DNA of 64,000 bases from Fluctibacter halophilus. GTDB lineage: Bacteria; Pseudomonadota; Gammaproteobacteria; Enterobacterales; Alteromonadaceae. The position numbers were made by a program, and so were the translations under genes. The notes below the pieces were generated by a model. It did no database searches, was not told the DNA's origin, and was given only the letters and a program-made list of their open reading frames with translations. The stretch is from contig NZ_JAJEWP010000002.1 in the NCBI RefSeq assembly GCF_020687825.1, forward strand, positions 124,001 to 188,000, written 5' to 3'. Below are positions 1 through 64,000 of this stretch, one piece after another (positions within the stretch are counted from its first letter, which is position 1; each line of letters opens with the position of its first letter).

Positions 1-468
1 GAAGGCCTTCAGCGTTGCCAGGCTGCCTTGCACCGGAGAGCCGTTTTCCATGCCCATGGGCAGTGAAATCAGGCCTTGTTTGAACTGTTCTTCGACATCC
101 GCCACGGAGGTGGCAATGGCAAACTTGTCTGGCGCGCGGCCGACGATGGCCTCGACGCTGTCGATCAGTTTATGTGCCAGTGCGGTTGACTCAGCCGACG
201 CGTCCAGCTCAGCGGGGACATAAATGGACATGAACGGTGCATTCAGGCCGCCCTGACGGGCACGGGGGTAATCGAAATCGCCCCCTTCTGTGGCCTGTGT
301 CACGTCGACCCATTGCTCGTTGACCCGATAAGGTACATCAATGTGTCCATCCACCAGAATATGTTGCTGGGTGAGCGCTTTGGCATGGGCCAGCACATCA
401 TCCTGCTGTTCAGCAACGGCAGCGCCGCACAGCGCAAGAGAGACAGTCAACGATAAGGGTTTCAACAT
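1..468 (-). CDS. Membrane dipeptidase, peptidase family M19 (N-terminal part, cut by window edge)
   Basis: This is the first 156 codons of a gene that continues beyond the left edge. The reading frame opens with a signal peptide (MLKPLSLTVSLALCGAAVA), so the enzyme should be exported to the periplasm. After it comes ILVDGHIDVPYRV, which matches the first zinc-ligand strand of M19 (renal dipeptidase-like) enzymes, in which HxD carries metal ligands. The family hydrolyses dipeptides, including D-amino-acid dipeptides. The ATG lies 3 bases after the stop of the S9 peptidase gene on the same strand, so the two are probably one transcript for extracytoplasmic peptide breakdown. The catalytic C-terminal part is not visible; the family call rests on the N-terminal third. 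Confidence 0.8.
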   Translation of the reverse strand, partial: MLKPLSLTVSLALCGAAVAEQQDDVLAHAKALTQQHILVDGHIDVPYRVNEQWVDVTQATEGGDFDYPRARQGGLNAPFMSIYVPAELDASAESTALAHKLIDSVEAIVGRAPDKFAIATSVADVEEQFKQGLISLPMGMENGSPVQGSLATLKAF

Positions 469-471
469 GGA

Positions 472-2412
472 TCAGTTTTCCTTTTCAGGTGAGGCCAGGT
501 GGCGTTCAAGAAATGCGGCCAGCTCGCGGTAAAAAATCACCCGGTTTTCCAGTTTGGTCACGCTGTGCCCTTCATCGGCAAAGCGTAAATAGGTGACCGG
601 AATACCTTTGGCACGCAATGATTTAACCATAGTATCAGATTCTTCGACCGGGTCACGAGGGTCATTCACACCGTGTTGATAAAACATAGGGGCAATGATG
701 TTGTTGACCGTATTGATGGGGCTATTGGCGGCATAAAATGCTTGCCAGCGCGGTTCGCGAATATCGCCGTATTCAATACGGTCAGAGGCTTTAAGGCCTG
801 GTGACGCATTTTGCAGTGCTTTTACCCAATCGGCGACACCGACAAATGATGCCCCTGCTTTAAAGGCCTGTGGGTAAGCCCCCATCACTGCATTGACCAT
901 GTAGCCGCCGTAGGAACCGCCCATCGCGGCGGCGCGTTGGGCATCAACCCGACCGTCTTTTTTCAGCCAGGCCAGCGCATCCACCAGGTCTCTGACACTG
1001 TCCAGGCGTTTGGTTTGATTGTCCAGCCGTGCATAGGTCTTACCAAATCCGGTGGACCCTCGTACATTGATATCCAGCACGGCAATGCCTCTGCTGACAA
1101 GGTATTGGGTTAAGGGCTGCCAGCTCGCTTTGCTCTGGGCAGTCGGACCGCCATGGATATCTATGACCACTGGTGGGACCTCGCCTTGAGGGGTTTCAGG
1201 CAGGTACAGCAGCCCCTGGAGCATCACGCCATCTCTGGCTGGAAACTGTACAACGGTTGGAAAGACGAATTGCTCAGCGCTTAACCCCGCCAACGTCGAA
1301 GGCAGTACTAACCTGGGGGTAGGATCATTGAGGTTCAGTACATAGACGTCGCCGGGCGTGTCAGGGCCACGCAACAGGATAGCTGCACTGGCGGTGTTAC
1401 CGCAGGAAAGGCTGAGGGTGCCAGTGGGTGTGTCTATCGGGGTTGCTTGTCGGGTTTGTTGATCCTGAATATAGAGCCGGTCAATGCCCTGATCATTCTC
1501 ACGCCACATCAGAGTGCGGTCCTGTTGACACAATTGAACGTCTTCGATGTTGTGTTGCACACTGCGCACGGTTGCTGTCTGGCTGTTGGCATAGTCGTAG
1601 TAAGCCAAGGCCATCATTTCACCGTCCTGATTCGTGGTGAAATAAAAGCCCGTACCATCCGCCTGCCACTGAATATTGTTGTAGCGAGCTGCAACGTCAG
1701 GTTTGAACAGTGTCTTGAGCGTGCCATCACCTTTGTCCGTATCCAGTGCATACAGGTTATTGGCATCTTCACCCCGTACCTCGGCCACCAATAACGTTGC
1801 TGAACCCGGACGCCAACTGACCGGGTAGTAGCCAAACTCGGCTTCATAGATACGCTTGCTGCCACCTTGTTCGAGATCCAGCAAGTACAGGTCGAAATCC
1901 CGTCCATTGCGTTCAGTGGATGCATAGGCAAGGTAGCGTCCGTCGGGACTCACAGGTCCTAGTGCCCTGAAGCTGTCATTGGCCGGCAGTAAGGGTTTTT
2001 CGTGCTTGCCGTCCAAGGTGATCATGACGAAGGCTTCTCGCTCATTGCCTTCATTATCGGCGGTGTAAATCAGGTGCCGACCATCGGGGTGCCAGCGATA
2101 GTTGCGCACACCATTGCCGAAGGTGAGCTGCTGCTGACGTCCATCCTTCAGATGCTTCACCCACAATTGCGGTGATCCGGTCACTGAACTGGTAAACGCG
2201 ATCACCGAACCATCGGGACCCATTTGCGCAGATTGAGCGCCACGGGACAACAGGATGCGTGAGATGTCGCTGGGTTGTTGCCCCGCATAGCCAATGGATA
2301 AGGGCTGTGCTGCAGGCGTATCCTGAGGATAGGGCCAGTCCTGCTCCGCTAACACCGGTGAACTCAGTGCAATCCCTGCCAGCAAGCTTGCGGTCAGTAG
2401 TGATGACGTCAT
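472..2412 (-). CDS. Secreted S9 family serine peptidase (dipeptidyl/acylaminoacyl peptidase type)
   Basis: A 646-residue protein with a signal peptide (about residues 1-22, ending SSPVLA). Residues about 50-370 are repeated WD/YWTD-like strands (such as GPVSPDGRYLAYAS) that form the N-terminal beta-propeller of prolyl oligopeptidase-family enzymes. The C-terminal alpha/beta hydrolase domain has GGSYGGYM with nucleophile Ser500, NDPRDP giving Asp584 and DEGH giving His616, so the triad is complete. It should release di- or oligopeptides from N-termini in the periplasm. An AAGAGGC ribosome site precedes the ATG. It is transcribed away from the RimK-like gene and runs directly into the M19 dipeptidase gene. 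The exact substrate cannot be told from sequence. Confidence 0.88.
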   Translation of the reverse strand: MTSSLLTASLLAGIALSSPVLAEQDWPYPQDTPAAQPLSIGYAGQQPSDISRILLSRGAQSAQMGPDGSVIAFTSSVTGSPQLWVKHLKDGRQQQLTFGNGVRNYRWHPDGRHLIYTADNEGNEREAFVMITLDGKHEKPLLPANDSFRALGPVSPDGRYLAYASTERNGRDFDLYLLDLEQGGSKRIYEAEFGYYPVSWRPGSATLLVAEVRGEDANNLYALDTDKGDGTLKTLFKPDVAARYNNIQWQADGTGFYFTTNQDGEMMALAYYDYANSQTATVRSVQHNIEDVQLCQQDRTLMWRENDQGIDRLYIQDQQTRQATPIDTPTGTLSLSCGNTASAAILLRGPDTPGDVYVLNLNDPTPRLVLPSTLAGLSAEQFVFPTVVQFPARDGVMLQGLLYLPETPQGEVPPVVIDIHGGPTAQSKASWQPLTQYLVSRGIAVLDINVRGSTGFGKTYARLDNQTKRLDSVRDLVDALAWLKKDGRVDAQRAAAMGGSYGGYMVNAVMGAYPQAFKAGASFVGVADWVKALQNASPGLKASDRIEYGDIREPRWQAFYAANSPINTVNNIIAPMFYQHGVNDPRDPVEESDTMVKSLRAKGIPVTYLRFADEGHSVTKLENRVIFYRELAAFLERHLASPEKEN

Positions 2413-2570
2413 TTTATTTGCCTCTTATTGTGTGCCCGGCGCAGACGCTGCGGGACCTGAGAATGCTAGCCTAGAGCAATGCCGGGCGGCGGTAAAGTCC
2501 ACGAATAAGGCGACACAAATATCTTTTCCTGAGGACAAATATTTTTCGTACAGAAACCCGTCTCTGATGC

Positions 2571-2598
2571 TTGTGAATTGCGCCATTGAGCCTATAGT
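2571..2598 (+). promoter_or_regulatory. Putative sigma70 promoter of the RimK-like/GNAT-C39 unit
   Basis: TTGTGA (2571-2576) and TATAGT (2593-2598) are separated by 16 bases, about 60 bases before the ATG at 2659. The 246-base gap between the divergent S9 and RimK-like genes holds no other clear signal. Confidence 0.4.
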
Positions 2599-2658
2599 GC
2601 GCGACATACCATCACAGGGCGCGGTGCTCTGTGTTTTGGCTTCTTTGCGGAGCGTAAC

Positions 2659-4119
2659 ATGTTTAAAACCCTCGTCGTTGTAGACAATCTGGCCTCACTG
2701 CCAGCCATGGATACAGAGACACTGGATTTCGACCAATACCTGGCCGAGTACCCCAAAGCAGGCGAACCTAAAACTCGGCTGATCAACTTATGTGCTACCC
2801 AGCGATACCTGAGTGAAGGGTACTATTGTTCATTGCTCGCAGAAGCCAGGCAGCACAAAGTGTTGCCCAGCGTAAATACCATCAATGATTTACGCACTCT
2901 GAGCGAGCAACAAGCCGAATCCAACACCGGCATGGCCGTGCCACAACCTTTGTTCAACGAGTTGAAAGGGTCCGGCGATGTGAATTTTCTGGTGGTGTTC
3001 GGGGGCTGTCAGCAGGCTCGCTACAAGCGCCTGGCCAAATATGTGTTTGAGCAATATCCGGCGCCGGTGTTATCCGTCGCTGTCAAGCATGTGCAGGGTT
3101 TGCCGGTGGTACAACTGGGCCTGTTGGGTATTCATGAGATGGCTGCTGAGGATTGGCCGTTTCTGGTTGAACGATTACAGCATTTTACTGCTACAACCTG
3201 GCGGCCAAGAACCAGTAAGAAACGGGCGCGCTGGGACATGGCGATCCTGGTGAATCCGGATGAAGCGACGCCGCCGAGCGATCAGAAGGCGATCAAGAAC
3301 TTTGTTAAAGCCGCCGAGCAGGTGGGTATCCAGGCCGATGTCATCACGCCGGATCAGGGCCGTTTAATCTCACAGTACGATGCGTTGTTCATTCGTGAGA
3401 CGACCGCCATCAACCACCACACCTATCGACTGGCACGTAAAGCCGAGCAGGATGGTCTGGTGGTAATTGACGATGCCACATCAATACTGCGTTGCTGCAA
3501 TAAGGTGTTTTTACAAGATGCATTCACCTACCACAAAATTCCCGCGCCGCGCAGTCGCTTTGTGTCGCATCTGGACGATGACGTGTGCGATGCACTGGAA
3601 CAGCAATTTGAATACCCGATGGTATTAAAGCTGCCGGAAAGCTCGTTTTCGATGGGGGTTTACAAGGCAGAGAACCGTCAGGAACTGACACAACGCCTGG
3701 CGGCGATGTTGGCACAGTCGGCGTTGGTATTGGTGCAGGAGTATGTGTACACCGAGTACGATTGGCGCATTGGTGTGTTGAATGGGCGGGCTATCTATGC
3801 CTGTCGTTATTTTATGGCCCGCAACCACTGGCAGATCTACAACCATGGCGCCAAGTCCCATACATCGGGTGACTTTGAAACCATGCCGACCTTTGAAGTG
3901 CCAAAGCCAGTTTTGGATGCCGCAGTTAAAGCCAGCGCTATTGTCGGTAAAAGCCTGTATGGCGTTGACATCAAATACCGTAACAATCAGGTGTATGTGA
4001 TTGAAGTGAATGACAATCCCAGTATTGAGTCCAAAATTGAAGACCAATACTTGGGCAAAGAGTTGTACATGATACTGATGCAAACCTTCGCAGACAGGTT
4101 GGAAGCCCGTGGACGCTAA
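2659..4119 (+). CDS. RimK-like ATP-grasp ligase with RLAN-type N-terminal domain
   Basis: A 486-residue cytoplasmic protein. The first 180 residues or so resemble the RLAN domain (the extension found on one RimK-like subfamily). Residues about 195-480 form an ATP-grasp fold, with FEYPMVLKLPESSFSMGVYK as the ATP-binding lysine/glycine-loop region, VLVQEYVYTEYDWRIGVL, and YVIEVNDNPSIES as the Mg-binding E/N motif. ATP-grasp ligases join a carboxylate to an amine through an acyl-phosphate; RimK itself adds glutamates to ribosomal protein S6. This subfamily is much longer than RimK (about 300 residues) and its substrate is not known to me. The ATG has GGAG six bases upstream. The end overlaps the GNAT-C39 gene by 11 bases, so the two are translationally coupled and probably act on one substrate. 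Confidence 0.85.
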   Translation: MFKTLVVVDNLASLPAMDTETLDFDQYLAEYPKAGEPKTRLINLCATQRYLSEGYYCSLLAEARQHKVLPSVNTINDLRTLSEQQAESNTGMAVPQPLFNELKGSGDVNFLVVFGGCQQARYKRLAKYVFEQYPAPVLSVAVKHVQGLPVVQLGLLGIHEMAAEDWPFLVERLQHFTATTWRPRTSKKRARWDMAILVNPDEATPPSDQKAIKNFVKAAEQVGIQADVITPDQGRLISQYDALFIRETTAINHHTYRLARKAEQDGLVVIDDATSILRCCNKVFLQDAFTYHKIPAPRSRFVSHLDDDVCDALEQQFEYPMVLKLPESSFSMGVYKAENRQELTQRLAAMLAQSALVLVQEYVYTEYDWRIGVLNGRAIYACRYFMARNHWQIYNHGAKSHTSGDFETMPTFEVPKPVLDAAVKASAIVGKSLYGVDIKYRNNQVYVIEVNDNPSIESKIEDQYLGKELYMILMQTFADRLEARGR

Positions 4120-5254
4120 TGCTGTGGCAGTGACATCTGTGGTTTCGCCCCTTGATATTGGTTTGCCGCAGCAGCAGGACCTGGATGCGCTGGTGGCGTT
4201 GGAGCAGCAGTGTTTTGACAGCGATCGCCTCAGCAGGCGGCAGTTCAAACATTGGTTAAAGGCGCCCGGGGGCGTGTTTCTGGTGGTCCGCGAGAAAGGC
4301 CTGGTGGTAGCGTATGGATTGGTGATCATGCGTAAAGGTACCCGCCTGGCGCGACTGTATTCGCTCGCGGTATCTCCTTTGATGCGTGGACGTGGTGTAG
4401 CGCGGGAGCTGTTATTGGCCCTGGAACAGGCCACCGTGGCGCAAGGCAAGTTGTTTATGCGACTGGAAGTGGCTGCGGACAACAGCGGTGCGATACACCT
4501 TTACCAGCAACTGGGTTATCGCACCTTCGGCACCTACAGTAAATACTACGACAACGGCAGTGATGCGTTGCGGATGCAAAAGCCCATACGCCAGGTGCTC
4601 AGTGCCCGGCGTTTGGGTGCATACCCCTGGTACCCGCAATCCACCGAGTTTACTTGTGGACCGGCGGCATTGATGATGGCAATGAAGCGTTTGCGCAGTG
4701 CGGAACCGCTGAATCTGGCGCGCGAGTTATGGATTTGGCGACAGGCCACAACCATTTACATGACCTCGGGTCACGGCGGATGTCATCCGCTGGGGCTCGG
4801 ATTAGCCGCTACAGAGTTGGGCTTTCAAGCGCAGGTGTACATCAATCAACACGAGCCATTGTTTCTCGACGGTGTGCGCAGTGAACACAAGAAAGACATT
4901 TTGCGCGCCGTGCACGAGCAGTTTGTAACCGATGCCGGCAAACAGGACATTCAGGTATTGTGGCAGGACCCCAGCGTAGAGCGCCTGCAGGCAGCGTTGG
5001 CAGAAGGCGCTGCGGTGTTGTGTTTGATCAGTACCTACCGGATGGATGGCCGAAAAGTACCTCATTGGGTGACGGTTACGCACATTGATGAAGATTGTTT
5101 GTACCTGCACGATCCATACCCTGATGATGAACACCCCCATCCGATGGATTGTCAGCACATTCCGGTTGCGCGGGAGGATTTCTCTTTCATGGCGGCATAC
5201 GGGAAAAACAAATTGCGCACAGCGGTAGTGGTTTATCCGGCCACAAAGGATTGA
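4109..5254 (+). CDS. GNAT acetyltransferase fused to a C39-like cysteine peptidase
   Basis: A 381-residue two-domain protein with a GTG start inside the preceding gene. Residues about 15-155 are a GNAT N-acetyltransferase: LYSLAVSP then RGRGVA (93-98, the acetyl-CoA pyrophosphate loop) and DNSGAIHLYQQLGYR. Residues about 165-381 resemble peptidase C39, the leader-peptide-cleaving family. Gln177 precedes TCGPAAL with catalytic Cys183, PHW supplies His319 and LHDPYP supplies Asp335, so all catalytic positions are present. No membrane or ABC domain is attached, unlike bacteriocin exporters. Acetylation and thiol-peptidase activity in one chain next to an amide ligase suggest processing or tagging of a peptide; the substrate is unknown. 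Another in-frame GTG at 4124 is a possible start. Confidence 0.85.
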   Translation: MDANAVAVTSVVSPLDIGLPQQQDLDALVALEQQCFDSDRLSRRQFKHWLKAPGGVFLVVREKGLVVAYGLVIMRKGTRLARLYSLAVSPLMRGRGVARELLLALEQATVAQGKLFMRLEVAADNSGAIHLYQQLGYRTFGTYSKYYDNGSDALRMQKPIRQVLSARRLGAYPWYPQSTEFTCGPAALMMAMKRLRSAEPLNLARELWIWRQATTIYMTSGHGGCHPLGLGLAATELGFQAQVYINQHEPLFLDGVRSEHKKDILRAVHEQFVTDAGKQDIQVLWQDPSVERLQAALAEGAAVLCLISTYRMDGRKVPHWVTVTHIDEDCLYLHDPYPDDEHPHPMDCQHIPVAREDFSFMAAYGKNKLRTAVVVYPATKD

Positions 5255-5512
5255 ATTATGTCGAAGTGTCTCCACATCCTTAATTAGGCATCGTAAGAGA
5301 TCAATCGGCAGATCAGTATGTTAGTAATTTGTTACCTGATCTGGCCGGGAATAGCCGTGACAACAAAGCGTAAATCCCACATACTTTGCCCCTCGCGAAT
5401 GCCCCGTCCATTGATGCGGGAACACGCAATTCGATAATCAAGCCACCGAGGGTGGTTGAACCAACGCCGGTCACGGAGTCGCTGGCGTATAAAACGATAA
5501 GAGAAAGAAGTA

Positions 5513-6289
5513 ATGACAATTAACTACGTTCCGCTGGACAAAGACAAACACAGCAACATTAAAGTCAAAGCACGTCACGAATTCGAATATGCCAAAACCA
5601 TTCACATGGCTGCAGTGACGTTGCGCGAGATGCCAATTATCGGTGGCAACATGCCGATCGTTTTCGTCAAGGATCCCAATACCGGCAACTTCCACACCAT
5701 TGCCATGTTCGGCCTGGAAAAAGGCAGCAACCTGTACGTAAAAGACAACAAGTGGCAAACCCATGTATTGCCAATGAGCGTGCAGCGTTTTCCGTTTGAC
5801 GTACGTCCTGACGGTGACAAACTGGGTGTGTTCATTGATGAGAACAGTGATCTGATCACCGATGACGGCGAACCGTTGTTCAACGACAAAGGTGAAGCGA
5901 CAGAGTTCCTGCAAATGCGTCATCGTATGCTGAGCGATATCGCCAACAGTGAAATGGCCACTGGCCGTATGATCAAAATGCTCGATGAACTCGGCTTGTT
6001 TGAAGAAGTGCAACTGAACGTGTTGCACGCTGACGGTAACAAGCGTTCTGTTACAGGCATGTTTGTGATCAGCGAAGAGCGCCTGAACAAGCTGGATGAT
6101 GACAAAATCATCGAGCTGCGCAAAGCCGGTTTCCTGGGCGCCGTGTATGCGCACCTGCTGTCACTGGGTCAAATCAACCGCTTGGCTTACCTGGCATCGA
6201 CCACTGATGCGCCGATCATGTCGATTCAAATCGCACCGGCAGCATCGGCTGAACAAGCCCAGAAAGCGGCTGAGACCGCTGACGCCTGA
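5513..6289 (+). CDS. SapC family protein
   Basis: A 258-residue protein recognised by its full-length similarity to the SapC family (Pfam SapC), named from a Campylobacter surface-layer locus. Typical stretches are FAKTIHMAAV-like (here YAKTIHMAAVTLRE), the central VLPMSVQRFPFDVRPDGDKL and the C-terminal AGFLGAVYAHLLSLGQINRL. It has no signal peptide or membrane segment, so it is probably cytoplasmic. The biochemical role of the family is not established. AGAAAGAAG precedes the ATG. It stands alone, 258 bases after the GNAT-C39 gene and convergent with galM, with a shared terminator. The gap upstream contains TATAAA at 5488 but no convincing -35. Confidence 0.82.
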   Translation: MTINYVPLDKDKHSNIKVKARHEFEYAKTIHMAAVTLREMPIIGGNMPIVFVKDPNTGNFHTIAMFGLEKGSNLYVKDNKWQTHVLPMSVQRFPFDVRPDGDKLGVFIDENSDLITDDGEPLFNDKGEATEFLQMRHRMLSDIANSEMATGRMIKMLDELGLFEEVQLNVLHADGNKRSVTGMFVISEERLNKLDDDKIIELRKAGFLGAVYAHLLSLGQINRLAYLASTTDAPIMSIQIAPAASAEQAQKAAETADA

Positions 6290-6310
6290 TAGGCCTGTTT
6301 TCAGTATTAA

Positions 6311-6337
6311 AAAAGCCAGCATATGCTGGCTTTTTTT
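6311..6337. terminator. Bidirectional intrinsic terminator between sapC-family gene and galM
   Basis: A perfect 12-base inverted repeat (AAAAGCCAGCAT and its complement) is flanked by A-tract on one side and T-tract on the other. It can stop transcription from both convergent genes. Confidence 0.85.
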
Positions 6338-6346
6338 ATGGCTAAG

Positions 6347-7396
6347 TCAGCGCAATTGCCAGTGAGTTTGGTAATGGACGGTGCTACCCGGATTTAGTCG
6401 TGCGCTGGGAAAGTGGGTGTGATTGGGGCTGTCCGGGAAATGTTGGGTTTCCAGGCACACGCCCTGATAAGGGGCGTAGATAGCGCCGTGCTTTCCGTGA
6501 AGGTGATTGGGCAGGAAGTTGCCGGCATACAGTTGCACACCGGGAAGGTCGGTGGAGACCCGCAGGCGACGCCCGTTACCAGGGTGATAGAGCTCACCTG
6601 CGACAAAGGGCCGACCGTTGACAGACGGATAGTCTTTCAGACACCAGTTGTGATCTGGTCCATTGGCGGTGACTAAACCTGCTTCCTGTGCCTCCACCAA
6701 CGCCCGCAGCGGGGTGGGGTGGCGAAGATCATAGGGCGTGGCTGCAACTGCACGGATCTCTCCGGTCGGCAACGCATCAGCCATCGCAGGTAAGTAATGA
6801 TCGGCGTTCAGCCACACCTGGGTGTCCAACACATCGCCGCTGTGATGGCCGGCCAGGTTCATGTAGCTGTGCTGGGTCGGACTGAATACCGTCGGGCGGT
6901 CGCTGTTGGCGGTATAGTGAATGGATAGTCCATCGTCGTGTAACCAGTAGGTGACGGTCATTGCCAGGTTGCCGGGAAAACCCTGGTCATTGTGTGGGCT
7001 GGTCAGGGCCAGACGAACACCCTGGGTGCCGTTGTGGCACAATGGAGTGGCTTCCCACACCCGACGATGGAATCCGTCGGCACCCCCATGCAGACAATGT
7101 CCGGCCAGGTTGGTAGAAACCCGGTAAGGTTGCTGGTCAATGCTGAAACGACCGTGTCCGATGCGGTTGGCATATCGACCGACCACGGCGCCCTGACAAC
7201 TGTTGTCTGACAGATAGCCATCAAGATCATCAAACCCCAGGATGATGTCATCCTGGGGCGCACCGGTTATCGACCAGGACTGAATGATGGCGCCCAAGGT
7301 CAACACATCCACCGTCATTCCCCGCTTGTTGCTCAGGCGATAGCGGTAGATTGCCCGACCATCGGGTAAGTATCCGAAGCATTGCGGTTGTTGCAT
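6347..7396 (-). CDS. galM: Galactose mutarotase (aldose 1-epimerase)
   Basis: A 349-residue enzyme that interconverts alpha and beta anomers of galactose and other aldoses, feeding the Leloir pathway. NLAGHCLHGG and HSYMNLAG contain the two conserved histidines, and VCLETQHFPDSPN contains the catalytic glutamate. The frame extends 66 codons further upstream, but the ATG at 7396 is chosen because GAGG lies at the right spacing and MQQPQCFGYLPDGRAIYRY starts where family members start. No other galactose gene is in the window, so it stands alone. Length is normal. Confidence 0.93.
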   Translation of the reverse strand: MQQPQCFGYLPDGRAIYRYRLSNKRGMTVDVLTLGAIIQSWSITGAPQDDIILGFDDLDGYLSDNSCQGAVVGRYANRIGHGRFSIDQQPYRVSTNLAGHCLHGGADGFHRRVWEATPLCHNGTQGVRLALTSPHNDQGFPGNLAMTVTYWLHDDGLSIHYTANSDRPTVFSPTQHSYMNLAGHHSGDVLDTQVWLNADHYLPAMADALPTGEIRAVAATPYDLRHPTPLRALVEAQEAGLVTANGPDHNWCLKDYPSVNGRPFVAGELYHPGNGRRLRVSTDLPGVQLYAGNFLPNHLHGKHGAIYAPYQGVCLETQHFPDSPNHTHFPSARLNPGSTVHYQTHWQLR

Positions 7397-7666
7397 GGGA
7401 GCCTCGCTGTCAGCGGTTGAAGTGAAGGCGCCGTTAACGCCGATGGCGGCTACTGTACAGAACTTTTTGCGTGGATGCGAGGTCACGAATGGGCAGGAAT
7501 CACACAGCGATGTTGGCCTGCATTTGGTATACTTAAACGGCAATACCCTCTCTTCCCCGGTCCCTCCGACCCTCGGAAAAACGGAAATCTGCAACGGAAT
7601 CAGACGCTTCCATTGAAGCCTTATTTTTAAAGGCCTTCGGCGGGGTGGATTCGTCGTTTTTTATTC
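7397..7666. other. Non-coding gap between galM and the dcw promoter
   Basis: This part of the 412-base divergent gap holds no gene I can support. A TATACT-like element (around 7528) lies within it without a convincing -35. The rest of the gap holds the dcw promoter and MraZ repeats, listed separately. Confidence 0.5.
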
Positions 7667-7696
7667 TTGACAGGACGGTCAGGTGGTACCTAAACT
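7667..7696 (+). promoter_or_regulatory. Putative main promoter of the dcw cluster (Pmra)
   Basis: A consensus TTGACA (7667-7672), an 18-base spacer and TAAACT (7691-7696) lie about 110 bases before mraZ. The predicted start, near 7703, falls inside the first MraZ-type repeat, a layout that fits autorepression. Confidence 0.6.
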
Positions 7697-7700
7697 GTGC

Positions 7701-7740
7701 AAAGTGGGTAAAAGTGGCAAAAAGTGGATCAAAGTGTCCA
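7701..7740 (+). promoter_or_regulatory. MraZ operator: four direct 10-bp repeats
   Basis: Four head-to-tail units, each starting AAAGTG, lie at an exact 10-base period (7701, 7711, 7721, 7731); the first three continue with G and the last is AAAGTGTCCA. In E. coli, MraZ binds TGGG-type direct repeats spaced at 10 bases just downstream of the mra promoter and represses the cluster. Period, copy number and position here match that model. Confidence 0.75.
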
Positions 7741-7808
7741 TCGCAGTCGCAAATCAGTGCTTACAAAACAACAATAAAAGCAACTAACTAAAAAAAGGCT
7801 TAGGGGAA

Positions 7809-8267
7809 ATGTTCCGCGGCGCTAATGCAATCAATCTAGATGCGAAAGGCAGAGTGGCGATACCAACGCGGTATCGGCAACTGCTGCTGGATGATTGTCA
7901 GGGACAGCTGGTTTGTACGATTGACACTCAGCAAAGCTGTTTGCTGCTTTACCCACTCACTGAATGGGAAGAAATCGAGCTCAAGTTAAGTAAGTTATCC
8001 ACCATGAATCCTCATGAGCGTCGCCTGCAACGGCTGTTGCTGGGCTATGCAACCGAGGGGGAAATGGATAAAAACGGTCGGTTTCTGCTGTCTTCTCCAC
8101 TTCGTCAGCATGCCAACCTCAACAAAGAGGTTATGCTGGTGGGTCAGTTAAATAAATTTGAAATCTGGGATGCTGAAACCTGGCACGCACAAGTATTACG
8201 TGACATGGAGACCGAGCAGACCGGCGACTTTGAACTGACCGAACGTCTTCAGGACTTCTCCCTCTAA
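7809..8267 (+). CDS. mraZ: Transcriptional regulator MraZ
   Basis: A 152-residue protein with two tandem SpoVT/AbrB-like swapped-hairpin halves: [22 protein letters not shown] near the start and [20 protein letters not shown] in the middle. It forms a ring-shaped oligomer that binds direct repeats upstream of its own gene and represses the division and cell-wall cluster. It heads that cluster. AGGGGAA is very close to the ATG. The stop codon shares one base with the rsmH start (TAATG), so translation is coupled. Length is normal for the family. Confidence 0.96.
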
Positions 8268-9202
8268 TGTCTGTGCCATTTACCCACACCTCGGTACTGC
8301 TGCAGGAGTCCGTTGATGCGCTGGCGATCCGCCCTGACGGTATCTACATTGATGCTACCTTCGGCCGCGGCGGTCATAGCCAGGCGATCCTCGATGCACT
8401 GTCTGACAACGGCCGCCTAATAGCACTGGATCGGGATCCCCAGGCAATCAGCGCAGCACAACGTTTTGCTGACGATCCCCGCTTTGAGATCGTCCACACC
8501 CCCTTTTCAGCCCTGCAAGCTGTCGTTGCTGAGAAAGGTCTGAACGAACAGATTGACGGGATTCTGATGGATCTCGGTGTGTCATCTCCTCAACTGGATG
8601 ATGCGTCACGGGGTTTCAGCTTCATGAAAGACGGTCCGTTGGATATGCGCATGGATACCACCCGAGGTGTCAGTGCAGCTGACTGGCTGGCGAGTGCCGA
8701 TGAAGATGACATCTGTCAGGTATTGAAAGAATTTGGCGAAGAAAAGTTTGGCCGCCGCATCGCCCATGCGATCGTGACAACCCGCGATGAGCAACCGCTG
8801 ACCACCACTGCTCAATTGGCCAAACTGATCGATGCCGCTGTGCCGGTCAAAGACAAGCACAAACATCCAGCGACCCGCAGCTTTCAGGGTATCCGTATTT
8901 ATATCAACAGTGAACTGGAGGAAATTCGCACGGCTCTCAAAGGTGCGTTGGCATCCTTGCGCAGTGGCGGACGTCTGGCGGTGATCAGTTTCCACTCCCT
9001 GGAAGATAGACTGGTTAAACGCTTTATGCGTGAACAAAGCCGTGGCAAGCAGGTGCCTCATGGGTTACCGCTGACTGAAAAAGAATTGGATGCCAGTCGG
9101 GCCATGCGCCTGATCGGTAAAGCCATCAAGCCGAGTTCGGCAGAATTACAACAAAATGTCAGGGCCAGGAGCTCCGTTCTCAGGGTGGCAGAGAAACGAT
9201 GA
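8267..9202 (+). CDS. rsmH: 16S rRNA (cytosine(1402)-N(4))-methyltransferase
   Basis: A 311-residue S-adenosylmethionine-dependent methyltransferase that N4-methylates C1402 in the decoding centre of 16S rRNA. The start [13 protein letters not shown] and [17 protein letters not shown] form the SAM-binding motif; [21 protein letters not shown] and [18 protein letters not shown] are hallmark blocks. It is the second gene of the dcw cluster and overlaps ftsL by 4 bases (ATGA). Confidence 0.97.
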
Positions 9203-9519
9203 GTGAACGCGGCAGCAACTTCAATCTGGTGTTGTTAATCCTCACCGAACTAGCCCGACATCCAGTGCGGGTTTTGTTGTTTTTAGCGGTACTGGCCAGT
9301 GCCGCGATGGTGATCCTGACCACCCACCACAATCGACAGATGGCGATTGCGCTGGAATCCACCATGCAGGAGCGGGATAAACTGGATGTTGAGTGGCGTC
9401 ACCTGATCCTCGAACAGAGCGCGCTGACTGAGCACAACCGCATTGAATCGCTGGTCAAAGAGCAACTGGACATGCATCGTCCTACGCCAGAAGAAGAAAT
9501 TGTGGTGAGGGTCAAATGA
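9199..9519 (+). CDS. ftsL: Cell division protein FtsL
   Basis: A 106-residue bitopic membrane protein. A short cytoplasmic N-terminus is followed by a membrane segment at about residues 19-40 ([20 protein letters not shown]) and a periplasmic coiled coil ([20 protein letters not shown]...). FtsL joins FtsB and FtsQ to activate septal peptidoglycan synthesis by FtsW/FtsI. Sequence conservation in the family is low, but size, topology and position between rsmH and ftsI are diagnostic. It overlaps both neighbours by 4 bases. Confidence 0.93.
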
Positions 9520-11267
9520 CGGCACGTTCGGTCCACGCCAAGCAAAATGTTGCGCCAAGCCTCGTACACTGGCGCTTTTGGGTGGTCGTGGGTGTCATTC
9601 TGCTGGTGTTTGCCGGCCTGACCCTGCGCGCCGCTTATATTCAGGTCATCGACCCGGATATGTTGATTGAGCAGGGTGACAATCGCTCGCTGCGTACCCG
9701 CAACATGCCGGTTCACCGGGGCATCATTACCGATCGCAACGGTGAACAATTGGCTGTCAGCGTACCGGTGCAGGCCATTTGGGCAGATCCGAAAACCGTA
9801 CATAGCGCCGATGCACTGTCGGACAACCGCCGTTGGCAGGCCCTGGCCGAAGTCCTTGGCATGAATGTTCAGACGCTGCGCGACAAGGTCGCCGACCCGA
9901 GCCGTCGCTTCGTGTACATCGAGCGCCAGGTGTCTCCGGCCATGGCTGATTATGTCGAACAACTGGATATCCCCGGTGTGTACTTGCGTGATGAGTCACG
10001 TCGTTACTACCCCAGCGGTGAAGTCTCGGCGCAATTGATCGGTTTTACCGATGTGGATGACAAGGGGCTGGAAGGCATCGAACGCCTGTATGATGACTGG
10101 CTGACCGGCACTCCCGGAAAGCGCAAGATCCGCCGTGACGGTAAAGGCCGTCAGGTCGAAATCCTGGAAGAAGAAAAAGGCGAAGCGCCGCATAATCTGC
10201 AATTGACCATTGATCAGCGTGTACAGGCCATTGCTTACAAAGAATTGAAAAAAGCCGTGCAGTACTACAAAGCCACGTCGGGATCAGCGGTGGTGGCAGA
10301 CGTTAACACCGGCGAAGTGCTTGCACTGGTTAACAGCCCCTCTTTCAACCCCAACAACCGACAGGATGTATCACCGCACCGGGTGCGCAATCGCGCGATC
10401 ACCGATGCCTTTGAGCCTGGATCGTCGGTCAAACCTTTGGCGGTGTTGAGTGCGCTGGAATTTGGTACCGTCGAGACCGACAGCGTGGTGGATACCTCGC
10501 CGGGGTGGATGCGTCTGGGTGGTAGTCGCGTGTATGACTCGCGAAATTACGGTGAGCTGACCCTGACCGAAATTATCCAGAAATCCAGCAACATGGGAAC
10601 CTCCAAGTTGGCGTTGTCGGTGCCCAAGAGTTTTATCCTCGATTTGTATTATGAAATGGGTTTGATGAGCGACTCCGGCAGCAACCTGTTGGGGGAGAGT
10701 TCAGGTATCTTTCATGAGCGTTCTCGTTGGTCAGATTTTGAATTGTCGACCCTATCCTTTGGTTATGGTCTGTCAGTGACCACCATGCAATTGGCGCGTT
10801 TGTACACGATCCTGGGCAACGGTGGTATTAAGCGTCCGTTGCAGGTCATTAAGTCAGAAACGGCGATTACCGGTGAGCGGGTACTGAGTGAAGAAAACGC
10901 CCGGGCGGTACTGGAAATGATGGAAAGTGTGACCCAGGAAGGCGGCTCAGGCACCAAAGCCCGGGTGCCGGGTTATCGGGTTGCGGGCAAGACCGGCACC
11001 AGCCGTAAGGCAGTTGCCGGTGGCTACGGTGAGGAGTACGTGAACATTTTTGCCGGCGTTGCGCCGGTGTCCAATCCGCAGTTGGCCGTGGTTGTCCTGA
11101 TCAACGAGCCCCGCGGTGAACTTTACTACGCTGGTGATACTGCGGCGCCAGTGTTTGGCAGTATTATGACGGGCGCGTTGCAACTGCTGAATGTGCCACC
11201 GGATAACCGCCGTGTGTCATCCCTTGCGGTCAATGCTCAGGTGGAGGTGCTCGATGGCGCAGAATAG
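9516..11267 (+). CDS. ftsI: Septal peptidoglycan transpeptidase FtsI (PBP3)
   Basis: A 583-residue division-specific transpeptidase that cross-links septal peptidoglycan and is a beta-lactam target. A membrane anchor at about 22-42 (FWVVVGVILLVFAGLTLRAA) is followed by the pedestal (MPVHRGIITDRNGEQLAVSVPV) and the transpeptidase domain. The catalytic motifs are complete: SSVK with Ser303, SSN in KSSNMGTSKL, and KTG at 492-494. It lies in the dcw cluster, with FtsL upstream and partner glycosyltransferase FtsW downstream. Its last 14 bases overlap murE. Confidence 0.97.
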   Translation: MTARSVHAKQNVAPSLVHWRFWVVVGVILLVFAGLTLRAAYIQVIDPDMLIEQGDNRSLRTRNMPVHRGIITDRNGEQLAVSVPVQAIWADPKTVHSADALSDNRRWQALAEVLGMNVQTLRDKVADPSRRFVYIERQVSPAMADYVEQLDIPGVYLRDESRRYYPSGEVSAQLIGFTDVDDKGLEGIERLYDDWLTGTPGKRKIRRDGKGRQVEILEEEKGEAPHNLQLTIDQRVQAIAYKELKKAVQYYKATSGSAVVADVNTGEVLALVNSPSFNPNNRQDVSPHRVRNRAITDAFEPGSSVKPLAVLSALEFGTVETDSVVDTSPGWMRLGGSRVYDSRNYGELTLTEIIQKSSNMGTSKLALSVPKSFILDLYYEMGLMSDSGSNLLGESSGIFHERSRWSDFELSTLSFGYGLSVTTMQLARLYTILGNGGIKRPLQVIKSETAITGERVLSEENARAVLEMMESVTQEGGSGTKARVPGYRVAGKTGTSRKAVAGGYGEEYVNIFAGVAPVSNPQLAVVVLINEPRGELYYAGDTAAPVFGSIMTGALQLLNVPPDNRRVSSLAVNAQVEVLDGAE

Positions 11268-12777
11268 CGGCAAAAGCATTCAACCTTTGCTGGCCGGTTA
11301 CGGCATCGAAGCACCGGATATCCGCATCACCGATTTGGTGCTGGACAGCCGTGAAGTCGCTATACACAAAGGGTTTGTGGCTATCAAAGGCCATCAGCGG
11401 GATGGACGAGATTTTATTCCTCAGGCCATCAGTCTGGGCGCCAAGGTGATTTTGGCTGAATGTGATGAGGTCCAGCAACACGGCGCGTTGCAGATGCGTG
11501 AACAGTCGCTGATCATCTCATTTTACCGTTTGGCTACCTCCCTGTCTGAGCTGGCGTGTCGTTTTTATGATTATCCGGCCAAAGCAATGGATGTTGTGGC
11601 AGTGACCGGCACCAACGGCAAAACCTCTACTGTGCAATTGATTACCCAGTGGCGCCATGCCGTGGGTGAGGTTTGTGCTTCAGTTGGTACGCTGGGCGCT
11701 GGTGTCTATGCCGGACAACAGGCCGATTTGGATGAAACCGTCAATACCACACCTGATGCGGTGCAGATGCCCCGCTTGCTGGCAGATTTTGTTACTCAGG
11801 GCGTTCGTCAGGTCGCACTGGAGGCGTCTTCCCACGCGTTGGTGCAAGGCCGCATTGCCGCGTTAGACGTAAACGTTGCGGTGTTTACCAACCTGACCCG
11901 GGATCACCTGGATTATCATGGCACCATGGCCGAATACGCCAACGCCAAACGTCGCTTATTGGCGCAGCCCGGCCTGACCCATGTGGTCGTTAATCTGGAT
12001 GATCCCGAAAGCCGACAATGGATCAACGCACTGCCTGAGCAGGTGCAATTGATTGGTATCACCCGGGGCAAACACGCTTTTTCCCTGCCCGAAGGGGCAC
12101 TGCTACTGCGTGCAGAGCAGACGGTCTTTCACAGTGCCGGTTGCGACATTCAACTGACTGGCACGTTCGGCCAGGGCATCTTGTCTGTATCGCTGTTGGG
12201 GGCGTTCAACGTTCACAACGTGCTGTGTGCGATGGCATCTCTGCTGGCGCTGGGCGTTGACTTTGACACCCTGTTGGCCAAAGCGTCTAGCCTGCATCCA
12301 GTGGCCGGTCGCATGGAAGTGTTCAGTGCTCCCGGCTCGGCCAGTGTTGTCGTAGATTACGCCCACACACCGGATGCCTTGCAGCAAGCCCTGACAGCAA
12401 TGGCCGATCACTGTCATGGACAGCGTTGGGTGGTGTTTGGTTGTGGTGGCGACCGGGACACTGGCAAGCGACCGTTGATGGGCGAAGTGGCAGAGCGATT
12501 TGCTGATCGCATCATTCTCACCAACGACAACAGTCGTTCAGAACAGCCATTGGCCATCGTGAATGACATTCTGGCAGGGTGCCGACAGCCGGAAGCCATC
12601 GACATTATTCTGGATCGCAAAGCCGCGATCCAATCAGCGCTGCAACACGCCGCCCCCGAGGACATGATCCTGGTGGCTGGCAAAGGCCACGAAAACTATC
12701 AAATCATCGGATCGGATGTGCTCGATTACGATGAACGCGACTACGTAAAAAATACAATAAAGGGGAACGCGCAATGA
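11254..12777 (+). CDS. murE: UDP-MurNAc-L-Ala-D-Glu:meso-diaminopimelate ligase
   Basis: A 507-residue Mur ligase that adds the third stem-peptide residue to the cytoplasmic peptidoglycan precursor. GTNGKTS (119-125) is the ATP loop; TNLTRDHLDYHG and VDYAHTPDAL are family blocks. The start at 11254 follows GGAGG and gives an N-terminus (MAQNSGKSIQPLLAGYGIEA) of normal length; a longer frame opens at 11191 inside ftsI. The substrate-recognition motif is usually DNPR in diaminopimelate-adding enzymes; here it reads DNSR (425-428), with Ser in place of Pro. The arginine that contacts diaminopimelate is kept, so meso-diaminopimelate remains the expected substrate. It overlaps murF by 4 bases. Confidence 0.96.
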   Translation: MAQNSGKSIQPLLAGYGIEAPDIRITDLVLDSREVAIHKGFVAIKGHQRDGRDFIPQAISLGAKVILAECDEVQQHGALQMREQSLIISFYRLATSLSELACRFYDYPAKAMDVVAVTGTNGKTSTVQLITQWRHAVGEVCASVGTLGAGVYAGQQADLDETVNTTPDAVQMPRLLADFVTQGVRQVALEASSHALVQGRIAALDVNVAVFTNLTRDHLDYHGTMAEYANAKRRLLAQPGLTHVVVNLDDPESRQWINALPEQVQLIGITRGKHAFSLPEGALLLRAEQTVFHSAGCDIQLTGTFGQGILSVSLLGAFNVHNVLCAMASLLALGVDFDTLLAKASSLHPVAGRMEVFSAPGSASVVVDYAHTPDALQQALTAMADHCHGQRWVVFGCGGDRDTGKRPLMGEVAERFADRIILTNDNSRSEQPLAIVNDILAGCRQPEAIDIILDRKAAIQSALQHAAPEDMILVAGKGHENYQIIGSDVLDYDERDYVKNTIKGNAQ

Positions 12778-14168
12778 TTACTGTGACGCTGGACTGGCTG
12801 GCTAATCAGGTCGGAGGACAAACTCAGCACGGCGATATCACCGTGACCGGAGTGAGTACGGATACGCGAACCATTCAGCCCGGTGACGTGTTTGTTGCAT
12901 TGGTTGGTCCCAATTTTAACGGACATGCCTTCGTCGAGCAGGCACTGGAAAAAGGGGCGGTGGCTGCCATCGTGAGTGAGGAAGTTGATGCGCCCATTCC
13001 CCAGATCAACGTACAGGATACCAAGCTGGCGTTGGGCCAACTGGCGGCGGCAGTCAAAGCCGAAGTGGCACCGAAAACGGTCGCTATCACTGGCAGCAGC
13101 GGTAAAACGACGGTCAAAGAAATGGTTGCGGCGATCCTTTCTCGTCGCGGCAAAGTGCTGGCCACCCAGGGCAATTTCAACAATGACATCGGCGTACCGC
13201 TGACCTTGTTGCGCCTCGAACCCAGCCATGATTTTGCGGTGATAGAGCTGGGGGCCAATCACCTGGGTGAAATTGCTTATACCACCTCGCTGGTGAAGCC
13301 GGATGTGTCCACCATCGTCAATGCTGCAGCGGCGCACCTGGAAGGTTTTGGCAGTTTGTTTGGTGTGGCGCGGGCAAAGAGCGAAATTTTCAAAGGTCTT
13401 GAAGACAGTGGCGTAGCAATACTGAACCGTGACAGTCAGTTTTATGATTACTGGCATGGCAAATTACACCAGCACACGATCAAGACGTTCTCGGTTGAGC
13501 ATGATGATCAGGATTTCACGGCCGAGGACGTGATGCTCGGCCTGGATGGCTGTGCCCAGTTTACCCTTGCTACGCCTAATGGCCGGATGCCGGTTCACCT
13601 GGCTTTGCCGGGCATGCACAATGTCAGCAACGCGCTGGTCGCGGCAGCATTGTCGATGGAAGTGGGTGCTAGCCTTGAAGATGTCAAATATGGTCTGGAA
13701 CACATGAAACAGGTCAGCGGCCGCTTGCAGGTGCATCAACTGACCAATCAAATCAAGATCCTCGATGACAGCTACAACGCCAACGTCGCCTCGGTACATG
13801 CCGCGATTGACTTGCTGGCCAGCTTTTCTGGTCGACGTATTCTGGTACTGGGGGATATGGGTGAGTTGGGCGAGAAAGCCCGCTACTACCATGAAGAAGT
13901 GGGAGAGTACGCCCGCAACAAAGGTATCGATGCGCTGTACACCTTAGGGGTTCTGAGCCAAAGTGCCAGTGATGCGTTTGGTGGACAACATTTCAGTGAT
14001 CTCGACACCCTGGTACAAGCCATCTGCGCTGACACCTGTAACGAACAGCGCGATGTTTCCGTGCTGGTCAAAGGGTCCCGTAGCGCACGAATGGAGCGAG
14101 TGGTCAAAGCCCTGGAGGGCTCTCCGTTGGGAAAGCTTGAACGGGTTAGGGAGCGCATCGCATGTTAA
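12774..14168 (+). CDS. murF: UDP-MurNAc-tripeptide:D-Ala-D-Ala ligase
   Basis: A 464-residue Mur ligase that adds D-alanyl-D-alanine to complete the pentapeptide precursor. GSSGKTT (107-113) is the ATP loop; [27 protein letters not shown] and [15 protein letters not shown] are typical MurF blocks. The substrate dipeptide is made by DdlB, further along in the same cluster. It overlaps murE by 4 bases and mraY by 7. Confidence 0.97.
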
Positions 14169-15244
14169 TTTGGCTGGCCGAATGGCTGCAGCAGTATGAG
14201 TCCGGGTTCAACGTATTTTCGTACCTGACCATGCGTGCCATTCTCAGTACCCTGACAGCGTTGTTGATGGCAGTGTTGATTGGGCCTCGTATGATCACCT
14301 GGTTGCAGCGTATGCAGATTGGTCAGACCGTACGTGACGATGGTCCGCAAAGTCACTTATCAAAAGCCGGCACACCGACCATGGGCGGATTATTGATCCT
14401 GGCGGCTATCATCACCAGTGTGTTGTTGTGGGCCAATCTGGAAAACCGGTATGTGTGGGTGACATTGTTCATCGTTGCGGGGTACGGCTTGATCGGCTTT
14501 GTGGATGACTACCGTAAAGTGGTGCGCAAAGACCCTAAAGGGTTGATCGCAAAATGGAAGTATTTCTGGCAGTCGGTGATCGCTATCAGCGTGGCGATTT
14601 TCCTCTACGCCAATGCGCAGGATCCCGCCGAAACAGCACTGCTGGTACCGTTTTTTAAAGAAGTGATGCCGCAACTGGGTATGTTTTACATTGTGGTGGT
14701 GTATTTCACCGTGGTGGGTACCAGTAATGCGGTTAACCTGACCGACGGCCTGGATGGGCTGGCCATTGTACCAACCATACTGGTAGCCGGTGCGTTGGCG
14801 ATTTTCGCCTATACCACCGGCAATACCAATTTTTCCAGCTACCTGAATATTCCCTACATTCCCGACACCAGTGAACTGGTGGTGGTGTGTACTGCCATCG
14901 TTGGCGCCGGTCTGGGCTTTCTGTGGTTTAACACCTATCCCGCGCAGGTTTTCATGGGTGATGTCGGCTCTCTGGCGCTGGGCGGTACCCTTGGCATTAT
15001 GGCCGTTCTGGTGCGCCAGGAAATCGTACTGATCATCATGGGCGGCGTGTTCGTGGCCGAAACCCTCAGCGTGATATTGCAGGTTGGTTCGTACAAATTA
15101 CGCGGCCAGCGTATTTTCAGAATGGCCCCCATTCACCATCACTATGAACTCAAAGGATGGCCCGAGCCGCGCGTTATTGTGCGCTTCTGGATCATCTCTC
15201 TGATCCTGGTGTTGGTGGGTCTGGCAACTCTGAAGTTGAGGTAA
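14162..15244 (+). CDS. mraY: Phospho-N-acetylmuramoyl-pentapeptide transferase MraY
   Basis: A 360-residue polytopic inner-membrane enzyme that transfers phospho-MurNAc-pentapeptide to undecaprenyl phosphate, giving lipid I. The normal ten or so membrane segments are present. Signature blocks are [20 protein letters not shown] (Asp-Asp motif), [22 protein letters not shown] and the histidine-rich [14 protein letters not shown] loop near the C-terminus. It sits between murF and murD. Confidence 0.97.
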
Positions 15245-15254
15245 CACAAAGATT

Positions 15255-16562
15255 ATGCCAATCAGCACATACGAAAATATGCAAGTCGTTGTCGTCGGGC
15301 TAGGCCTGACCGGAACGTCGTGTGTGCGTTATTTGCAGCAACAGGGAGCACATGTCATCGGCATGGACAGTCGTAGCGATGTCACGCTGGACTGCAATAT
15401 TCCCTTGCACCTTGGCACTTTGGATGCTGACGTGCTCAGTAAAGCTGACCTCATTGTTGCCAGTCCCGGCGTTGATACCCATCAGGGCGCGTTTGATAAA
15501 GCGCGTGCCGCTGGCGTGGCGATTATTGGTGACGTTGAGCTGTTTGCCCGCGCCAACCAGGCTAAGGTGATTGCAGTGACCGGTTCAAACGGTAAATCGA
15601 CGGTGGTGACCTTAATTCATGCGGCGCTCAAAGCCTGTGGGCAACGTGTGGCGTTGGGCGGCAATATAGGAACCCCAGTGTTGGAATTGCTCGACCTGGA
15701 TGCCGACATCATGGTGTTGGAGCTGTCCAGCTTCCAGCTTGAAACCACCCAGTCACTGACACCTCAGGTCGCGGCTGTGTTGAATGTCAGTGACGATCAT
15801 CTAGACCGTCATGGCACATTGACGGCCTATCAACAGGCCAAACTGCGTATTTATCAGGGCGCTTCCCAGTGTGTTTATAACCGCACCGATCCCCTGACCT
15901 ATCCGCCTCACGCACAGATTGAACACAGCATTGGTTTGGACACGGTGGCCAGAGGGTGGGGTTGGAACGAGCAAACTCGTAGTATCGAACACAATGGCGA
16001 GGTTGTACTGGAAGCCCAAGCGTGCCGCCTGCAGGGGCGACACAATATGCTGAACCTGCAAGCCGTGCTGGCTTGCCTGCAACCCTTTGTCAGTGACTGG
16101 CAACCGGTGTGGGATGCGCTGACCCAATTTGAAGGATTACCTCATCGTTTCCAGACCGTCTCAATAAAGGGGGGCGTGTGCTGGATCAATGACTCCAAAG
16201 CGACCAATGTTGGCGCTACCCTGGCGGCCATCGAAGGTGTGCTGCTCAGTGCCGGACAACAACTGATCGTGATCGCTGGCGGGGTGGGCAAAGGGGCCGA
16301 TTTCAGCCCGCTACAGGATGTGTTCCAACAACGGGTTGGTCACCTTATCACCTTGGGTCAGGATGGCCCCACACTGGCCGCGTTGAAACCCGGCAGCCAG
16401 CAGGTTGCTTCGATGGCAGAAGCGGTATCTCTGGCCAAAACACTCGCTCGCAGTGGCGACGTTGTATTGTTGGCTCCGGCCTGCGCCAGCCTGGACATGT
16501 TCGCTAACTACCAGGCCCGTGGTGACGCGTTTGCCCAAGCGATTGAGGAGCTTGCCGCATGA
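15255..16562 (+). CDS. murD: UDP-MurNAc-L-Ala:D-Glu ligase
   Basis: A 435-residue Mur ligase adding D-glutamate to the precursor. The N-terminal domain starts VVVVGLGLTGTSCVRYL; GSNGKST (110-116) is the ATP loop, LELSSFQLETT and NVSDDHLDRHG follow, and INDSKATNVGATLAAIEG lies in the third domain. It begins 10 bases after mraY and overlaps ftsW by 4. The ATG at 15255 gives a ten-residue lead before the first beta strand; the in-frame ATG at residue 9 (QVVVVG) is an alternative start. Confidence 0.96.
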   Translation: MPISTYENMQVVVVGLGLTGTSCVRYLQQQGAHVIGMDSRSDVTLDCNIPLHLGTLDADVLSKADLIVASPGVDTHQGAFDKARAAGVAIIGDVELFARANQAKVIAVTGSNGKSTVVTLIHAALKACGQRVALGGNIGTPVLELLDLDADIMVLELSSFQLETTQSLTPQVAAVLNVSDDHLDRHGTLTAYQQAKLRIYQGASQCVYNRTDPLTYPPHAQIEHSIGLDTVARGWGWNEQTRSIEHNGEVVLEAQACRLQGRHNMLNLQAVLACLQPFVSDWQPVWDALTQFEGLPHRFQTVSIKGGVCWINDSKATNVGATLAAIEGVLLSAGQQLIVIAGGVGKGADFSPLQDVFQQRVGHLITLGQDGPTLAALKPGSQQVASMAEAVSLAKTLARSGDVVLLAPACASLDMFANYQARGDAFAQAIEELAA

Positions 16563-17830
16563 TTGCCAACTTCTCAGCCACCGAACATTTACGCGCGCTG
16601 TTTTCCCAACGGCACGATAAAGAAACTGTCTTTCCGTTTGACGTCGGGTTGTTGTTGCTTGCGGTCACCCTGATGGCAATAGGCCTGGTGATCGTGACGT
16701 CTGCGTCGATGCCCGAGGCATCCCGTTTATATGACAATCCGTTTTATTTCGCTATTCGTCATGTGGTGTATATCTGTCTGGCGATGATTGCTGGCCTTAT
16801 CGTGTTAAACATTCCCATGCATTGGTGGCGCGCCAGCAACCCCTATTTGTTGCTGTTTGCCATTGCCTTGTTGGTCGCCGTATTGTTGGTAGGGCGCAAC
16901 ATTAATGGCAGTACCCGCTGGCTGGTGGTCGGGCCGATCACCATTCAGGCTGCCGAGCCGGCCAAGTTATTTTTCTTCTGCTATCTGGCAGGTTACCTGG
17001 TGCGTCGCTACGAAGAAGTTACCGAGAACCTCAAAGGCTTTATCAAGCCGTTGTTGGTGTTTTTTGTGTTGGCTATTCTGCTACTGATGCAGCCCGATTT
17101 GGGTACCGTGGTGGTGATGTTTGCCACGACCGTAGGATTGCTGTTCCTGGCCGGTGCCCGACTGTGGCAGTTCTTTGGCCTGCTGCTGGCCGGTATTCTG
17201 GCCATCGTTGCCTTGATCCTGTTTGAGAGTTACCGGATGCAACGGGTCATTTCATTCCTCGACCCCTGGGCCGATCCGTTCGGCAGTGGCTATCAGCTGA
17301 CCCAATCGCTGATGGCGTTTGGTCGCGGCGATCTGTTGGGCCAAGGCTTGGGCAACAGTCTGCAGAAATTGCAATTCCTGCCAATTGCGCACACCGATTT
17401 TATCGTCGCCATTCTGGCCGAGGAGCTCGGATTTTTGGGTATTGCCATGGTACTGGGTTTGTTGTTTGCGCTGGTGTTTAAAGCCCTCAAACTGGGCAAC
17501 ATTGCGTTACAAAAACAGCGTCCTTTTGATGCTTACCTGGCCTACGCCATCGGTATCTGGTTCAGCTTCCAGACCGCGGTCAATGTGGGCGCCGCAGCCG
17601 GCGCTCTGCCGACCAAAGGCCTGACATTGCCGTTAGTCAGTTATGGCGGTTCAAGCATCATTACCATGACCGTGGCGGTGGCGCTGCTGATCCGGATTGA
17701 TTTTGAGATGCGCGTGGATGGCGTACACGCATTGAGCCTCAAGGGGCCGCGTAAACAGAAATCTGCGCGCAAAAATGTCAATGCTGTATTGGATGATGTC
17801 CGTGACAGTGCGGAGGTGGCCAATGACTAA
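16559..17830 (+). CDS. ftsW: Septal peptidoglycan glycosyltransferase FtsW (SEDS family)
   Basis: A 423-residue polytopic membrane protein with about ten membrane segments. It polymerises glycan strands from lipid II at the septum with its partner FtsI. SEDS blocks visible are [51 protein letters not shown] and the C-terminal [18 protein letters not shown] cytoplasmic, basic C-tail follows. It overlaps murD by 4 bases and murG by 8. Confidence 0.97.
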
Positions 17831-18890
17831 GCGATTACTGGTCATGGCCGGCGGTACCGGTGGTCACGTATTCCCGGGTCTGGCGGTGGCGGATTGCCTG
17901 AAAGCACAGGGCTGGCAGGTGGACTGGTTGGGCACCCCTGCTCGTATGGAGGCGACCCTGGTGCCCCAACATGGCTATCCATTTCACGGTATTGACGTGG
18001 CTGGTCTGCGTGGCAATGGCGCACTGGGTTGGTTAAAAGCACCACTGATGCTGTTGCGGGCCATTCGCCAGAGTCGACGTATCATCAAGCAGCTCAAACC
18101 CGACGTGGTGCTGGGCATGGGCGGTTTTGCCAGTGGCCCGGGCGGCGTGGCGGCAAAAGCCAGCGGCATTCCGCTGGTATTGCACGAGCAAAATGCCGCA
18201 GCAGGGCTGACCAACAAACTGTTGGCGCCTTTGGCCAGTCGAGTTCTGTGTGGCTTTGCCGGTGCGTTTACACAGGCAACCGTGGTGGGTAATCCGGTTC
18301 GCCAGGGTTTCACTGAACTGACACCTAAACACAGTGTCAACACACCGATGCGCCTGTTAGTGATTGGCGGCAGTCTGGGCGCACAAGCGCTCAACGACGC
18401 GGTGCCAACTGCGTTGGCCCAGATGCAGAATATTGAGGTTCGCCATCAGGCGGGCAAGGGCAATGCCGAGCACGTCACCGAGCGTTATCGAACGCTGGGC
18501 AACGAAGCTTTGCAATGGCAGGTGGATGCGTTTATCGATGACATGGTCGCAGCGTACGCGTGGGCAGACATCGTTGTGTGCCGGGCTGGGGCATTGACCG
18601 TATCTGAGTTGGCGGCATCCGGCCGGGCAGGGATTTTTGTGCCCTTACCCCATGCCGTTGATGATCACCAGACGCGCAACGCAAAAGCGTTGACCGACCA
18701 TCAGGCCGGCATTTTGTTACCTCAATCCGCACAATTGTCGCAACAATTGACGGCGGTACTGAATAACCTGATTGCTAACCCCGAAGACGTGATTACCATG
18801 GGTAACAAGGCCCGGGCGTTGGCAACGCTGGATGCGGCGAATAGCGTGGCCCGCATCTGCAGCGAATTGGCGGAGAATAAGCATGATTAA
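17823..18890 (+). CDS. murG: UDP-GlcNAc:lipid I N-acetylglucosaminyltransferase MurG
   Basis: A 355-residue GT-B glycosyltransferase on the inner face of the membrane that converts lipid I to lipid [18 protein letters not shown] (8-23) is the N-terminal G-loop, [13 protein letters not shown] follows and [11 protein letters not shown] is the acceptor site. The C-terminal [16 protein letters not shown] block binds UDP-GlcNAc. The ATG at 17823, behind GGAGG, is chosen over an ATG 48 bases upstream that lies inside ftsW. It overlaps murC by 8 bases. Confidence 0.97.
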
Positions 18891-20337
18891 ACCTGAGCAG
18901 GTGCCTTACCACGTGCCGGAAATGCGCCGTATCAAGCACATCCACTTTATTGGGATTGGCGGCGCCGGTATGGGTGGGATCGCCGAAGTACTGCTCAACG
19001 AAGGCTATGCGGTCAGTGGTTCTGATCAGCAACGAAATGCCATGACGGCTCGTCTGGAAGGCAAAGGGGCTAGGGTGTATCTCGGACATCAGGCTGCCCA
19101 TGTGCAGCATGCCCATGTGGTGGTTGTATCCAGTGCCATTGACCCGACCAATCCTGAAGTGAAAGCCGCTCAGGAAGCACGGATTCCGGTGATCCGCCGG
19201 GCTGAGATGCTGGCCGAATTGATGCGTTTCAGACACGGGATTGCAGTGGCCGGCACTCACGGTAAAACCACCACCACCAGTTTGCTGGCGACCATCTTCG
19301 CCGAGGCCAATCTCGATCCGACATTTGTGATCGGTGGATTGCTTAACAGCGCGGGCACGAATGCTCGATTAGGCAGCAGTCGCTACCTGATTGCCGAAGC
19401 CGACGAAAGCGATGCCTCGTTTGTCCATCTGCAGCCGATGGTTAGCATCGTAACCAACATTGAAGCGGATCACATGGACACCTACGACGGTGATTTCCGT
19501 CGCATGTTGGATACCTATGTGGAGTTTTTGCACAACCTGCCATTCTATGGCCTGGCGGTGTTGTGTGGTGATGACCCGGTGATCAATCAATTGTTACCGG
19601 AAATCGGCCGCCAATACCTCACCTACGGCTTTTCAGAGCAGGTCGATGTGCGTGCGGTGGATGTCAGTCATGGATTCAATCACAGTGAATTCACCGTGCA
19701 GCGTCACAATAAGCCGGCGTTGAAAGTACGTCTTAACATGCCGGGCAAACACAATATTCTCAACGCGCTGGCCGCCATAGCAGTAGCAACTGATGAAGGT
19801 ATTGATGACGCCGCCATTGCCAGTGCTTTGGCAGCCTTTGAAGGTATCGGCCGTCGGTTTGAAGTGCTCGGTGAATTTGAAACCGGCCGCGGTAAAGCCA
19901 TTCTGGTGGATGACTACGGTCATCATCCCACCGAAGTCGCGGCAACCATAGCAGCGGCGCGCAGTAACTGGCCCGAACGTCGTCTGGTGATGGCCTATCA
20001 GCCGCACCGTTTTACCCGTACCCGGGATTTGTATGAGGACTTTGTAAAAGTGCTCAGTGGCGTGGATGCACTGTTATTGCTGGAGGTATACAGTGCCGGC
20101 GAAGCGCCCATTGAAGGGGCTGACAGCAAAGCGTTGTGTCGGTCTATTCGTCAACGGGGCCAGGTTGAACCGATTTACGTGGCGAAACCCGAAGAACTTC
20201 CCGCCTTGCTGGCAGAACACCTGAAAGATGGTGATATTGTCATGACACAGGGCGCGGGCAACATTGGTATGTTGGCGAAACAGCTGCAGCAGATGCAGCT
20301 TTCAATCAGCCAGCTTACTCAGGAGAACCAGCAATGA
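18883..20337 (+). CDS. murC: UDP-MurNAc:L-alanine ligase
   Basis: A 484-residue enzyme that starts the peptide stem by adding L-alanine to UDP-MurNAc. [17 protein letters not shown] is the N-terminal nucleotide fold, GTHGKTT (124-130) the ATP loop, EADESDASF and [10 protein letters not shown] the central blocks, and [10 protein letters not shown] the C-terminal domain. The ATG at 18883 is preceded by GGAG and lies within the end of murG. It overlaps ddlB by 4 bases. Confidence 0.97.
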
Positions 20338-21260
20338 CACAGTCTAAACCGGTAGCCGTGCTGTACGGCGGTCATTCGGCAGAACGGGACGTCTCCCTGC
20401 GTTCCGGTCAGGCTGTGCTGGAAGCACTGCAACGGGCAGGTGTTGATGTGGTGGGTGTGGACACCGCATCAACGCCCGTGCATGCCCTGGCTGACATGAA
20501 CATTGGCAAAGCATTGATCATGCTGCATGGGCGTGGCGGTGAAGATGGCACGGTTCAAGGCGCGTTGCAGTTGATGGGGATCCCCTTTACGGGCTCTGGT
20601 GTATTGGGCTCGGCCTTGTGCATGGACAAGATCCGCAGCAAGCAAATCTGGCAAAGTCGGGGGTTACCGACAGCCGCCTATCATATTGCCTCAAAAAGAG
20701 GCTTTGATGCGGGATCTTGCAAGGTTATAATGGCTGAATTGGGGGAAACCGTCATGGTCAAACCGGCGCAGGAAGGCTCCAGCATCGGGATGGCAAAAGT
20801 GACGAGTGCGGAACATTTGGCCACTGCCGTACAGGACGCTTTTAATTACGATAATCAAGTCCTGTTGGAGCAGTTCATTGCCGGACCAGAATACACTGTG
20901 AGTATTCTGAACGGTCGTGCCTTGCCGTCTATTCGTTTAACGACCCCCCACGATTTTTATGATTATGCTGCCAAGTATCAGGTCGACAGTACCGAGTACC
21001 ACTGTCCCAGTGGTCTCAGTGACGCTGATGAACAGGCGTTGGGTGAGCTGGCGCTGGCAGCATTTGAGGCTCTCGACGGACGAGGTTGGGGGCGCGTTGA
21101 TGTGATGCGCGACCAACAGGGACAATTTTATTTACTGGAAGCCAACACCGTGCCGGGCATGACTGCTAAAAGTCTGGTACCGATGGCGGCCCGACAGGCG
21201 GGTTTGTCGTTTACCGATCTGGTGATGGCCATTTTGGATGGTTGTGAGGCGACAGACTGA
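20334..21260 (+). CDS. ddlB: D-alanine:D-alanine ligase
   Basis: A 308-residue ATP-grasp ligase making D-Ala-D-Ala for Mur[18 protein letters not shown] is the N-terminal signature, [13 protein letters not shown] and [13 protein letters not shown] (ATP lysine and glycine loop) follow, and [13 protein letters not shown] has the metal-binding Glu/Asn. It is the dcw-type Ddl, 2 residues longer than E. coli DdlB as I recall it. The stop shares one base with the ftsQ start. Confidence 0.96.
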
Positions 21261-22003
21261 TGCAGTGGCCTGCCCTGAGCGTGAAACGTGAAACGCTGAT
21301 TGGCGGGGCATTTTTGTTGTCGGTTGTGTGGGCGCTGATCTATTCAGCCTGGCACATCAGCCTGTGGCTGGAAGATGAGCAACAGGTGCCGGTTCAGCGC
21401 ATTGTGGTGACCGGCAAGCGCAGTCACATTGATGACCAACAATTGGTGACGATGATTCGCCGCCAGCATCCGGGTAGCTTTTTTGAACTGGATGTCAGTG
21501 CAGTGCATCAGGATTTGGAAGCGCAGCCGTGGGTGTATCGGGCGTCGGTACGCAAGCGCTGGCCAAATACCCTGACGGTATATGTGGTCGAGCAGCAGGC
21601 GGTCGCGTCCTGGAACAGTGACATGTTGCTGAACCAATACGGTGACAGCTTCGAAGCACAACTGGAAGTGGGGCAGTTACCGGCATTGTTCGGGCCCGGT
21701 GGCAGCGAAAGAACCGCGTTGGAAGGTTATCGCGCCATGCAGTTGCTGCTTAACAGCGCAGGGCTGACGATCAGCGAATTGACGCTGAGTGAACGGTTTG
21801 CCTGGGAGTTGCGCCTGAACAACGGCGTGCAATTAAACCTCGGACGTAGTGAGTTCGTGGATCGGTTGCAGCGCTTTGTGGATTTATACCCCTTGCTGGC
21901 CAAGTCAGAGCGGCAAGTGGCTTACGTCGACTTACGTTACGACACCGGAATGGCGGTGGGATGGAAGTCGGAACAACAACAAGATGAACGCAGTGAGAGC
22001 TAA
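21260..22003 (+). CDS. ftsQ: Cell division protein FtsQ
   Basis: A 247-residue bitopic membrane protein. A short cytoplasmic tail and a membrane segment at about 13-33 (IGGAFLLSVVWALIYSAWHIS) precede a periplasmic POTRA domain (VPVQRIVVTGKRSHIDDQQLVTMI) and the FtsQ beta domain (LPALFGPGG..., LNLGRSEFVDRLQRFV). It links early and late divisome proteins by binding FtsB/FtsL. Position between ddlB and ftsA supports the call. Confidence 0.95.
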   Translation: MQWPALSVKRETLIGGAFLLSVVWALIYSAWHISLWLEDEQQVPVQRIVVTGKRSHIDDQQLVTMIRRQHPGSFFELDVSAVHQDLEAQPWVYRASVRKRWPNTLTVYVVEQQAVASWNSDMLLNQYGDSFEAQLEVGQLPALFGPGGSERTALEGYRAMQLLLNSAGLTISELTLSERFAWELRLNNGVQLNLGRSEFVDRLQRFVDLYPLLAKSERQVAYVDLRYDTGMAVGWKSEQQQDERSES

Positions 22004-22008
22004 GCAGA

Positions 22009-23238
22009 ATGTCTAAGGTGGCGGAACGTAAACTGATTGTCGGTCTCGATATGGGAACGAGCAAAGTCAAAGCCGTGGTCGGCGAAATGCTCGAAGACGG
22101 CGGGATCAGTATCGTTGGCGTTGGCAGCCATTCTGCCAAAGGAATGGACAAAGGCGGTGTCAATGATCTGAACCTGGTGGTGCAGTCGGTTCAACGGGCT
22201 ATCGATGAGATGGAATTGATGGCGGATTGCCGGGTGTCTTCAGTGTTCATGTCAATCAGTGGACGGCATGTCCAGTGTCAAAATGAAAGCGGCATGGTAC
22301 CGATCAACAATCAGGAAGTGACCCCGGAAGACGTTGACAATGTTATCCATGCCGCCCGTTCAGTGCCGATTGCTGCTGAGCGGCGTTTGCTGCATGTGTT
22401 ACCACAGGAATTCACCATCGATGTGCAGGAAGGGATTAAAAACCCGGTGGGTATGTCGGGTGTGCGGATGGAAGCGGAAGCGCACATCATCACCTGTGCT
22501 GATGACATGGCGAAGAACCTGATTAAATGTGTTGAGCGTTGTGAACTGAGCGCCGACCAACTGATTTTCTCAGCGCTGGCGTCCAGTTATGCGGTGCTGA
22601 CCGAGGATGAAAAAGAGCTCGGCGTGTGTGTGGTAGACATCGGTGGTGGCACCATGGACATCGTGATTTACACCGATGGTGCCATTCGTCACACGGCAGT
22701 GTTGCCGGTGGCAGGTAATCAGATCACCAGTGACATTGCGAAGATTTTCCGCACGCCAATCAGCCACGCAGAAGAGATCAAAATCAACTATGCCTGTGCG
22801 CTGAAAGACATGGTCAGTATGGAAGAAAGCATTGAAGTGCCCAGCGTCGGAGGTCGTCCCTCCCGCGCAATGTCCCGGCACACCCTGGCAGAAGTGATCG
22901 AGCCACGCTACCAGGAACTGTTTGAACTGGTGCACGAAGAGATCCGCGCCAGCGGGCTGGAAGAACAAATCGCGGCCGGCATTGTGCTGACCGGCGGAAC
23001 GGCAAAGATGGAAGGTGCAGTGGAATTCGCTGAAGAGATCTTCCAGATGCCTGTACGCGTGGGTGAACCCTTAGGTGTTAAAGGGCTTGCCGAATATGTA
23101 GAAGATGCCAGTTTTGCCACAGCAGTAGGCCTGTTGCAGTACGGTAAATTGACGCTGCAAAGTGGTTCAGTGTCGAGTAAGCCGGTCACAGAGAGTTTGT
23201 GGCACCGAGTACAAAGCTGGTTTAAAGGGGAATTTTGA
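22009..23238 (+). CDS. ftsA: Cell division protein FtsA
   Basis: A 409-residue actin-like ATPase that tethers FtsZ filaments to the membrane. IVGLDMGTSKVKAVVGE is the phosphate-1 loop, VVDIGGGTMDIVIYTDG the phosphate-2 loop and GIVLTGGTAKMEG the adenosine motif; the SHS2-type 1C subdomain lies between about 85 and 165. The C-terminal SLWHRVQSWFKGEF is the amphipathic membrane-targeting helix. It begins 5 bases after ftsQ. Confidence 0.97.
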   Translation: MSKVAERKLIVGLDMGTSKVKAVVGEMLEDGGISIVGVGSHSAKGMDKGGVNDLNLVVQSVQRAIDEMELMADCRVSSVFMSISGRHVQCQNESGMVPINNQEVTPEDVDNVIHAARSVPIAAERRLLHVLPQEFTIDVQEGIKNPVGMSGVRMEAEAHIITCADDMAKNLIKCVERCELSADQLIFSALASSYAVLTEDEKELGVCVVDIGGGTMDIVIYTDGAIRHTAVLPVAGNQITSDIAKIFRTPISHAEEIKINYACALKDMVSMEESIEVPSVGGRPSRAMSRHTLAEVIEPRYQELFELVHEEIRASGLEEQIAAGIVLTGGTAKMEGAVEFAEEIFQMPVRVGEPLGVKGLAEYVEDASFATAVGLLQYGKLTLQSGSVSSKPVTESLWHRVQSWFKGEF

Positions 23239-23330
23239 CCGTTGGTCAGTAACACAGATAACAACAATAAAGTTTCGTGGATCGGGTGAATGTCACCGGG
23301 TTCCAATCGCGCGAAAATCGGAGAGTAAGT

Positions 23331-24503
23331 ATGTTTGAATTAATGGACAGTCACAGCGAAGAAGCTGTAATTAAAGTCATCGGTGTTGGTGGCGGTGGTG
23401 GTAATGCCGTCGAACACATGGTGTCGCAAAGTATTGAAGGCGTAGAGTTTATTGCCATTAACACCGATGCCCAGGTGTTGCGCAGCTCTTCTGCTAACGT
23501 CACCCTGCAAATTGGTTCCAACGTCACCAAAGGCCTGGGTGCCGGTGCTAACCCCAATATTGGTCGTCAGGCAGCTGAGGAAGACCGTGAAACCATCCGT
23601 CAGAGCCTTGAAGGTGCTGATATGGTGTTCATTACTGCTGGCATGGGCGGTGGTACCGGAACCGGTGCTGCACCGGAAGTGGCCAAGGTTGCTAAAGAGC
23701 TGGGTGTACTGACCGTTGCCGTCGTCACCAAGCCGTTTCCGTTTGAAGGACGTAAGCGCATCGAGTTCGCCGAGCAGGGTATTGAAGAATTATCCAAGTA
23801 CGTTGACTCACTGATCACGATTCCCAATGAGAAGCTCCTCAAAGTGATGGGCAAAGGCACGCCATTGTTACAGGCATTCAGCGCTGCCAACGATGTATTG
23901 CGTGGTGCCGTGCAGGGGATTGCCGAGCTGATCACCCGTCCGGGTCTCATCAACGTTGACTTTGCAGACGTTAAAACCGTGATGTCTGAAATGGGCACCG
24001 CGATGATGGGTAGCGGTTCAGCCAAAGGCGAAGATCGTGCAGAAGAAGCGGCCGAAGCGGCCATTGCTTGCCCCTTGCTGGAGGACATCGATTTGTCCGG
24101 TGCACGCGGTATCCTGGTCAATATCACCGCTGGCCCTGACTTTGCTATCGATGAGTTTGAAACGGTCGGTAATGCCGTTAAAGCATTCGCGTCAGAGAAC
24201 GCTACCGTGGTGGTGGGTACTGTTATCGACATGGACATGGCGGACGAGCTGCGTGTGACCGTCGTCGCTACAGGCATTGGCGCAGAGCGCAAGCCCGACA
24301 TTTCCTTGGTCAGCAGCCGCGCCAGTCGCTTTGGCAGTGATGCCAACGACTTTAAACTGCAGCCTAGCAGCAGTGAAAGCGTGTCTGGCGGTAGTGTTGC
24401 CACCGATGGTAACAAGGCTCTGGCGACCGAAGAACGGGCTGAAGCCAGCACGGATCTGGAATACCTGGATATTCCGGCATTTTTGCGCAAACAAGCGGAT
24501 TGA
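23331..24503 (+). CDS. ftsZ: Cell division GTPase FtsZ
   Basis: A 390-residue tubulin homologue that forms the Z ring. GGGTGTG (106-112) is the GTP signature and [15 protein letters not shown] contains the T7 catalytic loop. After a variable linker (about 320-375) the C-terminal peptide [12 protein letters not shown] binds FtsA, ZipA and Zap proteins. A longer frame opens at 23277, but ATG 23331 is behind GGAGAG and gives the usual [21 protein letters not shown] start. Two of its modulators, ZapD and ZapA, are also in this window. No strong terminator follows. Confidence 0.98.
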
Positions 24504-24596
24504 TCGACGGCGACGGAATTTTTTGTTGGTCTGCGCTGTCATAGTTCGGCAATACGCTCAAAGAATCGGGCAAATTCTTTGAAATATTGCAGTTTT

Positions 24597-24625
24597 TTGA
24601 CAATGGTGCAGATAATGCATAGAAT
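24597..24625 (+). promoter_or_regulatory. Near-consensus sigma70 promoter of lpxC
   Basis: TTGACA (24597-24602), a 17-base spacer and TAGAAT (24620-24625) give 11 of 12 consensus bases, about 45 bases before the lpxC ATG. lpxC can therefore be transcribed independently of ftsZ. Confidence 0.72.
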
Positions 24626-24669
24626 ACGCGCCGCACAACCGAGTGGTTAAAAATTGAGCAATTGATTCG

Positions 24670-25584
24670 ATGATCAAACAACGTACCATTTCACATGCCG
24701 TATCCGAGACCGGTATCGGCTTACATAAGGGTGACAAGGTCACCATGACTCTCCGGCCTGCGCCGGCGAACACGGGCATCGTGTTTCGCCGCATCGACCT
24801 TGAGCCTTATGTAGATATCCCTGCGCGTGCCAACGCCGTGGGCGATACGTTATTGTGTACCTGTCTGAGTAACGAAGATGGCGTATCCATTTCCACCGTA
24901 GAGCATCTGGCGTCTGCGCTGGCGGGAATGGGTATCGACAACATCATCGTCGAAGTCGATAGCAACGAACTTCCGATCATGGACGGCAGCGCGAGTCCGT
25001 TCATTTTCCTGTTGCAGTCGGCAGGTGTCGAAGAGCTCAATGCACCCAAGCGGTTTATCCGTATTAAAAAGCCTGTCCGGGTTGAAGACGGTGACAAATG
25101 GGCGGAATTCCATCCCCATGATGGCTTTCGCGTCGACTTCAAAATCGACTTTGATCACCCTGTGATCAGCCAGACCCGTCAGCATGTGGTGATGGATTTC
25201 GACGCTGCGTCGTATATCGACGAAGTGAGTCGTGCCCGCACCTTCGGCTTCATGAAAGATCTTGAATACATGAACGCCAATAACCTGGCCCTGGGTGGCA
25301 GCATGGAAAATGCCGTCGCGTTGGATGAGTATCGGGTATTAAACCCTGAAGGTCTGCGCTACGACGACGAGTTCCTGAAACACAAAATTCTCGATGCGGT
25401 TGGCGACCTTTATCTGGGTGGCCACAGTATCATCGGTGAATTACGTGCGTATAAATCAGGCCATGGCCTGAACAATAAATTATTGAATGCAGTGCTGGCG
25501 CAACAGGACTGTTGGGAATATGTGACCTTTGAACATCAGGAACAGGTCCCCATTCAATTTGCTGCGCCGGTTCTGGCGGGCTGA
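24670..25584 (+). CDS. lpxC: UDP-3-O-acyl-N-acetylglucosamine deacetylase
   Basis: A 304-residue zinc enzyme for the committed step of lipid A synthesis. TVEHLASAL carries zinc ligand His79, [16 protein letters not shown] carries the second-domain zinc histidine and aspartate, and [16 protein letters not shown] is a family block. The ribosome site before the ATG is weak. Its position after ftsZ is standard in gammaproteobacteria. In E. coli, LpxC amount is set by FtsH proteolysis through a nonpolar C-terminal tail; the tail here ends FAAPVLAG, which is compatible with that. A terminator follows. Confidence 0.97.
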
Positions 25585-25593
25585 AGATTCTGC

Positions 25594-25618
25594 AAAAAGC
25601 CGCTATCAGCGGCTTTTT
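25594..25618 (+). terminator. Intrinsic terminator after lpxC
   Basis: A 10-base perfect stem (AAAAAGCCGC with its complement) around a 5-base loop is followed by a T-tract, starting 10 bases after the lpxC stop. Confidence 0.88.
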
Positions 25619-25690
25619 TTACACCCTGGCGGCGAGCTTCAGGTTTGCCTGAACATGCCGATAGCGGGGTAAACAAGGCCTGTTTATGGC

Positions 25691-25719
25691 TTCAAAAATG
25701 GCCGCATTCACGCTAGACT
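25691..25719 (+). promoter_or_regulatory. Putative promoter of the M23 peptidase gene
   Basis: TTCAAA and TAGACT are separated by 17 bases and end 33 bases before the ATG. Confidence 0.4.
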
Positions 25720-25752
25720 TACTGCTTCGTTATTGATGAGATTCTGTCGTAC

Positions 25753-26655
25753 ATGGCACTAACGGTTTTATACAAGGGTCAATCCCGCCGCTGGATATTT
25801 CGCATCGGTCGCCGCCAGGTGGTGAGCGGGCTTATTCTTGCGTGTGGTCTAGCCCTTGTTTCCAGTCGTTCAACCCAGCAGCCAGATGAAAATCTTGCTC
25901 GGGTCATGTACACCCAGGCTGGCCTTGAGGAGCAACGCCAGGCGGTGGAGGCACTGAAAACCGACACCCAGGAGCAATTGACCGGTATGATGCTCAAGCT
26001 GGCCGAAGTACAAGGGCAATTGCATCGCATCAATGCATTGGGTACCCGTCTGGTTGAGCAAGCCAAACTGAAACCCGAAGAGTTTGGGTTTTCCAGTGAT
26101 GCAGCCGGTGTGGATGCTGTCACTGACATGACAGTGGATTTCAGCCATGACCAGTTCCTGGCCGACATTGACACCACCTTGCTGACCCTCGAAGAAAAGA
26201 CCCAGCAGCTCAAGGCCCTTGAATCTATCCTGATGAGTCACCATATCGATGAACAGCGATACCTGTCGGGACGTCCGATTCGGTCTGGCTGGTTATCTTC
26301 CTATTATGGCATTCGCAAGGATCCGTTTAGCGGCCAGCCAGCCATGCATAAAGGATTAGACTTTGCCGGCAAAACCGGTGATCCGGTTATCGCCACCGGC
26401 GCAGGGTTAGTCACCTGGTCGGGTGAGCGATATGGCTATGGCAACTTGGTTGAGATTGATCACGGTGATGGTGTGGTAACCCGATACGCCCATAACCGCT
26501 CGCTAAAGGTAAAAATCGGTGATGTGGTAACCAAAGGGCAGACGGTCGCGATCATGGGCAGTACCGGGCGCTCGACAGGGGCCCATGTGCATTACGAGGT
26601 ACTGCGGCATGGCAAACAACAGGACCCTTTGCCATTTGTTTACCGCAAGCAATGA
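25753..26655 (+). CDS. Membrane-anchored M23 (LytM) peptidoglycan endopeptidase
   Basis: A 300-residue protein. A basic N-terminus and one membrane segment at about 22-38 (QVVSGLILACGLALVSS) place the rest in the periplasm. A coiled coil spans about 50-100, and a second helix region about 130-165. The LytM domain (about 175-295) has a complete zinc site: His199 and Asp203 in MHKGLDFAG, His278 and His280 in GAHVHYEV. Active members cut peptide cross-links in peptidoglycan. An M23 gene between lpxC and secA is also seen in pseudomonads. No DUF721 (DciA-type) gene lies beside it here. Confidence 0.88.
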   Translation: MALTVLYKGQSRRWIFRIGRRQVVSGLILACGLALVSSRSTQQPDENLARVMYTQAGLEEQRQAVEALKTDTQEQLTGMMLKLAEVQGQLHRINALGTRLVEQAKLKPEEFGFSSDAAGVDAVTDMTVDFSHDQFLADIDTTLLTLEEKTQQLKALESILMSHHIDEQRYLSGRPIRSGWLSSYYGIRKDPFSGQPAMHKGLDFAGKTGDPVIATGAGLVTWSGERYGYGNLVEIDHGDGVVTRYAHNRSLKVKIGDVVTKGQTVAIMGSTGRSTGAHVHYEVLRHGKQQDPLPFVYRKQ

Positions 26656-26689
26656 CGTCACGGCTTGATAAGCCGGATAAATCGATTCG

Positions 26690-26717
26690 ACAATCGGCCA
26701 TGGGGCCGATTGTTTTA
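26690..26717 (+). terminator. Intrinsic terminator after the M23 peptidase gene
   Basis: A 10-base perfect stem (ACAATCGGCC with its complement) with a 4-base loop runs into TTTATTTT. It separates the M23 gene from secA, which therefore needs its own promoter. A TTGACA at 26720 is the only -35-like element I see. Confidence 0.8.
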
Positions 26718-26784
26718 TTTTGACAACGGTGCAATCCCGGTTTCTCAGGGACACCACAACAACAAGATTGGAAGCTGTTAATCC

Positions 26785-29484
26785 ATGTTTTCGAGTATTA
26801 TAAGAAAAGTGTTCGGTAGCCGGAATGACCGGTTGCTGAAGAAACTGAGCAAAGCCGTAGACGAAATCAATGGGCTGGAAACCGAGTACGAAGCCCTGAG
26901 TGATGAACAGCTCAAAGCCAAGACCGCGGAATTCAAAGGTCGACTGGAACAAGGCCAAAGCACCGATGATTTGTTGGTAGAAGCATTCGCCGTTGTCCGT
27001 GAGGCGAGCAAGCGGGTGTTCGGCATGCGTCACTTCGATGTGCAGATGCTGGGTGGCCAGGTGTTACATCAAGGCAAGATTTCCGAGATGCGTACCGGTG
27101 AGGGTAAAACCCTGACTGCGACCCTGCCTACCTACCTCAATGCGTTGACCGGGAAAGGTGTGCACGTTATCACCGTGAACGACTATCTGGCCCGTCGGGA
27201 TGCCGACTGGAGCCGTCCGTTGTTTGAATTTCTGGGCATGTCTGTGGGCTGTAATGTACCCGGCATGTCCCATGCGGAAAAGAAAGCTGCCTACGCGTCT
27301 GACGTGACATACGGCACCAACAACGAGTTTGGTTTCGACTATCTGCGTGACAACATGGCCTTCAGTCCGCAGGATCGCGTACAGCGACCTTTGCACTATG
27401 CGGTTATCGATGAGGTTGACTCCATCCTGATTGATGAAGCCCGGACCCCGCTGATCATTTCCGGTCAGGCAGAAGACAGTTCGGCGTTATATCGTCAGAT
27501 CAACACCATCATTCCTGAGCTGGTGCAGCAAGACAAAGAAGACGAAGAAGGCAAAGAAGGTGATGGCGACTTCACCATTGATGAAAAAGGCAAACAGGTA
27601 CACCTGACCGAACGAGGTCAGATCCATATCGAAGAAATCCTCAAGCGCATTGGCGTTCTGAATGAAGAAGACTCCCTGTTTGCAGCGGCGAATATTTCAT
27701 TGTTACACCACGTGAACGCCGCGCTGCGGGCTCACAAGCTGTTCCAGAAGGACGTTGATTACATCGTCAAAGATGATGAAATTGTTATCGTTGATGAGCA
27801 CACCGGTCGAACGATGGAAGGACGTCGCTGGTCAGAAGGTCTTCACCAGGCCGTAGAGGCCAAAGAAGGGGTTAAGATCCAGAACGAAAACCAGACCCTT
27901 GCTTCGATCACCTTCCAGAACTACTTCCGCCTGTATCAAAAGCTTGCCGGTATGACCGGTACGGCGGATACCGAGGCCTTCGAGTTCAATCATATTTATG
28001 GTCTGGAAACCGTTGTGATCCCGACCAATAAGCCGATGATTCGGGATGACAAAGCGGATTTGATTTATCTTACCGCGGCAGAAAAATACGAAGCCATCGT
28101 TGAAGACATCAAAGACTGTGTGAAACGGGGCCAGCCTAGCCTGGTGGGTACCGTATCGATTGAAAACTCAGAATTGTTGTCGCGGATCCTGAAAAAAGAA
28201 AAGATCCCGCACAAAGTCCTGAATGCTAAATTCCACGCTCAGGAAGCAGAGATCGTAGCCCAGGCTGGTAGGCCCGGCGCGGTGACCATTGCTACCAACA
28301 TGGCTGGTCGAGGCACCGATATTGTCTTGGGTGGTAACTGGAAGGTCGAAGTCGAAAACCTGAAAGAGCCGTCTGAAGAGCGTATCGCCAAGATCAAAGA
28401 GGCGTGGGATAAAGATCATGCCAAGGTGCTGGAAGCCGGCGGTTTACACATCATCGGTACGGAGCGCCATGAGTCCCGTCGTATTGATAACCAGCTACGT
28501 GGTCGTTCGGGTCGTCAGGGTGACCCTGGTTCATCACGTTTTTACCTGTCATTGGAAGATCCGTTGATGCGTATTTTTGCCTCTGAACGGATGGGTGCAA
28601 TGATGAAGCGTCTGGGTATGCAACACGGTGAGGCGATCGAGCATCCGTGGGTTACCCGTGCGATTGAAAACGCCCAACGCAAGGTGGAAGGACGTAACTT
28701 CGACATTCGTAAGCAATTGCTGGAATACGATGATGTCGCCAATGATCAGCGTAAAGTGATTTACGAACAGCGCAACGAACTGTTGGATGAAGGCGATATC
28801 AGCGAGACCATCGAAGCCATTCGTGCAGACGTGGTCAGTGGCGTTATTGATCAGTACATTCCGCCTCAATCGCTGGAAGAAATGTGGGATGTTCAGGGCC
28901 TGGAAGAACGTTTCAAGTCGGATTTCCTGTTGGATGTTCCCGTACAGCAATGGCTGGACGAAGATGACAAGCTGTATGAAGAGGTGTTGCGTGAACGCCT
29001 GCTTGATAAAGTCGCTTCCGCCTACAAAGCCAAAGAAGAGATTGTCGGTCCGGATGTACTGCGTCAGTTCGAGAAAGCGGTCATGTTGCAGAACCTCGAC
29101 ACCCACTGGAAAGAGCATTTGGCCGCCATGGACCACTTGCGCCAGGGCATCCATCTGCGGGGTTACGCGCAGAAGAATCCTAAGCAGGAATACAAGCGCG
29201 AGTCGTTTGAACTGTTTTCTGAAATGCTGGAAAACCTCAAAGTGGAAGTGATCACCATTCTGAGCAAGGTGCAGGTGAAAGCTGAATCTGATGTTGAGGC
29301 GGTGGAAGAACGTCGTCGTCAGGCCGACGAGACCCCTAAACATTACGAGCACGAGTCTCCTAATCAAAGCGAGGCTGCGCCCAACCCAACGGCGGTGCGT
29401 GAAGGGCCAAAAGTGGGACGAAACGACCCCTGTCCTTGCGGCTCGGGCAAAAAGTACAAGCAGTGTCACGGCAAACTGAGCTGA
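26785..29484 (+). CDS. secA: Protein translocase ATPase SecA
   Basis: An 899-residue motor that pushes preproteins through SecYEG. GEGKT (105-109) is Walker [22 protein letters not shown] is the DEAD-type Walker B region, and [10 protein letters not shown] and [13 protein letters not shown] are motifs V and VI. The preprotein cross-linking, wing and scaffold domains are all present. The tail ends with the zinc-binding SEC-C motif [18 protein letters not shown], which binds SecB. Length is normal. No SecM-like gene or arrest peptide precedes it. Confidence 0.98.
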
Positions 29485-29506
29485 GTGACATAACAGAAAT
29501 TGAACA

Positions 29507-29533
29507 AAAGCCGGGTCTGACCCGGCTTTTTAT
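29507..29533 (+). terminator. Intrinsic terminator after secA
   Basis: A stem of AAAAGCCGGG with its complement, loop TCTGA, is followed by TTTTTATT. It lies between secA and mutT, partly read through if mutT lacks its own promoter. Confidence 0.85.
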
Positions 29534-29547
29534 TCAGGAGTCAGTCA

Positions 29548-29934
29548 ATGCAGCGGATTGAAGTTGCCGTGGGGGTTATCCTGCGTGACGAGAAGGTGTT
29601 TATCAGTCGTCGGGCAGATCACCTGCATCAGGGCGGTAAATGGGAGTTCCCGGGGGGGAAACGAGAAGCCGATGAGACCTTTGAACAGGCCCTGTGTCGG
29701 GAGCTGCGCGAAGAGGTGGGCATTGACGTCGAGACCCAACGTCCGCTGATGCAGATTCGTCATGATTATCCGGATAAACAGGTCACCCTGGATGTGCGTA
29801 CGGTCACTGCTTTTCGTGGTGAACCTCGTCAACAGGAAGGCCAGGAGGCGCTGTGGGTTTCGGTATCGGATCTTCATCGCTATACCTTCCCCAAGGCAAA
29901 CCTTGCCATTGTAAACGCCTTACAACAGCGCTGA
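29548..29934 (+). CDS. mutT: 8-oxo-dGTP diphosphatase MutT
   Basis: A 128-residue Nudix hydrolase that removes oxidised dGTP from the nucleotide pool and so prevents A:T to C:G transversions. The Nudix box runs from GGKREADETFEQAL to CRELREEVGI, with the REVxEE-type core intact. AGGAG lies 8 bases before the ATG. It follows secA, as in E. coli. There is no C-terminal ThiE-like extension, so it is the short form. Confidence 0.93.
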   Translation: MQRIEVAVGVILRDEKVFISRRADHLHQGGKWEFPGGKREADETFEQALCRELREEVGIDVETQRPLMQIRHDYPDKQVTLDVRTVTAFRGEPRQQEGQEALWVSVSDLHRYTFPKANLAIVNALQQR

Positions 29935-30004
29935 TGGGGTATTCGGGGCATCAACACTGGTAATTTTCACGGTGACTGGCTAGAGTTGTGCGAAGTCCCT
30001 GAAT

Positions 30005-30724
30005 GTGTTGGGTAGTCTTATCAAACGAATTAGCACGTGTGTCTTATTGGCAGGGACGCTGCTAATGTCGACCATGGTGTCGGCCATTACCTTCTACACT
30101 GATGTTGATTTACCCGCCAGCCGGTTGGCGGCCTGGCGTCTTCAGCAGGCACTGTCTTCACTGGGCTATTGTCTTAACGTGGAGCAGTTATCTTCGCGAC
30201 GCAGTTTGCAGATGGCCAACGACAAGCCGGCCGGTGAGTTGGTACGTGTCGCCAGTATTCACACCTTGCAGCCTGAGTTCACTCACAACCTGTTGCGTCT
30301 TGAAGTCCCTACTGTAGAAGTGGGCATCTACCGGATCAAACCCCTCGCACTCATCCCATTGAATGGCCGCTTTGCAATCCCGCAAGGGGCGTTTATTCTG
30401 GCTCAGCGTTACCCACAGGCGATGCAGGTTGATGGCATTGCACGGATGATGGAGTTATTGCGCCGTCAGCGGGTCGACTATGTCTACACCTTGTCCCTGA
30501 CCCAGGATGAAGTTCAGCAACAGATTGGTCTTGACGGACAATGGGTCATTGAATCGGTGGCCAGAATCCCCTTGTATTCCTACCTGAATGTTCGGCACAG
30601 AGCGTTGGTTGGTCCCCTGTCTGAAGCGTTGCGCATAGCTCAGCATCAAGTGGCACCGAGCCCGCTGCCGGCGTTTCCCCAGCAGTGTGGGGCATTGGGC
30701 AGCGTGCCAGCAGATCAATCATAA
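30005..30724 (+). CDS. Periplasmic solute-binding-protein-like protein, function unknown
   Basis: A 239-residue secreted protein starting at GTG (TTG at 30008 is the alternative). Residues 1-27 form a signal peptide (ISTCVLLAGTLLMSTMVSA). The rest (ITFYTDVDLPASRLAAWRLQQAL ... RQRVDYVYTLSLTQDEV) resembles the compact class-3 extracellular solute-binding fold often found as solitary genes in marine gammaproteobacteria. No permease or ATPase is near, so a role in ABC uptake is not supported; sensing or chaperoning is possible. The ribosome site is weak. Its end overlaps the convergent VOC gene by 10 bases. A second gene of the same type lies at 46998-47723. Confidence 0.6.
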   Translation: MLGSLIKRISTCVLLAGTLLMSTMVSAITFYTDVDLPASRLAAWRLQQALSSLGYCLNVEQLSSRRSLQMANDKPAGELVRVASIHTLQPEFTHNLLRLEVPTVEVGIYRIKPLALIPLNGRFAIPQGAFILAQRYPQAMQVDGIARMMELLRRQRVDYVYTLSLTQDEVQQQIGLDGQWVIESVARIPLYSYLNVRHRALVGPLSEALRIAQHQVAPSPLPAFPQQCGALGSVPADQS

Positions 30725-31131
30725 CGATTGCGCTGCTCGGGAATATCACTCAGATATTCGACGAATTCGATTTCAAAGCCATCGGCATCCTCATAATACA
30801 GGTTGCGACGATAGGGATGCGCTGCCCCGCGTTTGCTGGGCTGGAATCCTGCGTCGCTCAGCCTGTCCTCCAGGGCTGAAAGGTTGTTGATCACAAAGGC
30901 AAAGTGGCCCAAGCCGAGACGGTTGCTGGTCAGGTCCCGGTTTTCGCCGCTGCCGTTGCCATTCAGGGTCAGGTAGTGGTTATCGTCTCCCACATGCACC
31001 CAGGGGCGCTCTACGCCATACCAGTCCTGCTCTCCACCGCCACGCACCTGCCAGTGTGGAAAGGCCGCACGGTAAAAGCGCAGGCTGGTTTGAATGTCTG
31101 AAACGACCAGATTCAGGTGTTCTATCATCAT
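30715..31131 (-). CDS. VOC-family (glyoxalase/dioxygenase-like) protein in the SoxR regulon
   Basis: A 138-residue vicinal-oxygen-chelate protein. IEHLNLVVSDIQTSLRFYRAAFP is the first beta-alpha unit with a histidine metal ligand, GLGHFAFVINNL brings the second histidine and YEDADGFEIEFVEYL the glutamate. The family includes glyoxalase I, dioxygenases and thiol transferases, so the reaction cannot be named. GGAGG precedes the ATG-ATG start. The promoter upstream carries a SoxR-type operator and soxR is divergent, so the enzyme probably answers redox-cycling compounds. The only other VOC protein here, at 52261, resembles FosA instead. Confidence 0.82.
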   Translation of the reverse strand: MMIEHLNLVVSDIQTSLRFYRAAFPHWQVRGGGEQDWYGVERPWVHVGDDNHYLTLNGNGSGENRDLTSNRLGLGHFAFVINNLSALEDRLSDAGFQPSKRGAAHPYRRNLYYEDADGFEIEFVEYLSDIPEQRNRYD

Positions 31132-31189
31132 GGCTGTAGCCTCCCTATTTTAGAAACATGGTTGAACGGTATTGGCTGGGAAAGCGGTT

Positions 31190-31246
31190 CAGGGCTTTTT
31201 TAACCCAGCGTTGAAAGCGTCGTTGAAGGGGTGTAGAAGTTGTCAT
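31190..31246 (-). CDS. Possible 18-residue leader peptide upstream of the VOC gene
   Basis: ATG behind AAGGAG (spacing about 7) opens a short frame, MTTSTPLQRRFQRWVKKP, rich in Arg and Lys and ending 58 bases before the VOC start. It lies between the SoxR-type promoter and the VOC gene, so it would be on the same mRNA. Being this short, it could be chance; only the good ribosome site and the position support it. Confidence 0.3.
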
Positions 31247-31276
31247 TTTGGTGCTCCTTGTATTGATTCGGGACTC

Positions 31277-31307
31277 ATGCTAAAACCTAAACTAAAGTTT
31301 AGGTAAA
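31277..31307 (-). promoter_or_regulatory. SoxR-type operator and promoter driving the VOC gene
   Basis: On the minus strand, TTTACC (31307-31302) and TAGCAT (31282-31277) are 19 bases apart. That over-long spacer is typical of MerR/SoxR-activated promoters. The spacer region is a perfect palindrome, ACCTAAACT-AA-AGTTTAGGT on the plus strand (31285-31304). The TTTACC -35 and 19-base spacing match the E. coli soxS promoter as I recall it. soxR starts 41 bases to the right on the other strand. Confidence 0.82.
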
Positions 31308-31347
31308 GTGTTTTTTTGCACTTATTTAATCCCTTTGAGGAGCAATC

Positions 31348-31791
31348 ATGAATGACGGGCTGTTATCGGTAGGGCAGGTTGCCAAGCGCAGTGGAGTAGC
31401 GGTGTCGGCATTGCACTTTTATGAGCGCAAGGGATTGATCAGCAGTTCACGTAATGGGGGTAATCAGCGCCGCTACGGCAAAGATGTATTGAGACGTGTT
31501 GCGATTATTAAAGGGGCCCAGACCATGGGAGTGAGTCTGGAAGAGATTGCTCAGGCGTTTGCGCCACTGCCCAAACATCGTGCACCAAATCCGCAGGAGT
31601 GGGCGCAATTGTCGTCCCGATGGCATAGCCAGTTGTCTGAGCGTATTGATTATCTCAGCCGGTTACGGGATTCGTTGACCGGGTGTATTGGCTGTGGTTG
31701 CCTGTCGATGAAGAACTGCCCTTTGTACAACCCGGAGGACAAACTGGCCGACAAAGGAAGCGGCCCGGTGATCCTCGATCAGCGCAACTGA
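31348..31791 (+). CDS. soxR: Redox-sensitive transcriptional activator SoxR
   Basis: A 147-residue MerR-family regulator. The N-terminal winged helix ([22 protein letters not shown]) and dimer helix are followed by the [2Fe-2S] cluster motif [12 protein letters not shown], with Cys113, 116, 118 and 124 all present. Oxidation of the cluster by redox-active compounds or superoxide switches the bound operator to activation. TGAGGAGCAATC gives a strong ribosome site. No soxS is nearby. The divergent VOC gene, whose promoter has a SoxR-type box, is the evident direct target, as in bacteria where SoxR controls a small regulon without SoxS. Confidence 0.94.
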
Positions 31792-31808
31792 ATTGCGCCG
31801 GGACACCG

Positions 31809-32042
31809 CTAGTCTTTGAAAAAGTCGTCCTGCTGTTTGGCCAGCATGGCTTCGATTTCTTCAATATCGACTGGTGGCTTGTCGTTATCACTGCTGTGCT
31901 GACCCGGAATCACTTTCTCTTCAGCCGCCCACTCACCAAGGTCAATGAGTTGGCAGCGTTTGCAACAAAAAGGGCGATAAGGACTGTCAGCATTCCACTG
32001 CACAGCCGTTTGGCAAGTCGGACACTTTACAACGGTGGTCAT
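31809..32042 (-). CDS. yacG: DNA gyrase inhibitor YacG
   Basis: A 77-residue zinc protein with CPTC near the start and FCCKRC, giving the C-x2-C ... C-x3-C zinc site, then the [13 protein letters not shown] block and an acidic tail. E. coli YacG binds GyrB and blocks DNA binding. It follows zapD by 9 bases on the same strand, the usual coaE-zapD-yacG order. Confidence 0.93.
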
Positions 32043-32051
32043 GATCTATTT

Positions 32052-32804
32052 TCAGCAACTGGCTAATTGAAAGGTAACGTCAGTATCAACCTGGGCACTG
32101 CCATTGGGGTCCGGGGTAAACCACATAAAACGCAATGCATAGCGGTATTTGTTACCGCTCAGCACCGGATAGTAGCCTTTGTCGGTCTGGCTATACACCC
32201 GGATCAGTTCATTCTTGTCATCGGCCACCCCCTGGAAGAAACCATTGGTGGCGGTCAGCTCGGTGAAACGGCCCCGTTCGCGCAAGAAGGACAAGGTTAT
32301 GCCGATGGCTTGCTCGAACAGCTCAAACTCACCGCACCAGCGCTGAATATCCTTATGGATATTGTCATCAGGCTGCTTGAGCCAATAGTGCAGGTTGGGT
32401 AAATCAAAGCTGCAGGTGCCCCCCGGGATTGAGAAGCGTTGACGAATAGAGGCCAGAAACTTGTCGTCTTTGAGGGCCGAGCCAACCCGTTTGGCATTTT
32501 TCAGTTCATCGCGCAAACGCAAAATGCGCTGCAATGTCCCTTGCAATGCCTCGTTGTCAATATTGGGGTGCTGAGACCAGTGGACCAGGTTTTTTTCGTG
32601 GATCTCAATGTCCTTGAGCATATCGTTACGGATATCTAACCGTTCGAGCAAATCGAGCAGGGTGAACAAGGTTTCAAAAAAGTTGATCCGTTGCCAGTCT
32701 TCCTTGGCGTCGAGGCCTTGCTTCAGCTGCTTGAACAGTTGCTCAAGGCGCAGGTAAGTTCTGACCTTTTCATTGAGCGGAAATTCAAATACAGCGTTGG
32801 ACAT
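32052..32804 (-). CDS. zapD: Cell division protein ZapD
   Basis: A 250-residue cytoplasmic protein that bundles FtsZ filaments by binding their C-terminal peptide. The start FEFPLNEKVRTYLRLEQLF and the later PGGTCSFDLPNLHYWL and RLLREN-like helical blocks identify the family (formerly YacF). ATG 32804 follows GGGGAG; the frame itself opens 15 codons further upstream. It lies 52 bases after coaE. With ZapA and FtsZ this window holds two Z-ring stabilisers and their target. Confidence 0.94.
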   Translation of the reverse strand: MSNAVFEFPLNEKVRTYLRLEQLFKQLKQGLDAKEDWQRINFFETLFTLLDLLERLDIRNDMLKDIEIHEKNLVHWSQHPNIDNEALQGTLQRILRLRDELKNAKRVGSALKDDKFLASIRQRFSIPGGTCSFDLPNLHYWLKQPDDNIHKDIQRWCGEFELFEQAIGITLSFLRERGRFTELTATNGFFQGVADDKNELIRVYSQTDKGYYPVLSGNKYRYALRFMWFTPDPNGSAQVDTDVTFQLASC

Positions 32805-32856
32805 GGTAACTCCCCGATTGGCATTCCATGAACTACAACGCAAATCCAATGGGATT

Positions 32857-33471
32857 TCAAGCTTTTGGCTGGTTTTTTAGCAATTTTCGGAAGGTCTGGT
32901 CGAGGGCATCAATCTGTGCGTCGAGCGCATCTGGCCCGGCACTGTTATCGATGACGTAATCTGCTGCTGCCAGGCGCTGCTGACGCGATGCCTGAGCGTC
33001 CATGATAGCCTGGACCTGCTCGGCACTCTGATCATCCCGTGCGGCGGCCCTGGCACGTTGCTGTGCCTCATCCACATCCACTACCAGTACTTTGTCGACC
33101 AGTGAGGTCAGGTTGTTTTCCACCAACAGTGGCACTACCAGCAGGCAGTATGGTGATGATGCCTTTTGCGTCTGTGTGACCATTTGTTCCCTGATCAGTG
33201 GGTGCAGGCATTGGTTGAGCCATTGTTGCTGGTCAGGATTGTCGAACACTTTGGCCCTCAGGGCGCGACGATTCAATGTGCCATCAGGATTGAGAATATC
33301 GGCAGAAAAATGTGCTTCGATTTGGGCCAGGGCAGGTTGTCCGGGCTCCACAACCTGACGGGCAATCACATCGGCATCAATGATGTCGATGCCTCGCTTG
33401 GCAAAGCGATCAGACACCGCGGTTTTGCCACTGCCGATACCGCCTGTCAGACCAACAACAAGCGCACTCAT
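32857..33471 (-). CDS. coaE: Dephospho-CoA kinase
   Basis: A 204-residue P-loop kinase for the last step of coenzyme A synthesis. GLTGGIGSGKTAV is the P-loop (K16), IIDADVIARQVVEPG the substrate-binding block and VVPLLVENNL a later motif. The start at 33471 overlaps the pilD stop by 4 bases; a 20-codon-longer frame upstream lies inside pilD. Size is normal. Confidence 0.95.
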   Translation of the reverse strand: MSALVVGLTGGIGSGKTAVSDRFAKRGIDIIDADVIARQVVEPGQPALAQIEAHFSADILNPDGTLNRRALRAKVFDNPDQQQWLNQCLHPLIREQMVTQTQKASSPYCLLVVPLLVENNLTSLVDKVLVVDVDEAQQRARAAARDDQSAEQVQAIMDAQASRQQRLAAADYVIDNSAGPDALDAQIDALDQTFRKLLKNQPKA

Positions 33472-34349
33472 GGCAGCATCAGGCCCCAATACCAATCCGC
33501 GATGGGCTGGCCATACAACAATGCAATCCACCCGGCGATGGCAAGATAAGGCCCAAACGGGATAGGTTGGCGTTTGTCTTTACCTTTCATCGATAACATC
33601 AGAATGCCCAGCACGGCGCCGACCACAGAGGACAGTAAAATGATCAGGGCCAGGTGTTGCCAACCCATCCATGCGCCCAAAGCAGCGAGCAGTTTGAAAT
33701 CGCCATAGCCCATGCCTTCTTTGCCGGTTAACAGCTTGAACGCCCAATACACCGACCACAAGCTGAGGTAACCGGCGGCGGCGCCGATAATTGCATCCTG
33801 AGGGGTGACAAAGGTGTGATTGAGACTCAGCAGTAAGCCAATCCACAGCAGCGGCAGGGTCAGTTGATCCGGTAACAGCATTTTATCCAGATCGATAAAC
33901 GTCATACTGACCAGTAACCAGGTAAACAGCGCGGCCGTGATGCCCTGCCAGCCAAACCCGAAGTGCCAGGCGGCCCACGCCGACAGCAAGGCAGTCAGTA
34001 GTTCAACGGCGGGATAGCGTGCCGATATCGGCGTTTTACAGGCACTGCATTTGCCACCCAGGGCCAGCCAGCTAATGACTGGAATATTTTCCCAGGCACG
34101 GATCTGATGGCCGCATTTGGGGCAGGTGGAGTCAGGCTTAACCAAGTTATAGGTTGTATCATCCGGCGCATTGGCGGTGTCGTCAGGATGAAAATAGGCA
34201 TGATATTCCCGCTTCCAACTGCGTTCCATCATGATGGGCAGGCGGTGAATGACCACATTCAGAAAACTGCCGATCATCAAACTGACCACAAACACAAAGA
34301 TAACGAAAAAGGCGGGGGATTCTGCCAACAGCACAAAGATTTCCGGCAT
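33468..34349 (-). CDS. pilD: Type IV prepilin peptidase / N-methyltransferase
   Basis: A 293-residue polytopic inner-membrane aspartic protease. It cuts prepilin leaders before the phenylalanine and methylates the new N-terminus. CPKC (76-79) and CSAC (101-104) are the cytoplasmic zinc-cysteine pairs. FIDLD gives the first aspartate region (153/155) and GYGD the second catalytic aspartate (217). GSFLNVVIHRLP is the N-terminal signature. It lies 84 bases after pilC and overlaps coaE. Through its action on pseudopilins it may also serve type II secretion. Confidence 0.95.
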   Translation of the reverse strand: MPEIFVLLAESPAFFVIFVFVVSLMIGSFLNVVIHRLPIMMERSWKREYHAYFHPDDTANAPDDTTYNLVKPDSTCPKCGHQIRAWENIPVISWLALGGKCSACKTPISARYPAVELLTALLSAWAAWHFGFGWQGITAALFTWLLVSMTFIDLDKMLLPDQLTLPLLWIGLLLSLNHTFVTPQDAIIGAAAGYLSLWSVYWAFKLLTGKEGMGYGDFKLLAALGAWMGWQHLALIILLSSVVGAVLGILMLSMKGKDKRQPIPFGPYLAIAGWIALLYGQPIADWYWGLMLP

Positions 34350-34433
34350 GGTGATAGGGTTTCCGAACGATAAACGGGATTAGCTTGCCAGAATTCCTGC
34401 GACAGGAAAACGGCAAGCGGAGAATTTTATGGC

Positions 34434-35645
34434 TTAAACCACATTACCCATCTGGAAGATAGGCAGGTACATGGCAACGATAAGACCACCGATGACCACA
34501 CCCAGGACAGCCATGATCATAGGCTCCAGCAAGCTGGTAAGGCCGTCTACCATGTCGTCCACTTCGGCTTCATAAATGGTGGCGATTTTACTCAGCATAT
34601 CGTCCACCGCACCGGATTCCTCACCGATGGCAATCATCTGGGTGACCATGTCAGGGAACACGCCGGTGGCGCGCATCGCGGTGTTCATCTGCAGACCGCC
34701 AGACACTTCTTTGCGGATAAACAAAATGGCGTCACGGTAGACCGCATTGCCTGATGCACCCGCTGCCGATTCCAGCGCGCCAATCAACGGAACACCGGCC
34801 GCAAAGGTGGTTGACAGGGTTCGGGTGAAACGGGCAATCGACGCTTTTTTCAGAATTTCACCGATGATCGGCAGCTTCAGGATGTTAGCATCGACCTTGT
34901 CACGTAACGCCAGCGAGCGCTTGTGGGCGCGGGCGAACATAAAGCCTGCGCCACCCATCGCCATGGCAATGTAGATACCATAGTCTTGTACGAACCGGGA
35001 TATGCCCAGCACGAACAGGGTAAAGGCAGGAAGCTCAGCACCAAAGCTGCTAAAGATTTCTTCGAACTGCGGTACCACAAAGACCAGCAAAATGGTGGTT
35101 ACGATAAACGCCACAACCAATACCGCGACCGGGTAGAACATGGCCTTTTTGATCTTGGATTTCAGCGCTTCGGCTTTTTCTTTGTAGGTTGCAATACGAT
35201 CATAAATGGTTTCAAGGGCACCTGATTGCTCACCGGTTTCCACCAGATCACAGTACAGATCGTCGAAATGGTCCGGGTGTTTGCGCAGTGCGCTGGAGAG
35301 CGGGTTACCGGCTTTCACTTCATTACTGACTTCGTTGAGCATTTTGCGCATGCTGGTTTTTGCATGGCCCTGGGCAATCATGTCCAGCGACTGGATCAAG
35401 GTCACACCGGCACCGAGCATGGTGGCTATCTGACGGGAGACTACACAAATGTCCGCGGCATTGATTTTTTCCGCCCCTTTGCCAAACAGAGGCTTGCTCA
35501 TTTTTTTGACTTTGGTGGCGGAGACGCCCTGACGACGCAACAAATTCTTTGCTTCGCTGAGGGACGTTGCGCTGATTTCTCCCTTCACGCTTTGGCCCCG
35601 GCGGTCGGCGCCACTCCATATATAGATATCAGGTGTTTTTGCCAT
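34434..35645 (-). CDS. pilC: Type IV pilus inner-membrane platform protein PilC
   Basis: A 403-residue GspF/PilC family protein with two tandem T2SF domains (about 70-190 and 270-395) and three main membrane segments (around 168-190, 220-245, 375-398). ADICVVSRQIATMLGAGVTLIQSL and FTRTLSTTFAAGVPLIGALESAAG are the matched repeats. It anchors the extension and retraction ATPases. It lies directly after pilA, where pilB normally intervenes; no fragment of pilB is left in the 95-base gap. Confidence 0.95.
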   Translation of the reverse strand: MAKTPDIYIWSGADRRGQSVKGEISATSLSEAKNLLRRQGVSATKVKKMSKPLFGKGAEKINAADICVVSRQIATMLGAGVTLIQSLDMIAQGHAKTSMRKMLNEVSNEVKAGNPLSSALRKHPDHFDDLYCDLVETGEQSGALETIYDRIATYKEKAEALKSKIKKAMFYPVAVLVVAFIVTTILLVFVVPQFEEIFSSFGAELPAFTLFVLGISRFVQDYGIYIAMAMGGAGFMFARAHKRSLALRDKVDANILKLPIIGEILKKASIARFTRTLSTTFAAGVPLIGALESAAGASGNAVYRDAILFIRKEVSGGLQMNTAMRATGVFPDMVTQMIAIGEESGAVDDMLSKIATIYEAEVDDMVDGLTSLLEPMIMAVLGVVIGGLIVAMYLPIFQMGNVV

Positions 35646-35679
35646 CGTTCAGCTCTCTGTGAGTTCGGCGGTGAGCGAC

Positions 35680-35709
35680 AAAAAAGCCCAGGCGAGGCTG
35701 GGCTTTTTT
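35680..35709 (-). terminator. Intrinsic terminator between pilA and pilC
   Basis: A 12-base perfect stem (AAAAAAGCCCAG with its complement) and 6-base loop lie about 30 bases after the pilA stop, with a T-tract on the minus strand. It would let pilA be transcribed more heavily than pilC-pilD. Confidence 0.85.
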
Positions 35710-35740
35710 TATTGGGTTGGGTGTTACACCGACCCTGGTA

Positions 35741-36154
35741 TTAACAGATACCTTCTGCTTTACAGGTACCACCGTCAGTCCAGATAACCTGGCCGTTCTG
35801 GAAGTTAGGCGTCAAGGTGTAAGTGAAACCATTGTCGCCAGTTGCAGTCAGCAGAGGCGCTGCCTGGTCCCAGGTCAATGAATCCAGCTCACCGTTAGCA
35901 CCGGCTGCGATGTTCGCAGGAACGCCGTTAGTGGTAGGTGCACAGTTAGCCAGTGCGCCAGTAGATTGGGCACATACTTCGATGGCCGTTTTGTGACCAG
36001 AAGTTGCCAGTACCACTTCACTGAAACGCGCTTTCTCAGTGTAAGTCTGATACGCTGGCAATGCGACGGCTGCCAGGATACCGATGATAGCAACAACGAT
36101 CATCAATTCGATCAGGGTGAAACCCTTGTTGTTAGTTTGTTGAGTCATATTCAT
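35741..36154 (-). CDS. pilA: Major type IV pilin PilA
   Basis: A 137-residue type IVa prepilin. A short positively charged leader ends in glycine before [20 protein letters not shown], with the Glu at mature position 5 that is required for assembly. The hydrophobic helix is followed by a globular domain with four cysteines, the last two ([10 protein letters not shown]) at the C-terminus as a short disulfide loop. PilD, encoded downstream, should process it. GGAG lies 8 bases before the first ATG; ATG two codons later is possible. The surface part is expected to vary between strains. Confidence 0.94.
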
Positions 36155-36263
36155 GATTTTTACTCCGCATGCCCCGTGAAGAACATTTATATTGTTACTG
36201 ACAAATTAATAATTAGGCCAAATTCAATTCGCTGTGTGTTGGCGCTCCGTTGAATTCATATTC

Positions 36264-36291
36264 AGTATAGAGCGAGTTAGCCTAACGACAA
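36264..36291 (-). promoter_or_regulatory. Putative sigma70 promoter of pilA
   Basis: On the minus strand TTGTCG and TATACT are 16 bases apart, about 110 bases before pilA. I looked for a sigma54 element (GG-N10-GC), used by pilA in pseudomonads, and did not find a convincing one. Confidence 0.35.
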
Positions 36292-36345
36292 GTATGCAGG
36301 AACATACCAATGTCTTCGGGCCCAAACAAAATTGCGAACAGAACC

Positions 36346-37191
36346 CTATTTATCAACAATTCTCATCGATAAATCAATAGCTTGAACGTTTTTTGTTAGT
36401 GCACCTGAGGAAATAAAATCTACACCAGTGGTGCGCAATTCCTGTAACCGCTGGTCGGTAATGTTGCCGGAAACCTCCAGCTTACAGCGCCCTTTGGCCA
36501 TTGCAACGGCTTTGTGCAGGTTGTCCAGGGTAAAATTATCCAGCATCACAATATCCGCATTAGCAGCAATCGCCTGGGCTAATTCATCAAGGGTTTCTAC
36601 TTCCACTTCGACCGGTTTGCCGGGATTCAGTTGACGGGCTTGAGTAACCGCTGCATCGATTGAGCCACACGCCATGATGTGATTCTCTTTGATCAAATAG
36701 GCATCGTACAAGCCGACCCGATGGTTCTGCCCACCGCCACAGCGCACTGCGTGCTTTTGCGCCATGCGCATTCCTGGCAGGGTCTTGCGGGTATCCAGCA
36801 GGGTAATACCGCTACCGTCCAGCAGCTTGACATAGGCGGCAGTCTGGGTCGCTGTGGCCGACAAGGTTTGCAAATAGTTCAGCGCGGTGCGCTCTGCGGT
36901 CAGGATGTGGCGCGCGCTGCCGGTGACAGTAAATAAGGTGTCGTTGGCCGCCAGAGCATCGCCGTCATTGGCCTGCCACTGGATGTCGAGTGTATCGTCA
37001 ATCAGTTCAAAACTGGCGGTGGCCCAGGCCTGACCGGCCAGAATGCAAGGCTCCCGGGTGATGACCCGTGCCGTGACGGTATGCTGCGCAGGAATGAGCT
37101 GGGCGGTGATATCGGCACCGGGTTCAAGGGTGCCGCCAAGATCTTCAAGTAAGGCCTGTGTGACCTCGTTTCGTATCGCTTCTGATTGCAT
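36346..37191 (-). CDS. nadC: Nicotinate-nucleotide pyrophosphorylase (carboxylating)
   Basis: A 281-residue quinolinate phosphoribosyltransferase of de novo NAD synthesis. Diagnostic blocks are LTAERTALNYLQTLS, LLDTRKTLPGMRMAQKHAVRCGGGQNHRVGL split around the active site, and the C-terminal VEVEVETLDEL and DMLDNF-type strands (here IVMLDNFTL) with VEVSGNI-like KLEVSGNITDQRL. It starts 20 bases after the retropepsin gene's stop and is not part of the pilA unit. nadC divergent or close to ampD is usual in gammaproteobacteria. Confidence 0.96.
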   Translation of the reverse strand: MQSEAIRNEVTQALLEDLGGTLEPGADITAQLIPAQHTVTARVITREPCILAGQAWATASFELIDDTLDIQWQANDGDALAANDTLFTVTGSARHILTAERTALNYLQTLSATATQTAAYVKLLDGSGITLLDTRKTLPGMRMAQKHAVRCGGGQNHRVGLYDAYLIKENHIMACGSIDAAVTQARQLNPGKPVEVEVETLDELAQAIAANADIVMLDNFTLDNLHKAVAMAKGRCKLEVSGNITDQRLQELRTTGVDFISSGALTKNVQAIDLSMRIVDK

Positions 37192-37212
37192 GTGTTGTCT
37201 TTTTAAAGTGAA

Positions 37213-37737
37213 TTAGCGGCTGCGTAACGTCAGCCATTTGCCTTGTTGGGTGAATTCTAATTGTCTCAGGGCACTCATTCCCAGCAAAATTTCATCACTG
37301 TTTATTGCGGGGTTAAGGTGCGCATCAATATCGTTGAGCTGCAAATCGCCAATGGCGAGTCGATCAATGTGCGTACTGGCTACGGTGATCTGCCCATTGG
37401 CGGTGTTGACGCGGTAGCGAGGGCCGGCGTTCAATCCCAGTCGAGCAGCCAGATGGGCAGGGATAGAGACATTGGTGGCGCCAGTATCCAATAAGAAGGT
37501 GACTGGCTGGCCATTGATGGTGCCACTGGTCACATAGTGTCCGTAGCGGTTCTGCTCCAGTGTGACTTCCACTGCCGAGCCACGGTAAACCGATTGGGGG
37601 GATGCGTTGGGATTAACCTGACGTTCGAGCAGATCATCGAACACCATGGCAAGCAGGGCCAGGCCACTCAGCCAGGCCAATATTATCATCCATTTGCCCA
37701 TACCACGCTCGCCATTGTCGCCGGACTGGTCATTCAT
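37213..37737 (-). CDS. Membrane-anchored retropepsin-like aspartic protease
   Basis: About 174 residues. One membrane segment (about 16-33, WMIILAWLSGLALLAMVF) is followed by a periplasmic clan AA domain with the catalytic FLLDTGATNVSIP (Asp84), and the second-strand EILLGMSALRQLEF. Such single-domain enzymes work as homodimers like retroviral protease. The frame opens at a TTG (37767); ATG at 37746 and 37737 are both possible and the latter is used because it gives the family's usual short N-tail. It lies upstream of nadC on the same strand, 67 bases from the divergent ampD. Substrates are unknown. Confidence 0.82.
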   Translation of the reverse strand: MNDQSGDNGERGMGKWMIILAWLSGLALLAMVFDDLLERQVNPNASPQSVYRGSAVEVTLEQNRYGHYVTSGTINGQPVTFLLDTGATNVSIPAHLAARLGLNAGPRYRVNTANGQITVASTHIDRLAIGDLQLNDIDAHLNPAINSDEILLGMSALRQLEFTQQGKWLTLRSR

Positions 37738-37804
37738 GCGTATCATTTCCCGCGTTTTTTTGGTCAAATAGCCACATGCTCAATGACCGGTTGTAGTTAC
37801 TGCT

Positions 37805-38368
37805 TTGACCATTGTAAACGGATGTTTAGCGGATTGTCGCCTGCGGATGACAACCCATTGCGATGAACGGCCCGATCCAGACGATATCAGCGTGCTGGTG
37901 ATCCACAATATTTCTCTGCCGCCCGGGCAATTTGGCGGCGAGGCCATTGACGGGTTGTTCATGGGCACGCTGGATTGTACGACCCATCCCTTTTTTGAAC
38001 AGTTGCGCGGACTGCGGGTGTCAGCCCATTGTGTGATCCGCCGCACAGGGGAGGTGGTGCAATATGTACCCTTTGACAAACGCGCGTGGCATGCCGGTGT
38101 GTCGAGTTTTCAGGGCCGCCAGCGTTGCAATGACTTTTCCATTGGCATTGAACTGGAAGGTACGGATACGACGGCTTACACATCCGAGCAGTATCAACAG
38201 CTGGTAGCCCTCAGCGTCAAAATTATGCACACTTACCCACGTGTTACCCTTGGGCGGATCATTGGACACTGTGATATCGCGCCGGGTCGCAAGACCGATC
38301 CAGGTCCGGCGTTTGACTGGGCCCGTTTTCGTCGTGATTTGAGCGACGCCCTTTCATCATCGTATTGA
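37805..38368 (+). CDS. ampD: 1,6-anhydro-N-acetylmuramyl-L-alanine amidase AmpD
   Basis: A 187-residue cytoplasmic zinc amidase that removes the peptide from 1,6-anhydroMurNAc-peptides in cell-wall recycling, lowering the signal that induces ampC beta-lactamase. Zinc ligands are His34 (LVIHNISLPPGQFGG), His155 and Asp165 (GHCDIAPGRKTDPGP); Glu117 and Lys163 are also present. The start is TTG: from it the first zinc ligand falls at residue 34, as in E. coli AmpD, and GCLADCRLR aligns with the family's N-terminal strand. The ATG at 37847 would remove that strand. ampE follows 12 bases later. Confidence 0.94.
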   Translation: MTIVNGCLADCRLRMTTHCDERPDPDDISVLVIHNISLPPGQFGGEAIDGLFMGTLDCTTHPFFEQLRGLRVSAHCVIRRTGEVVQYVPFDKRAWHAGVSSFQGRQRCNDFSIGIELEGTDTTAYTSEQYQQLVALSVKIMHTYPRVTLGRIIGHCDIAPGRKTDPGPAFDWARFRRDLSDALSSSY

Positions 38369-38380
38369 CGAGGAAACGTC

Positions 38381-39205
38381 ATGATTCTGATCAGTTTGCT
38401 GCTGGTATTGAGTATAGAGCGATTTGCCACCCAAAGCCGGATGTGGCGTGCCGAGACCTATGCTGTGCCGTATTTCGAGATGTGGACCAAGCGAGGCTGG
38501 TTCGATGGCGGGCATGGCGTATGGGCCGCACTGGTGGCGGTGTTGTTGCCTGCAGTGCTGCTGTTTTTGTTGCTGTGGGAGCTGGACACTGCATTGCTGT
38601 CGTTCGTGGTCAGTGTACTGGTGATGCTGGTGTGTATCGGCTGTCCTTCATTGCGCGCGACGTACAAAGCCTACTTGCAGGCTGCCAACCGCGGTGACCT
38701 GGAAGCCTGTGATTTGTACGCCCAACAACTGGGTCACAGCGATGAGCACAACTATACCTTTGGTCAGTCGCTGGTATGGCTTAACTACCAGCACTATGCG
38801 GCGGTGGTCGTGTGGTTTGCGGTGTTCGGTGCCCCGGGTGCGGTGTTTTATACCCTGACCCGCTCACTGGGCGAAAAACTGCAGGAAACAGCCCATCCCG
38901 CCAGCGCCAGCGTGCAATCTTTGATGGCCATTCTGGACTGGGTGCCGGTACGTCTCACTGCGTTGGGCTTTTTGCTGGTTGGCCACTTCAGCCGGGCGTT
39001 GCCAGTGTGGTTGTCCTATTTGCCGGATCCGTCCGTACCCGCCCGACAAGTGTTGTCTGAAGTGTCCTGTGCGGCGGAAGAAATTGAGCCGGAGGAATGT
39101 GACTGCACTGAAGAGCCCTGTACCTTAGTCCGTTTGGCAAAGCGCAATGTGATGCTGATGTTGGCCGTGATCGCCGCTTTGACCCTGTCTGGCTGGATAG
39201 CCTGA
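38381..39205 (+). CDS. ampE: Inner-membrane protein AmpE
   Basis: A 274-residue membrane protein with about four or five membrane segments (around 50-68, 70-90, 146-166, 255-272). The start MILISLLLVLSIERFATQS and WGVFLVFGAPGA-like block (here VVWFAVFGAPGAVFYTLTR) identify the AmpE family. It is co-transcribed with ampD and linked historically to beta-lactamase regulation and lately to cell-wall maintenance, but its reaction is not known. A cysteine/glutamate-rich loop (EEIEPEECDCTEEPC) near residue 230-245 is unusual-looking and could bind metal. Confidence 0.92.
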   Translation: MILISLLLVLSIERFATQSRMWRAETYAVPYFEMWTKRGWFDGGHGVWAALVAVLLPAVLLFLLLWELDTALLSFVVSVLVMLVCIGCPSLRATYKAYLQAANRGDLEACDLYAQQLGHSDEHNYTFGQSLVWLNYQHYAAVVVWFAVFGAPGAVFYTLTRSLGEKLQETAHPASASVQSLMAILDWVPVRLTALGFLLVGHFSRALPVWLSYLPDPSVPARQVLSEVSCAAEEIEPEECDCTEEPCTLVRLAKRNVMLMLAVIAALTLSGWIA

Positions 39206-39228
39206 TACCCTTAACCCCTCTTCTTTAA

Positions 39229-39243
39229 ATTGGTCAGACCAGG
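39229..39243. promoter_or_regulatory. Possible second PdhR-type box (imperfect)
   Basis: ATTGGT-CAG-ACCAGG matches the PdhR consensus ATTGGT-N3-ACCAAT except at the last two bases, 135 bases upstream of the perfect box. It overlaps the hairpin downstream of ampE, so the match may partly reflect that hairpin. Confidence 0.35.
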
Positions 39244-39263
39244 TGTGAAATCCCTGGTCTGAC
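39233..39263 (+). terminator. Hairpin downstream of ampE
   Basis: A perfect 11-base stem (GTCAGACCAGG with its complement) and 9-base loop lie 28 bases after the ampE stop. The following bases are T-rich but not a clean T-tract, so it may act as a terminator or only as an mRNA 3' end. Confidence 0.55.
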
Positions 39264-39363
39264 GGCTTAAACTTCTTATTTTGAATAAAAAATATGCATG
39301 TATCCTGGCAGGATTTCGGTTGCCTATTTACCCTTAGGCAGGGATCATTTAAGCTATTAGGTT

Positions 39364-39380
39364 AATTGGTCTTACCAATT
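39364..39380. promoter_or_regulatory. PdhR operator
   Basis: AATTGGT-CTT-ACCAATT is a perfect 17-base palindrome and an exact match to the PdhR site known from E. coli. It lies 94 bases before pdhR, where the repressor should block the pdhR-aceEF transcript until pyruvate binds. Confidence 0.88.
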
Positions 39381-39473
39381 TGCGAGTGACAGACGATGAC
39401 AGTGCCATTTTTGGGCGGCTGTGGTGTCTGTTTTTTCTCTTGGCACGACAGACATCGGAGCATCAAGGCTGAC

Positions 39474-40226
39474 ATGCGACGGATTCAATCCAAAAAATTG
39501 TCGGATGTGATCATGGAAGAACTGGAGTCCATGATCCTGGACGGTCGCTTACTGGCTGGCCAGAAACTCCCCCCTGAGCGAGAGTTGGCCGAACAGTTCG
39601 CGGTGTCGCGCCCGTCACTGCGTGAAGCCATACAGAAGATGGAAGCCAAGGGACTCGTGTACCGTAAGCAGGGCGGCGGCACGTTTGTTAAACGGCGACT
39701 GACCGCATTGGTGACGGATCCGTTGCTGGATTTGATTGCTCAGCGACCAGAAACGCAGTTTGACCTGCTCGAGTTTCGTCATGCCCTGGAAGGCATGGCG
39801 GCCTATTATGCAGCGTTGCGTGGTCAGCCGGAGGATTACCAGCGGTTACAGGATGCGCTTAACGGCCTACCCAAGGATGGCGACCAGGACACCGCGGCAG
39901 AAGCCGAGGCGCTGGCATCGTTTTATCTGGTCATGGCACAAGCGGCACACAATATGGTGCTGTTGCATGTCATGCGCAGTCTGTTACCGATGTTGCAGGA
40001 CAATATCCGTGGCAACCTCGACATGTTGGCCCGGGATGCGGATGTGGGCGATACCATCGCACAACAGCGTCAGCAGATCGTCAACGCCATTGTCCAGCGA
40101 GACCCGGAATTAGCACGCCAGGCGAGTAATGAGCACCTGGCATTTATTGAAGACACTTTATTGAACATTAATCGTCAGGACACTCGTATACAGCGGGCGT
40201 TGCGGCGGATTGAAGTAAAACGTTAG
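39474..40226 (+). CDS. pdhR: Pyruvate dehydrogenase complex repressor PdhR
   Basis: A 250-residue GntR-family (FadR-type) regulator. The winged helix KLSDVIMEELESMILDGRL with LPPERELAEQFAVSRPSLREAIQ is followed by GGGTFV and an all-helical effector domain. Pyruvate binding releases it from DNA. The start MRRIQSKKLSDVI at 39474, behind AAGG, matches where E. coli PdhR begins; the frame extends 26 codons upstream without family similarity. It heads the pdhR-aceE-aceF-lpd group. In E. coli, PdhR also controls respiratory genes. Confidence 0.94.
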   Translation: MRRIQSKKLSDVIMEELESMILDGRLLAGQKLPPERELAEQFAVSRPSLREAIQKMEAKGLVYRKQGGGTFVKRRLTALVTDPLLDLIAQRPETQFDLLEFRHALEGMAAYYAALRGQPEDYQRLQDALNGLPKDGDQDTAAEAEALASFYLVMAQAAHNMVLLHVMRSLLPMLQDNIRGNLDMLARDADVGDTIAQQRQQIVNAIVQRDPELARQASNEHLAFIEDTLLNINRQDTRIQRALRRIEVKR

Positions 40227-40355
40227 TCAGTGAGCCTGTCACTTGAAGGCAAGGGCAGGACTGACGCAGGCCAGGTCGGCTGAAAAATGGTGTAAATGCA
40301 CTATCTTTAACGACTTAGCCTGATTTTTATCACACTTTGATGAAAGGAAAGCACC

Positions 40356-43028
40356 ATGACAGAAATGATGCATCCGGATGTGGATCCACAAGAAACGCAG
40401 GAGTGGCTAGACGCCCTTGAAGCTGTCCTCGAAGAAGAGGGCATTGATCGCGCGCATTTCTTGTTGGAAAGCCTGATCGAGAAAGCCCGCCGCAGTGGCG
40501 CGCATTTGCCCTATGACGCGACCACCGCGTACATCAACACCATTCCTGCCGGCCAGGAACCGGTGATGCCAGGGGATCAGACCATCGAGGCCCGTATCCG
40601 CACAGCCATCCGCTGGAATGCATTGATGATGGTGCTGCGCGGCTCGAAGAAAGATCTTGAGCTGGGTGGCCACATTTCCAGTTTCGCCTCCTCCGCGATG
40701 CTCTACGATGTGGGCTTCAACCATTTCTTCCGCGCCCCCAATGATAAAGACGGTGGTGACTTCCTGTTCGTGCAGGGCCACGTATCGCCAGGCATCTACA
40801 GCCGTGCGTTCATCGAAGGGCGTTTGAGTGAACAACAACTCGACGGTTTCCGCCAGGAAGTGGATGGCAATGGTTTGTCGTCTTATCCTCACCCCAAATT
40901 GATGCCGGATTTCTGGCAGTTCCCAACCGTATCCATGGGCTTGGGTCCAATGCAGGCCATTTACCTGGCCCGTTATCTGAAATACCTCACCAACCGTGGC
41001 CTGAAAGACTGTTCCAGCCAGCGTGTCTGGTGCTTTATGGGTGACGGTGAAGTGGATGAGCCGGAAAGCTTGGGCGCGATCGGCCTGGCGTCTCGCGAAG
41101 GGCTGGATAACCTGACTTTTGTGATCAACTGTAACCTGCAGCGCCTGGATGGACCGGTGCGGGGCAACGGCAAGATCATTCAGGAACTGGAAGGTAACTT
41201 CCGCGGCGCAGGCTGGGAAGTGATCAAGGTTATTTGGGGTCGTTACTGGGATCCGCTGCTGGCTCGTGACACTTCCGGTAAGTTGCTGGATGTCATGAAC
41301 GAAACCGTGGATGGCGAATACCAGAACTTTAAAGCCAAAGGCGGCGCCTATACCCGTGAGCATTTCTTCGGTAAATACCCAGAGCTCAAGGAGATGGTGT
41401 CCAACATGTCGGATGAAGACATCTGGCGTCTGAACCGGGGCGGTCACGATCCGGTCAAGGTGTATGCTGCTTACAAGCGTGCGGTTGAAACCCAGGGCCG
41501 TCCGCAGGTGATCCTGGCCAAGACCGTGAAAGGGTATGGCCTGGGCGCTGCCGGTGAAGGCAAAAACATTGCCCACAACGTCAAGAAAATGGACGTCGAA
41601 GCGGTCAAGCAATACCGCGACCGTTTCAACATCCCGATTGCCGATGACAAGCTGGCAGACTTGCCGTATTACAAGTTTGACGAAGACAGCGAAGAGATGA
41701 AGTACCTGCGTGCTCGCCGTGAAGCCCTGTATGGCTACATGCCAGCACGCTTGCCGCAGAGTAAGGAAGAACTGCCAGCGCCGCCTCTGAAGTCGTTTGA
41801 AGCGATTACCAAAGGCTCTGGTGAGCGTGAAATCTCTACCACCATGGCCTTCGTGCGTATTCTTACCGTGCTGCTCAAAGATAAGCAGGTCGGTAGTCGC
41901 ATCGTGCCCATCATTCCTGATGAAGCCCGTACCTTTGGTATGGAAGGTTTGTTCCGTCAGGTCGGTATTTATTCCAGTCAGGGCCAGAAGTACGTGCCGC
42001 AGGATGCCGATCAGGTGGCTTACTACCGCGAAGATAAAAAAGGCCAGGTACTGCAGGAAGGGATCAATGAGCTGGGTGCGATGGCGTCCTGGCTGGCTGC
42101 GGGTACCTCCTACTCGACCAATGATCTGCCGATGATCCCGGTGTACATCTATTACTCCATGTTTGGCTTCCAGCGGGTGGGCGATCTTGCCTGGGCCGCC
42201 GGTGACAGCATGGCCCGTGGTTTCCTGGTCGGTGGTACCGCCGGTCGAACCACGCTCAACGGTGAAGGCCTGCAACACCAGGACGGGCACAGTCACATTC
42301 AGGCGGGTCTGATCCCCAACTGCGTGACGTACGACCCGACCTTTGGTTATGAAGTCGCGGTGATTGTTCAGGACGGTATGCGCCGCATGGGCGAAGAACA
42401 GGAAAACGTGTTCTATTACCTGACCGTGATGAACGAAAACTACGTGCAGCCTGAAATGCCCAAAGGGGTTGAGGACGGCATTATCAAAGGTATCTACCTG
42501 CTGGATAAAGTCGGCACCGCCAAGTCGAAGAAGAAAGTGAAACTGCTGGGCTCTGGCACCATTTTGCTACAGGTGCGCGAAGCGGCAGAACTGCTGCATG
42601 ACAAGTTTGGTGTTGCTGCCGAGGTTTACAGCGTGACCTCGTTCAACGAACTGGCCCGCGACGGTCAGGATTGTGAGCGCTACAACATGCTCAACCCGGA
42701 CAAGAAAGAGAAAGTGCCGTACGTGACTGAAGTCCTGCAAGACGGTTTCGATGGCCCTACTATTGCGGCGACCGACTACGTGAAAGCCTACAGCGATCAG
42801 ATCCGTGCCTTCGTGCCGGGTGCTTATCGCGTGCTGGGCACCGACGGTTTTGGGCGTTCGGACAGCCGCGCAAACCTGCGTCGCCACTTCGAGGTCGATG
42901 CGCAATACATTACCGTTGCTGCGTTGTACGAGCTGGTTAAAGCCGGCGAGTTGGACAAGAAGGTACTTCTCAATGCCATCAAAGAGTTCGGCATTGACGG
43001 TGACAAACTCAACCCGCTGTACGCGTAA
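40356..43028 (+). CDS. aceE: Pyruvate dehydrogenase E1 component (homodimeric)
   Basis: An 890-residue thiamine-diphosphate enzyme that decarboxylates pyruvate and reductively acetylates the E2 lipoyl groups. [14 protein letters not shown]...[20 protein letters not shown] includes the ThDP/Mg-binding GDG-N motif. The start [18 protein letters not shown] is the E2-binding N-terminal helix. AAAGGAAAG lies before the ATG. The gap after pdhR (129 bases) shows no clear terminator, so aceE is probably on the pdhR transcript. Confidence 0.98.
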
Positions 43029-43048
43029 CCGATAGGGAGATGAGCAAA

Positions 43049-45010
43049 ATGTCAGATGTTAAAGACGTGGTTGTGCCAGATGTCGGTGGCGAAGAGGTTG
43101 AAGTCATTGAAGTATGCGTCAGCGTGGGTGACAACATTGACGCTGAAGCCGCACTGATCACCGTAGAGAGTGACAAGGCCAGTATGGACATTCCGGCGCC
43201 ATTTGGCGGCAAGGTAGAAGAAATTCTGGTCAAGGTGGGCGACAAAGTCAGTCAGGACACCCTGATTGCCAAAATGGCCGTTGACGGTGGTGGTGAGGCT
43301 GAACCTGAAGCAGCATCCGAACCCGCGTCAGCCCCCGAGCCTGCACCGACACCTGCGCCAACGCCAGCACCTGCTGCCAGTCCGGCGCCGTCTTCAGGTG
43401 GCGCGACCGTGGAAGTCAAAGTGCCGGATATTGGTGGTGACACCGATGTGGAAATCATTGATGTGCTGGTTGCCGAAGGGGACAGCATCGACGCAGAAAC
43501 CGGGCTGATCACCCTGGAAACAGACAAGGCGACCATGGACGTGCCAGCCCCCCAGGGGGGCGTGGTCAAAAGCCTTAAGGTCAAGGTCGGTGACAAGGTG
43601 TCTGAAGGCAGTCTTATCCTGCTGTTGGAAACGGCTGACGGCGCGCCCGCTGACAGCGCACCAGCGCCTGCCTCCAGCCCTGCACCTGCGCCGACATCCG
43701 GTGGTAGTGAAACCATCGAGGTCAAAGTGCCGGATATCGGTGGCGACACCGATGTGGATGTCATTGATGTGCTGGTCAGTGAAGGGGACGAGATTGACGC
43801 CGAAGCCGGCCTGATCACCCTGGAAACCGACAAGGCAACCATGGATGTACCCAGCCCCAAAGCGGGTAAAGTCAAAGCGGTTAAGGTCAAGGTCGGTGAC
43901 AAGGTCTCTGAGGGCTCACTGGTGATTGAACTGGAAGTGCAAGGCGAAGCCGCCCCTGCGCCAGCGCCAAGCCCGGCGCCAGCTGCCAGCCCTGCGCCAG
44001 CCAGCACACCGGCACCCGCCAGTGCGCCTAAGCCGCCACCGGTTCCCCATCACCCGTCGGCGGGTGAGCGCAAGCCGGGTGGCAAGGTGCACGCTTCGCC
44101 CGCGGTGCGCAGACTGGCCCGTGAGTTTGGTGTAGACCTGTCTCAGGTGAAAGGCACTGGCCCGAAAAACCGTATTCTCAAAGAAGACGTGCAGTCGTAT
44201 GTAAAATACGAACTGTCACGGCCAAAAATGACTCCAGGGTCATCGGTTGGTAGCGGTTCCGGCGGTTTGCAGGTTCTTGCGCCACCCAAGGTGGACTTCA
44301 GCAAGTTTGGCGACGTTGAAGAAGTTGAGTTGACTCGCATTCAGAAAATTTCCGGGCCTAACCTGCACCGTAACTGGGTGACCATTCCCCATGTGACCCA
44401 GTTTGAAGAAGCCGATATCACTGACATGGAAGCGTTTCGCAAAGAGCAGAACGCCCTGGCAGAGAAGAAAAAGCTGGGTGTGAAGATTACCCCACTGGTG
44501 TTCATGATGAAGGCCGTGGCAGATGCACTGAAAGCTTACCCGGTGTTTAATTCTTCTCTGTCCGAGTCTGGTGAAAGCCTGATCATGAAGAAGTATTACC
44601 ACATCGGCATTGCAGTGGACACACCCAACGGTCTGGTGGTTCCGGTGGTCAGGGACGTGGATCAGAAGGGCATCATGGAGCTGTCCAAAGAGCTGATGGA
44701 GATCAGTGTTAAAGCCCGTGACGGTAAGCTCAAAGCGGCCGACATGCAAGGTAGCTGCTTTACCATTTCCAGCCTTGGCGGGATTGGTGGTACAGCCTTC
44801 ACGCCGATCGTCAATGCGCCGGATGTGGCCATTCTGGGCGTCTCTAAAAGCGAGATTAAACCCAAATGGAACGGCAAGGACTTCGAGCCTCGCCTGATGT
44901 TGCCGCTGTCGTTGTCGTACGATCACCGGGTGATTGACGGTGCGGTGGCCGCAAGGTTTGCGGTGCATTTGAGCAATGTGTTGGGTGATTTGCGCCAGAT
45001 GTTGCTGTAA
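43049..45010 (+). CDS. aceF: Pyruvate dehydrogenase E2, dihydrolipoamide acetyltransferase
   Basis: A 653-residue E2 core protein with three lipoyl domains. The lipoylated lysines are in DKA motifs at Lys43, Lys160 and Lys262. They are joined by Ala/Pro-rich flexible linkers (about 82-118, 197-220 and 300-340). The E3/E1-binding domain spans about 347-383 ([17 protein letters not shown]). The catalytic domain ends with [15 protein letters not shown], catalytic His626 and Asp630. ATG 43049 is preferred since GGGAG is then 9 bases upstream; an ATG three codons earlier abuts that site. It follows aceE by 20 bases. Confidence 0.97.
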
Positions 45011-45028
45011 GGAGCGCCATCCATATTG

Positions 45029-45059
45029 GCCGGGGTATGTAACCCCGGCTGTGGTTTTT
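45029..45059 (+). terminator. Intrinsic terminator after aceF
   Basis: A perfect 8-base GC-rich stem (GCCGGGGT with its complement), loop ATGTA, is followed by TGTGGTTTTT. A second, AT-rich stem (AAAAAG-CTTTTT, around 45073-45090) follows. Together they should partly separate lpd from aceEF. Confidence 0.7.
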
Positions 45060-45090
45060 CAGAAAGTGTGACAAAAAGTGACGCTTTTTT

Positions 45091-45119
45091 TTGCTAAGGG
45101 CAGGTAGGGTATGTAAAAT
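45091..45119 (+). promoter_or_regulatory. Putative separate promoter of lpd
   Basis: TTGCTA and TAAAAT are 17 bases apart, ending 42 bases before the lpd ATG. A separate lpd promoter is also known in E. coli, where E3 serves several complexes. Confidence 0.45.
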
Positions 45120-45161
45120 TTCGCCCCGTCTGTACCAACAAAATTCGAGATTGAGGTCATA

Positions 45162-46583
45162 ATGAGCGAGATTAAAACCCAGTTAGTGGTGCTTGGCGCC
45201 GGTCCTGGTGGTTACTCTGCAGCATTCCGTGCAGCAGATTTGGGCATTGAAACTGTCATTGTTGACGCACGTGAAACCTTAGGTGGTGTGTGTCTGAACG
45301 TCGGTTGTATTCCTTCCAAAGCATTGCTTCACGTTGCCAAGGTGATTGACGACGCGAAAGAAATGGCTGCTCACGGTGTCACCTTTGGTGAGCCGAAAAT
45401 CGATCTCGACAAAGTTCGCAGCTGGAAAGACAGCGTGGTCGGTCAGCTGACCAAAGGTCTGGCGGGCATGTCCAAGATGCGTAAAGTGAAGCACGTTCAG
45501 GGTTACGGTAAATTCACCGGTAGCAACACCCTGGAAGTGGAAGGCAAAGACGGCAAAACCACCATTACGTTTGACAACGCCATCATTGCTGCCGGCTCTG
45601 AGCCGGTAACCCTGCCGTTCATTCCCCATGATGACCCTCGCGTTATCGATTCCACCGGTGCACTGGAAATGCAGGATGTGCCGGAAAAAATGTTGGTACT
45701 GGGTGGCGGCATCATCGGTCTGGAAATGGGGACCGTTTACCGCGCACTGGGCTCGCAAATTGATGTGGTTGAATTCCTCGATCAACTGATCCCGGCCGCA
45801 GACAAAGACGTCATCAAGATTTACCAGAAGTACGTCAAAGACAAGTTCAACGTCATGCTGGAAACCAAAGTGACTGCGGTTGAAGCGAAGAAAGACGGCT
45901 TGTACGTGACCTTCGAAGGTAAGCAAGCGCCTGCTGAGCCGGTCAAGTATGACAAAGTGCTGGTGGCAGTGGGCCGTCGTCCGAATGGCGCCCTGGTAGC
46001 GGCTGACAAAGCCGGTGTGAATGTTGATGAGCGTGGCTTTATCAGCGTTGACAAGCAGATGCGTACTAACGTGTCTAACATCTATGCGATTGGTGACCTG
46101 GTCGGTCAACCCATGCTGGCGCACAAAGCCGTTCACGAAGGGCACGTGGCAGCGGAAGTGATTGCCGGGAAGAAGCATTATTTCGATCCGAAATGCATTC
46201 CTTCTGTGGCCTATACCGACCCTGAAGTAGCGTGGGTTGGTGTGACTGAAAAAGAAGCCAAAGAGCAGGGTATCAAGTATGAGTCAGCGACCTTCCCGTG
46301 GGCTGCCTCTGGTCGTGCTATTGCCTCCGGTCGTACCGAAGGGATGACCAAAATGATTTTCGACAAAGACACCAACCGTGTGATCGGTGGTGCCATCGTC
46401 GGTATCAATGCCGGTGAGATGCTGGGTGAAATTGGCCTGGCCATCGAGATGGGTGCAGACGCCGAAGACGTGGCGTTGACTATCCACGCCCACCCGACGT
46501 TGAACGAGTCCATCGGTCTGGCATCGGAAATTTTTGAAGGCAGCATTACTGATCTGCCGAATCCGAAAGCCAAGAAAAAGTGA
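45162..46583 (+). CDS. lpd: Dihydrolipoyl dehydrogenase (E3)
   Basis: A 473-residue FAD enzyme that reoxidises dihydrolipoamide with NAD+. VLGAGPGGYSAAFRAADLG is the FAD fold, GGVCLNVGCIPSKA the redox disulfide (Cys44, Cys49), LVLGGGIIGLEMGTVY the NAD fold and HAHPTLNES the catalytic His444/Glu449 pair. It supplies E3 to pyruvate dehydrogenase and, presumably, to 2-oxoglutarate dehydrogenase and glycine cleavage. Gene size and order after aceF are standard. Confidence 0.98.
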   Translation: MSEIKTQLVVLGAGPGGYSAAFRAADLGIETVIVDARETLGGVCLNVGCIPSKALLHVAKVIDDAKEMAAHGVTFGEPKIDLDKVRSWKDSVVGQLTKGLAGMSKMRKVKHVQGYGKFTGSNTLEVEGKDGKTTITFDNAIIAAGSEPVTLPFIPHDDPRVIDSTGALEMQDVPEKMLVLGGGIIGLEMGTVYRALGSQIDVVEFLDQLIPAADKDVIKIYQKYVKDKFNVMLETKVTAVEAKKDGLYVTFEGKQAPAEPVKYDKVLVAVGRRPNGALVAADKAGVNVDERGFISVDKQMRTNVSNIYAIGDLVGQPMLAHKAVHEGHVAAEVIAGKKHYFDPKCIPSVAYTDPEVAWVGVTEKEAKEQGIKYESATFPWAASGRAIASGRTEGMTKMIFDKDTNRVIGGAIVGINAGEMLGEIGLAIEMGADAEDVALTIHAHPTLNESIGLASEIFEGSITDLPNPKAKKK

Positions 46584-46597
46584 TCTGAGCATGATTG

Positions 46598-46623
46598 AAA
46601 AAAGGGCCTTCGGGCCCTTTTTT
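46598..46623 (+). terminator. Intrinsic terminator after lpd
   Basis: A GGGCC stem extended by A:T pairs, with a stable TTCG tetraloop, runs into a T-tract 14 bases after the lpd stop. Confidence 0.92.
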
Positions 46624-46746
46624 ATTGTGTATTTGTGGCTAAACACCGTTGTGGCCACACCTCATTGTGGCCGAGCGTAAACGCTTACAATTTCTGCCCA
46701 CAAGGGCAAATCGACGTGCTATGCTTGCGATGATAATCTGCCTGAG

Positions 46747-47025
46747 ATGATCCAAGCGCCTGTGCAGCAACTCGAGTTTTTTGACATTCCCAGCCCCTGT
46801 ATCGGGGTATGCCAGTCAGGCCCCCGAGGGTATTGCCTGGGGTGTTTTCGCTCGCGCGAAGAACGTCTGTATTGGCAGCAACTCGATGACGGCGTCAGGC
46901 GCACCATCATTCGGGCTTGTCAGCAACGCAAGCGCCGGGCACTTGCCAGGCAGCGTGCAGGTGAACAACCATCTTCTATACCTGAGCAGGGGGCGTTTTG
47001 GGACGACGAACCATCTTCCGACTGA
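46747..47025 (+). CDS. DUF1289 family small protein
   Basis: A 92-residue protein with the DUF1289 signature: SPCIGVCQSGPRGYCLGCFRSREER, four cysteines in a C-x3-C ... C-x2-C layout followed by RSxxER and a tryptophan. The cysteines look like a small metal site. The family function is unknown. The C-terminus is basic then acidic. It overlaps the next gene by 28 bases. The ribosome site is poor. Confidence 0.8.
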   Translation: MIQAPVQQLEFFDIPSPCIGVCQSGPRGYCLGCFRSREERLYWQQLDDGVRRTIIRACQQRKRRALARQRAGEQPSSIPEQGAFWDDEPSSD

Positions 47026-47723
47026 GTTCGGTTTTCTTGATTAGCGTTATCTTCGCAAGTCTGGCTATTGCAAGACCGATTGTGGTGGCCAGCGACCACT
47101 GGCCGGGCTATTCCCAACCGGACGAACAGGGCATTTACGACCGCTTATTGAAGCGGGTGTTTAAGGGCAATCGGGTAATCTTCCTGCAAGGGCACTACGG
47201 TGGATTGTCGGCACGGTTTCTGGATGGTCGCGCGGATATCCTGGTCGGCGCCTATGCGGATGACCACCCTGGCTTTTGGCGTCCCCAGTGGCATCTGGAT
47301 ATTCAGGCGCCACTGATGTTGTTGTATGACAACAAGCGTCATCATATCGAAGCGCCGAAGGACCTGGCGGGTCTGGTGCTGGCATGGTATCGGGGTTATG
47401 ACTTTGCCCGTTTTATTCCATCAGACGTGGTGCATTATCCGGTTGAGCAAGGCAGCAGGGGCTTGTCGCTGTTATCAGCACAGCGCATCGATGGGGTACT
47501 CGAGTACACCAATCATATCAAACCCGACGCCGGCTTTGCGCAACTGCAAATCGTGCCAGAGCGCCGTCTGTGGCTGGTGTTTCAGCCCAACGACACCGGC
47601 CGGGCGCTGGCAACGCAATATGATCAGGCGATGGAAGCCTTGTACCAATCCGGCGAATTGCAGGCGATCTACGCTGAGCGATTTGCTGTCGCCCGATTTC
47701 CCCGCTGGGCACAACCGGAATAA
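46998..47723 (+). CDS. Periplasmic solute-binding-protein-like protein, function unknown
   Basis: A 241-residue secreted protein starting at TTG, behind GGGGGCG; no ATG or GTG lies before the hydrophobic segment. The signal peptide is residues 1-25 (FRLSSVFLISVIFASLAIA). The mature part, starting RPIVVASDHWPGYSQPDEQGIYDRLL, looks like a class-3 substrate-binding fold with PKDLAGLVLAWYRGYDF as the second-lobe entry. No transporter genes are near. It is similar in type, not obviously in sequence, to the gene at 30005. It overlaps the DUF1289 gene. Confidence 0.62.
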   Translation: MGRRTIFRLSSVFLISVIFASLAIARPIVVASDHWPGYSQPDEQGIYDRLLKRVFKGNRVIFLQGHYGGLSARFLDGRADILVGAYADDHPGFWRPQWHLDIQAPLMLLYDNKRHHIEAPKDLAGLVLAWYRGYDFARFIPSDVVHYPVEQGSRGLSLLSAQRIDGVLEYTNHIKPDAGFAQLQIVPERRLWLVFQPNDTGRALATQYDQAMEALYQSGELQAIYAERFAVARFPRWAQPE

Positions 47724-47730
47724 CGGCTGA

Positions 47731-48615
47731 TCAACGTTGTTCGGTCATCGCCTGCCAGTTATCCAGGATGTCAGGCCACACCGCTTGAGGCAGGGTATGT
47801 CCCATGTGTTCGATGGCCAGCAGTCGCCCGTTGCCGAGCGCCTGTGCGGTCGCCTGTCCCTGCGCAAAGGGGACCAGCGGATCGGCTTTACCGTGGATCA
47901 CCAGTGAAGGAACCTTCAGGCTGGCCAATGCCGAGCGCCGGTCCTGTTGGGTCAAAATGGCACTGAGCTGACGTCGCAGACTGCCCACCCGCATGCCCCG
48001 TTGCTGGGCACGCTGGATCAATGCTGCGGTGTAGTCGCGATCAAACGGATACACGGTGCCATTCAAGCGGTGCCATAAGGCGAGGGTGTGTTGCAGGAAA
48101 CCATCCTTGTCTCGCCTCGGCGTGCGAGCCATGTGCATTAGCAACGACCAGTTGGGACCCGGGCGCAGCGGTGCTCCCGGGCTCGACATCACTGAGGTCA
48201 TGGTGAGGCTGCGCTTTGGCTGTTGCAGCGCCATGGTTTGGGCAATCATGCCTCCCATGGACGCGCCAAACAGGTGGGCCTGTTGCACGTCAAGTTGGTC
48301 AAGCAGTTGCCAGCCATCCTCGGCCATATCCGTCAGGCTGTAAGCGCTGGTGCGGGTCATGCCCAGCCGCTGTCGGGTCAGTAACCAGTTGCCGGGAACA
48401 CCAAGGGCGTGCAAATGGGTACTTTGGCCGGCATCACGGTTATCGAAACGGATGACCCTGAAGCCCCGGTCTACTAGCGACTGACAAAAGCCATCGTGCC
48501 AATGGATCAATTGCATGCCCAGCCCCATGATCAGCAGTACCACCGGCGCATCCCGGTTACCCAGATCGTCCACACACAACTCAATCGACTCGTTAACAGG
48601 CCATTGTTGGGTCAT
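47731..48615 (-). CDS. Alpha/beta hydrolase
   Basis: A 294-residue cytoplasmic hydrolase of the epoxide-hydrolase/esterase type. LLIMGLGMQLIHW is the oxyanion-hole region and RVIRFDNRDAGQS a typical strand. GASMGGMIAQTMA carries the nucleophile Ser, HGKADPLVP the Asp and EHMGHTLP the His, so the triad is complete. The ATG at 48615 overlaps the stop of the upstream hydrolase by 4 bases; the two are one unit. The DNRDxG motif is common among esterases acting on small esters or lactones; the substrate cannot be named. Confidence 0.85.
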   Translation of the reverse strand: MTQQWPVNESIELCVDDLGNRDAPVVLLIMGLGMQLIHWHDGFCQSLVDRGFRVIRFDNRDAGQSTHLHALGVPGNWLLTRQRLGMTRTSAYSLTDMAEDGWQLLDQLDVQQAHLFGASMGGMIAQTMALQQPKRSLTMTSVMSSPGAPLRPGPNWSLLMHMARTPRRDKDGFLQHTLALWHRLNGTVYPFDRDYTAALIQRAQQRGMRVGSLRRQLSAILTQQDRRSALASLKVPSLVIHGKADPLVPFAQGQATAQALGNGRLLAIEHMGHTLPQAVWPDILDNWQAMTEQR

Positions 48616-49403
48616 GTCATTGACCTTGGCCGTTGACGGGGAAAGGCCCACGACAAGCCACTGGGGGGCGTGAACGGCCTCCAGTGGCCATCCGCCTGCG
48701 CCAGCCTGTCAGCCAGCAGCCACAGCACCTGAGGATGGTGGCCCATGCCGAGGTGGCTGGCCGATACGGCGATGTTTTCACTGTTGGGACTGAGCTGTGG
48801 AATACAACTGGCGCGATAGTGGATAATGCCGTCGGTACGGCTGTACACCGCCGTGGTGGGGACATCGAGCGGCGCGCGCAAACGTTGATGAGCTTCCTGG
48901 GGCAGGTGTCGCAACGGGCGGTTCAGTTGACGAAACAATCCCGCAATCCACGGCAGACTGCTGTGGGTGTTGGCAAACGGACTGCCCAGGGTGATCACCT
49001 GCCTGACGTGATCGGGCACCAGGCGGGCGATTTCCCGTGCCAGCAAGCCGCCCAGGCTCCAGCCGATCAGGCTGACCGGACGGGCCTGCTCAAACCGAAA
49101 CTGCAGGAAACGATTAAGTAGCCGATCGGAAATGTATGGATAGCCAGCGCGCAGATCTCGGCCGGTGTTGGCCCCCAATTGCCAACCTTCCACACGGTAG
49201 CCCAATTGCTTCAGGTATTGTCGCATCGGCAGGGTTACCACGTCGGTGGTGGTGAAACCAGGGATCACCATGACCGGATGACCGTCGCCCTGTGGTGCGG
49301 TTTTGAGCAGCGGCATCAGCACGCCACTGAGGCCCAGTTCAAGCATGGCACGGCTTTCCAATAAGGCGTTCAGTCTGGGCGGCAGTTGCAACGGTGACGT
49401 CAT
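48612..49403 (-). CDS. Alpha/beta hydrolase (lipase-like)
   Basis: A 263-residue protein with VMVIPGFTTTDVVTLPMR (oxyanion region) and SLIGWSLGGLLAREIA (nucleophile Ser in GWSLGG). SRTDGIIHYRASC supplies an acid residue and SASHLGMGHHPQVL the histidines, as in PGAP1/triacylglycerol-lipase-like hydrolases. No signal peptide is seen. ATG 49403 is chosen because AGAGGA is 5 bases upstream; the frame opens at a TTG five codons earlier. It is coupled to the next hydrolase gene by a 4-base overlap. Confidence 0.82.
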   Translation of the reverse strand: MTSPLQLPPRLNALLESRAMLELGLSGVLMPLLKTAPQGDGHPVMVIPGFTTTDVVTLPMRQYLKQLGYRVEGWQLGANTGRDLRAGYPYISDRLLNRFLQFRFEQARPVSLIGWSLGGLLAREIARLVPDHVRQVITLGSPFANTHSSLPWIAGLFRQLNRPLRHLPQEAHQRLRAPLDVPTTAVYSRTDGIIHYRASCIPQLSPNSENIAVSASHLGMGHHPQVLWLLADRLAQADGHWRPFTPPSGLSWAFPRQRPRSMT

Positions 49404-49546
49404 CAGGTTCCTCTGCAAGGTACGTATTTGGCAGTGGTGAATGCCGGTAAGGAATACTTCGTGTTACGTTAAATGGCACAAAAAATCAACACTTTCTGTG
49501 CACAAACCGGGCAACAAAAAAGGCCGCATTTTTTGTTTGCCTCAGT

Positions 49547-49552
49547 TATAAT
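49547..49552 (+). promoter_or_regulatory. Perfect -10 element before the HDOD gene
   Basis: TATAAT lies 37 bases before the HDOD ATG. No good -35 stands 16-18 bases upstream, so the promoter may need an activator or be chance. Confidence 0.3.
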
Positions 49553-49589
49553 CAGCCACTCAATTTTTGTACAAGCCCTGATCATTTCT

Positions 49590-50423
49590 ATGCAACTGAC
49601 TGAGTACGCTGAGAAAGCATCTGAATCCTTCGTTCTGCCAGACGTGTGTCTGACCATCCGTCGTATGCTGGATGACGACAATTCGGCGATTGAAGACATC
49701 GCCACGGTGGTCAGTACTGATCCGTCGCTCACCTCGAAGTTGCTGAAGCTGGCCAACAGTCCGTTATTTCGTTTCCGGTCACAGGTTGACAGCATCACCA
49801 AAGCGGTCAATGTGATCGGTGGGGAAGCCTTGTATAATCTGGTCATGGCAGAAACCGCCAGCAGTGCGTTCAGTCACTTCTCCAATGACGATGTGGACCT
49901 ACAGCGGTTCTGGAAACTCAGCATGTACGCAGGCCTTATCGCCAAGCATCTGGCCAAGCAATCCCGGGTACGCGGCAGCGAGCGCTTCTTCCTGTTAGGG
50001 TTGTTGCATAACCTGGGTGAATTGGTGGTGGCCAAGCATCAGCCTGAGGCCGCCAAAGCCTGTGCTGAGTACTCCAAGCAAGTGTCACCCTGGCAAAAGC
50101 AACAACAGGTGCTGGGCTTTACCTATGCCCAGTGCAGCGCTGAAATCCTCAAGGCCTGGCAATTGCCTGTGCAGCTGCATTATGCAGTGGAAAACCTGCA
50201 CAACGAAAGTAAAGCATTGACCAACAAAGAAATTGCCATTCTGTTTACCGCCATTCGCGCCGCCGCAGCAGTGGTGAGTGATGGCATGTATCAGGTGCAG
50301 GACCTGGTCAACCCGTTGGTGCTCAACAGTGCCGGTCTGGATGATGAGTCACTGGATGATGCCATCCACTTCACCACACTGGAAGCCAATAAGATGCTGG
50401 CGATCATGGCGCCTTCTTCGTGA
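49590..50423 (+). CDS. HDOD domain protein
   Basis: A 277-residue cytoplasmic protein, essentially one HDOD domain (about 12-215), an HD-phosphodiesterase relative usually without metal ligands. VVSTDPSLTSKLLKLANSPLF is the family signature, and FFLLGLLHNLGELVVAKHQPE replaces the HD motif (HN instead of HD), so hydrolysis is not expected. HDOD proteins act in signalling, often with cyclic-di-GMP or chemotaxis networks. The frame opens 39 codons earlier, but similarity begins at MQLTEYAEKASESFVLPD. It is monocistronic, divergent from the hydrolase pair. Confidence 0.86.
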   Translation: MQLTEYAEKASESFVLPDVCLTIRRMLDDDNSAIEDIATVVSTDPSLTSKLLKLANSPLFRFRSQVDSITKAVNVIGGEALYNLVMAETASSAFSHFSNDDVDLQRFWKLSMYAGLIAKHLAKQSRVRGSERFFLLGLLHNLGELVVAKHQPEAAKACAEYSKQVSPWQKQQQVLGFTYAQCSAEILKAWQLPVQLHYAVENLHNESKALTNKEIAILFTAIRAAAAVVSDGMYQVQDLVNPLVLNSAGLDDESLDDAIHFTTLEANKMLAIMAPSS

Positions 50424-50567
50424 TAGAGGCGCATCAGTAAGTTGCGCTGATACACAGGTATCAAATTGCATATCTTCTGCAAAAAATGCGCCTTGCAGGG
50501 CTGAACTTTGCGTGCTGGTCGGGTAAACTGCTGATTTTGCAACGCCAACCAACGCCTGATTGCCTGA

Positions 50568-51362
50568 ATGAAGAAAACGCTGCTGATCCTTTGCTGCGCA
50601 TTTGCCAGTAATACTTATGCTCAACTGGATGCCATTGATGATCTGTTCCTGTCGGATACGCCGATTTACGGAGAGCAGGTCAAAACCTTCACCATGACCG
50701 GAGAGCTGGGCATACTCGAAGCCACCGGTAATACTCAGGGAACCACCCTGACCGGCAAGGTCAATGCCAAGCACAACCTGCTGGACTGGCATCATCAGTA
50801 CACCGTCAATTTCCTGTATAAACGCAATGACCGCGACCTGGAAGACGGCAGTTCGGAGAGCTTTACCAGCGCGCAGCGGGTGTTTCTCTCCACCCAGTCG
50901 GAATACAAGTTGGAAGATCCCAATCATCGCCTGTTCATCTACGGTGAGTACGAAGACGATCGCTTCAATGGCTATGATTACCAGGCTGCGATGGCGGTGG
51001 GTTGGAGCACCCAGGTGTGGGACACCAAAGACAGTGAGTTACGCTACAGTGTGGGGCCCGGCTACGCGGTGTCTCGGGTCGATGATGGCAGTGACGGTGA
51101 CGACCAGATGGGGTTGATTGTCAGGGCCGCATTGGAATATGAAAAAAAGCTGACCGAGACATCCACCTTCCGACAGTTTTTCAGCACCGAGACAGACACT
51201 GATTTTTCCCGTTCGGTATCAGAAACATCTCTGGCGGCACGTATTAACGGTGCGTTGGCGATGAAGCTGTCGCTCAACATGATCCACAATACCCGGCCAC
51301 AGCATGTGGGCAGTTCACTGGACACGGAAACGGCGGTAACACTGGTATATAACTTTTTCTGA
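50568..51362 (+). CDS. DUF481 outer-membrane beta-barrel protein (salt-induced OMP type), copy 1
   Basis: A 264-residue exported protein with signal peptide LLILCCAFASNTYA. The mature part is alternating beta strands of a DUF481 barrel: FTMTGELGILEATGNTQGTT, SEYKLEDPNHRLFIYGEYEDD and RYSVGPGYAVSR. It ends in VYNFF, the C-terminal aromatic signature recognised by the BAM complex. The family includes YdiY and salt-stress-induced outer-membrane proteins; the role is unproven. It is the longer of two tandem copies, with an extra QLDAIDDLFLSDTPIYGEQ segment after the signal peptide. A TAAACT -10-like element lies at 50524. Confidence 0.85.
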   Translation: MKKTLLILCCAFASNTYAQLDAIDDLFLSDTPIYGEQVKTFTMTGELGILEATGNTQGTTLTGKVNAKHNLLDWHHQYTVNFLYKRNDRDLEDGSSESFTSAQRVFLSTQSEYKLEDPNHRLFIYGEYEDDRFNGYDYQAAMAVGWSTQVWDTKDSELRYSVGPGYAVSRVDDGSDGDDQMGLIVRAALEYEKKLTETSTFRQFFSTETDTDFSRSVSETSLAARINGALAMKLSLNMIHNTRPQHVGSSLDTETAVTLVYNFF

Positions 51363-51483
51363 GTGTGTGTAGCAGTCACAACTTCGTTGCCCCGGCGGTA
51401 GATGGGGTAGACTGTACACGCTTACTGAGCATCACAAACGCCAATCAGGCCAAGGCCTTTAAAGGATAAATGGAAAGAAAGCT

Positions 51484-52221
51484 ATGAAAAAAACGTTGAT
51501 TGCAACTGCCTTGCTGTGTGCAACCTCTGCCTATGCACAGGATGAAACCAAACCGTTCACCATGGACGGCGAGTTCGGCCTGATTGTGACGACCGGTAAT
51601 ACCGAAACCACCTCGGTCAAAGGTCGTTTGGCTGCGCACCAGGAGCTGGAGAGCTGGAGTAACGATTTCGTCGCCGAAGCCCTGTACAAGAAAGATGAAG
51701 TGGCGCTGGACAATGGTGAAGAAGACAGTCAGACCACGGCACAGAAATACTTCCTGTCAGGCCAGGGTAACTACAAACTGGAAAACCCCGACCACCGGCT
51801 GTTCGTGTTCGGCTCGTATGAAGATGACCGCTTCAGCAGCTATGACTACCAGTCGACCCTGGCAGTGGGTTGGAGCCAGAAGTTGTGGGGCGACAAAACC
51901 AGCAAGTTTGAATACAGCATCGGTCCGGGTTATTCCTATGCCAAAACTGAGGAAGGCGAATCGGTCAGCGGCATGATTGTGCGGGCGGCGTTGGACTACC
52001 AATGGAAGATTTCTGACAGCGCGACCTTCAAGCAGTTGCTGAGCACTGAGGTGGGTTCTGACAATACCAAGTCAAAATCTGAAACCAGCCTGTCGGCGCA
52101 AATCAATGGCTCATTGGCGATGAAGTTGTCCCTGACACTGGATCACAACACTGACGTCGCGGATGGCACCGAGAACCTTGATACCCAGACCGCTGTGACG
52201 CTGGTCTACACCTTCCTGTAA
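51484..52221 (+). CDS. DUF481 outer-membrane beta-barrel protein, copy 2
   Basis: A 245-residue paralogue of the preceding gene, 121 bases downstream and in the same direction. Signal peptide ends TSAYAQ. FTMDGEFGLIVTTGNTETTSVKG, GNYKLENPDHRLFVFGSYEDDRF and FEYSIGPGYSY align with copy 1 throughout, and the end VTLVYTFL keeps a near-terminal Phe. AAAGGATAAATGG precedes the start and a TAGACT element lies at 51408, so it may have its own promoter. The tandem pair looks like a duplication with divergence, perhaps for different salinity or envelope conditions (inference). Confidence 0.85.
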   Translation: MKKTLIATALLCATSAYAQDETKPFTMDGEFGLIVTTGNTETTSVKGRLAAHQELESWSNDFVAEALYKKDEVALDNGEEDSQTTAQKYFLSGQGNYKLENPDHRLFVFGSYEDDRFSSYDYQSTLAVGWSQKLWGDKTSKFEYSIGPGYSYAKTEEGESVSGMIVRAALDYQWKISDSATFKQLLSTEVGSDNTKSKSETSLSAQINGSLAMKLSLTLDHNTDVADGTENLDTQTAVTLVYTFL

Positions 52222-52260
52222 GCCTTCACGCTGCATGGGGCCATGGCCCTATGCCATGTG

Positions 52261-52659
52261 TCACAACCACTGTAAGCCTGCGTACGATGCCGTGCGCAGG
52301 GACTGCAGGCGGCTTTGCAAATCACCGACATGGATCTCGAGTTTATGACCGTCGGGATCCAGAAAGTAATACGACTGTCCTTCACTGCTGTTGTCCTGCC
52401 ACTGTGGGGCATTGGCCAGTCGTAACTTGTTGCATTGCAACTCAAACCCTTCTGCGGTGACGCTCAGGGCAATGTGGGAATAATCCTTGGCCGGCTGACT
52501 GGTGCCTTTGCTCAGACATAGCCACAGACTGTCCTGACTGAGGTATGCGCCATTGTCCCAGCGCGCATGGGGTTTAAACCCCAGTACTTGGGTATAAAAT
52601 GTCAGGGCGCGATCGAGATTGCTGACGGTCAATGTCAGGTGGTTTAAGCCACTGGCCAC
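52261..52659 (-). CDS. FosA-like VOC-family glutathione transferase homologue
   Basis: A 132-residue protein clearly related to fosfomycin glutathione transferases: NHLTLTVSNLDRALTFY, HARWDNGAYL, LWLCLS and YYFLDPDGHKLEIHVGDL. Metal ligands His7, His62 and Glu108 are kept, as are Thr9, Ser92, Ser96, Tyr98 and Arg117. Two positions that are Lys90 and Arg93 in Pseudomonas FosA (from memory) are Gln88 and Ser91 here, so fosfomycin activity is uncertain. The start is GTG with GGAG 7 bases upstream, which puts the first ligand at residue 7 as in FosA. It overlaps the stop of the outer-membrane gene by one base, so it belongs to that operon. Confidence 0.82.
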   Translation of the reverse strand: MASGLNHLTLTVSNLDRALTFYTQVLGFKPHARWDNGAYLSQDSLWLCLSKGTSQPAKDYSHIALSVTAEGFELQCNKLRLANAPQWQDNSSEGQSYYFLDPDGHKLEIHVGDLQSRLQSLRTASYAGLQWL

Positions 52660-53900
52660 TACTGCGCTCCTATTCGGTATTGCACGGTCAGCCGTGCTGC
52701 GTTGCTGTCTTGCTGACTCGAAACATCCAGCATCGGGCGATTGGCCGCGCGACTCGTGTTGTGTTGCCACTCGACGCCCCATTGCCAGTGTTCACTAATA
52801 TCCTGACGCCAGGCCAGGGTCCAGGCATGGCCGTCGCTGTCGTTGGGATCGTCCGGACGCACGTCATCCTCATCCACCTCAACACGTTCCCAACGCACCG
52901 ACAGGCGACCATCACCAAATCGCTGGGTCAGCATGATATAGACGCTGTCGAAGTCGGCATACACATAGCGTTGTCCCATCAGTGTACTGCCCGACATCCA
53001 TTGCCCAATCAGACGTGTGCCGTTGCTGAAATCGTGCTGCCAGGCGAGGCTGTGGAAACGGGTATCCCAGGCATACAATCGCTGGTCGTTAACCGCATTG
53101 GGGTTGGCATTGTTGTCGTAGTAGTAATAGCGCAGTTCGCTTTGGTTGAAATACGCCAGATGGGCACCAACGTAAAATCCGGTGCGCCCGTCAATCTCAT
53201 GGAAAGGCTCGACCCAGGCCGGGTGCCACAGGCCGTAATAGCTGGTGACCGATGGGTAGGGGGCAAAATTCAGCCGATCATTGTTCAGCGTCTGACGGTC
53301 ATGTAACCCGAAACCGCGCCAGGAAATCACCGTACCCAGGGGGTCGTTGCCCCGGTATGCACCGACATGAAGCTCCCAGGACCAGGGGCTACGCACCGCA
53401 CGTCCGGGACGATACAGGGTCAATTCGAGACCGGGAATCCGCAGTTCCTCACCGATCCAGCTATTGATGTAGGAGTTGGTGTAGGTGTAGGGCGATAACC
53501 AGCCCACATCGACATTTTCCAGCGACATGCGCGGGTAGAAAAAACCCGCCCGTCCACGCCATTTGACCGGGCCTGCCATCAGTGGTTTGTATTCCAACTG
53601 GGCCTGGGTCAGGCCCAGTTTCTGATCACCGTCGGTATAGCCGTTGGCGGTGATGTCGACGGACCAGGCGCTGCCAATGTCCTGTCGGACGTTGAGCACC
53701 GCCTGATACAGTTGCAGTGGGTTATCGTCCTCACTGTAGCGTAACAGGCCGGTGCCACTGTCAATAAAGCTGGTGTCACCCGTGCTGTGTTGTGCGCCAA
53801 GCTGAATGAGGCCCTGCCATTCGGCAGCCTGAACGTTTGCTACCAGCGAGCTCAACAACAAGGCCAATCCTGCGAAGATAAGCCGACACTTAGTAGTCAT
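52659..53900 (-). CDS. Predicted outer-membrane beta-barrel protein, function unknown
   Basis: A 413-residue exported protein. The signal peptide ends ANVQA; the mature chain starts AEWQGLIQLGAQHSTGDTSFID. Alternating aromatic strands run throughout (GFYVGAHLAYFNQSELRYYYY, RLYAWDTRFHSLAWQHDF), and the last strand is ARLTVQYRIGAQ, so the usual terminal Phe is missing. I do not recognise a named family; it resembles porin-like proteins annotated as hypothetical in marine gammaproteobacteria. ATG 53900 follows GGAG and overlaps the cupredoxin gene by 11 bases. Coupling with that gene suggests the barrel and the copper protein share one process. Confidence 0.75.
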   Translation of the reverse strand: MTTKCRLIFAGLALLLSSLVANVQAAEWQGLIQLGAQHSTGDTSFIDSGTGLLRYSEDDNPLQLYQAVLNVRQDIGSAWSVDITANGYTDGDQKLGLTQAQLEYKPLMAGPVKWRGRAGFFYPRMSLENVDVGWLSPYTYTNSYINSWIGEELRIPGLELTLYRPGRAVRSPWSWELHVGAYRGNDPLGTVISWRGFGLHDRQTLNNDRLNFAPYPSVTSYYGLWHPAWVEPFHEIDGRTGFYVGAHLAYFNQSELRYYYYDNNANPNAVNDQRLYAWDTRFHSLAWQHDFSNGTRLIGQWMSGSTLMGQRYVYADFDSVYIMLTQRFGDGRLSVRWERVEVDEDDVRPDDPNDSDGHAWTLAWRQDISEHWQWGVEWQHNTSRAANRPMLDVSSQQDSNAARLTVQYRIGAQ

Positions 53901-54531
53901 TGAAGGTCTCCGTGGTTTTCTCATAGCCGCTGAGGTCGCGCAGCAGATCCTCGCTGAGGGTGTGTGTCCACTGGCTGCTGTCGGTCACGTCCAGCGTACG
54001 TACCAGGGTTTCTTCATTGTCCTGAATGCGGGGGTGCCACAGGTTGACCTGGTAGCGTCCTGCCGGAATATCGAGCGTTACACTGCCCTGGCGGTCGGCT
54101 TTGGCAAAGTAGGGCGTGTCGACCACCTTGACGTAACCCAACATCCAGTCATGGATGTTACAGCCCATCTCAACGGTACCATGTTGATCAAAGGCAACCG
54201 GTGCGGCGTCTGTACCGGAATAAAGGCGTAGTTCAAAGGTCTTTGCCGGTGAAAACGAATACACGTGGTGCTTGATGGAGTCGGAGTTGGGAAACGCCAC
54301 TTCGCTACCGCGCTGCACCACCAGAATGTGGGGCACGAATTGTTTGTCGATTTGATCCATCACCGCGGGGGCGGCCGGTGTGTCGGGTCGCGGTGTATCA
54401 AGGGGGGTTGCATAGACCACCGCTTGTGGCAGCGGGACGCCCTGGTTATCGAGTACCTGCACGGACAGGGTTGCGGCTGCTGCCGGTAATGCCAGTACAC
54501 CGAAAATGCTGCTGAGCACACGCCACATCAT
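53890..54531 (-). CDS. Periplasmic cupredoxin-like protein (MauL-type)
   Basis: A 213-residue exported protein, signal peptide to about residue 20 (GVLALPAAAA). Residues 21-60 look like a carboxypeptidase-regulatory beta domain (VLDNQGVPLPQAVVYATP). Then comes a plastocyanin/amicyanin-like domain: FPNSDSIKHHVYSFSP supplies one copper histidine (88 or 89). MGCNIHDWM supplies Cys124, His127 and Met130 in the C-x2-H-x2-M spacing of amicyanin, so all four type-1 copper ligands are present. Databases call such proteins methylamine utilization proteins, but no methylamine genes are here. GGGGA precedes ATG 54531. It heads an operon with an outer-membrane protein and a FosA-like enzyme. Confidence 0.83.
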   Translation of the reverse strand: MMWRVLSSIFGVLALPAAAATLSVQVLDNQGVPLPQAVVYATPLDTPRPDTPAAPAVMDQIDKQFVPHILVVQRGSEVAFPNSDSIKHHVYSFSPAKTFELRLYSGTDAAPVAFDQHGTVEMGCNIHDWMLGYVKVVDTPYFAKADRQGSVTLDIPAGRYQVNLWHPRIQDNEETLVRTLDVTDSSQWTHTLSEDLLRDLSGYEKTTETFNDY

Positions 54532-54631
54532 GTGTATCCCCTTATTGGATCGGATGGTGACAGGGTGCCACATCCGTTTTTATTTACCCTATCAGAAATG
54601 CGCCCGCGGTTTTTTCTTTCAGCCCAATCAA

Positions 54632-54655
54632 AAACGCCCGCAGGTGCGGGCGTTT
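54632..54655 (-). terminator. Intrinsic terminator after serA
   Basis: A 10-base GC-rich stem (AAACGCCCGC with its complement) and AGGT loop begin 6 bases beyond the serA stop, with TTTTTG following on the minus strand. Confidence 0.87.
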
Positions 54656-54660
54656 GCATA

Positions 54661-55890
54661 TCAGTGCAGGATCCGGGTTTTGATCGTCCCGTCAATCTGG
54701 GTCAGTTGCTCGAACGCGTCATCGGCATCGTCCGAGTCCACATCAATGACCACGTAACCAATGTCAGCACTGGTTTGCAGGTACTGAGCGGCAATGTTGA
54801 TGCCCTTTTCAGCAAACGCCTGGTTAATCTGGGTCAGCACGCCGGGACGGTTCTGGTGAATGTGCAGTAACCGTGACCGACCGGGGTGATCCGGCAGGGA
54901 CACTTCGGGGAAGTTAACCGCCGACAAGGTCGAGCCGTTGTCACTGTACTTGGCCAGCTTACCGGCGACTTCGATGCCGATATTTTGCTGGGCTTCCTGG
55001 GTGCTGCCGCCCACATGCGGGGTCAGGATCACGTTGTCAAATTCACGCAACGGCGAGACGAATTCTTCCTGGTTGGATTTGGGCTCGACCGGGAACACAT
55101 CGATGGCTGCGCCGTTGAGTTTGCCGCTGCGCAGTGCGTTGACCAGTGCGTCGATATCGATCACCGTGCCACGGGCCGCGTTCATCAGGATGGCGCCATC
55201 TTTCATCTGCGACAGCTCACGTTCGCCAATCATGTTCTGGGTTTGTGGCGTTTCGGGCACGTGCAGACTGATCACATCGGAGGTGGCGAGCAATTGTTGC
55301 AGGCTCTTGATCTGGGTTGCGTTACCCAGTACCAGCTTGTCCTCGATGTCGTAGAACTGCACCTGCATGCCGAGATGTTCGGCCAGGATGCTGAGTTGAG
55401 TGCCGATATGGCCGTAGCCAATGATGCCCAGGGTTTTGCCGCGCGCTTCGTAAGAGCCTTCGGCACTTTTCAGCCACTCTCCCCGATGGGCCATGGCATT
55501 TTTGCGCGGAATGCCCCGCAGCAGCAGGATCAGCTGGCCGAGTACCAGCTCAGCCACCGAACGGGTATTGGAAAACGGTGCGTTGAACACCGGAATACCG
55601 CGCTTCTGTGTGGCGGCCAAATCGACCTGATTGGTCCCGATACAGAAACAGCCCACGGCAACCAGCTTTTTCGCCGCACTGACCACCGCTTCGGTGATCT
55701 GGGTGCGTGAACGCAGGCCGATGAAGTGCACGTCAGCGACTTTTTCGATCAATTCCTCTTCAGGCAAAGACGTTTTAAGGTACTCGATGTTGGTATAGCC
55801 GTTGGACTTCAGGGTTTCCAATGCTGAGGCATGTACACCTTCGAGTAACAGAATTTTGATTTTGTCTTTGGGTAGCGACACTTTGCTCAT
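54661..55890 (-). CDS. serA: D-3-phosphoglycerate dehydrogenase
   Basis: A 409-residue NAD-dependent enzyme, the first step of serine synthesis. FHFIGLRSRTQITEAV-like VHFIGLRSRTQ, GCFCIGTNQVDL, LGIIGYGHIGTQLSILAEHLG (NAD fold) and LTPHVGGSTQEAQ with the catalytic histidine are visible. The C-terminal ACT domain (HPGRSRLLHIHQNRPGVLTQI) binds serine for feedback inhibition, making it the E. coli-type enzyme. ATG 55890 starts MSKVSLPKDKIKILLLEG; the frame opens 12 codons earlier. It lies 100 bases after rpiA. Confidence 0.96.
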   Translation of the reverse strand: MSKVSLPKDKIKILLLEGVHASALETLKSNGYTNIEYLKTSLPEEELIEKVADVHFIGLRSRTQITEAVVSAAKKLVAVGCFCIGTNQVDLAATQKRGIPVFNAPFSNTRSVAELVLGQLILLLRGIPRKNAMAHRGEWLKSAEGSYEARGKTLGIIGYGHIGTQLSILAEHLGMQVQFYDIEDKLVLGNATQIKSLQQLLATSDVISLHVPETPQTQNMIGERELSQMKDGAILMNAARGTVIDIDALVNALRSGKLNGAAIDVFPVEPKSNQEEFVSPLREFDNVILTPHVGGSTQEAQQNIGIEVAGKLAKYSDNGSTLSAVNFPEVSLPDHPGRSRLLHIHQNRPGVLTQINQAFAEKGINIAAQYLQTSADIGYVVIDVDSDDADDAFEQLTQIDGTIKTRILH

Positions 55891-55990
55891 GAGATTGACC
55901 GATTTCCTGTGTGAGATGAATGGCAAAAGACATCTGGACGTCTATTTGCCACTGAAAATAGCAGAACTCCGGTGCGGAGAAAAGCAAAAT

Positions 55991-56650
55991 TTAGCCTTGT
56001 TTGGTGATCACGCCGTTATCGGTTGCGATCAGGGCGACATCGGCGCCCCGTTGGGCAAACAATCCGTTGGTGACCACACCGACGATGGCATTGATTTTCG
56101 CTTCCAGTGCCATGGGCTCCAGAATGTGCAGGTTGTGTACATCGAGGATCACGTTGCCGTTGTCGGTGACCACGCCCTGACGGTAAACCGGGTCGCCACC
56201 GAGCTTGGCCAGCTCTCGGGCCACATAGGAGCGGGCCATCGGGATCACCTCAACCGGTAGCGGGAAGTGACCCAGGACCGGTACCAGTTTGCTGTCATCG
56301 ACGATACACACAAAAGACTTGGCCACAGCAGCAACGATTTTTTCGCGGGTCAGGGCCGCGCCACCGCCTTTGATCATGTGCATGTGCTCGGTGATTTCAT
56401 CGGCACCATCAATGTACACATCCAGCTGATCCACGCTGTTTAGTTCAAACACTTCAATACCGTGCTGCTTGAGGCGTAACGTTGATGCTTCAGAGCTGGA
56501 CACCGCTCCCACAATGCGATCTTTTTTACTGGCCAGCGCGTCGATGAAGTAATTCACCGTGGAGCCGGTGCCGACGCCGACAATGGTATCGTCTTTTACA
56601 TAGGCCAACGCGGCTTCTGCAACCTGTTGTTTTTTCTGATCCTGATTCAT
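55991..56650 (-). CDS. rpiA: Ribose-5-phosphate isomerase A
   Basis: A 219-residue enzyme, the same length as E. coli RpiA, that interconverts ribose 5-phosphate and ribulose 5-phosphate. [16 protein letters not shown] is the phosphate-binding loop, DGADEI the catalytic Asp region and [14 protein letters not shown] the Lys block. It connects the ribokinase product made nearby to the pentose phosphate pathway. The ATG 56650 is used; an in-frame ATG 12 codons upstream is at the predicted transcription start. Confidence 0.96.
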
Positions 56651-56688
56651 GTCACTGATTCTTGTTGGTGAGGAGTGTAGGGACATAG

Positions 56689-56718
56689 AGTATAACTCCC
56701 TGCAGGGGATCAGGCCAA
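56689..56718 (-). promoter_or_regulatory. Putative sigma70 promoter of rpiA
   Basis: On the minus strand TTGGCC (56718-56713), an 18-base spacer and TATACT (56694-56689) lie across the end of ygfA, about 40 bases before rpiA. Confidence 0.45.
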
Positions 56719-57303
56719 TGCGCCCGTGGTGGTGATGATCTGGCTAGGGGTAACAATGGCGGCCATCGGGATGTCCCATGCTGCCATCGGCAATGCATCG
56801 GCTTGCTGACAATCGTGGGCAATACCGATAAAACGGGATTGTTCGGTATCCACTCCGGCCAGTGTGCGATCGTAGTAACCACCGCCCATGCCTAATCTGC
56901 CGCCTTGCCGGTCGAAGGCCACCAGTGGCGTGAGGATGACGTCCAAGGCATGGGTCGGGCAAATCGCCTGACAGCGTAATTGCGGTTCGGGAATACCGAA
57001 GCGATTCGCCACCATGTCGGTTTGTGGGTGATAGTCCAGAAACAGCAAATGGCCCTGACACACCGGGTGCAGTACCGGTAAATACACCGAGTGTCCCTGC
57101 TGCCACAGGTGTTGAATAAAGGGGCTTAAATCCACTTCGCCGTCGTTGCTCAGGTACGCACCGATGCGTCGGGCGTCCTTTAACAGCGGGCTTTGCAACA
57201 GTTGTTGGCACACTGCTTGTGCGGCTTGTTGCTGTTGTGCAGCAGACAATTCACGGCGGGCAGTTCTGAAGCGTTGGCGCAGGGCGTTTCGGGAGTCAGT
57301 CAC
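56710..57303 (-). CDS. ygfA: 5-formyltetrahydrofolate cyclo-ligase
   Basis: A 197-residue enzyme that converts 5-formyl-THF to 5,10-methenyl-THF using [50 protein letters not shown] (split signature with the GGGYYD phosphate loop) and IGIAHDCQQ identify it. It normally lies just after 6S RNA; here it is instead coupled to the hybrid kinase, whose last 8 bases it overlaps. In E. coli ygfA is linked to persister formation. Confidence 0.94.
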
Positions 57304-58918
57304 CGGTGGCTGGGATCAGTTGGTTTAACGTCGCCACTAAAGTATTTTTATCCACCGGCTTTGTCAAATGGCCCTGGAACAGTACGTCGCCATCCTGGCT
57401 TGGATCCAGAAACACATCGGCCGTCAGCAACACCACCGGAATGTCCGGAAAGTGCTGGTGGATGGCCCGGGTACCGGACAGCCCATCCATGCCCGGCAAG
57501 TGCATGTCCATCATTACCAGCGCATAACGCTTGTTGGACAGCATATCCAGCGCCTGTTCCGCTTCGATGATCATGTCACATTCAAGGCCCAGGCTGTTCA
57601 GAATGGCATTGATCACTTCCTGGTTGATGGGGTTGTCTTCCACCACCAACAGCGGCAGCTCGGTCTGAAATGCCGGTTTAAAATCAGTTTGAGCGGACCG
57701 TGCCGCGCCGACGTCGACATCATCAGGGTAGGGCAGGCGAACCCGGAACAGACAGCCTGCGCCAGGTTGACTGCTGACCTGAATGTTGCCGCCAAGCAAT
57801 TCGGCCAGTGCGCGACAAATCACCAATCCCAGGCCAGTACCTTCGCGGTGGGTCTGCTTGCTGACCTGCTCAAACCGGTTGAACAGACGGGCCTGTTGCT
57901 CGGCACTCAAGCCCGGCCCCTGATCTTTAACCACCATGTCCCAATAGTCGCTGCCGGCGTAACACTGCAATTCGATGTGCCCGCCCTGGGGACTGAATTT
58001 GATCGCATTGTTGAGCAGGTTCAGGGCTATCTGGCTGAGTTTGGCTTCATCGCTGGTCACGGTGTCAGGCACCGCCGGATCAACGTGCACATTCAGTACC
58101 AGTTGCTTACGCGCCAGAGACGGCATCAACATGCCGTGCAGCTTTTCGGTCCAGGACTTTAGCTCGATGCTGGTCCACTGCACCGGCATTTTCTTGGCAT
58201 CAATGCGTTGCAACTCCAGTACCGTATCGACCAGACTCAACAGCCGCTGGCCACTGTACTCAATGCTTTCCAGGTGTTTTTGTACCTGGGATGGCAACCC
58301 GTCTGCAGTTTTCGGCTCCAGCAACAGCTGACTCAGACCAATGATGGCATTGAGTGGGGTGCGTAGCTCATGGCTGATGTCGGATAGATATTCCTGGTAA
58401 TGGCGCAGGGCCTGTTTTTGTTGGTGGTGACGACGGCGTAGCTCCAGTTGCGAGATGACCTGCCGCCCCAGAATGGCCAGCGCCTCGCGCTGGAATGCCG
58501 ACAGCTGTCGGGGCTTGTTGTCGATGGCACACAAGGTGCCGATGGCATGTCCGCTGGGTGTGATCAGGGGGGTGCCGGCGTAAAACCGGATATTGGGGTT
58601 GTCGGTTACCAAGGGGTTGTCACGAAAGCGCGGGTCCTGCAGCGTGTCTTGGACCTCGAACACCTCGTTTTGCAAGATCGCGTGAGCACAAAAGGCGATG
58701 TCCCGGGAGGTTTCATCCGCGTCCAGGCCAACCTTGGATTTAAACCACTGTCGGTCCGGGTCCACCAGGCTGATCAGGGAGATAGGTGTCTGGCAGATGT
58801 CCGACGCCAGGCGAGTCAGGTCATCGAAGTCTTTTTCTGCTTCGCTGTCCAACACATCGTAGGAATACAATGCGGCAAGGCGCTGTGCTTCATCGTCGGG
58901 TAGTCGGGCTGATTCCAT
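57296..58918 (-). CDS. Soluble GAF-domain hybrid histidine kinase with C-terminal receiver
   Basis: A 540-residue cytoplasmic sensor kinase with no membrane segment. Order: GAF domain about 25-160 (DICQTPISLISLVDPDRQWFKS, AFCAHAIL), a coiled linker, HisKA with phospho-accepting His183 (ISHELRTPLNAIIG), and HATPase about 295-405 (NNAIKFSP N box, DQGPGLS G1, GTGLGLVI G2). The receiver about 422-535 has acceptor Asp471 (MMDMHLPGMDG) and Lys520. No output domain or partner regulator is adjacent, so phosphate must pass to a remote phosphotransfer protein or the receiver acts on the kinase. The end overlaps ygfA by 8 bases. Confidence 0.9.
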   Translation of the reverse strand: MESARLPDDEAQRLAALYSYDVLDSEAEKDFDDLTRLASDICQTPISLISLVDPDRQWFKSKVGLDADETSRDIAFCAHAILQNEVFEVQDTLQDPRFRDNPLVTDNPNIRFYAGTPLITPSGHAIGTLCAIDNKPRQLSAFQREALAILGRQVISQLELRRRHHQQKQALRHYQEYLSDISHELRTPLNAIIGLSQLLLEPKTADGLPSQVQKHLESIEYSGQRLLSLVDTVLELQRIDAKKMPVQWTSIELKSWTEKLHGMLMPSLARKQLVLNVHVDPAVPDTVTSDEAKLSQIALNLLNNAIKFSPQGGHIELQCYAGSDYWDMVVKDQGPGLSAEQQARLFNRFEQVSKQTHREGTGLGLVICRALAELLGGNIQVSSQPGAGCLFRVRLPYPDDVDVGAARSAQTDFKPAFQTELPLLVVEDNPINQEVINAILNSLGLECDMIIEAEQALDMLSNKRYALVMMDMHLPGMDGLSGTRAIHQHFPDIPVVLLTADVFLDPSQDGDVLFQGHLTKPVDKNTLVATLNQLIPATGD

Positions 58919-58999
58919 GTCCTTTGGATGCTAGGGTTGTCGGCTTGTCACTAAAACGTAGTTCAAACTGACCGGAAGGTAAAATGTGCAGTGCACAGA

Positions 59000-59022
59000 G
59001 GCCGCCGACAGCGCCGGCGGCC
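59000..59022 (-). terminator. GC-rich hairpin after the nucleoside hydrolase gene
   Basis: A perfect 8-base stem (GGCCGCCG with its complement) and 7-base loop lie 7 bases past the stop. No T-tract follows directly, so it may only slow polymerase or protect the mRNA end. A 13-base palindrome TGTGCA-G-TGCACA (58985-58997) lies next to it. Confidence 0.4.
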
Positions 59023-59028
59023 GGAGAC

Positions 59029-59970
59029 TTACAGGCCGTAGGTACTGATGTACAACTCGCGCAGGGCGTCGTGATCCACATCGGTGGCGACGTTGATTTG
59101 CTGCGCTTCCAACCACAATGGGCTGGCGGTAGTACCCTCTGGCGCGACCATGGTCTGACCGCGGTTAAGGGGATCCGTTGCTACCCGGGCGTGGCCACGG
59201 GTCAGTCGGAATAACTCCGGTTTGATCAACCAGGCCAGGGGCATCGCATCGTGGAAAAAGCACACACGGTCGTCACGGTTTTGCGAGTAGAAGTCCATAT
59301 AGAACTGTGCGGATTCTTTCACGAAGCCACCCAGTTTAGGGTTCTTTTCGGCCAGGGTGTCGAGGAAGTCCGGTGTGAACGGTACTGCGTTGGTCACGTC
59401 CAGACCAAACATGGTCAGATCCCAGTCAGCACCGAACACAATCTCTGCCGCGTGGGCATCGTTCCAGATGTTGGCTTCGGCTACCGGGGTCACATTGCCC
59501 GGTACAAACGCGGCACCACCCATAATGGCAACGCCCTTGACCAGTTTGGGCAGGTTAGGCTCAAGGCGCAATGCCAGTGCCAGGTTGCCCAACGGGCCGA
59601 TGGCGACCAGGGTGATTTCACCGGGGTGCTGGCGTGCCATATCAACGATAAATTGCGCCGAACTGCGCGGGTCCAACGGTGTGTCGGATGCCGGAAAGCC
59701 TATGTTGCCGAAGCCGTCATCGCCGTGCACAAAGTGAGCGTAGGTGGACTCCGGGCCTACCCACGGCATGCCAACACCCTGGGTGACCGGAATGTCCTGT
59801 CCGGCGAAGTCACACAAGGTACGGGCGTTGCGGGCTGACATGGTCACTGGCACGTTACCGTAGACGGTGGTTAAACCGAGCACCTCGATATCCGGCGACT
59901 GAAAAGCAAAGAAGATCGCCATTGCATCATCGATGCCTGGGTCCGTATCAAGAATGATTTTATGGGTCAT
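59029..59970 (-). CDS. Inosine/uridine-preferring nucleoside hydrolase
   Basis: A 313-residue enzyme that splits the N-glycosidic bond of ribonucleosides to base and ribose. The calcium site DTDPGIDDAMA (Asp8, 10, 14, 15) is at the N-terminus; VAIGPLGNLALALR and EANIWNDAHAAEIVF are the other family blocks, and GLDVTNAVPF follows. No signal peptide. It starts 25 bases after the ribokinase stop: hydrolase releases ribose and ribokinase phosphorylates it, with rpiA further along. Purine or pyrimidine preference cannot be read from sequence alone. Confidence 0.93.
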   Translation of the reverse strand: MTHKIILDTDPGIDDAMAIFFAFQSPDIEVLGLTTVYGNVPVTMSARNARTLCDFAGQDIPVTQGVGMPWVGPESTYAHFVHGDDGFGNIGFPASDTPLDPRSSAQFIVDMARQHPGEITLVAIGPLGNLALALRLEPNLPKLVKGVAIMGGAAFVPGNVTPVAEANIWNDAHAAEIVFGADWDLTMFGLDVTNAVPFTPDFLDTLAEKNPKLGGFVKESAQFYMDFYSQNRDDRVCFFHDAMPLAWLIKPELFRLTRGHARVATDPLNRGQTMVAPEGTTASPLWLEAQQINVATDVDHDALRELYISTYGL

Positions 59971-59995
59971 AATAAACTCGTTGTGTTAGGCGCCG

Positions 59996-60886
59996 TTACT
60001 GGCGTTGTAAGAAGGCATCGACGTCTTGTGCATCGGGAATGGATTGGGCTGCGCCCACTCGGGTGACCGCCAGTGCAGAGGCTGCACAGGCGCGTCGCAA
60101 GGCATGTTCCGCCGAACCACGGTAGGTGTATTCGGACAAAAAGAAGCCGATGAAGGTATCGCCTGCGGCGGTGGTATCCACGGCTTCCACCACAAAGGCG
60201 GGCATTTCCAGGGTCTCTTCACCGCGTAGCATGCGCACGCCGGCCTTACCCAGGGTAATGATAACTTCGGCATGGGCCCAGTCTTTGCGGAAATAGGCTT
60301 CAATGTCGGCAAGGTCGCTGCAGCCGGAGATTTCCGCCGCCTCGACTTCGTTCACGATCAGCAAATCGATGCAGTCGTGGGGCAGGGATTTGACCGACTC
60401 GGTCATCGGCGCCGGGTTAAAGGCTACTTTGAGGGATTTTTCCCGCGCCTGACTGAGGACGGCATCGATGTTACTGGTTTCGTTCTGGGTCAATACCCAG
60501 TCGTTTGGCTGGGCATCATCCAGCGCACGCAGAATGTCTTTGTCATCGATGGCCTGATTGGCACCGCCGAACAACACGATGGCGTTCTCGCCACTGGGGG
60601 TGACCTGAATGATGGCGTGGCCGGTCGGGATGTCGGTGCAATCGACAAACTTACAGTCGATGCCGTGTTTGATCATGGCCTGTTTGAACTGGGCGTCGGA
60701 CTCGTGAATTTTGCCCACGTGGCGCACATTGGTACCGGCCTTGGCCAGCGCGATAGACTGGTTGGCACCTTTGCCGCCCAACAGCTGTTGGTAGTCGGTG
60801 GAGGCCAGGGTTTCACCGGGCTGCACAAAATGATCCACCTGGTACACGTGATCGATGTTGATCGACCCGAAATTAATCACTGCCAT
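59996..60886 (-). CDS. rbsK: Ribokinase (PfkB family)
   Basis: A 296-residue sugar kinase. FGSINIDHVYQVDHFVQPGET is the N-terminal signature, GGKGANQSIALAKAG the substrate loop, FNPAPM a ribokinase-type strand and DTTAAGDTFIGFFL the catalytic DTxxAGD motif. Ribose is the likely substrate, as the downstream nucleoside hydrolase yields ribose. ATG 60886 begins MAVINFGSINIDHV; an upstream TTG seven codons earlier is less likely. No ribose transporter or RbsR gene is present. Other PfkB sugars cannot be excluded. Confidence 0.88.
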   Translation of the reverse strand: MAVINFGSINIDHVYQVDHFVQPGETLASTDYQQLLGGKGANQSIALAKAGTNVRHVGKIHESDAQFKQAMIKHGIDCKFVDCTDIPTGHAIIQVTPSGENAIVLFGGANQAIDDKDILRALDDAQPNDWVLTQNETSNIDAVLSQAREKSLKVAFNPAPMTESVKSLPHDCIDLLIVNEVEAAEISGCSDLADIEAYFRKDWAHAEVIITLGKAGVRMLRGEETLEMPAFVVEAVDTTAAGDTFIGFFLSEYTYRGSAEHALRRACAASALAVTRVGAAQSIPDAQDVDAFLQRQ

Positions 60887-61044
60887 AATAGGATGTTTCC
60901 AAAGCAAACTTGTTGAAGTCTAGTCGAGATAAACGGCGTTGACGGGCAAACGGTTGGTGTTTTCCCTGGCGTTCGTCGACCGACATAATTCTGGATACCG
61001 CTTGTTTAACATATCGACTGGAAAAAGAGAACCGCCACAAGGTA

Positions 61045-61070
61045 AAAACCTGACCAATGGGTCAGGTTTT
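61045..61070 (-). terminator. Intrinsic terminator after the small unknown gene
   Basis: An 11-base perfect stem (AAAACCTGACC with its complement) with 4-base loop lies 14 bases past the stop of the 61084-61518 gene, with a T-tract on the minus strand. Confidence 0.85.
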
Positions 61071-61083
61071 ATTTTCGTGCAGG

Positions 61084-61518
61084 TCAGTGGCTAAACCAGG
61101 ATTTGATCGTTGCCATTACACCTGAGGGGGGTTCATAGGGGGTGTCATCGGCGCGGAAAATGCGCATTGAGATGGTGGCGCCATGTCCCCATGGCCACCA
61201 TGCCAGCATGATGTCCTGGCAGCCGGGTTCGTCGCTGACCATCAGTAACTGCTTTTTATCCAGACGGGCGAAATCATGGGCGCGATGGCGCACTTCCGGC
61301 GGAGCCTGTCGAATGGTTTTGTTGTCCCACTGGCGTTTGAAAAACTGCTTCACCGTCATCAGCACCTGCTGCTCGTGGTCCACCGAAAATTCTGCCAACA
61401 GCGCATTGTAGTGCTTGTCCCACTGCCAGTAGACACGGTTGTCCAATGCATCCCGCAGGGGCGCTGTGGATTCAAATATCAGTTCTTTGGTGGCTGGATT
61501 GTCGTTCATTGTCATCAT
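61084..61518 (-). CDS. Hypothetical protein of unknown family
   Basis: A 144-residue protein I do not recognise. It has no signal peptide or membrane segment. It is rich in Trp and charged residues: VYWQWDKHYNALLAEFSVDHEQQVL, then a HDFARLDKKQLLMVSDEPG strand and IMLAWWPWGHGATISMRIF. It looks like a small soluble alpha/beta domain. ATG could be 61518 or a codon or three later; the ribosome site is weak. It has its own terminator and lies alone between the ribokinase operon and 6S RNA. Codon use looks like its neighbours, so there is no sign of recent transfer. Confidence 0.6.
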   Translation of the reverse strand: MMTMNDNPATKELIFESTAPLRDALDNRVYWQWDKHYNALLAEFSVDHEQQVLMTVKQFFKRQWDNKTIRQAPPEVRHRAHDFARLDKKQLLMVSDEPGCQDIMLAWWPWGHGATISMRIFRADDTPYEPPSGVMATIKSWFSH

Positions 61519-61693
61519 TATTGTTCAATCCGGGCGACACACGTCGGCCAGTTCTTCGGTTCCCAAAGCCATATCGGCAAAACAAAGCAAAAATTAAACC
61601 ATGGAATAAAAATTATTTAAATCAGTAAGTTAATATTATTGATAACCAGAGGGAACGGGAAGGCGTTAAAAAAACTGACAGTGTGAAGAAAGG

Positions 61694-61877
61694 GTGCCTC
61701 CCAAAGTGCCGCTGTACAGCGTTCGCCCGTGAACCGAAAAGTTCAGGGCGGAAACATCATCACTGCCGCAGGCTTCTCGGTACAGTGCCGAGCTTGCACA
61801 AAAGCAGTGGAGTCAGTTTCCTTAGATTAAAGCATCGGCCAGGGACATGACTGCACTGGCAAACACCCCAGGAGGCA
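61694..61877 (-). ncRNA. ssrS: 6S RNA
   Basis: About 184 bases, the length of E. coli 6S RNA. The ends pair: TGCCTCC at the 5' end with GGAGGCA at the 3' end. The hallmark CUCGG hairpin followed by CCGAGAAGCCU is present on the minus strand around 61780-61800. The central open bubble that mimics an open promoter fits between the arms. It lies downstream of zapA, the conserved location. 6S RNA binds sigma70-RNA polymerase in stationary phase. TACTAT (61886-61881) sits at -10 distance from the 5' end. The usual downstream neighbour ygfA is 4.4 kb away. The remaining gap 61519-61693 shows nothing I can name. Confidence 0.88.
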
Positions 61878-61917
61878 TTGATAGTAACTGCGAGGTTAGT
61901 GTACCACGGATCAGCCG

Positions 61918-62148
61918 TTAATCGGATGACTCGTCGTTGTCTGTAGACAATTCCTGATGACACATGTTCAACGCGGTCATCATTATAATATCTTCTCGGG
62001 CGGTTAAACCAGCCTTGCGTTGGGTCTGTTGCAACCGTTCGTTCAAGAGTTGAGCACTGCGCTGTAGTGCCTGCTCCTGACCTGCAGGGCATCGCACCCG
62101 GTAGGGCTTGCCCAGTAAACGGATGGTTTGCATGTGACTCGACGACAT
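61918..62148 (-). CDS. zapA: Cell division protein ZapA
   Basis: A 76-residue protein that cross-links FtsZ filaments. LGKPYRVRCPAGQEQALQRSAQLLNERLQQTQRKAG is the N-terminal fold and AREDIIMMTALNMCHQEL is the start of the coiled-coil helix. At 76 residues it is shorter than E. coli ZapA (about 109), lacking much of the C-terminal coiled coil, as in some other gammaproteobacteria. The ATG at 62148 or five codons later may be used. It is divergent from ygfB and upstream of 6S RNA. Confidence 0.9.
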   Translation of the reverse strand: MSSSHMQTIRLLGKPYRVRCPAGQEQALQRSAQLLNERLQQTQRKAGLTAREDIIMMTALNMCHQELSTDNDESSD

Positions 62149-62291
62149 GGGCGCGAGAACGTGAGTGAATGGTCTGGCGACTATACCGTGCTGGCTTGGA
62201 TGGGTTCAAGTCAGATATGGGCAAGGGCCGCCGACAGTGGTAGCATGGGCAGCAGTGAAACACCTCGGTTCAACAGTGAAGAGACAAGCCA

Positions 62292-62864
62292 TTGACTTCA
62301 TCTAACGCGCTCAGCTTTGAGACCCTTTCTACCTTATTGCAACAACACAATATCAGCTCCGATGCGGCCGAAATACAGGGGATCCTGTGTGGCATGCTGT
62401 CTGGCGGTATGCCGCTGGAAACCCGTGACTGGCTGGAGCCGCTGTCTGATGTGGTAAACCAGAACGAGCCTTTCGACCCGGCGGTAAAAAGTGCCATCGT
62501 CAACCTGTTTGATCTGACCTGCCAGCAGATGCTCGACACCGATTTCGCCCTGGCCCTGTGTTTGCCGGACGATGCCGCACCGATCAATGACCGTGGCCGC
62601 GCCCTGATCCATTGGGTACAGGGGTTCATGCTCGGTTTCGGTCTGCACCAGGCGGATTTGACCCGCTGCTCCGAGGATGTGAAAGAAGGGCTGAACGATT
62701 TTGCCGAGATTTCCCGTATGGATGAAGACATGCCCGCCGACGAAGAGGCAGAACAGGCCTTGTTTGAGGTGGCCGAGTACGTACGCATGACCTGTCTGTT
62801 ATGTTTCAACGAGCTGGGGCGCTCTGCCGCCAGTGAGCAACAGACTCCCAAGACCATGCACTGA
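62292..62864 (+). CDS. ygfB: UPF0149 family protein YgfB
   Basis: A 190-residue soluble helical protein. Key blocks are EIQGILCGMLSGG, LPDDAAPINDRGRALIHWVQGFMLGFGL and EDVKEGLNDFAEISRMDED, all characteristic of UPF0149. A TTG start is chosen because no ATG or GTG lies upstream of the conserved region. In Pseudomonas aeruginosa YgfB represses the ampDh3 amidase through AlpA and so affects beta-lactam resistance; whether it does so here is unknown. It is followed 12 bases later by pepP. Confidence 0.92.
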   Translation: MTSSNALSFETLSTLLQQHNISSDAAEIQGILCGMLSGGMPLETRDWLEPLSDVVNQNEPFDPAVKSAIVNLFDLTCQQMLDTDFALALCLPDDAAPINDRGRALIHWVQGFMLGFGLHQADLTRCSEDVKEGLNDFAEISRMDEDMPADEEAEQALFEVAEYVRMTCLLCFNELGRSAASEQQTPKTMH

Positions 62865-62876
62865 GGAAACGGCGGT

Positions 62877-64000
62877 ATGATTGCAACAGCAGAATTTGCT
62901 GCCCGTCGTCGTGCACTGCTCGACAAGCTGGCCCCTGACAGTTTGCTGGTGATGCCAGCCGGACGTCTCGTGACCCGCAGCAACGACACCGAATACCCGT
63001 TTCGCCAACACAGTGATTTTCACTACCTGACCGGTTTTCCCGAGCCTGACGCCTGGCTGTTACTGAGCAATCATCCGCGCCACCAGGACGCAGCCACGGT
63101 ATTGCTGTGTCTGGACAAAGATCCGATGGCAGAAATCTGGCATGGGCGCCGTATCGGACCTGAACAGGCCGCGGAACAATTCGGCGTTGATCTGGCGCTG
63201 AGTATCAGCGATCTGGACGAGATCCTGTTTACCTTTATGGACGGCCACCGCCACCTGTATGTGGCGCTGGGCGACAATGAACACGCCGATGCGGTAGTGA
63301 TGGACGCCCTCAACGCCTTGCGTCAGGCGCCCAAACAAAGCCGTCTGGCACCCCAGTCGTTGATTGACTGGCGACCGCTGGTGCATGAGATGCGGCTGTT
63401 TAAATCTGACGGGGAAATTGCCGTGATGGAACGCGCTGCCCAACTCAGTGCCGAAGCCCACGTGCGGGCGATGCGCTTCTGTGCGCCGGGCAAACACGAA
63501 TACCAACTGGCTGGCGAACTGCACCACACCTTTGCCATGGGCGGCGCCGCCGGGCCGGCCTATGGCACCATCGTCGGCAGTGGCGATAACGCCTGCATTT
63601 TGCATTACACCGAAAACAGCGATGCTCTGACCGACGGCGATCTGGTGTTGATTGATGCCGGCGCTGAACTGGCCGGTTATGCCGCCGACATCACCCGAAC
63701 CTTTCCGGTCAATGGCCGCTTCAGTCCCGAACAAAAAGCGCTGTATCAATGGGTATTGGATGCCCAACTGGCGTCGATGGCATTGCTCAAGCCGGGCAAT
63801 ACCTTAAAGCAAGCCACCGACAAAGCTATCGAGGTACTCACCACTGGCCTGATTGAACTGGGCTTGCTGCACGGGGATGTGCAGGACAACATCGGCCGTC
63901 AGACCTACCGGCAGTTTTTCATGCATGGCCTGGGACACTGGCTGGGGCTGGATGTGCATGATGTCGGTGCGTATAAAGTGGATGGGCAGGATCGCCCCCT
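62877..64000 (+). CDS. pepP: Xaa-Pro aminopeptidase (C-terminal end beyond window)
   Basis: An M24 metallopeptidase that removes N-terminal residues before proline; 374 codons are visible and the frame runs off the right edge. The N-terminal domain has FRQHSDFHYLTGFPEPDAWLLL, typical of AMP_N. The pita-bread domain has LVLIDAGAELAGYAADITRTFP with two metal aspartates, ILHYTEN and FFMHGLGHWLGLDVHDVG with the metal histidine. The two metal glutamates would lie beyond the edge. GAGGAAAC precedes ATG. It is the usual partner of ygfB and of ubiH beyond. Confidence 0.96.
   Translation, partial: MIATAEFAARRRALLDKLAPDSLLVMPAGRLVTRSNDTEYPFRQHSDFHYLTGFPEPDAWLLLSNHPRHQDAATVLLCLDKDPMAEIWHGRRIGPEQAAEQFGVDLALSISDLDEILFTFMDGHRHLYVALGDNEHADAVVMDALNALRQAPKQSRLAPQSLIDWRPLVHEMRLFKSDGEIAVMERAAQLSAEAHVRAMRFCAPGKHEYQLAGELHHTFAMGGAAGPAYGTIVGSGDNACILHYTENSDALTDGDLVLIDAGAELAGYAADITRTFPVNGRFSPEQKALYQWVLDAQLASMALLKPGNTLKQATDKAIEVLTTGLIELGLLHGDVQDNIGRQTYRQFFMHGLGHWLGLDVHDVGAYKVDGQDRP

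Follow-up and report, generated by a model that had tools for sequence, protein, structure and literature searches.

Which product do two neighbouring genes make when one encodes an ATP-grasp amide ligase and the other an acetyltransferase fused to a papain-like domain? This question is raised by genes A and B (Table 1), found in a stretch of 64,000 nucleotides from Fluctibacter halophilus, called here the window. The original prediction had proposed that ligase, acetylase and protease together make, cap and release a peptide or a peptide tag; its starting observation, an RLAN/RimK-type ligase beside a GNAT-C39 fusion, is confirmed by the Pfam matches.

Table 1. Genes and domains considered in the window
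Feature	Positions	Strand	Protein or residues	Evidence
M19 gene, divergent	starts before window, ends 468	-		
S9 prolyl-oligopeptidase-like gene, divergent	472..2412	-		PF00326, 7.1e-43
Gene A, RLAN + RimK-type ATP-grasp ligase	2659..4119	+	486 aa, ATG start	Pfam
RLAN domain of gene A			25-168	PF14401, 126.6 bits, E 8.5e-37
ATP-grasp amide ligase part of gene A			about 190-485	
RimK domain of gene A			290-458	PF08443, 50.8 bits, E 2e-13
Gene B, GNAT fused to DUF3335 papain/C39-like thiol hydrolase domain	4109..5254	+	381 aa, GTG start	Pfam
GNAT domain of gene B, RimI/Ard1 (N-alpha-acetyltransferase) type	4151..4600	+	about 15-164	PF00583, 58.5 bits, 1e-15
DUF3335 'Peptidase_C39 like' domain of gene B	4622..5233	+	172-375	PF11814, 288.8 bits, 2.6e-86
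SapC-family gene, downstream	5513..6289	+		PF07277, 9.2e-67

Gene A belongs to the RLAN-RimK class, passing both Pfam cut-offs in one protein (126.6 against 25 and 50.8 against 21 bits), and its product is a predicted carboxylate-amine ligase. In a structure alignment of the model (pLDDT 85.2), the ligase part lies closest to LysX (Z 28.0), ArgX (Z 27.8) and RimK (Z 27.0), at an identity of 20-21% to LysX and ArgX, and residues E449, N451, D452, N453 and P454 are each present in 60 of the 60 aligned ligases. LysX, ArgX and RimK act on a protein's carboxylate. Gene A is not RimK itself, since it scores 85.4 bits with TIGR00768 (RimK family alpha-L-glutamate ligase), below the curated cut-off of 143.4, and another RimK-type gene is found elsewhere in the same genome (226.9 bits to PF08443). 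With the LysX model it reaches 74.4 bits against a cut-off of 275.6.

The product of gene B passes the cut-offs of both its families in one chain (58.5 against 20.7 and 288.8 against 25 bits), which places it in the GNAT-DUF3335 fusion class. The catalytic residues that had been proposed for its C39 domain were named correctly: in the class survey, which counts 44 GNAT-DUF3335 proteins including that of the window, Gln177, Cys183 and His319 of the predicted set occur in 44/44 and Asp335 in 42/44, while a second set of 44, formed by the window and 43 of 80 named loci, shows no variation at any of the four. Gene B thus has the conserved Gln/Cys/His/Asp set that defines papain-like (clan CA) enzymes, and its C39 domain would be active as a hydrolase. 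It does not appear to be the C39 of an ABC exporter, a candidate that was discarded because PF03412 is absent among the 8 families matched at E up to 0.001. Concerning the other half, the structure model (pLDDT 91.0, with residues 1-3 below 50) has Ard1 (Z 22.9) and RimI (Z 22.7) as nearest folds of the GNAT domain, and the alignment revealed a stretch SKYYxxGxDAxxMxK in common with the Ard1 of entry 4kvm. Identity with RimI was ruled out by a TIGR01575 score of 67.0 bits, below the curated 86.4, and by a separate RimI gene in the same genome (G000:C7:404883, 114.5 bits, above that cut-off).

The C39 domain could also act not as a protease but as an acyl or peptidyl transferase that passes the ligase product to another amine. 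Clan-CA relatives with transferase activity, BtrH and phytochelatin synthase, are described in the available text of PMC10318531, and 3 of the 7 sequences listed from a PDB search with the C39-domain profile are BtrH_N proteins. However, these matches are not significant (E 0.24), a known acceptor is lacking, and the fold searches with gene B were filled by its GNAT domain, the Foldseek and VIA matches to the whole protein being GNATs; the best match of the PDB search (E 0.012) is a designed binder, taken as chance. We therefore consider a transferase rather improbable.

The two genes had been described as overlapping by 11 bases. This is true if gene B begins at its first GTG (4109), as the overlap requires, but GTG also occurs in frame at 4124, 4130 and 4139, the model has low pLDDT at residues 1-3, and many of the 80 gene B relatives align only from residues 13-25 (some from 1-8), so that overlap and short gap are both compatible with the data.

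We then asked how far the two genes travel together. RLAN is found in 63 of the 274 genomes of the class survey and in 43 of the 44 with a strong DUF3335 match (10.1 expected; Fisher 1.6e-33, a test that ignores descent), after 4 weak matches (21.5-24.5 bits) of 48 genomes were dropped. Among the window's relatives it is found in 23/23 DUF3335 genomes (1 weak match of 24 dropped) against a base rate of 24/59. The 80 named loci, which are those most like the window and no random sample, include 22 without a full gene A; in 20 of these the genome was searched and RLAN was located outside the fetched locus in 20/20, and the other 2 have a piece of gene A at a contig end. Most pairs are adjacent and the gene order varies. 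Linkage outlived several order changes, at least 5 on a quick tree (SH-aLRT only, unrooted) that covers 16 of the 80 named loci, does not hold G298 and leaves out three ligases that are short or broken (L085, L091, L093). That two unrelated genes stand together by chance might be argued from the genomes where they are apart (G060) or on different contigs (G302, G318, G320), and from the 20 named genomes whose RLAN lies away from the locus. Co-occurrence survives this broken linkage, however, just as linkage survives the order changes, and chance is in our opinion hardly credible. Random co-occurrence, the outcome named in advance as speaking against the original prediction, was therefore discarded, and the two genes are truly coupled across genomes. 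GNAT-DUF3335 relatives are also common, with at least 590 confirmed stretches (two patterns; stretches may outnumber genes), and in nearly all genomes examined the ligase partner accompanies them.

Coupling of the genes does not extend to all their domains. In six genomes (G040, G171, G177, G260, G272 and G298), one of them a member of the window's family, ligase and GNAT stand side by side and DUF3335 was not found. A sister operon instead contains C39 and ligase together with GCS2 and N-formylglutamate-amidohydrolase (FGase) genes; phmmer places these two in 10 sister operons, Pfam (PF04107, PF05013) being applied to a single representative of each, and the sister loci that keep C39 gave no GNAT match. 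We infer that absence of C39 reflects loss rather than late gain. Because some lineages are without it, C39 appears to be an accessory step, and the C39-less genomes and GNAT-less sister operons leave an obligatory machine of ligase, acetylase and protease unsupported. What stands of the make, cap and release proposal is the coupling and the resemblance of the enzymes to those acting on peptide ends (LysX/ArgX/RimK; RimI/Ard1). The natural variants with C39 absent, GNAT absent or GCS2/FGase present are ready comparisons for a product search.

The divergent M19 and S9 genes had suggested a theme of peptide metabolism. Both are present on the minus strand, but their linkage is not conserved: in the 80 named loci S9 gave one weak match (82.6 bits), M19 and SapC gave 0 at E 1e-20, and in the class-survey loci all three matched at the window's own locus only. 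They were therefore discarded as functional partners. Other peptidases recur near the pair in other lineages; in some lineages only, we observed an M20 peptidase (8 class-survey loci) and a divergent M14 carboxypeptidase (4). Also limited to some lineages are MgtC (10 named loci), a GreA-like gene (6) and a gene that we take to be ArgA-like (5 class-survey loci). Positions 1-8000 contained nothing in Rfam at gathering scores, the PHROGs search returned general ligase and acetyltransferase families only, and an anti-phage defence system was discarded since neither product matched any PADLOC family at E up to 0.001.

A search for third genes had also been recommended. Among the 80 named loci, 22 contain DUF2817 (Pfam on representatives), and in all 22 it lies no more than 300 bases from A or B. 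Genome-wide it is not enriched with RLAN, which is found in 4 of the 10 strong DUF2817 genomes (p 0.18; 14 of 24 dropped, none over 26.2 bits), and in those 4 it is adjacent, between A and B. Directly upstream of gene A, 5 of the 80 named loci have an M42-like gene (Pfam on one). DUF155 is enriched with RLAN (21 of 37 DUF155 genomes, 8.5 expected, after 1 match of 38 below the cut-off was dropped) and follows A or B directly, in operonic arrangement, in 11 loci; the neighbours are unlike in 20 stretches taken around other DUF155 genes, most of them chosen because DUF155 was not beside the pair. We regard DUF155 as a side link.

A list of conserved short ORFs had been recommended as well. The neighbour clusters listed, which are those from at least 4 class-survey loci or, limited to 40 clusters, from at least 5 named loci, showed neither an obvious carrier nor a short ORF that recurred, and short clusters with compared coordinates (e.g. 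L172:7582-7797, L184:7736-7870) sit inside DUF2817 genes. This bears on a RiPP-like pathway, in which a ribosomal precursor would be tailored and its leader cut by C39. C39 peptidases do cut leaders and ATP-grasp ligases do tailor graspetides, but the recurrent short ORF of its own that such a pathway calls for was not recognised near the pair (by blastp at 1e-6, weak for peptides below 40 aa), nor does the exporter family match, and we judge it very unlikely.

A protein target is the more probable alternative. Gene A could add amino acids to a protein's C-terminus, C39 remove them, and GNAT acetylate the amino end of the same protein or of a tag, as a writer and eraser comparable to RimK/RimB, for which the available part of PMC11957791 provides the precedent. 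The ligase fold is nearest to LysX/ArgX/RimK and the GNAT to protein N-alpha-acetyltransferases, and DUF155 is RMND1-like. RMND1 is linked to mitochondrial translation. On the other hand, no target gene was recognised among the neighbour clusters listed, ligase and GNAT persist without C39, which would leave a writer lacking that eraser, and the GCS2 and FGase families seen in the sister type act on small molecules. Modification of protein ends is thus somewhat unlikely. A narrower version is distinctly less probable, namely a reversible modification, possibly of a translation component, in which the RLAN ligase writes on the carboxyl end, C39 erases, GNAT sets N-alpha-acetylation and DUF155, a bacterial RMND1 relative, is a partner; if true, this would add to RimK/RimB another cycle of ligase and eraser, in which the peptidase is papain-like rather than aspartic.

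The reading that we prefer, with a probability of about 0.5, is that A and B form a pathway in the cytosol whose product is a short non-ribosomal peptide that is N-acetylated in this case; the enzymes would act in sequence, with C39 and other peptidases serving for trimming or turnover. Like RimK, LysX and the glutathione-type ATP-grasp ligases, gene A would use ATP to couple an amino acid to a small acceptor, itself an amino acid or a peptide, at its carboxylate. The GNAT would acetylate an alpha-amino group on either the acceptor or the product, which would yield an N-acetyl peptide resembling the osmolyte NAGGN, and the C39-like half, as thiol hydrolase or transpeptidase, may trim, rearrange or turn over the product. 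C39 would be accessory, other lineages adding metallopeptidases (DUF2817/M14-like, M42-like), and in some lineages GCS2 and N-formylglutamate-amidohydrolase-like enzymes may take the place of GNAT. A small peptide is suggested by the peptide chemistry around the ligase (GCS2/FGase, DUF2817 and M42-like genes), the co-occurrence of A and B, the NAGGN precedent, the fact that neither an obvious carrier nor a recurrent short ORF stood out in the listed neighbour clusters, and the existence of the pair beside separate RimK-type and RimI genes in the window's genome. Against it, the LysX/ArgX/RimK and Ard1/RimI folds include protein-end enzymes, so that a protein target fits them equally, gene B lies far below the NAGGN-synthetase model, and DUF2817 lacks genome-wide enrichment with RLAN. 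Nothing found favours a peptide tag over a small peptide.

The pairing was rightly said to be on record without an assigned function. The RLAN and DUF3335 families and the GNAT-DUF3335 fusion are already known in Pfam and in print (Iyer et al. 2009, via the accessible part of PMC10318531, where a peptide-ligase or acetylase role is suggested), while the dispensability of C39 and the links to DUF2817, M42-like and DUF155 genes were measured in this analysis. In the openly licensed papers searched, we found no experimental function for the pair, and amide ligase, acetyltransferase and papain-like domain probably make a product that is absent from that literature.

Several known systems resemble the pair. 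The nearest solved folds of the gene A ligase part, LysX and ArgX, are LysW-dependent amino-acid ligases, whereas no LysW-type carrier was noticed among the A/B neighbour clusters listed. The Rlo operon of Pseudomonas (RloA peptidase, RloB, RloC ATP-grasp) also unites a peptidase and an ATP-grasp protein; it differs in having a secreted aspartic peptidase and a membrane protein, and C39 and RLAN do not appear in the available text of PMC12239564. NAGGN synthesis (AsnO, Ngg and a glutamyl aminopeptidase) brings N-acetylation, peptide-bond formation and a peptidase into one operon, in which a GNAT-family enzyme both acetylates and ligates, according to the accessible part of PMC8070244. The M42-like gene beside gene A recalls that operon's peptidase, but ligase and GNAT are separate genes in A/B, no asparagine-synthase gene is among the neighbour clusters listed, and identity with NAGGN synthetase was discarded on the TIGR03103 scores (cut-off 569 bits; gene B 28.8, own-genome best 35.4). 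RimK/RimB, finally, carries out RpsF polyglutamylation and its removal: RimB strips the glutamates added by RimK and stimulates RimK, and RimB/RimK fusions exist (PMC11957791, in the part available). An aspartic retropepsin-like RimB was not noticed in the neighbours that were scanned or in the listed clusters. Both systems combine a RimK-type ATP-grasp ligase with a peptidase, and A/B differs from RimK/RimB by the RLAN N-terminal domain of A, the papain-like instead of aspartic peptidase of B, and the GNAT that B adds.

The original prediction held that genes A and B form a pair conserved across genomes, and this was borne out. In the 274 genomes of the window's class (class survey), strong DUF3335 matches occurred in 44 (4 weak matches left out), RLAN in 63 and both in 43, against 10.1 expected if descent is ignored; the sole genome with strong DUF3335 and no RLAN was G154. 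Among the 59 genomes of the window's family and order, all 23 with strong DUF3335 (1 weak match left out) also had RLAN, again ignoring descent, while one had RLAN alone (G298) and 35 were RLAN-less.

Most pairs were linked: the 43 class-survey genomes with both carried them at one locus in 40 cases, the contig ended at the genes in 2 (G199, G208) and the genes lay apart in 1 (G060), and in 20 of the 23 relatives the two domains started at most 2.5 kb apart. In the 80 gene B relatives most like the window (named loci, the best 80 of at least 590 confirmed stretches), A preceded B in 36 (one with a partial A), the genes were convergent in 5 and divergent in 17, and A was incomplete within the locus in 22. 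Genomes were searched for 20 of these 22, and every one had RLAN outside the fetched locus; the other 2 held a gene A fragment at a contig end. A quickly built tree of 76 ligases implied at least 5 changes of gene order. That the pair persists when unlinked and after rearrangement could hardly be accounted for unless the two genes share a function. The window genome also encodes a separate RimK-type protein (226.9 bits to PF08443) and a separate RimI over the cut-off (114.5 bits). Among the matches listed, gene B relatives with more than 90% query coverage were seen in large plasmid records of Azospirillum and Tistrella (H1-H8) and in records whose titles name Puniceicoccaceae and Kiritimatiellota (L199, L209), a hint of horizontal spread.

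Features of the window (first two rows) and of the compared loci (L-numbers)
Feature	Position	Strand	Details
Gene A: RLAN (PF14401) and RimK-type ATP-grasp (PF08443)	2659-4119	+	486 aa; Pfam
Gene B: GNAT and DUF3335 "Peptidase_C39 like"	4109-5254	+	381 aa; GTG start; Pfam
Sister operon loci	L081, L082, L084, L086, L087, L089, L095, L096, L097, L100		
M42-like genes	L133:11139-12263, L148:5390-6484, L149:1439-2536, L151:5162-6271, L154:5442-6569		
DUF155 genes 3' of A or B	L132:9150-9935, L136:9156-9962, L188:9086-9931, L076:5739-6533, L105:4463-5266		and six others

The catalytic residues proposed for gene B proved correct: Gln177, Cys183 and His319 were present in 44/44 class-survey proteins and Asp335 in 42/44, and none of the four varied in a further 44 proteins (the window's and those of 43 of the 80 named loci). 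The predicted 11-base overlap of the two genes holds provided that gene B starts at the earliest of its four candidate GTG codons, all of them in frame. In the ligase, E449, N451, D452, N453 and P454 were each found in 60 of the 60 proteins compared.

In the gene B model (pLDDT 91.0) the folds closest to the GNAT part were protein N-alpha-acetyltransferases, namely Ard1 (Z 22.9, 1.6 A, 147 residues) and RimI (2cnm; Z 22.7, 1.9 A, 148 residues); the GNAT part also has an SKYYxxGxDAxxMxK stretch in common with the Ard1 of entry 4kvm, from S. pombe. For gene A (pLDDT 85.2), residues 190-485 were closest to LysX (Z 28.0, 2.5 A, 268 residues), ArgX (27.8) and RimK (27.0). Since these are the nearest folds, the gene A model resembles enzymes acting at carboxyl ends and the GNAT model those acting at amino ends, a likeness of fold, which does not reveal the substrate. 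The fold-search lists for gene B were taken up by GNATs, and a profile search of its C39 part against the PDB gave no convincing match; this part and the sister operon's C39-like protein are homologues (hhalign probability 95.3, E 2e-8).

That operon, found at 10 loci, comprises a C39-like protein, an RLAN ligase, a GCS2-family gene and an N-formylglutamate-amidohydrolase-family gene (PF13529, PF04107 and PF05013 called on one representative each), and the GNAT of gene B had no match in these 10 loci. In the 76-ligase tree, a branch with full support separates the 12 full-length ligases carrying this label from the others. With its GCS-type and ATP-grasp enzymes together, the sister operon is reminiscent of glutathione-like synthesis, a putative parallel as regards the substrate.

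Twenty class-survey genomes had RLAN and no strong DUF3335. A stand-alone C39-like protein directly adjoined the ligase in 12 and a lone GNAT in 5 (G040, G171, G177, G260, G272); G216 had only GCS2 by the ligase, G151 a broken-looking GNAT/ligase and G116 neither C39-like protein nor GNAT beside it. At L093:5623-7243 the GNAT sequence merges with that of RLAN, and pieces of the ligase fall in several ORFs, so that the locus looks broken or misassembled. In G298, from the window's own family, a lone 152-aa GNAT replaces the fusion; its gene follows that of the ligase and overlaps it by 4 bases (L262:4256-6159). Profile searches found neither DUF3335 nor PF13529 in these six lone-GNAT genomes, PF13529 being a weak probe for the C39-like domain (23.6 bits to gene B). 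Four lone-GNAT ligases lie among fused ones in the tree, requiring 4 changes, at least 2 of them forced by well-supported branches. We read this as repeated loss of the C39 part, which is thus optional, so that ligase and GNAT can work without it.

Other genes recur beside the pair. DUF2817 (PF10994) adjoins it in 22 of the named loci (best 80 of at least 590) and separates A from B in 4 class-survey genomes; one member also reached the Pfam cut-off for M14 carboxypeptidases. The class survey's best DUF2817 match (G107:C1:709620-710651) has one internal TAG. A divergent M14 zinc carboxypeptidase gene adjoins the pair in four class-survey loci (L061, L062, L115, L117). An M42-like gene is directly 5' of gene A in 5 of the same best 80; the single member scanned scored 21.0 bits, slightly below the 23.2 Pfam cut-off. 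In 11 loci, DUF155, an RMND1 relative, comes directly 3' of A or B and shares their strand; one of these loci is that of Aliiglaciecola sp. (L132), the window's nearest relative among the matches listed. DUF155 also lies near two sister operons, on the opposite strand. It occurs in 37 of 274 class-survey genomes, 21 of which have RLAN; other DUF155 genes, compared in 20 stretches, have dissimilar neighbourhoods, and that of the window genome is unlinked to the pair, on another contig (G000:C10:97682).

Both RLAN and DUF3335 are already Pfam families. PMC10318531 (citing Iyer et al. 2009) contains the GNAT-DUF3335 fusion and a guess at peptide ligase or acetylase activity, and a Pseudomonas fosmid table in PMC9756463 places a RimK-family protein beside a GNAT; the CC-licensed literature searched yielded no experimentally established role of the pair. 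The copy in the window is an ordinary member of a recorded pair. As far as our searches reach, what is added is the dispensability of the C39 domain and the links to partner genes.

Our preferred reading, with a probability of about 0.5, is that the pair makes a short non-ribosomal peptide, which would be N-acetylated in the gene A/B type and which the C39 part and further peptidases would trim or turn over. The domains, the active-site residues, the folds of the ligase and GNAT parts, the linkage, the co-inheritance and the lack of C39 in some genomes are observed; all substrates and the sequence in which the enzymes act are inferred. The chief rival, a cycle at protein ends like that of RimK and RimB, seems to us rather unlikely, and it has a precedent, as according to PMC11957791 RimB takes off glutamates added by RimK and a RimB-RimK fusion is possible. 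For peptide synthesis by the pair, the best worked parallel is NAGGN, where, according to PMC8070244, one enzyme N-acetylates and forms the peptide bond and a glutamyl aminopeptidase lies in the operon.
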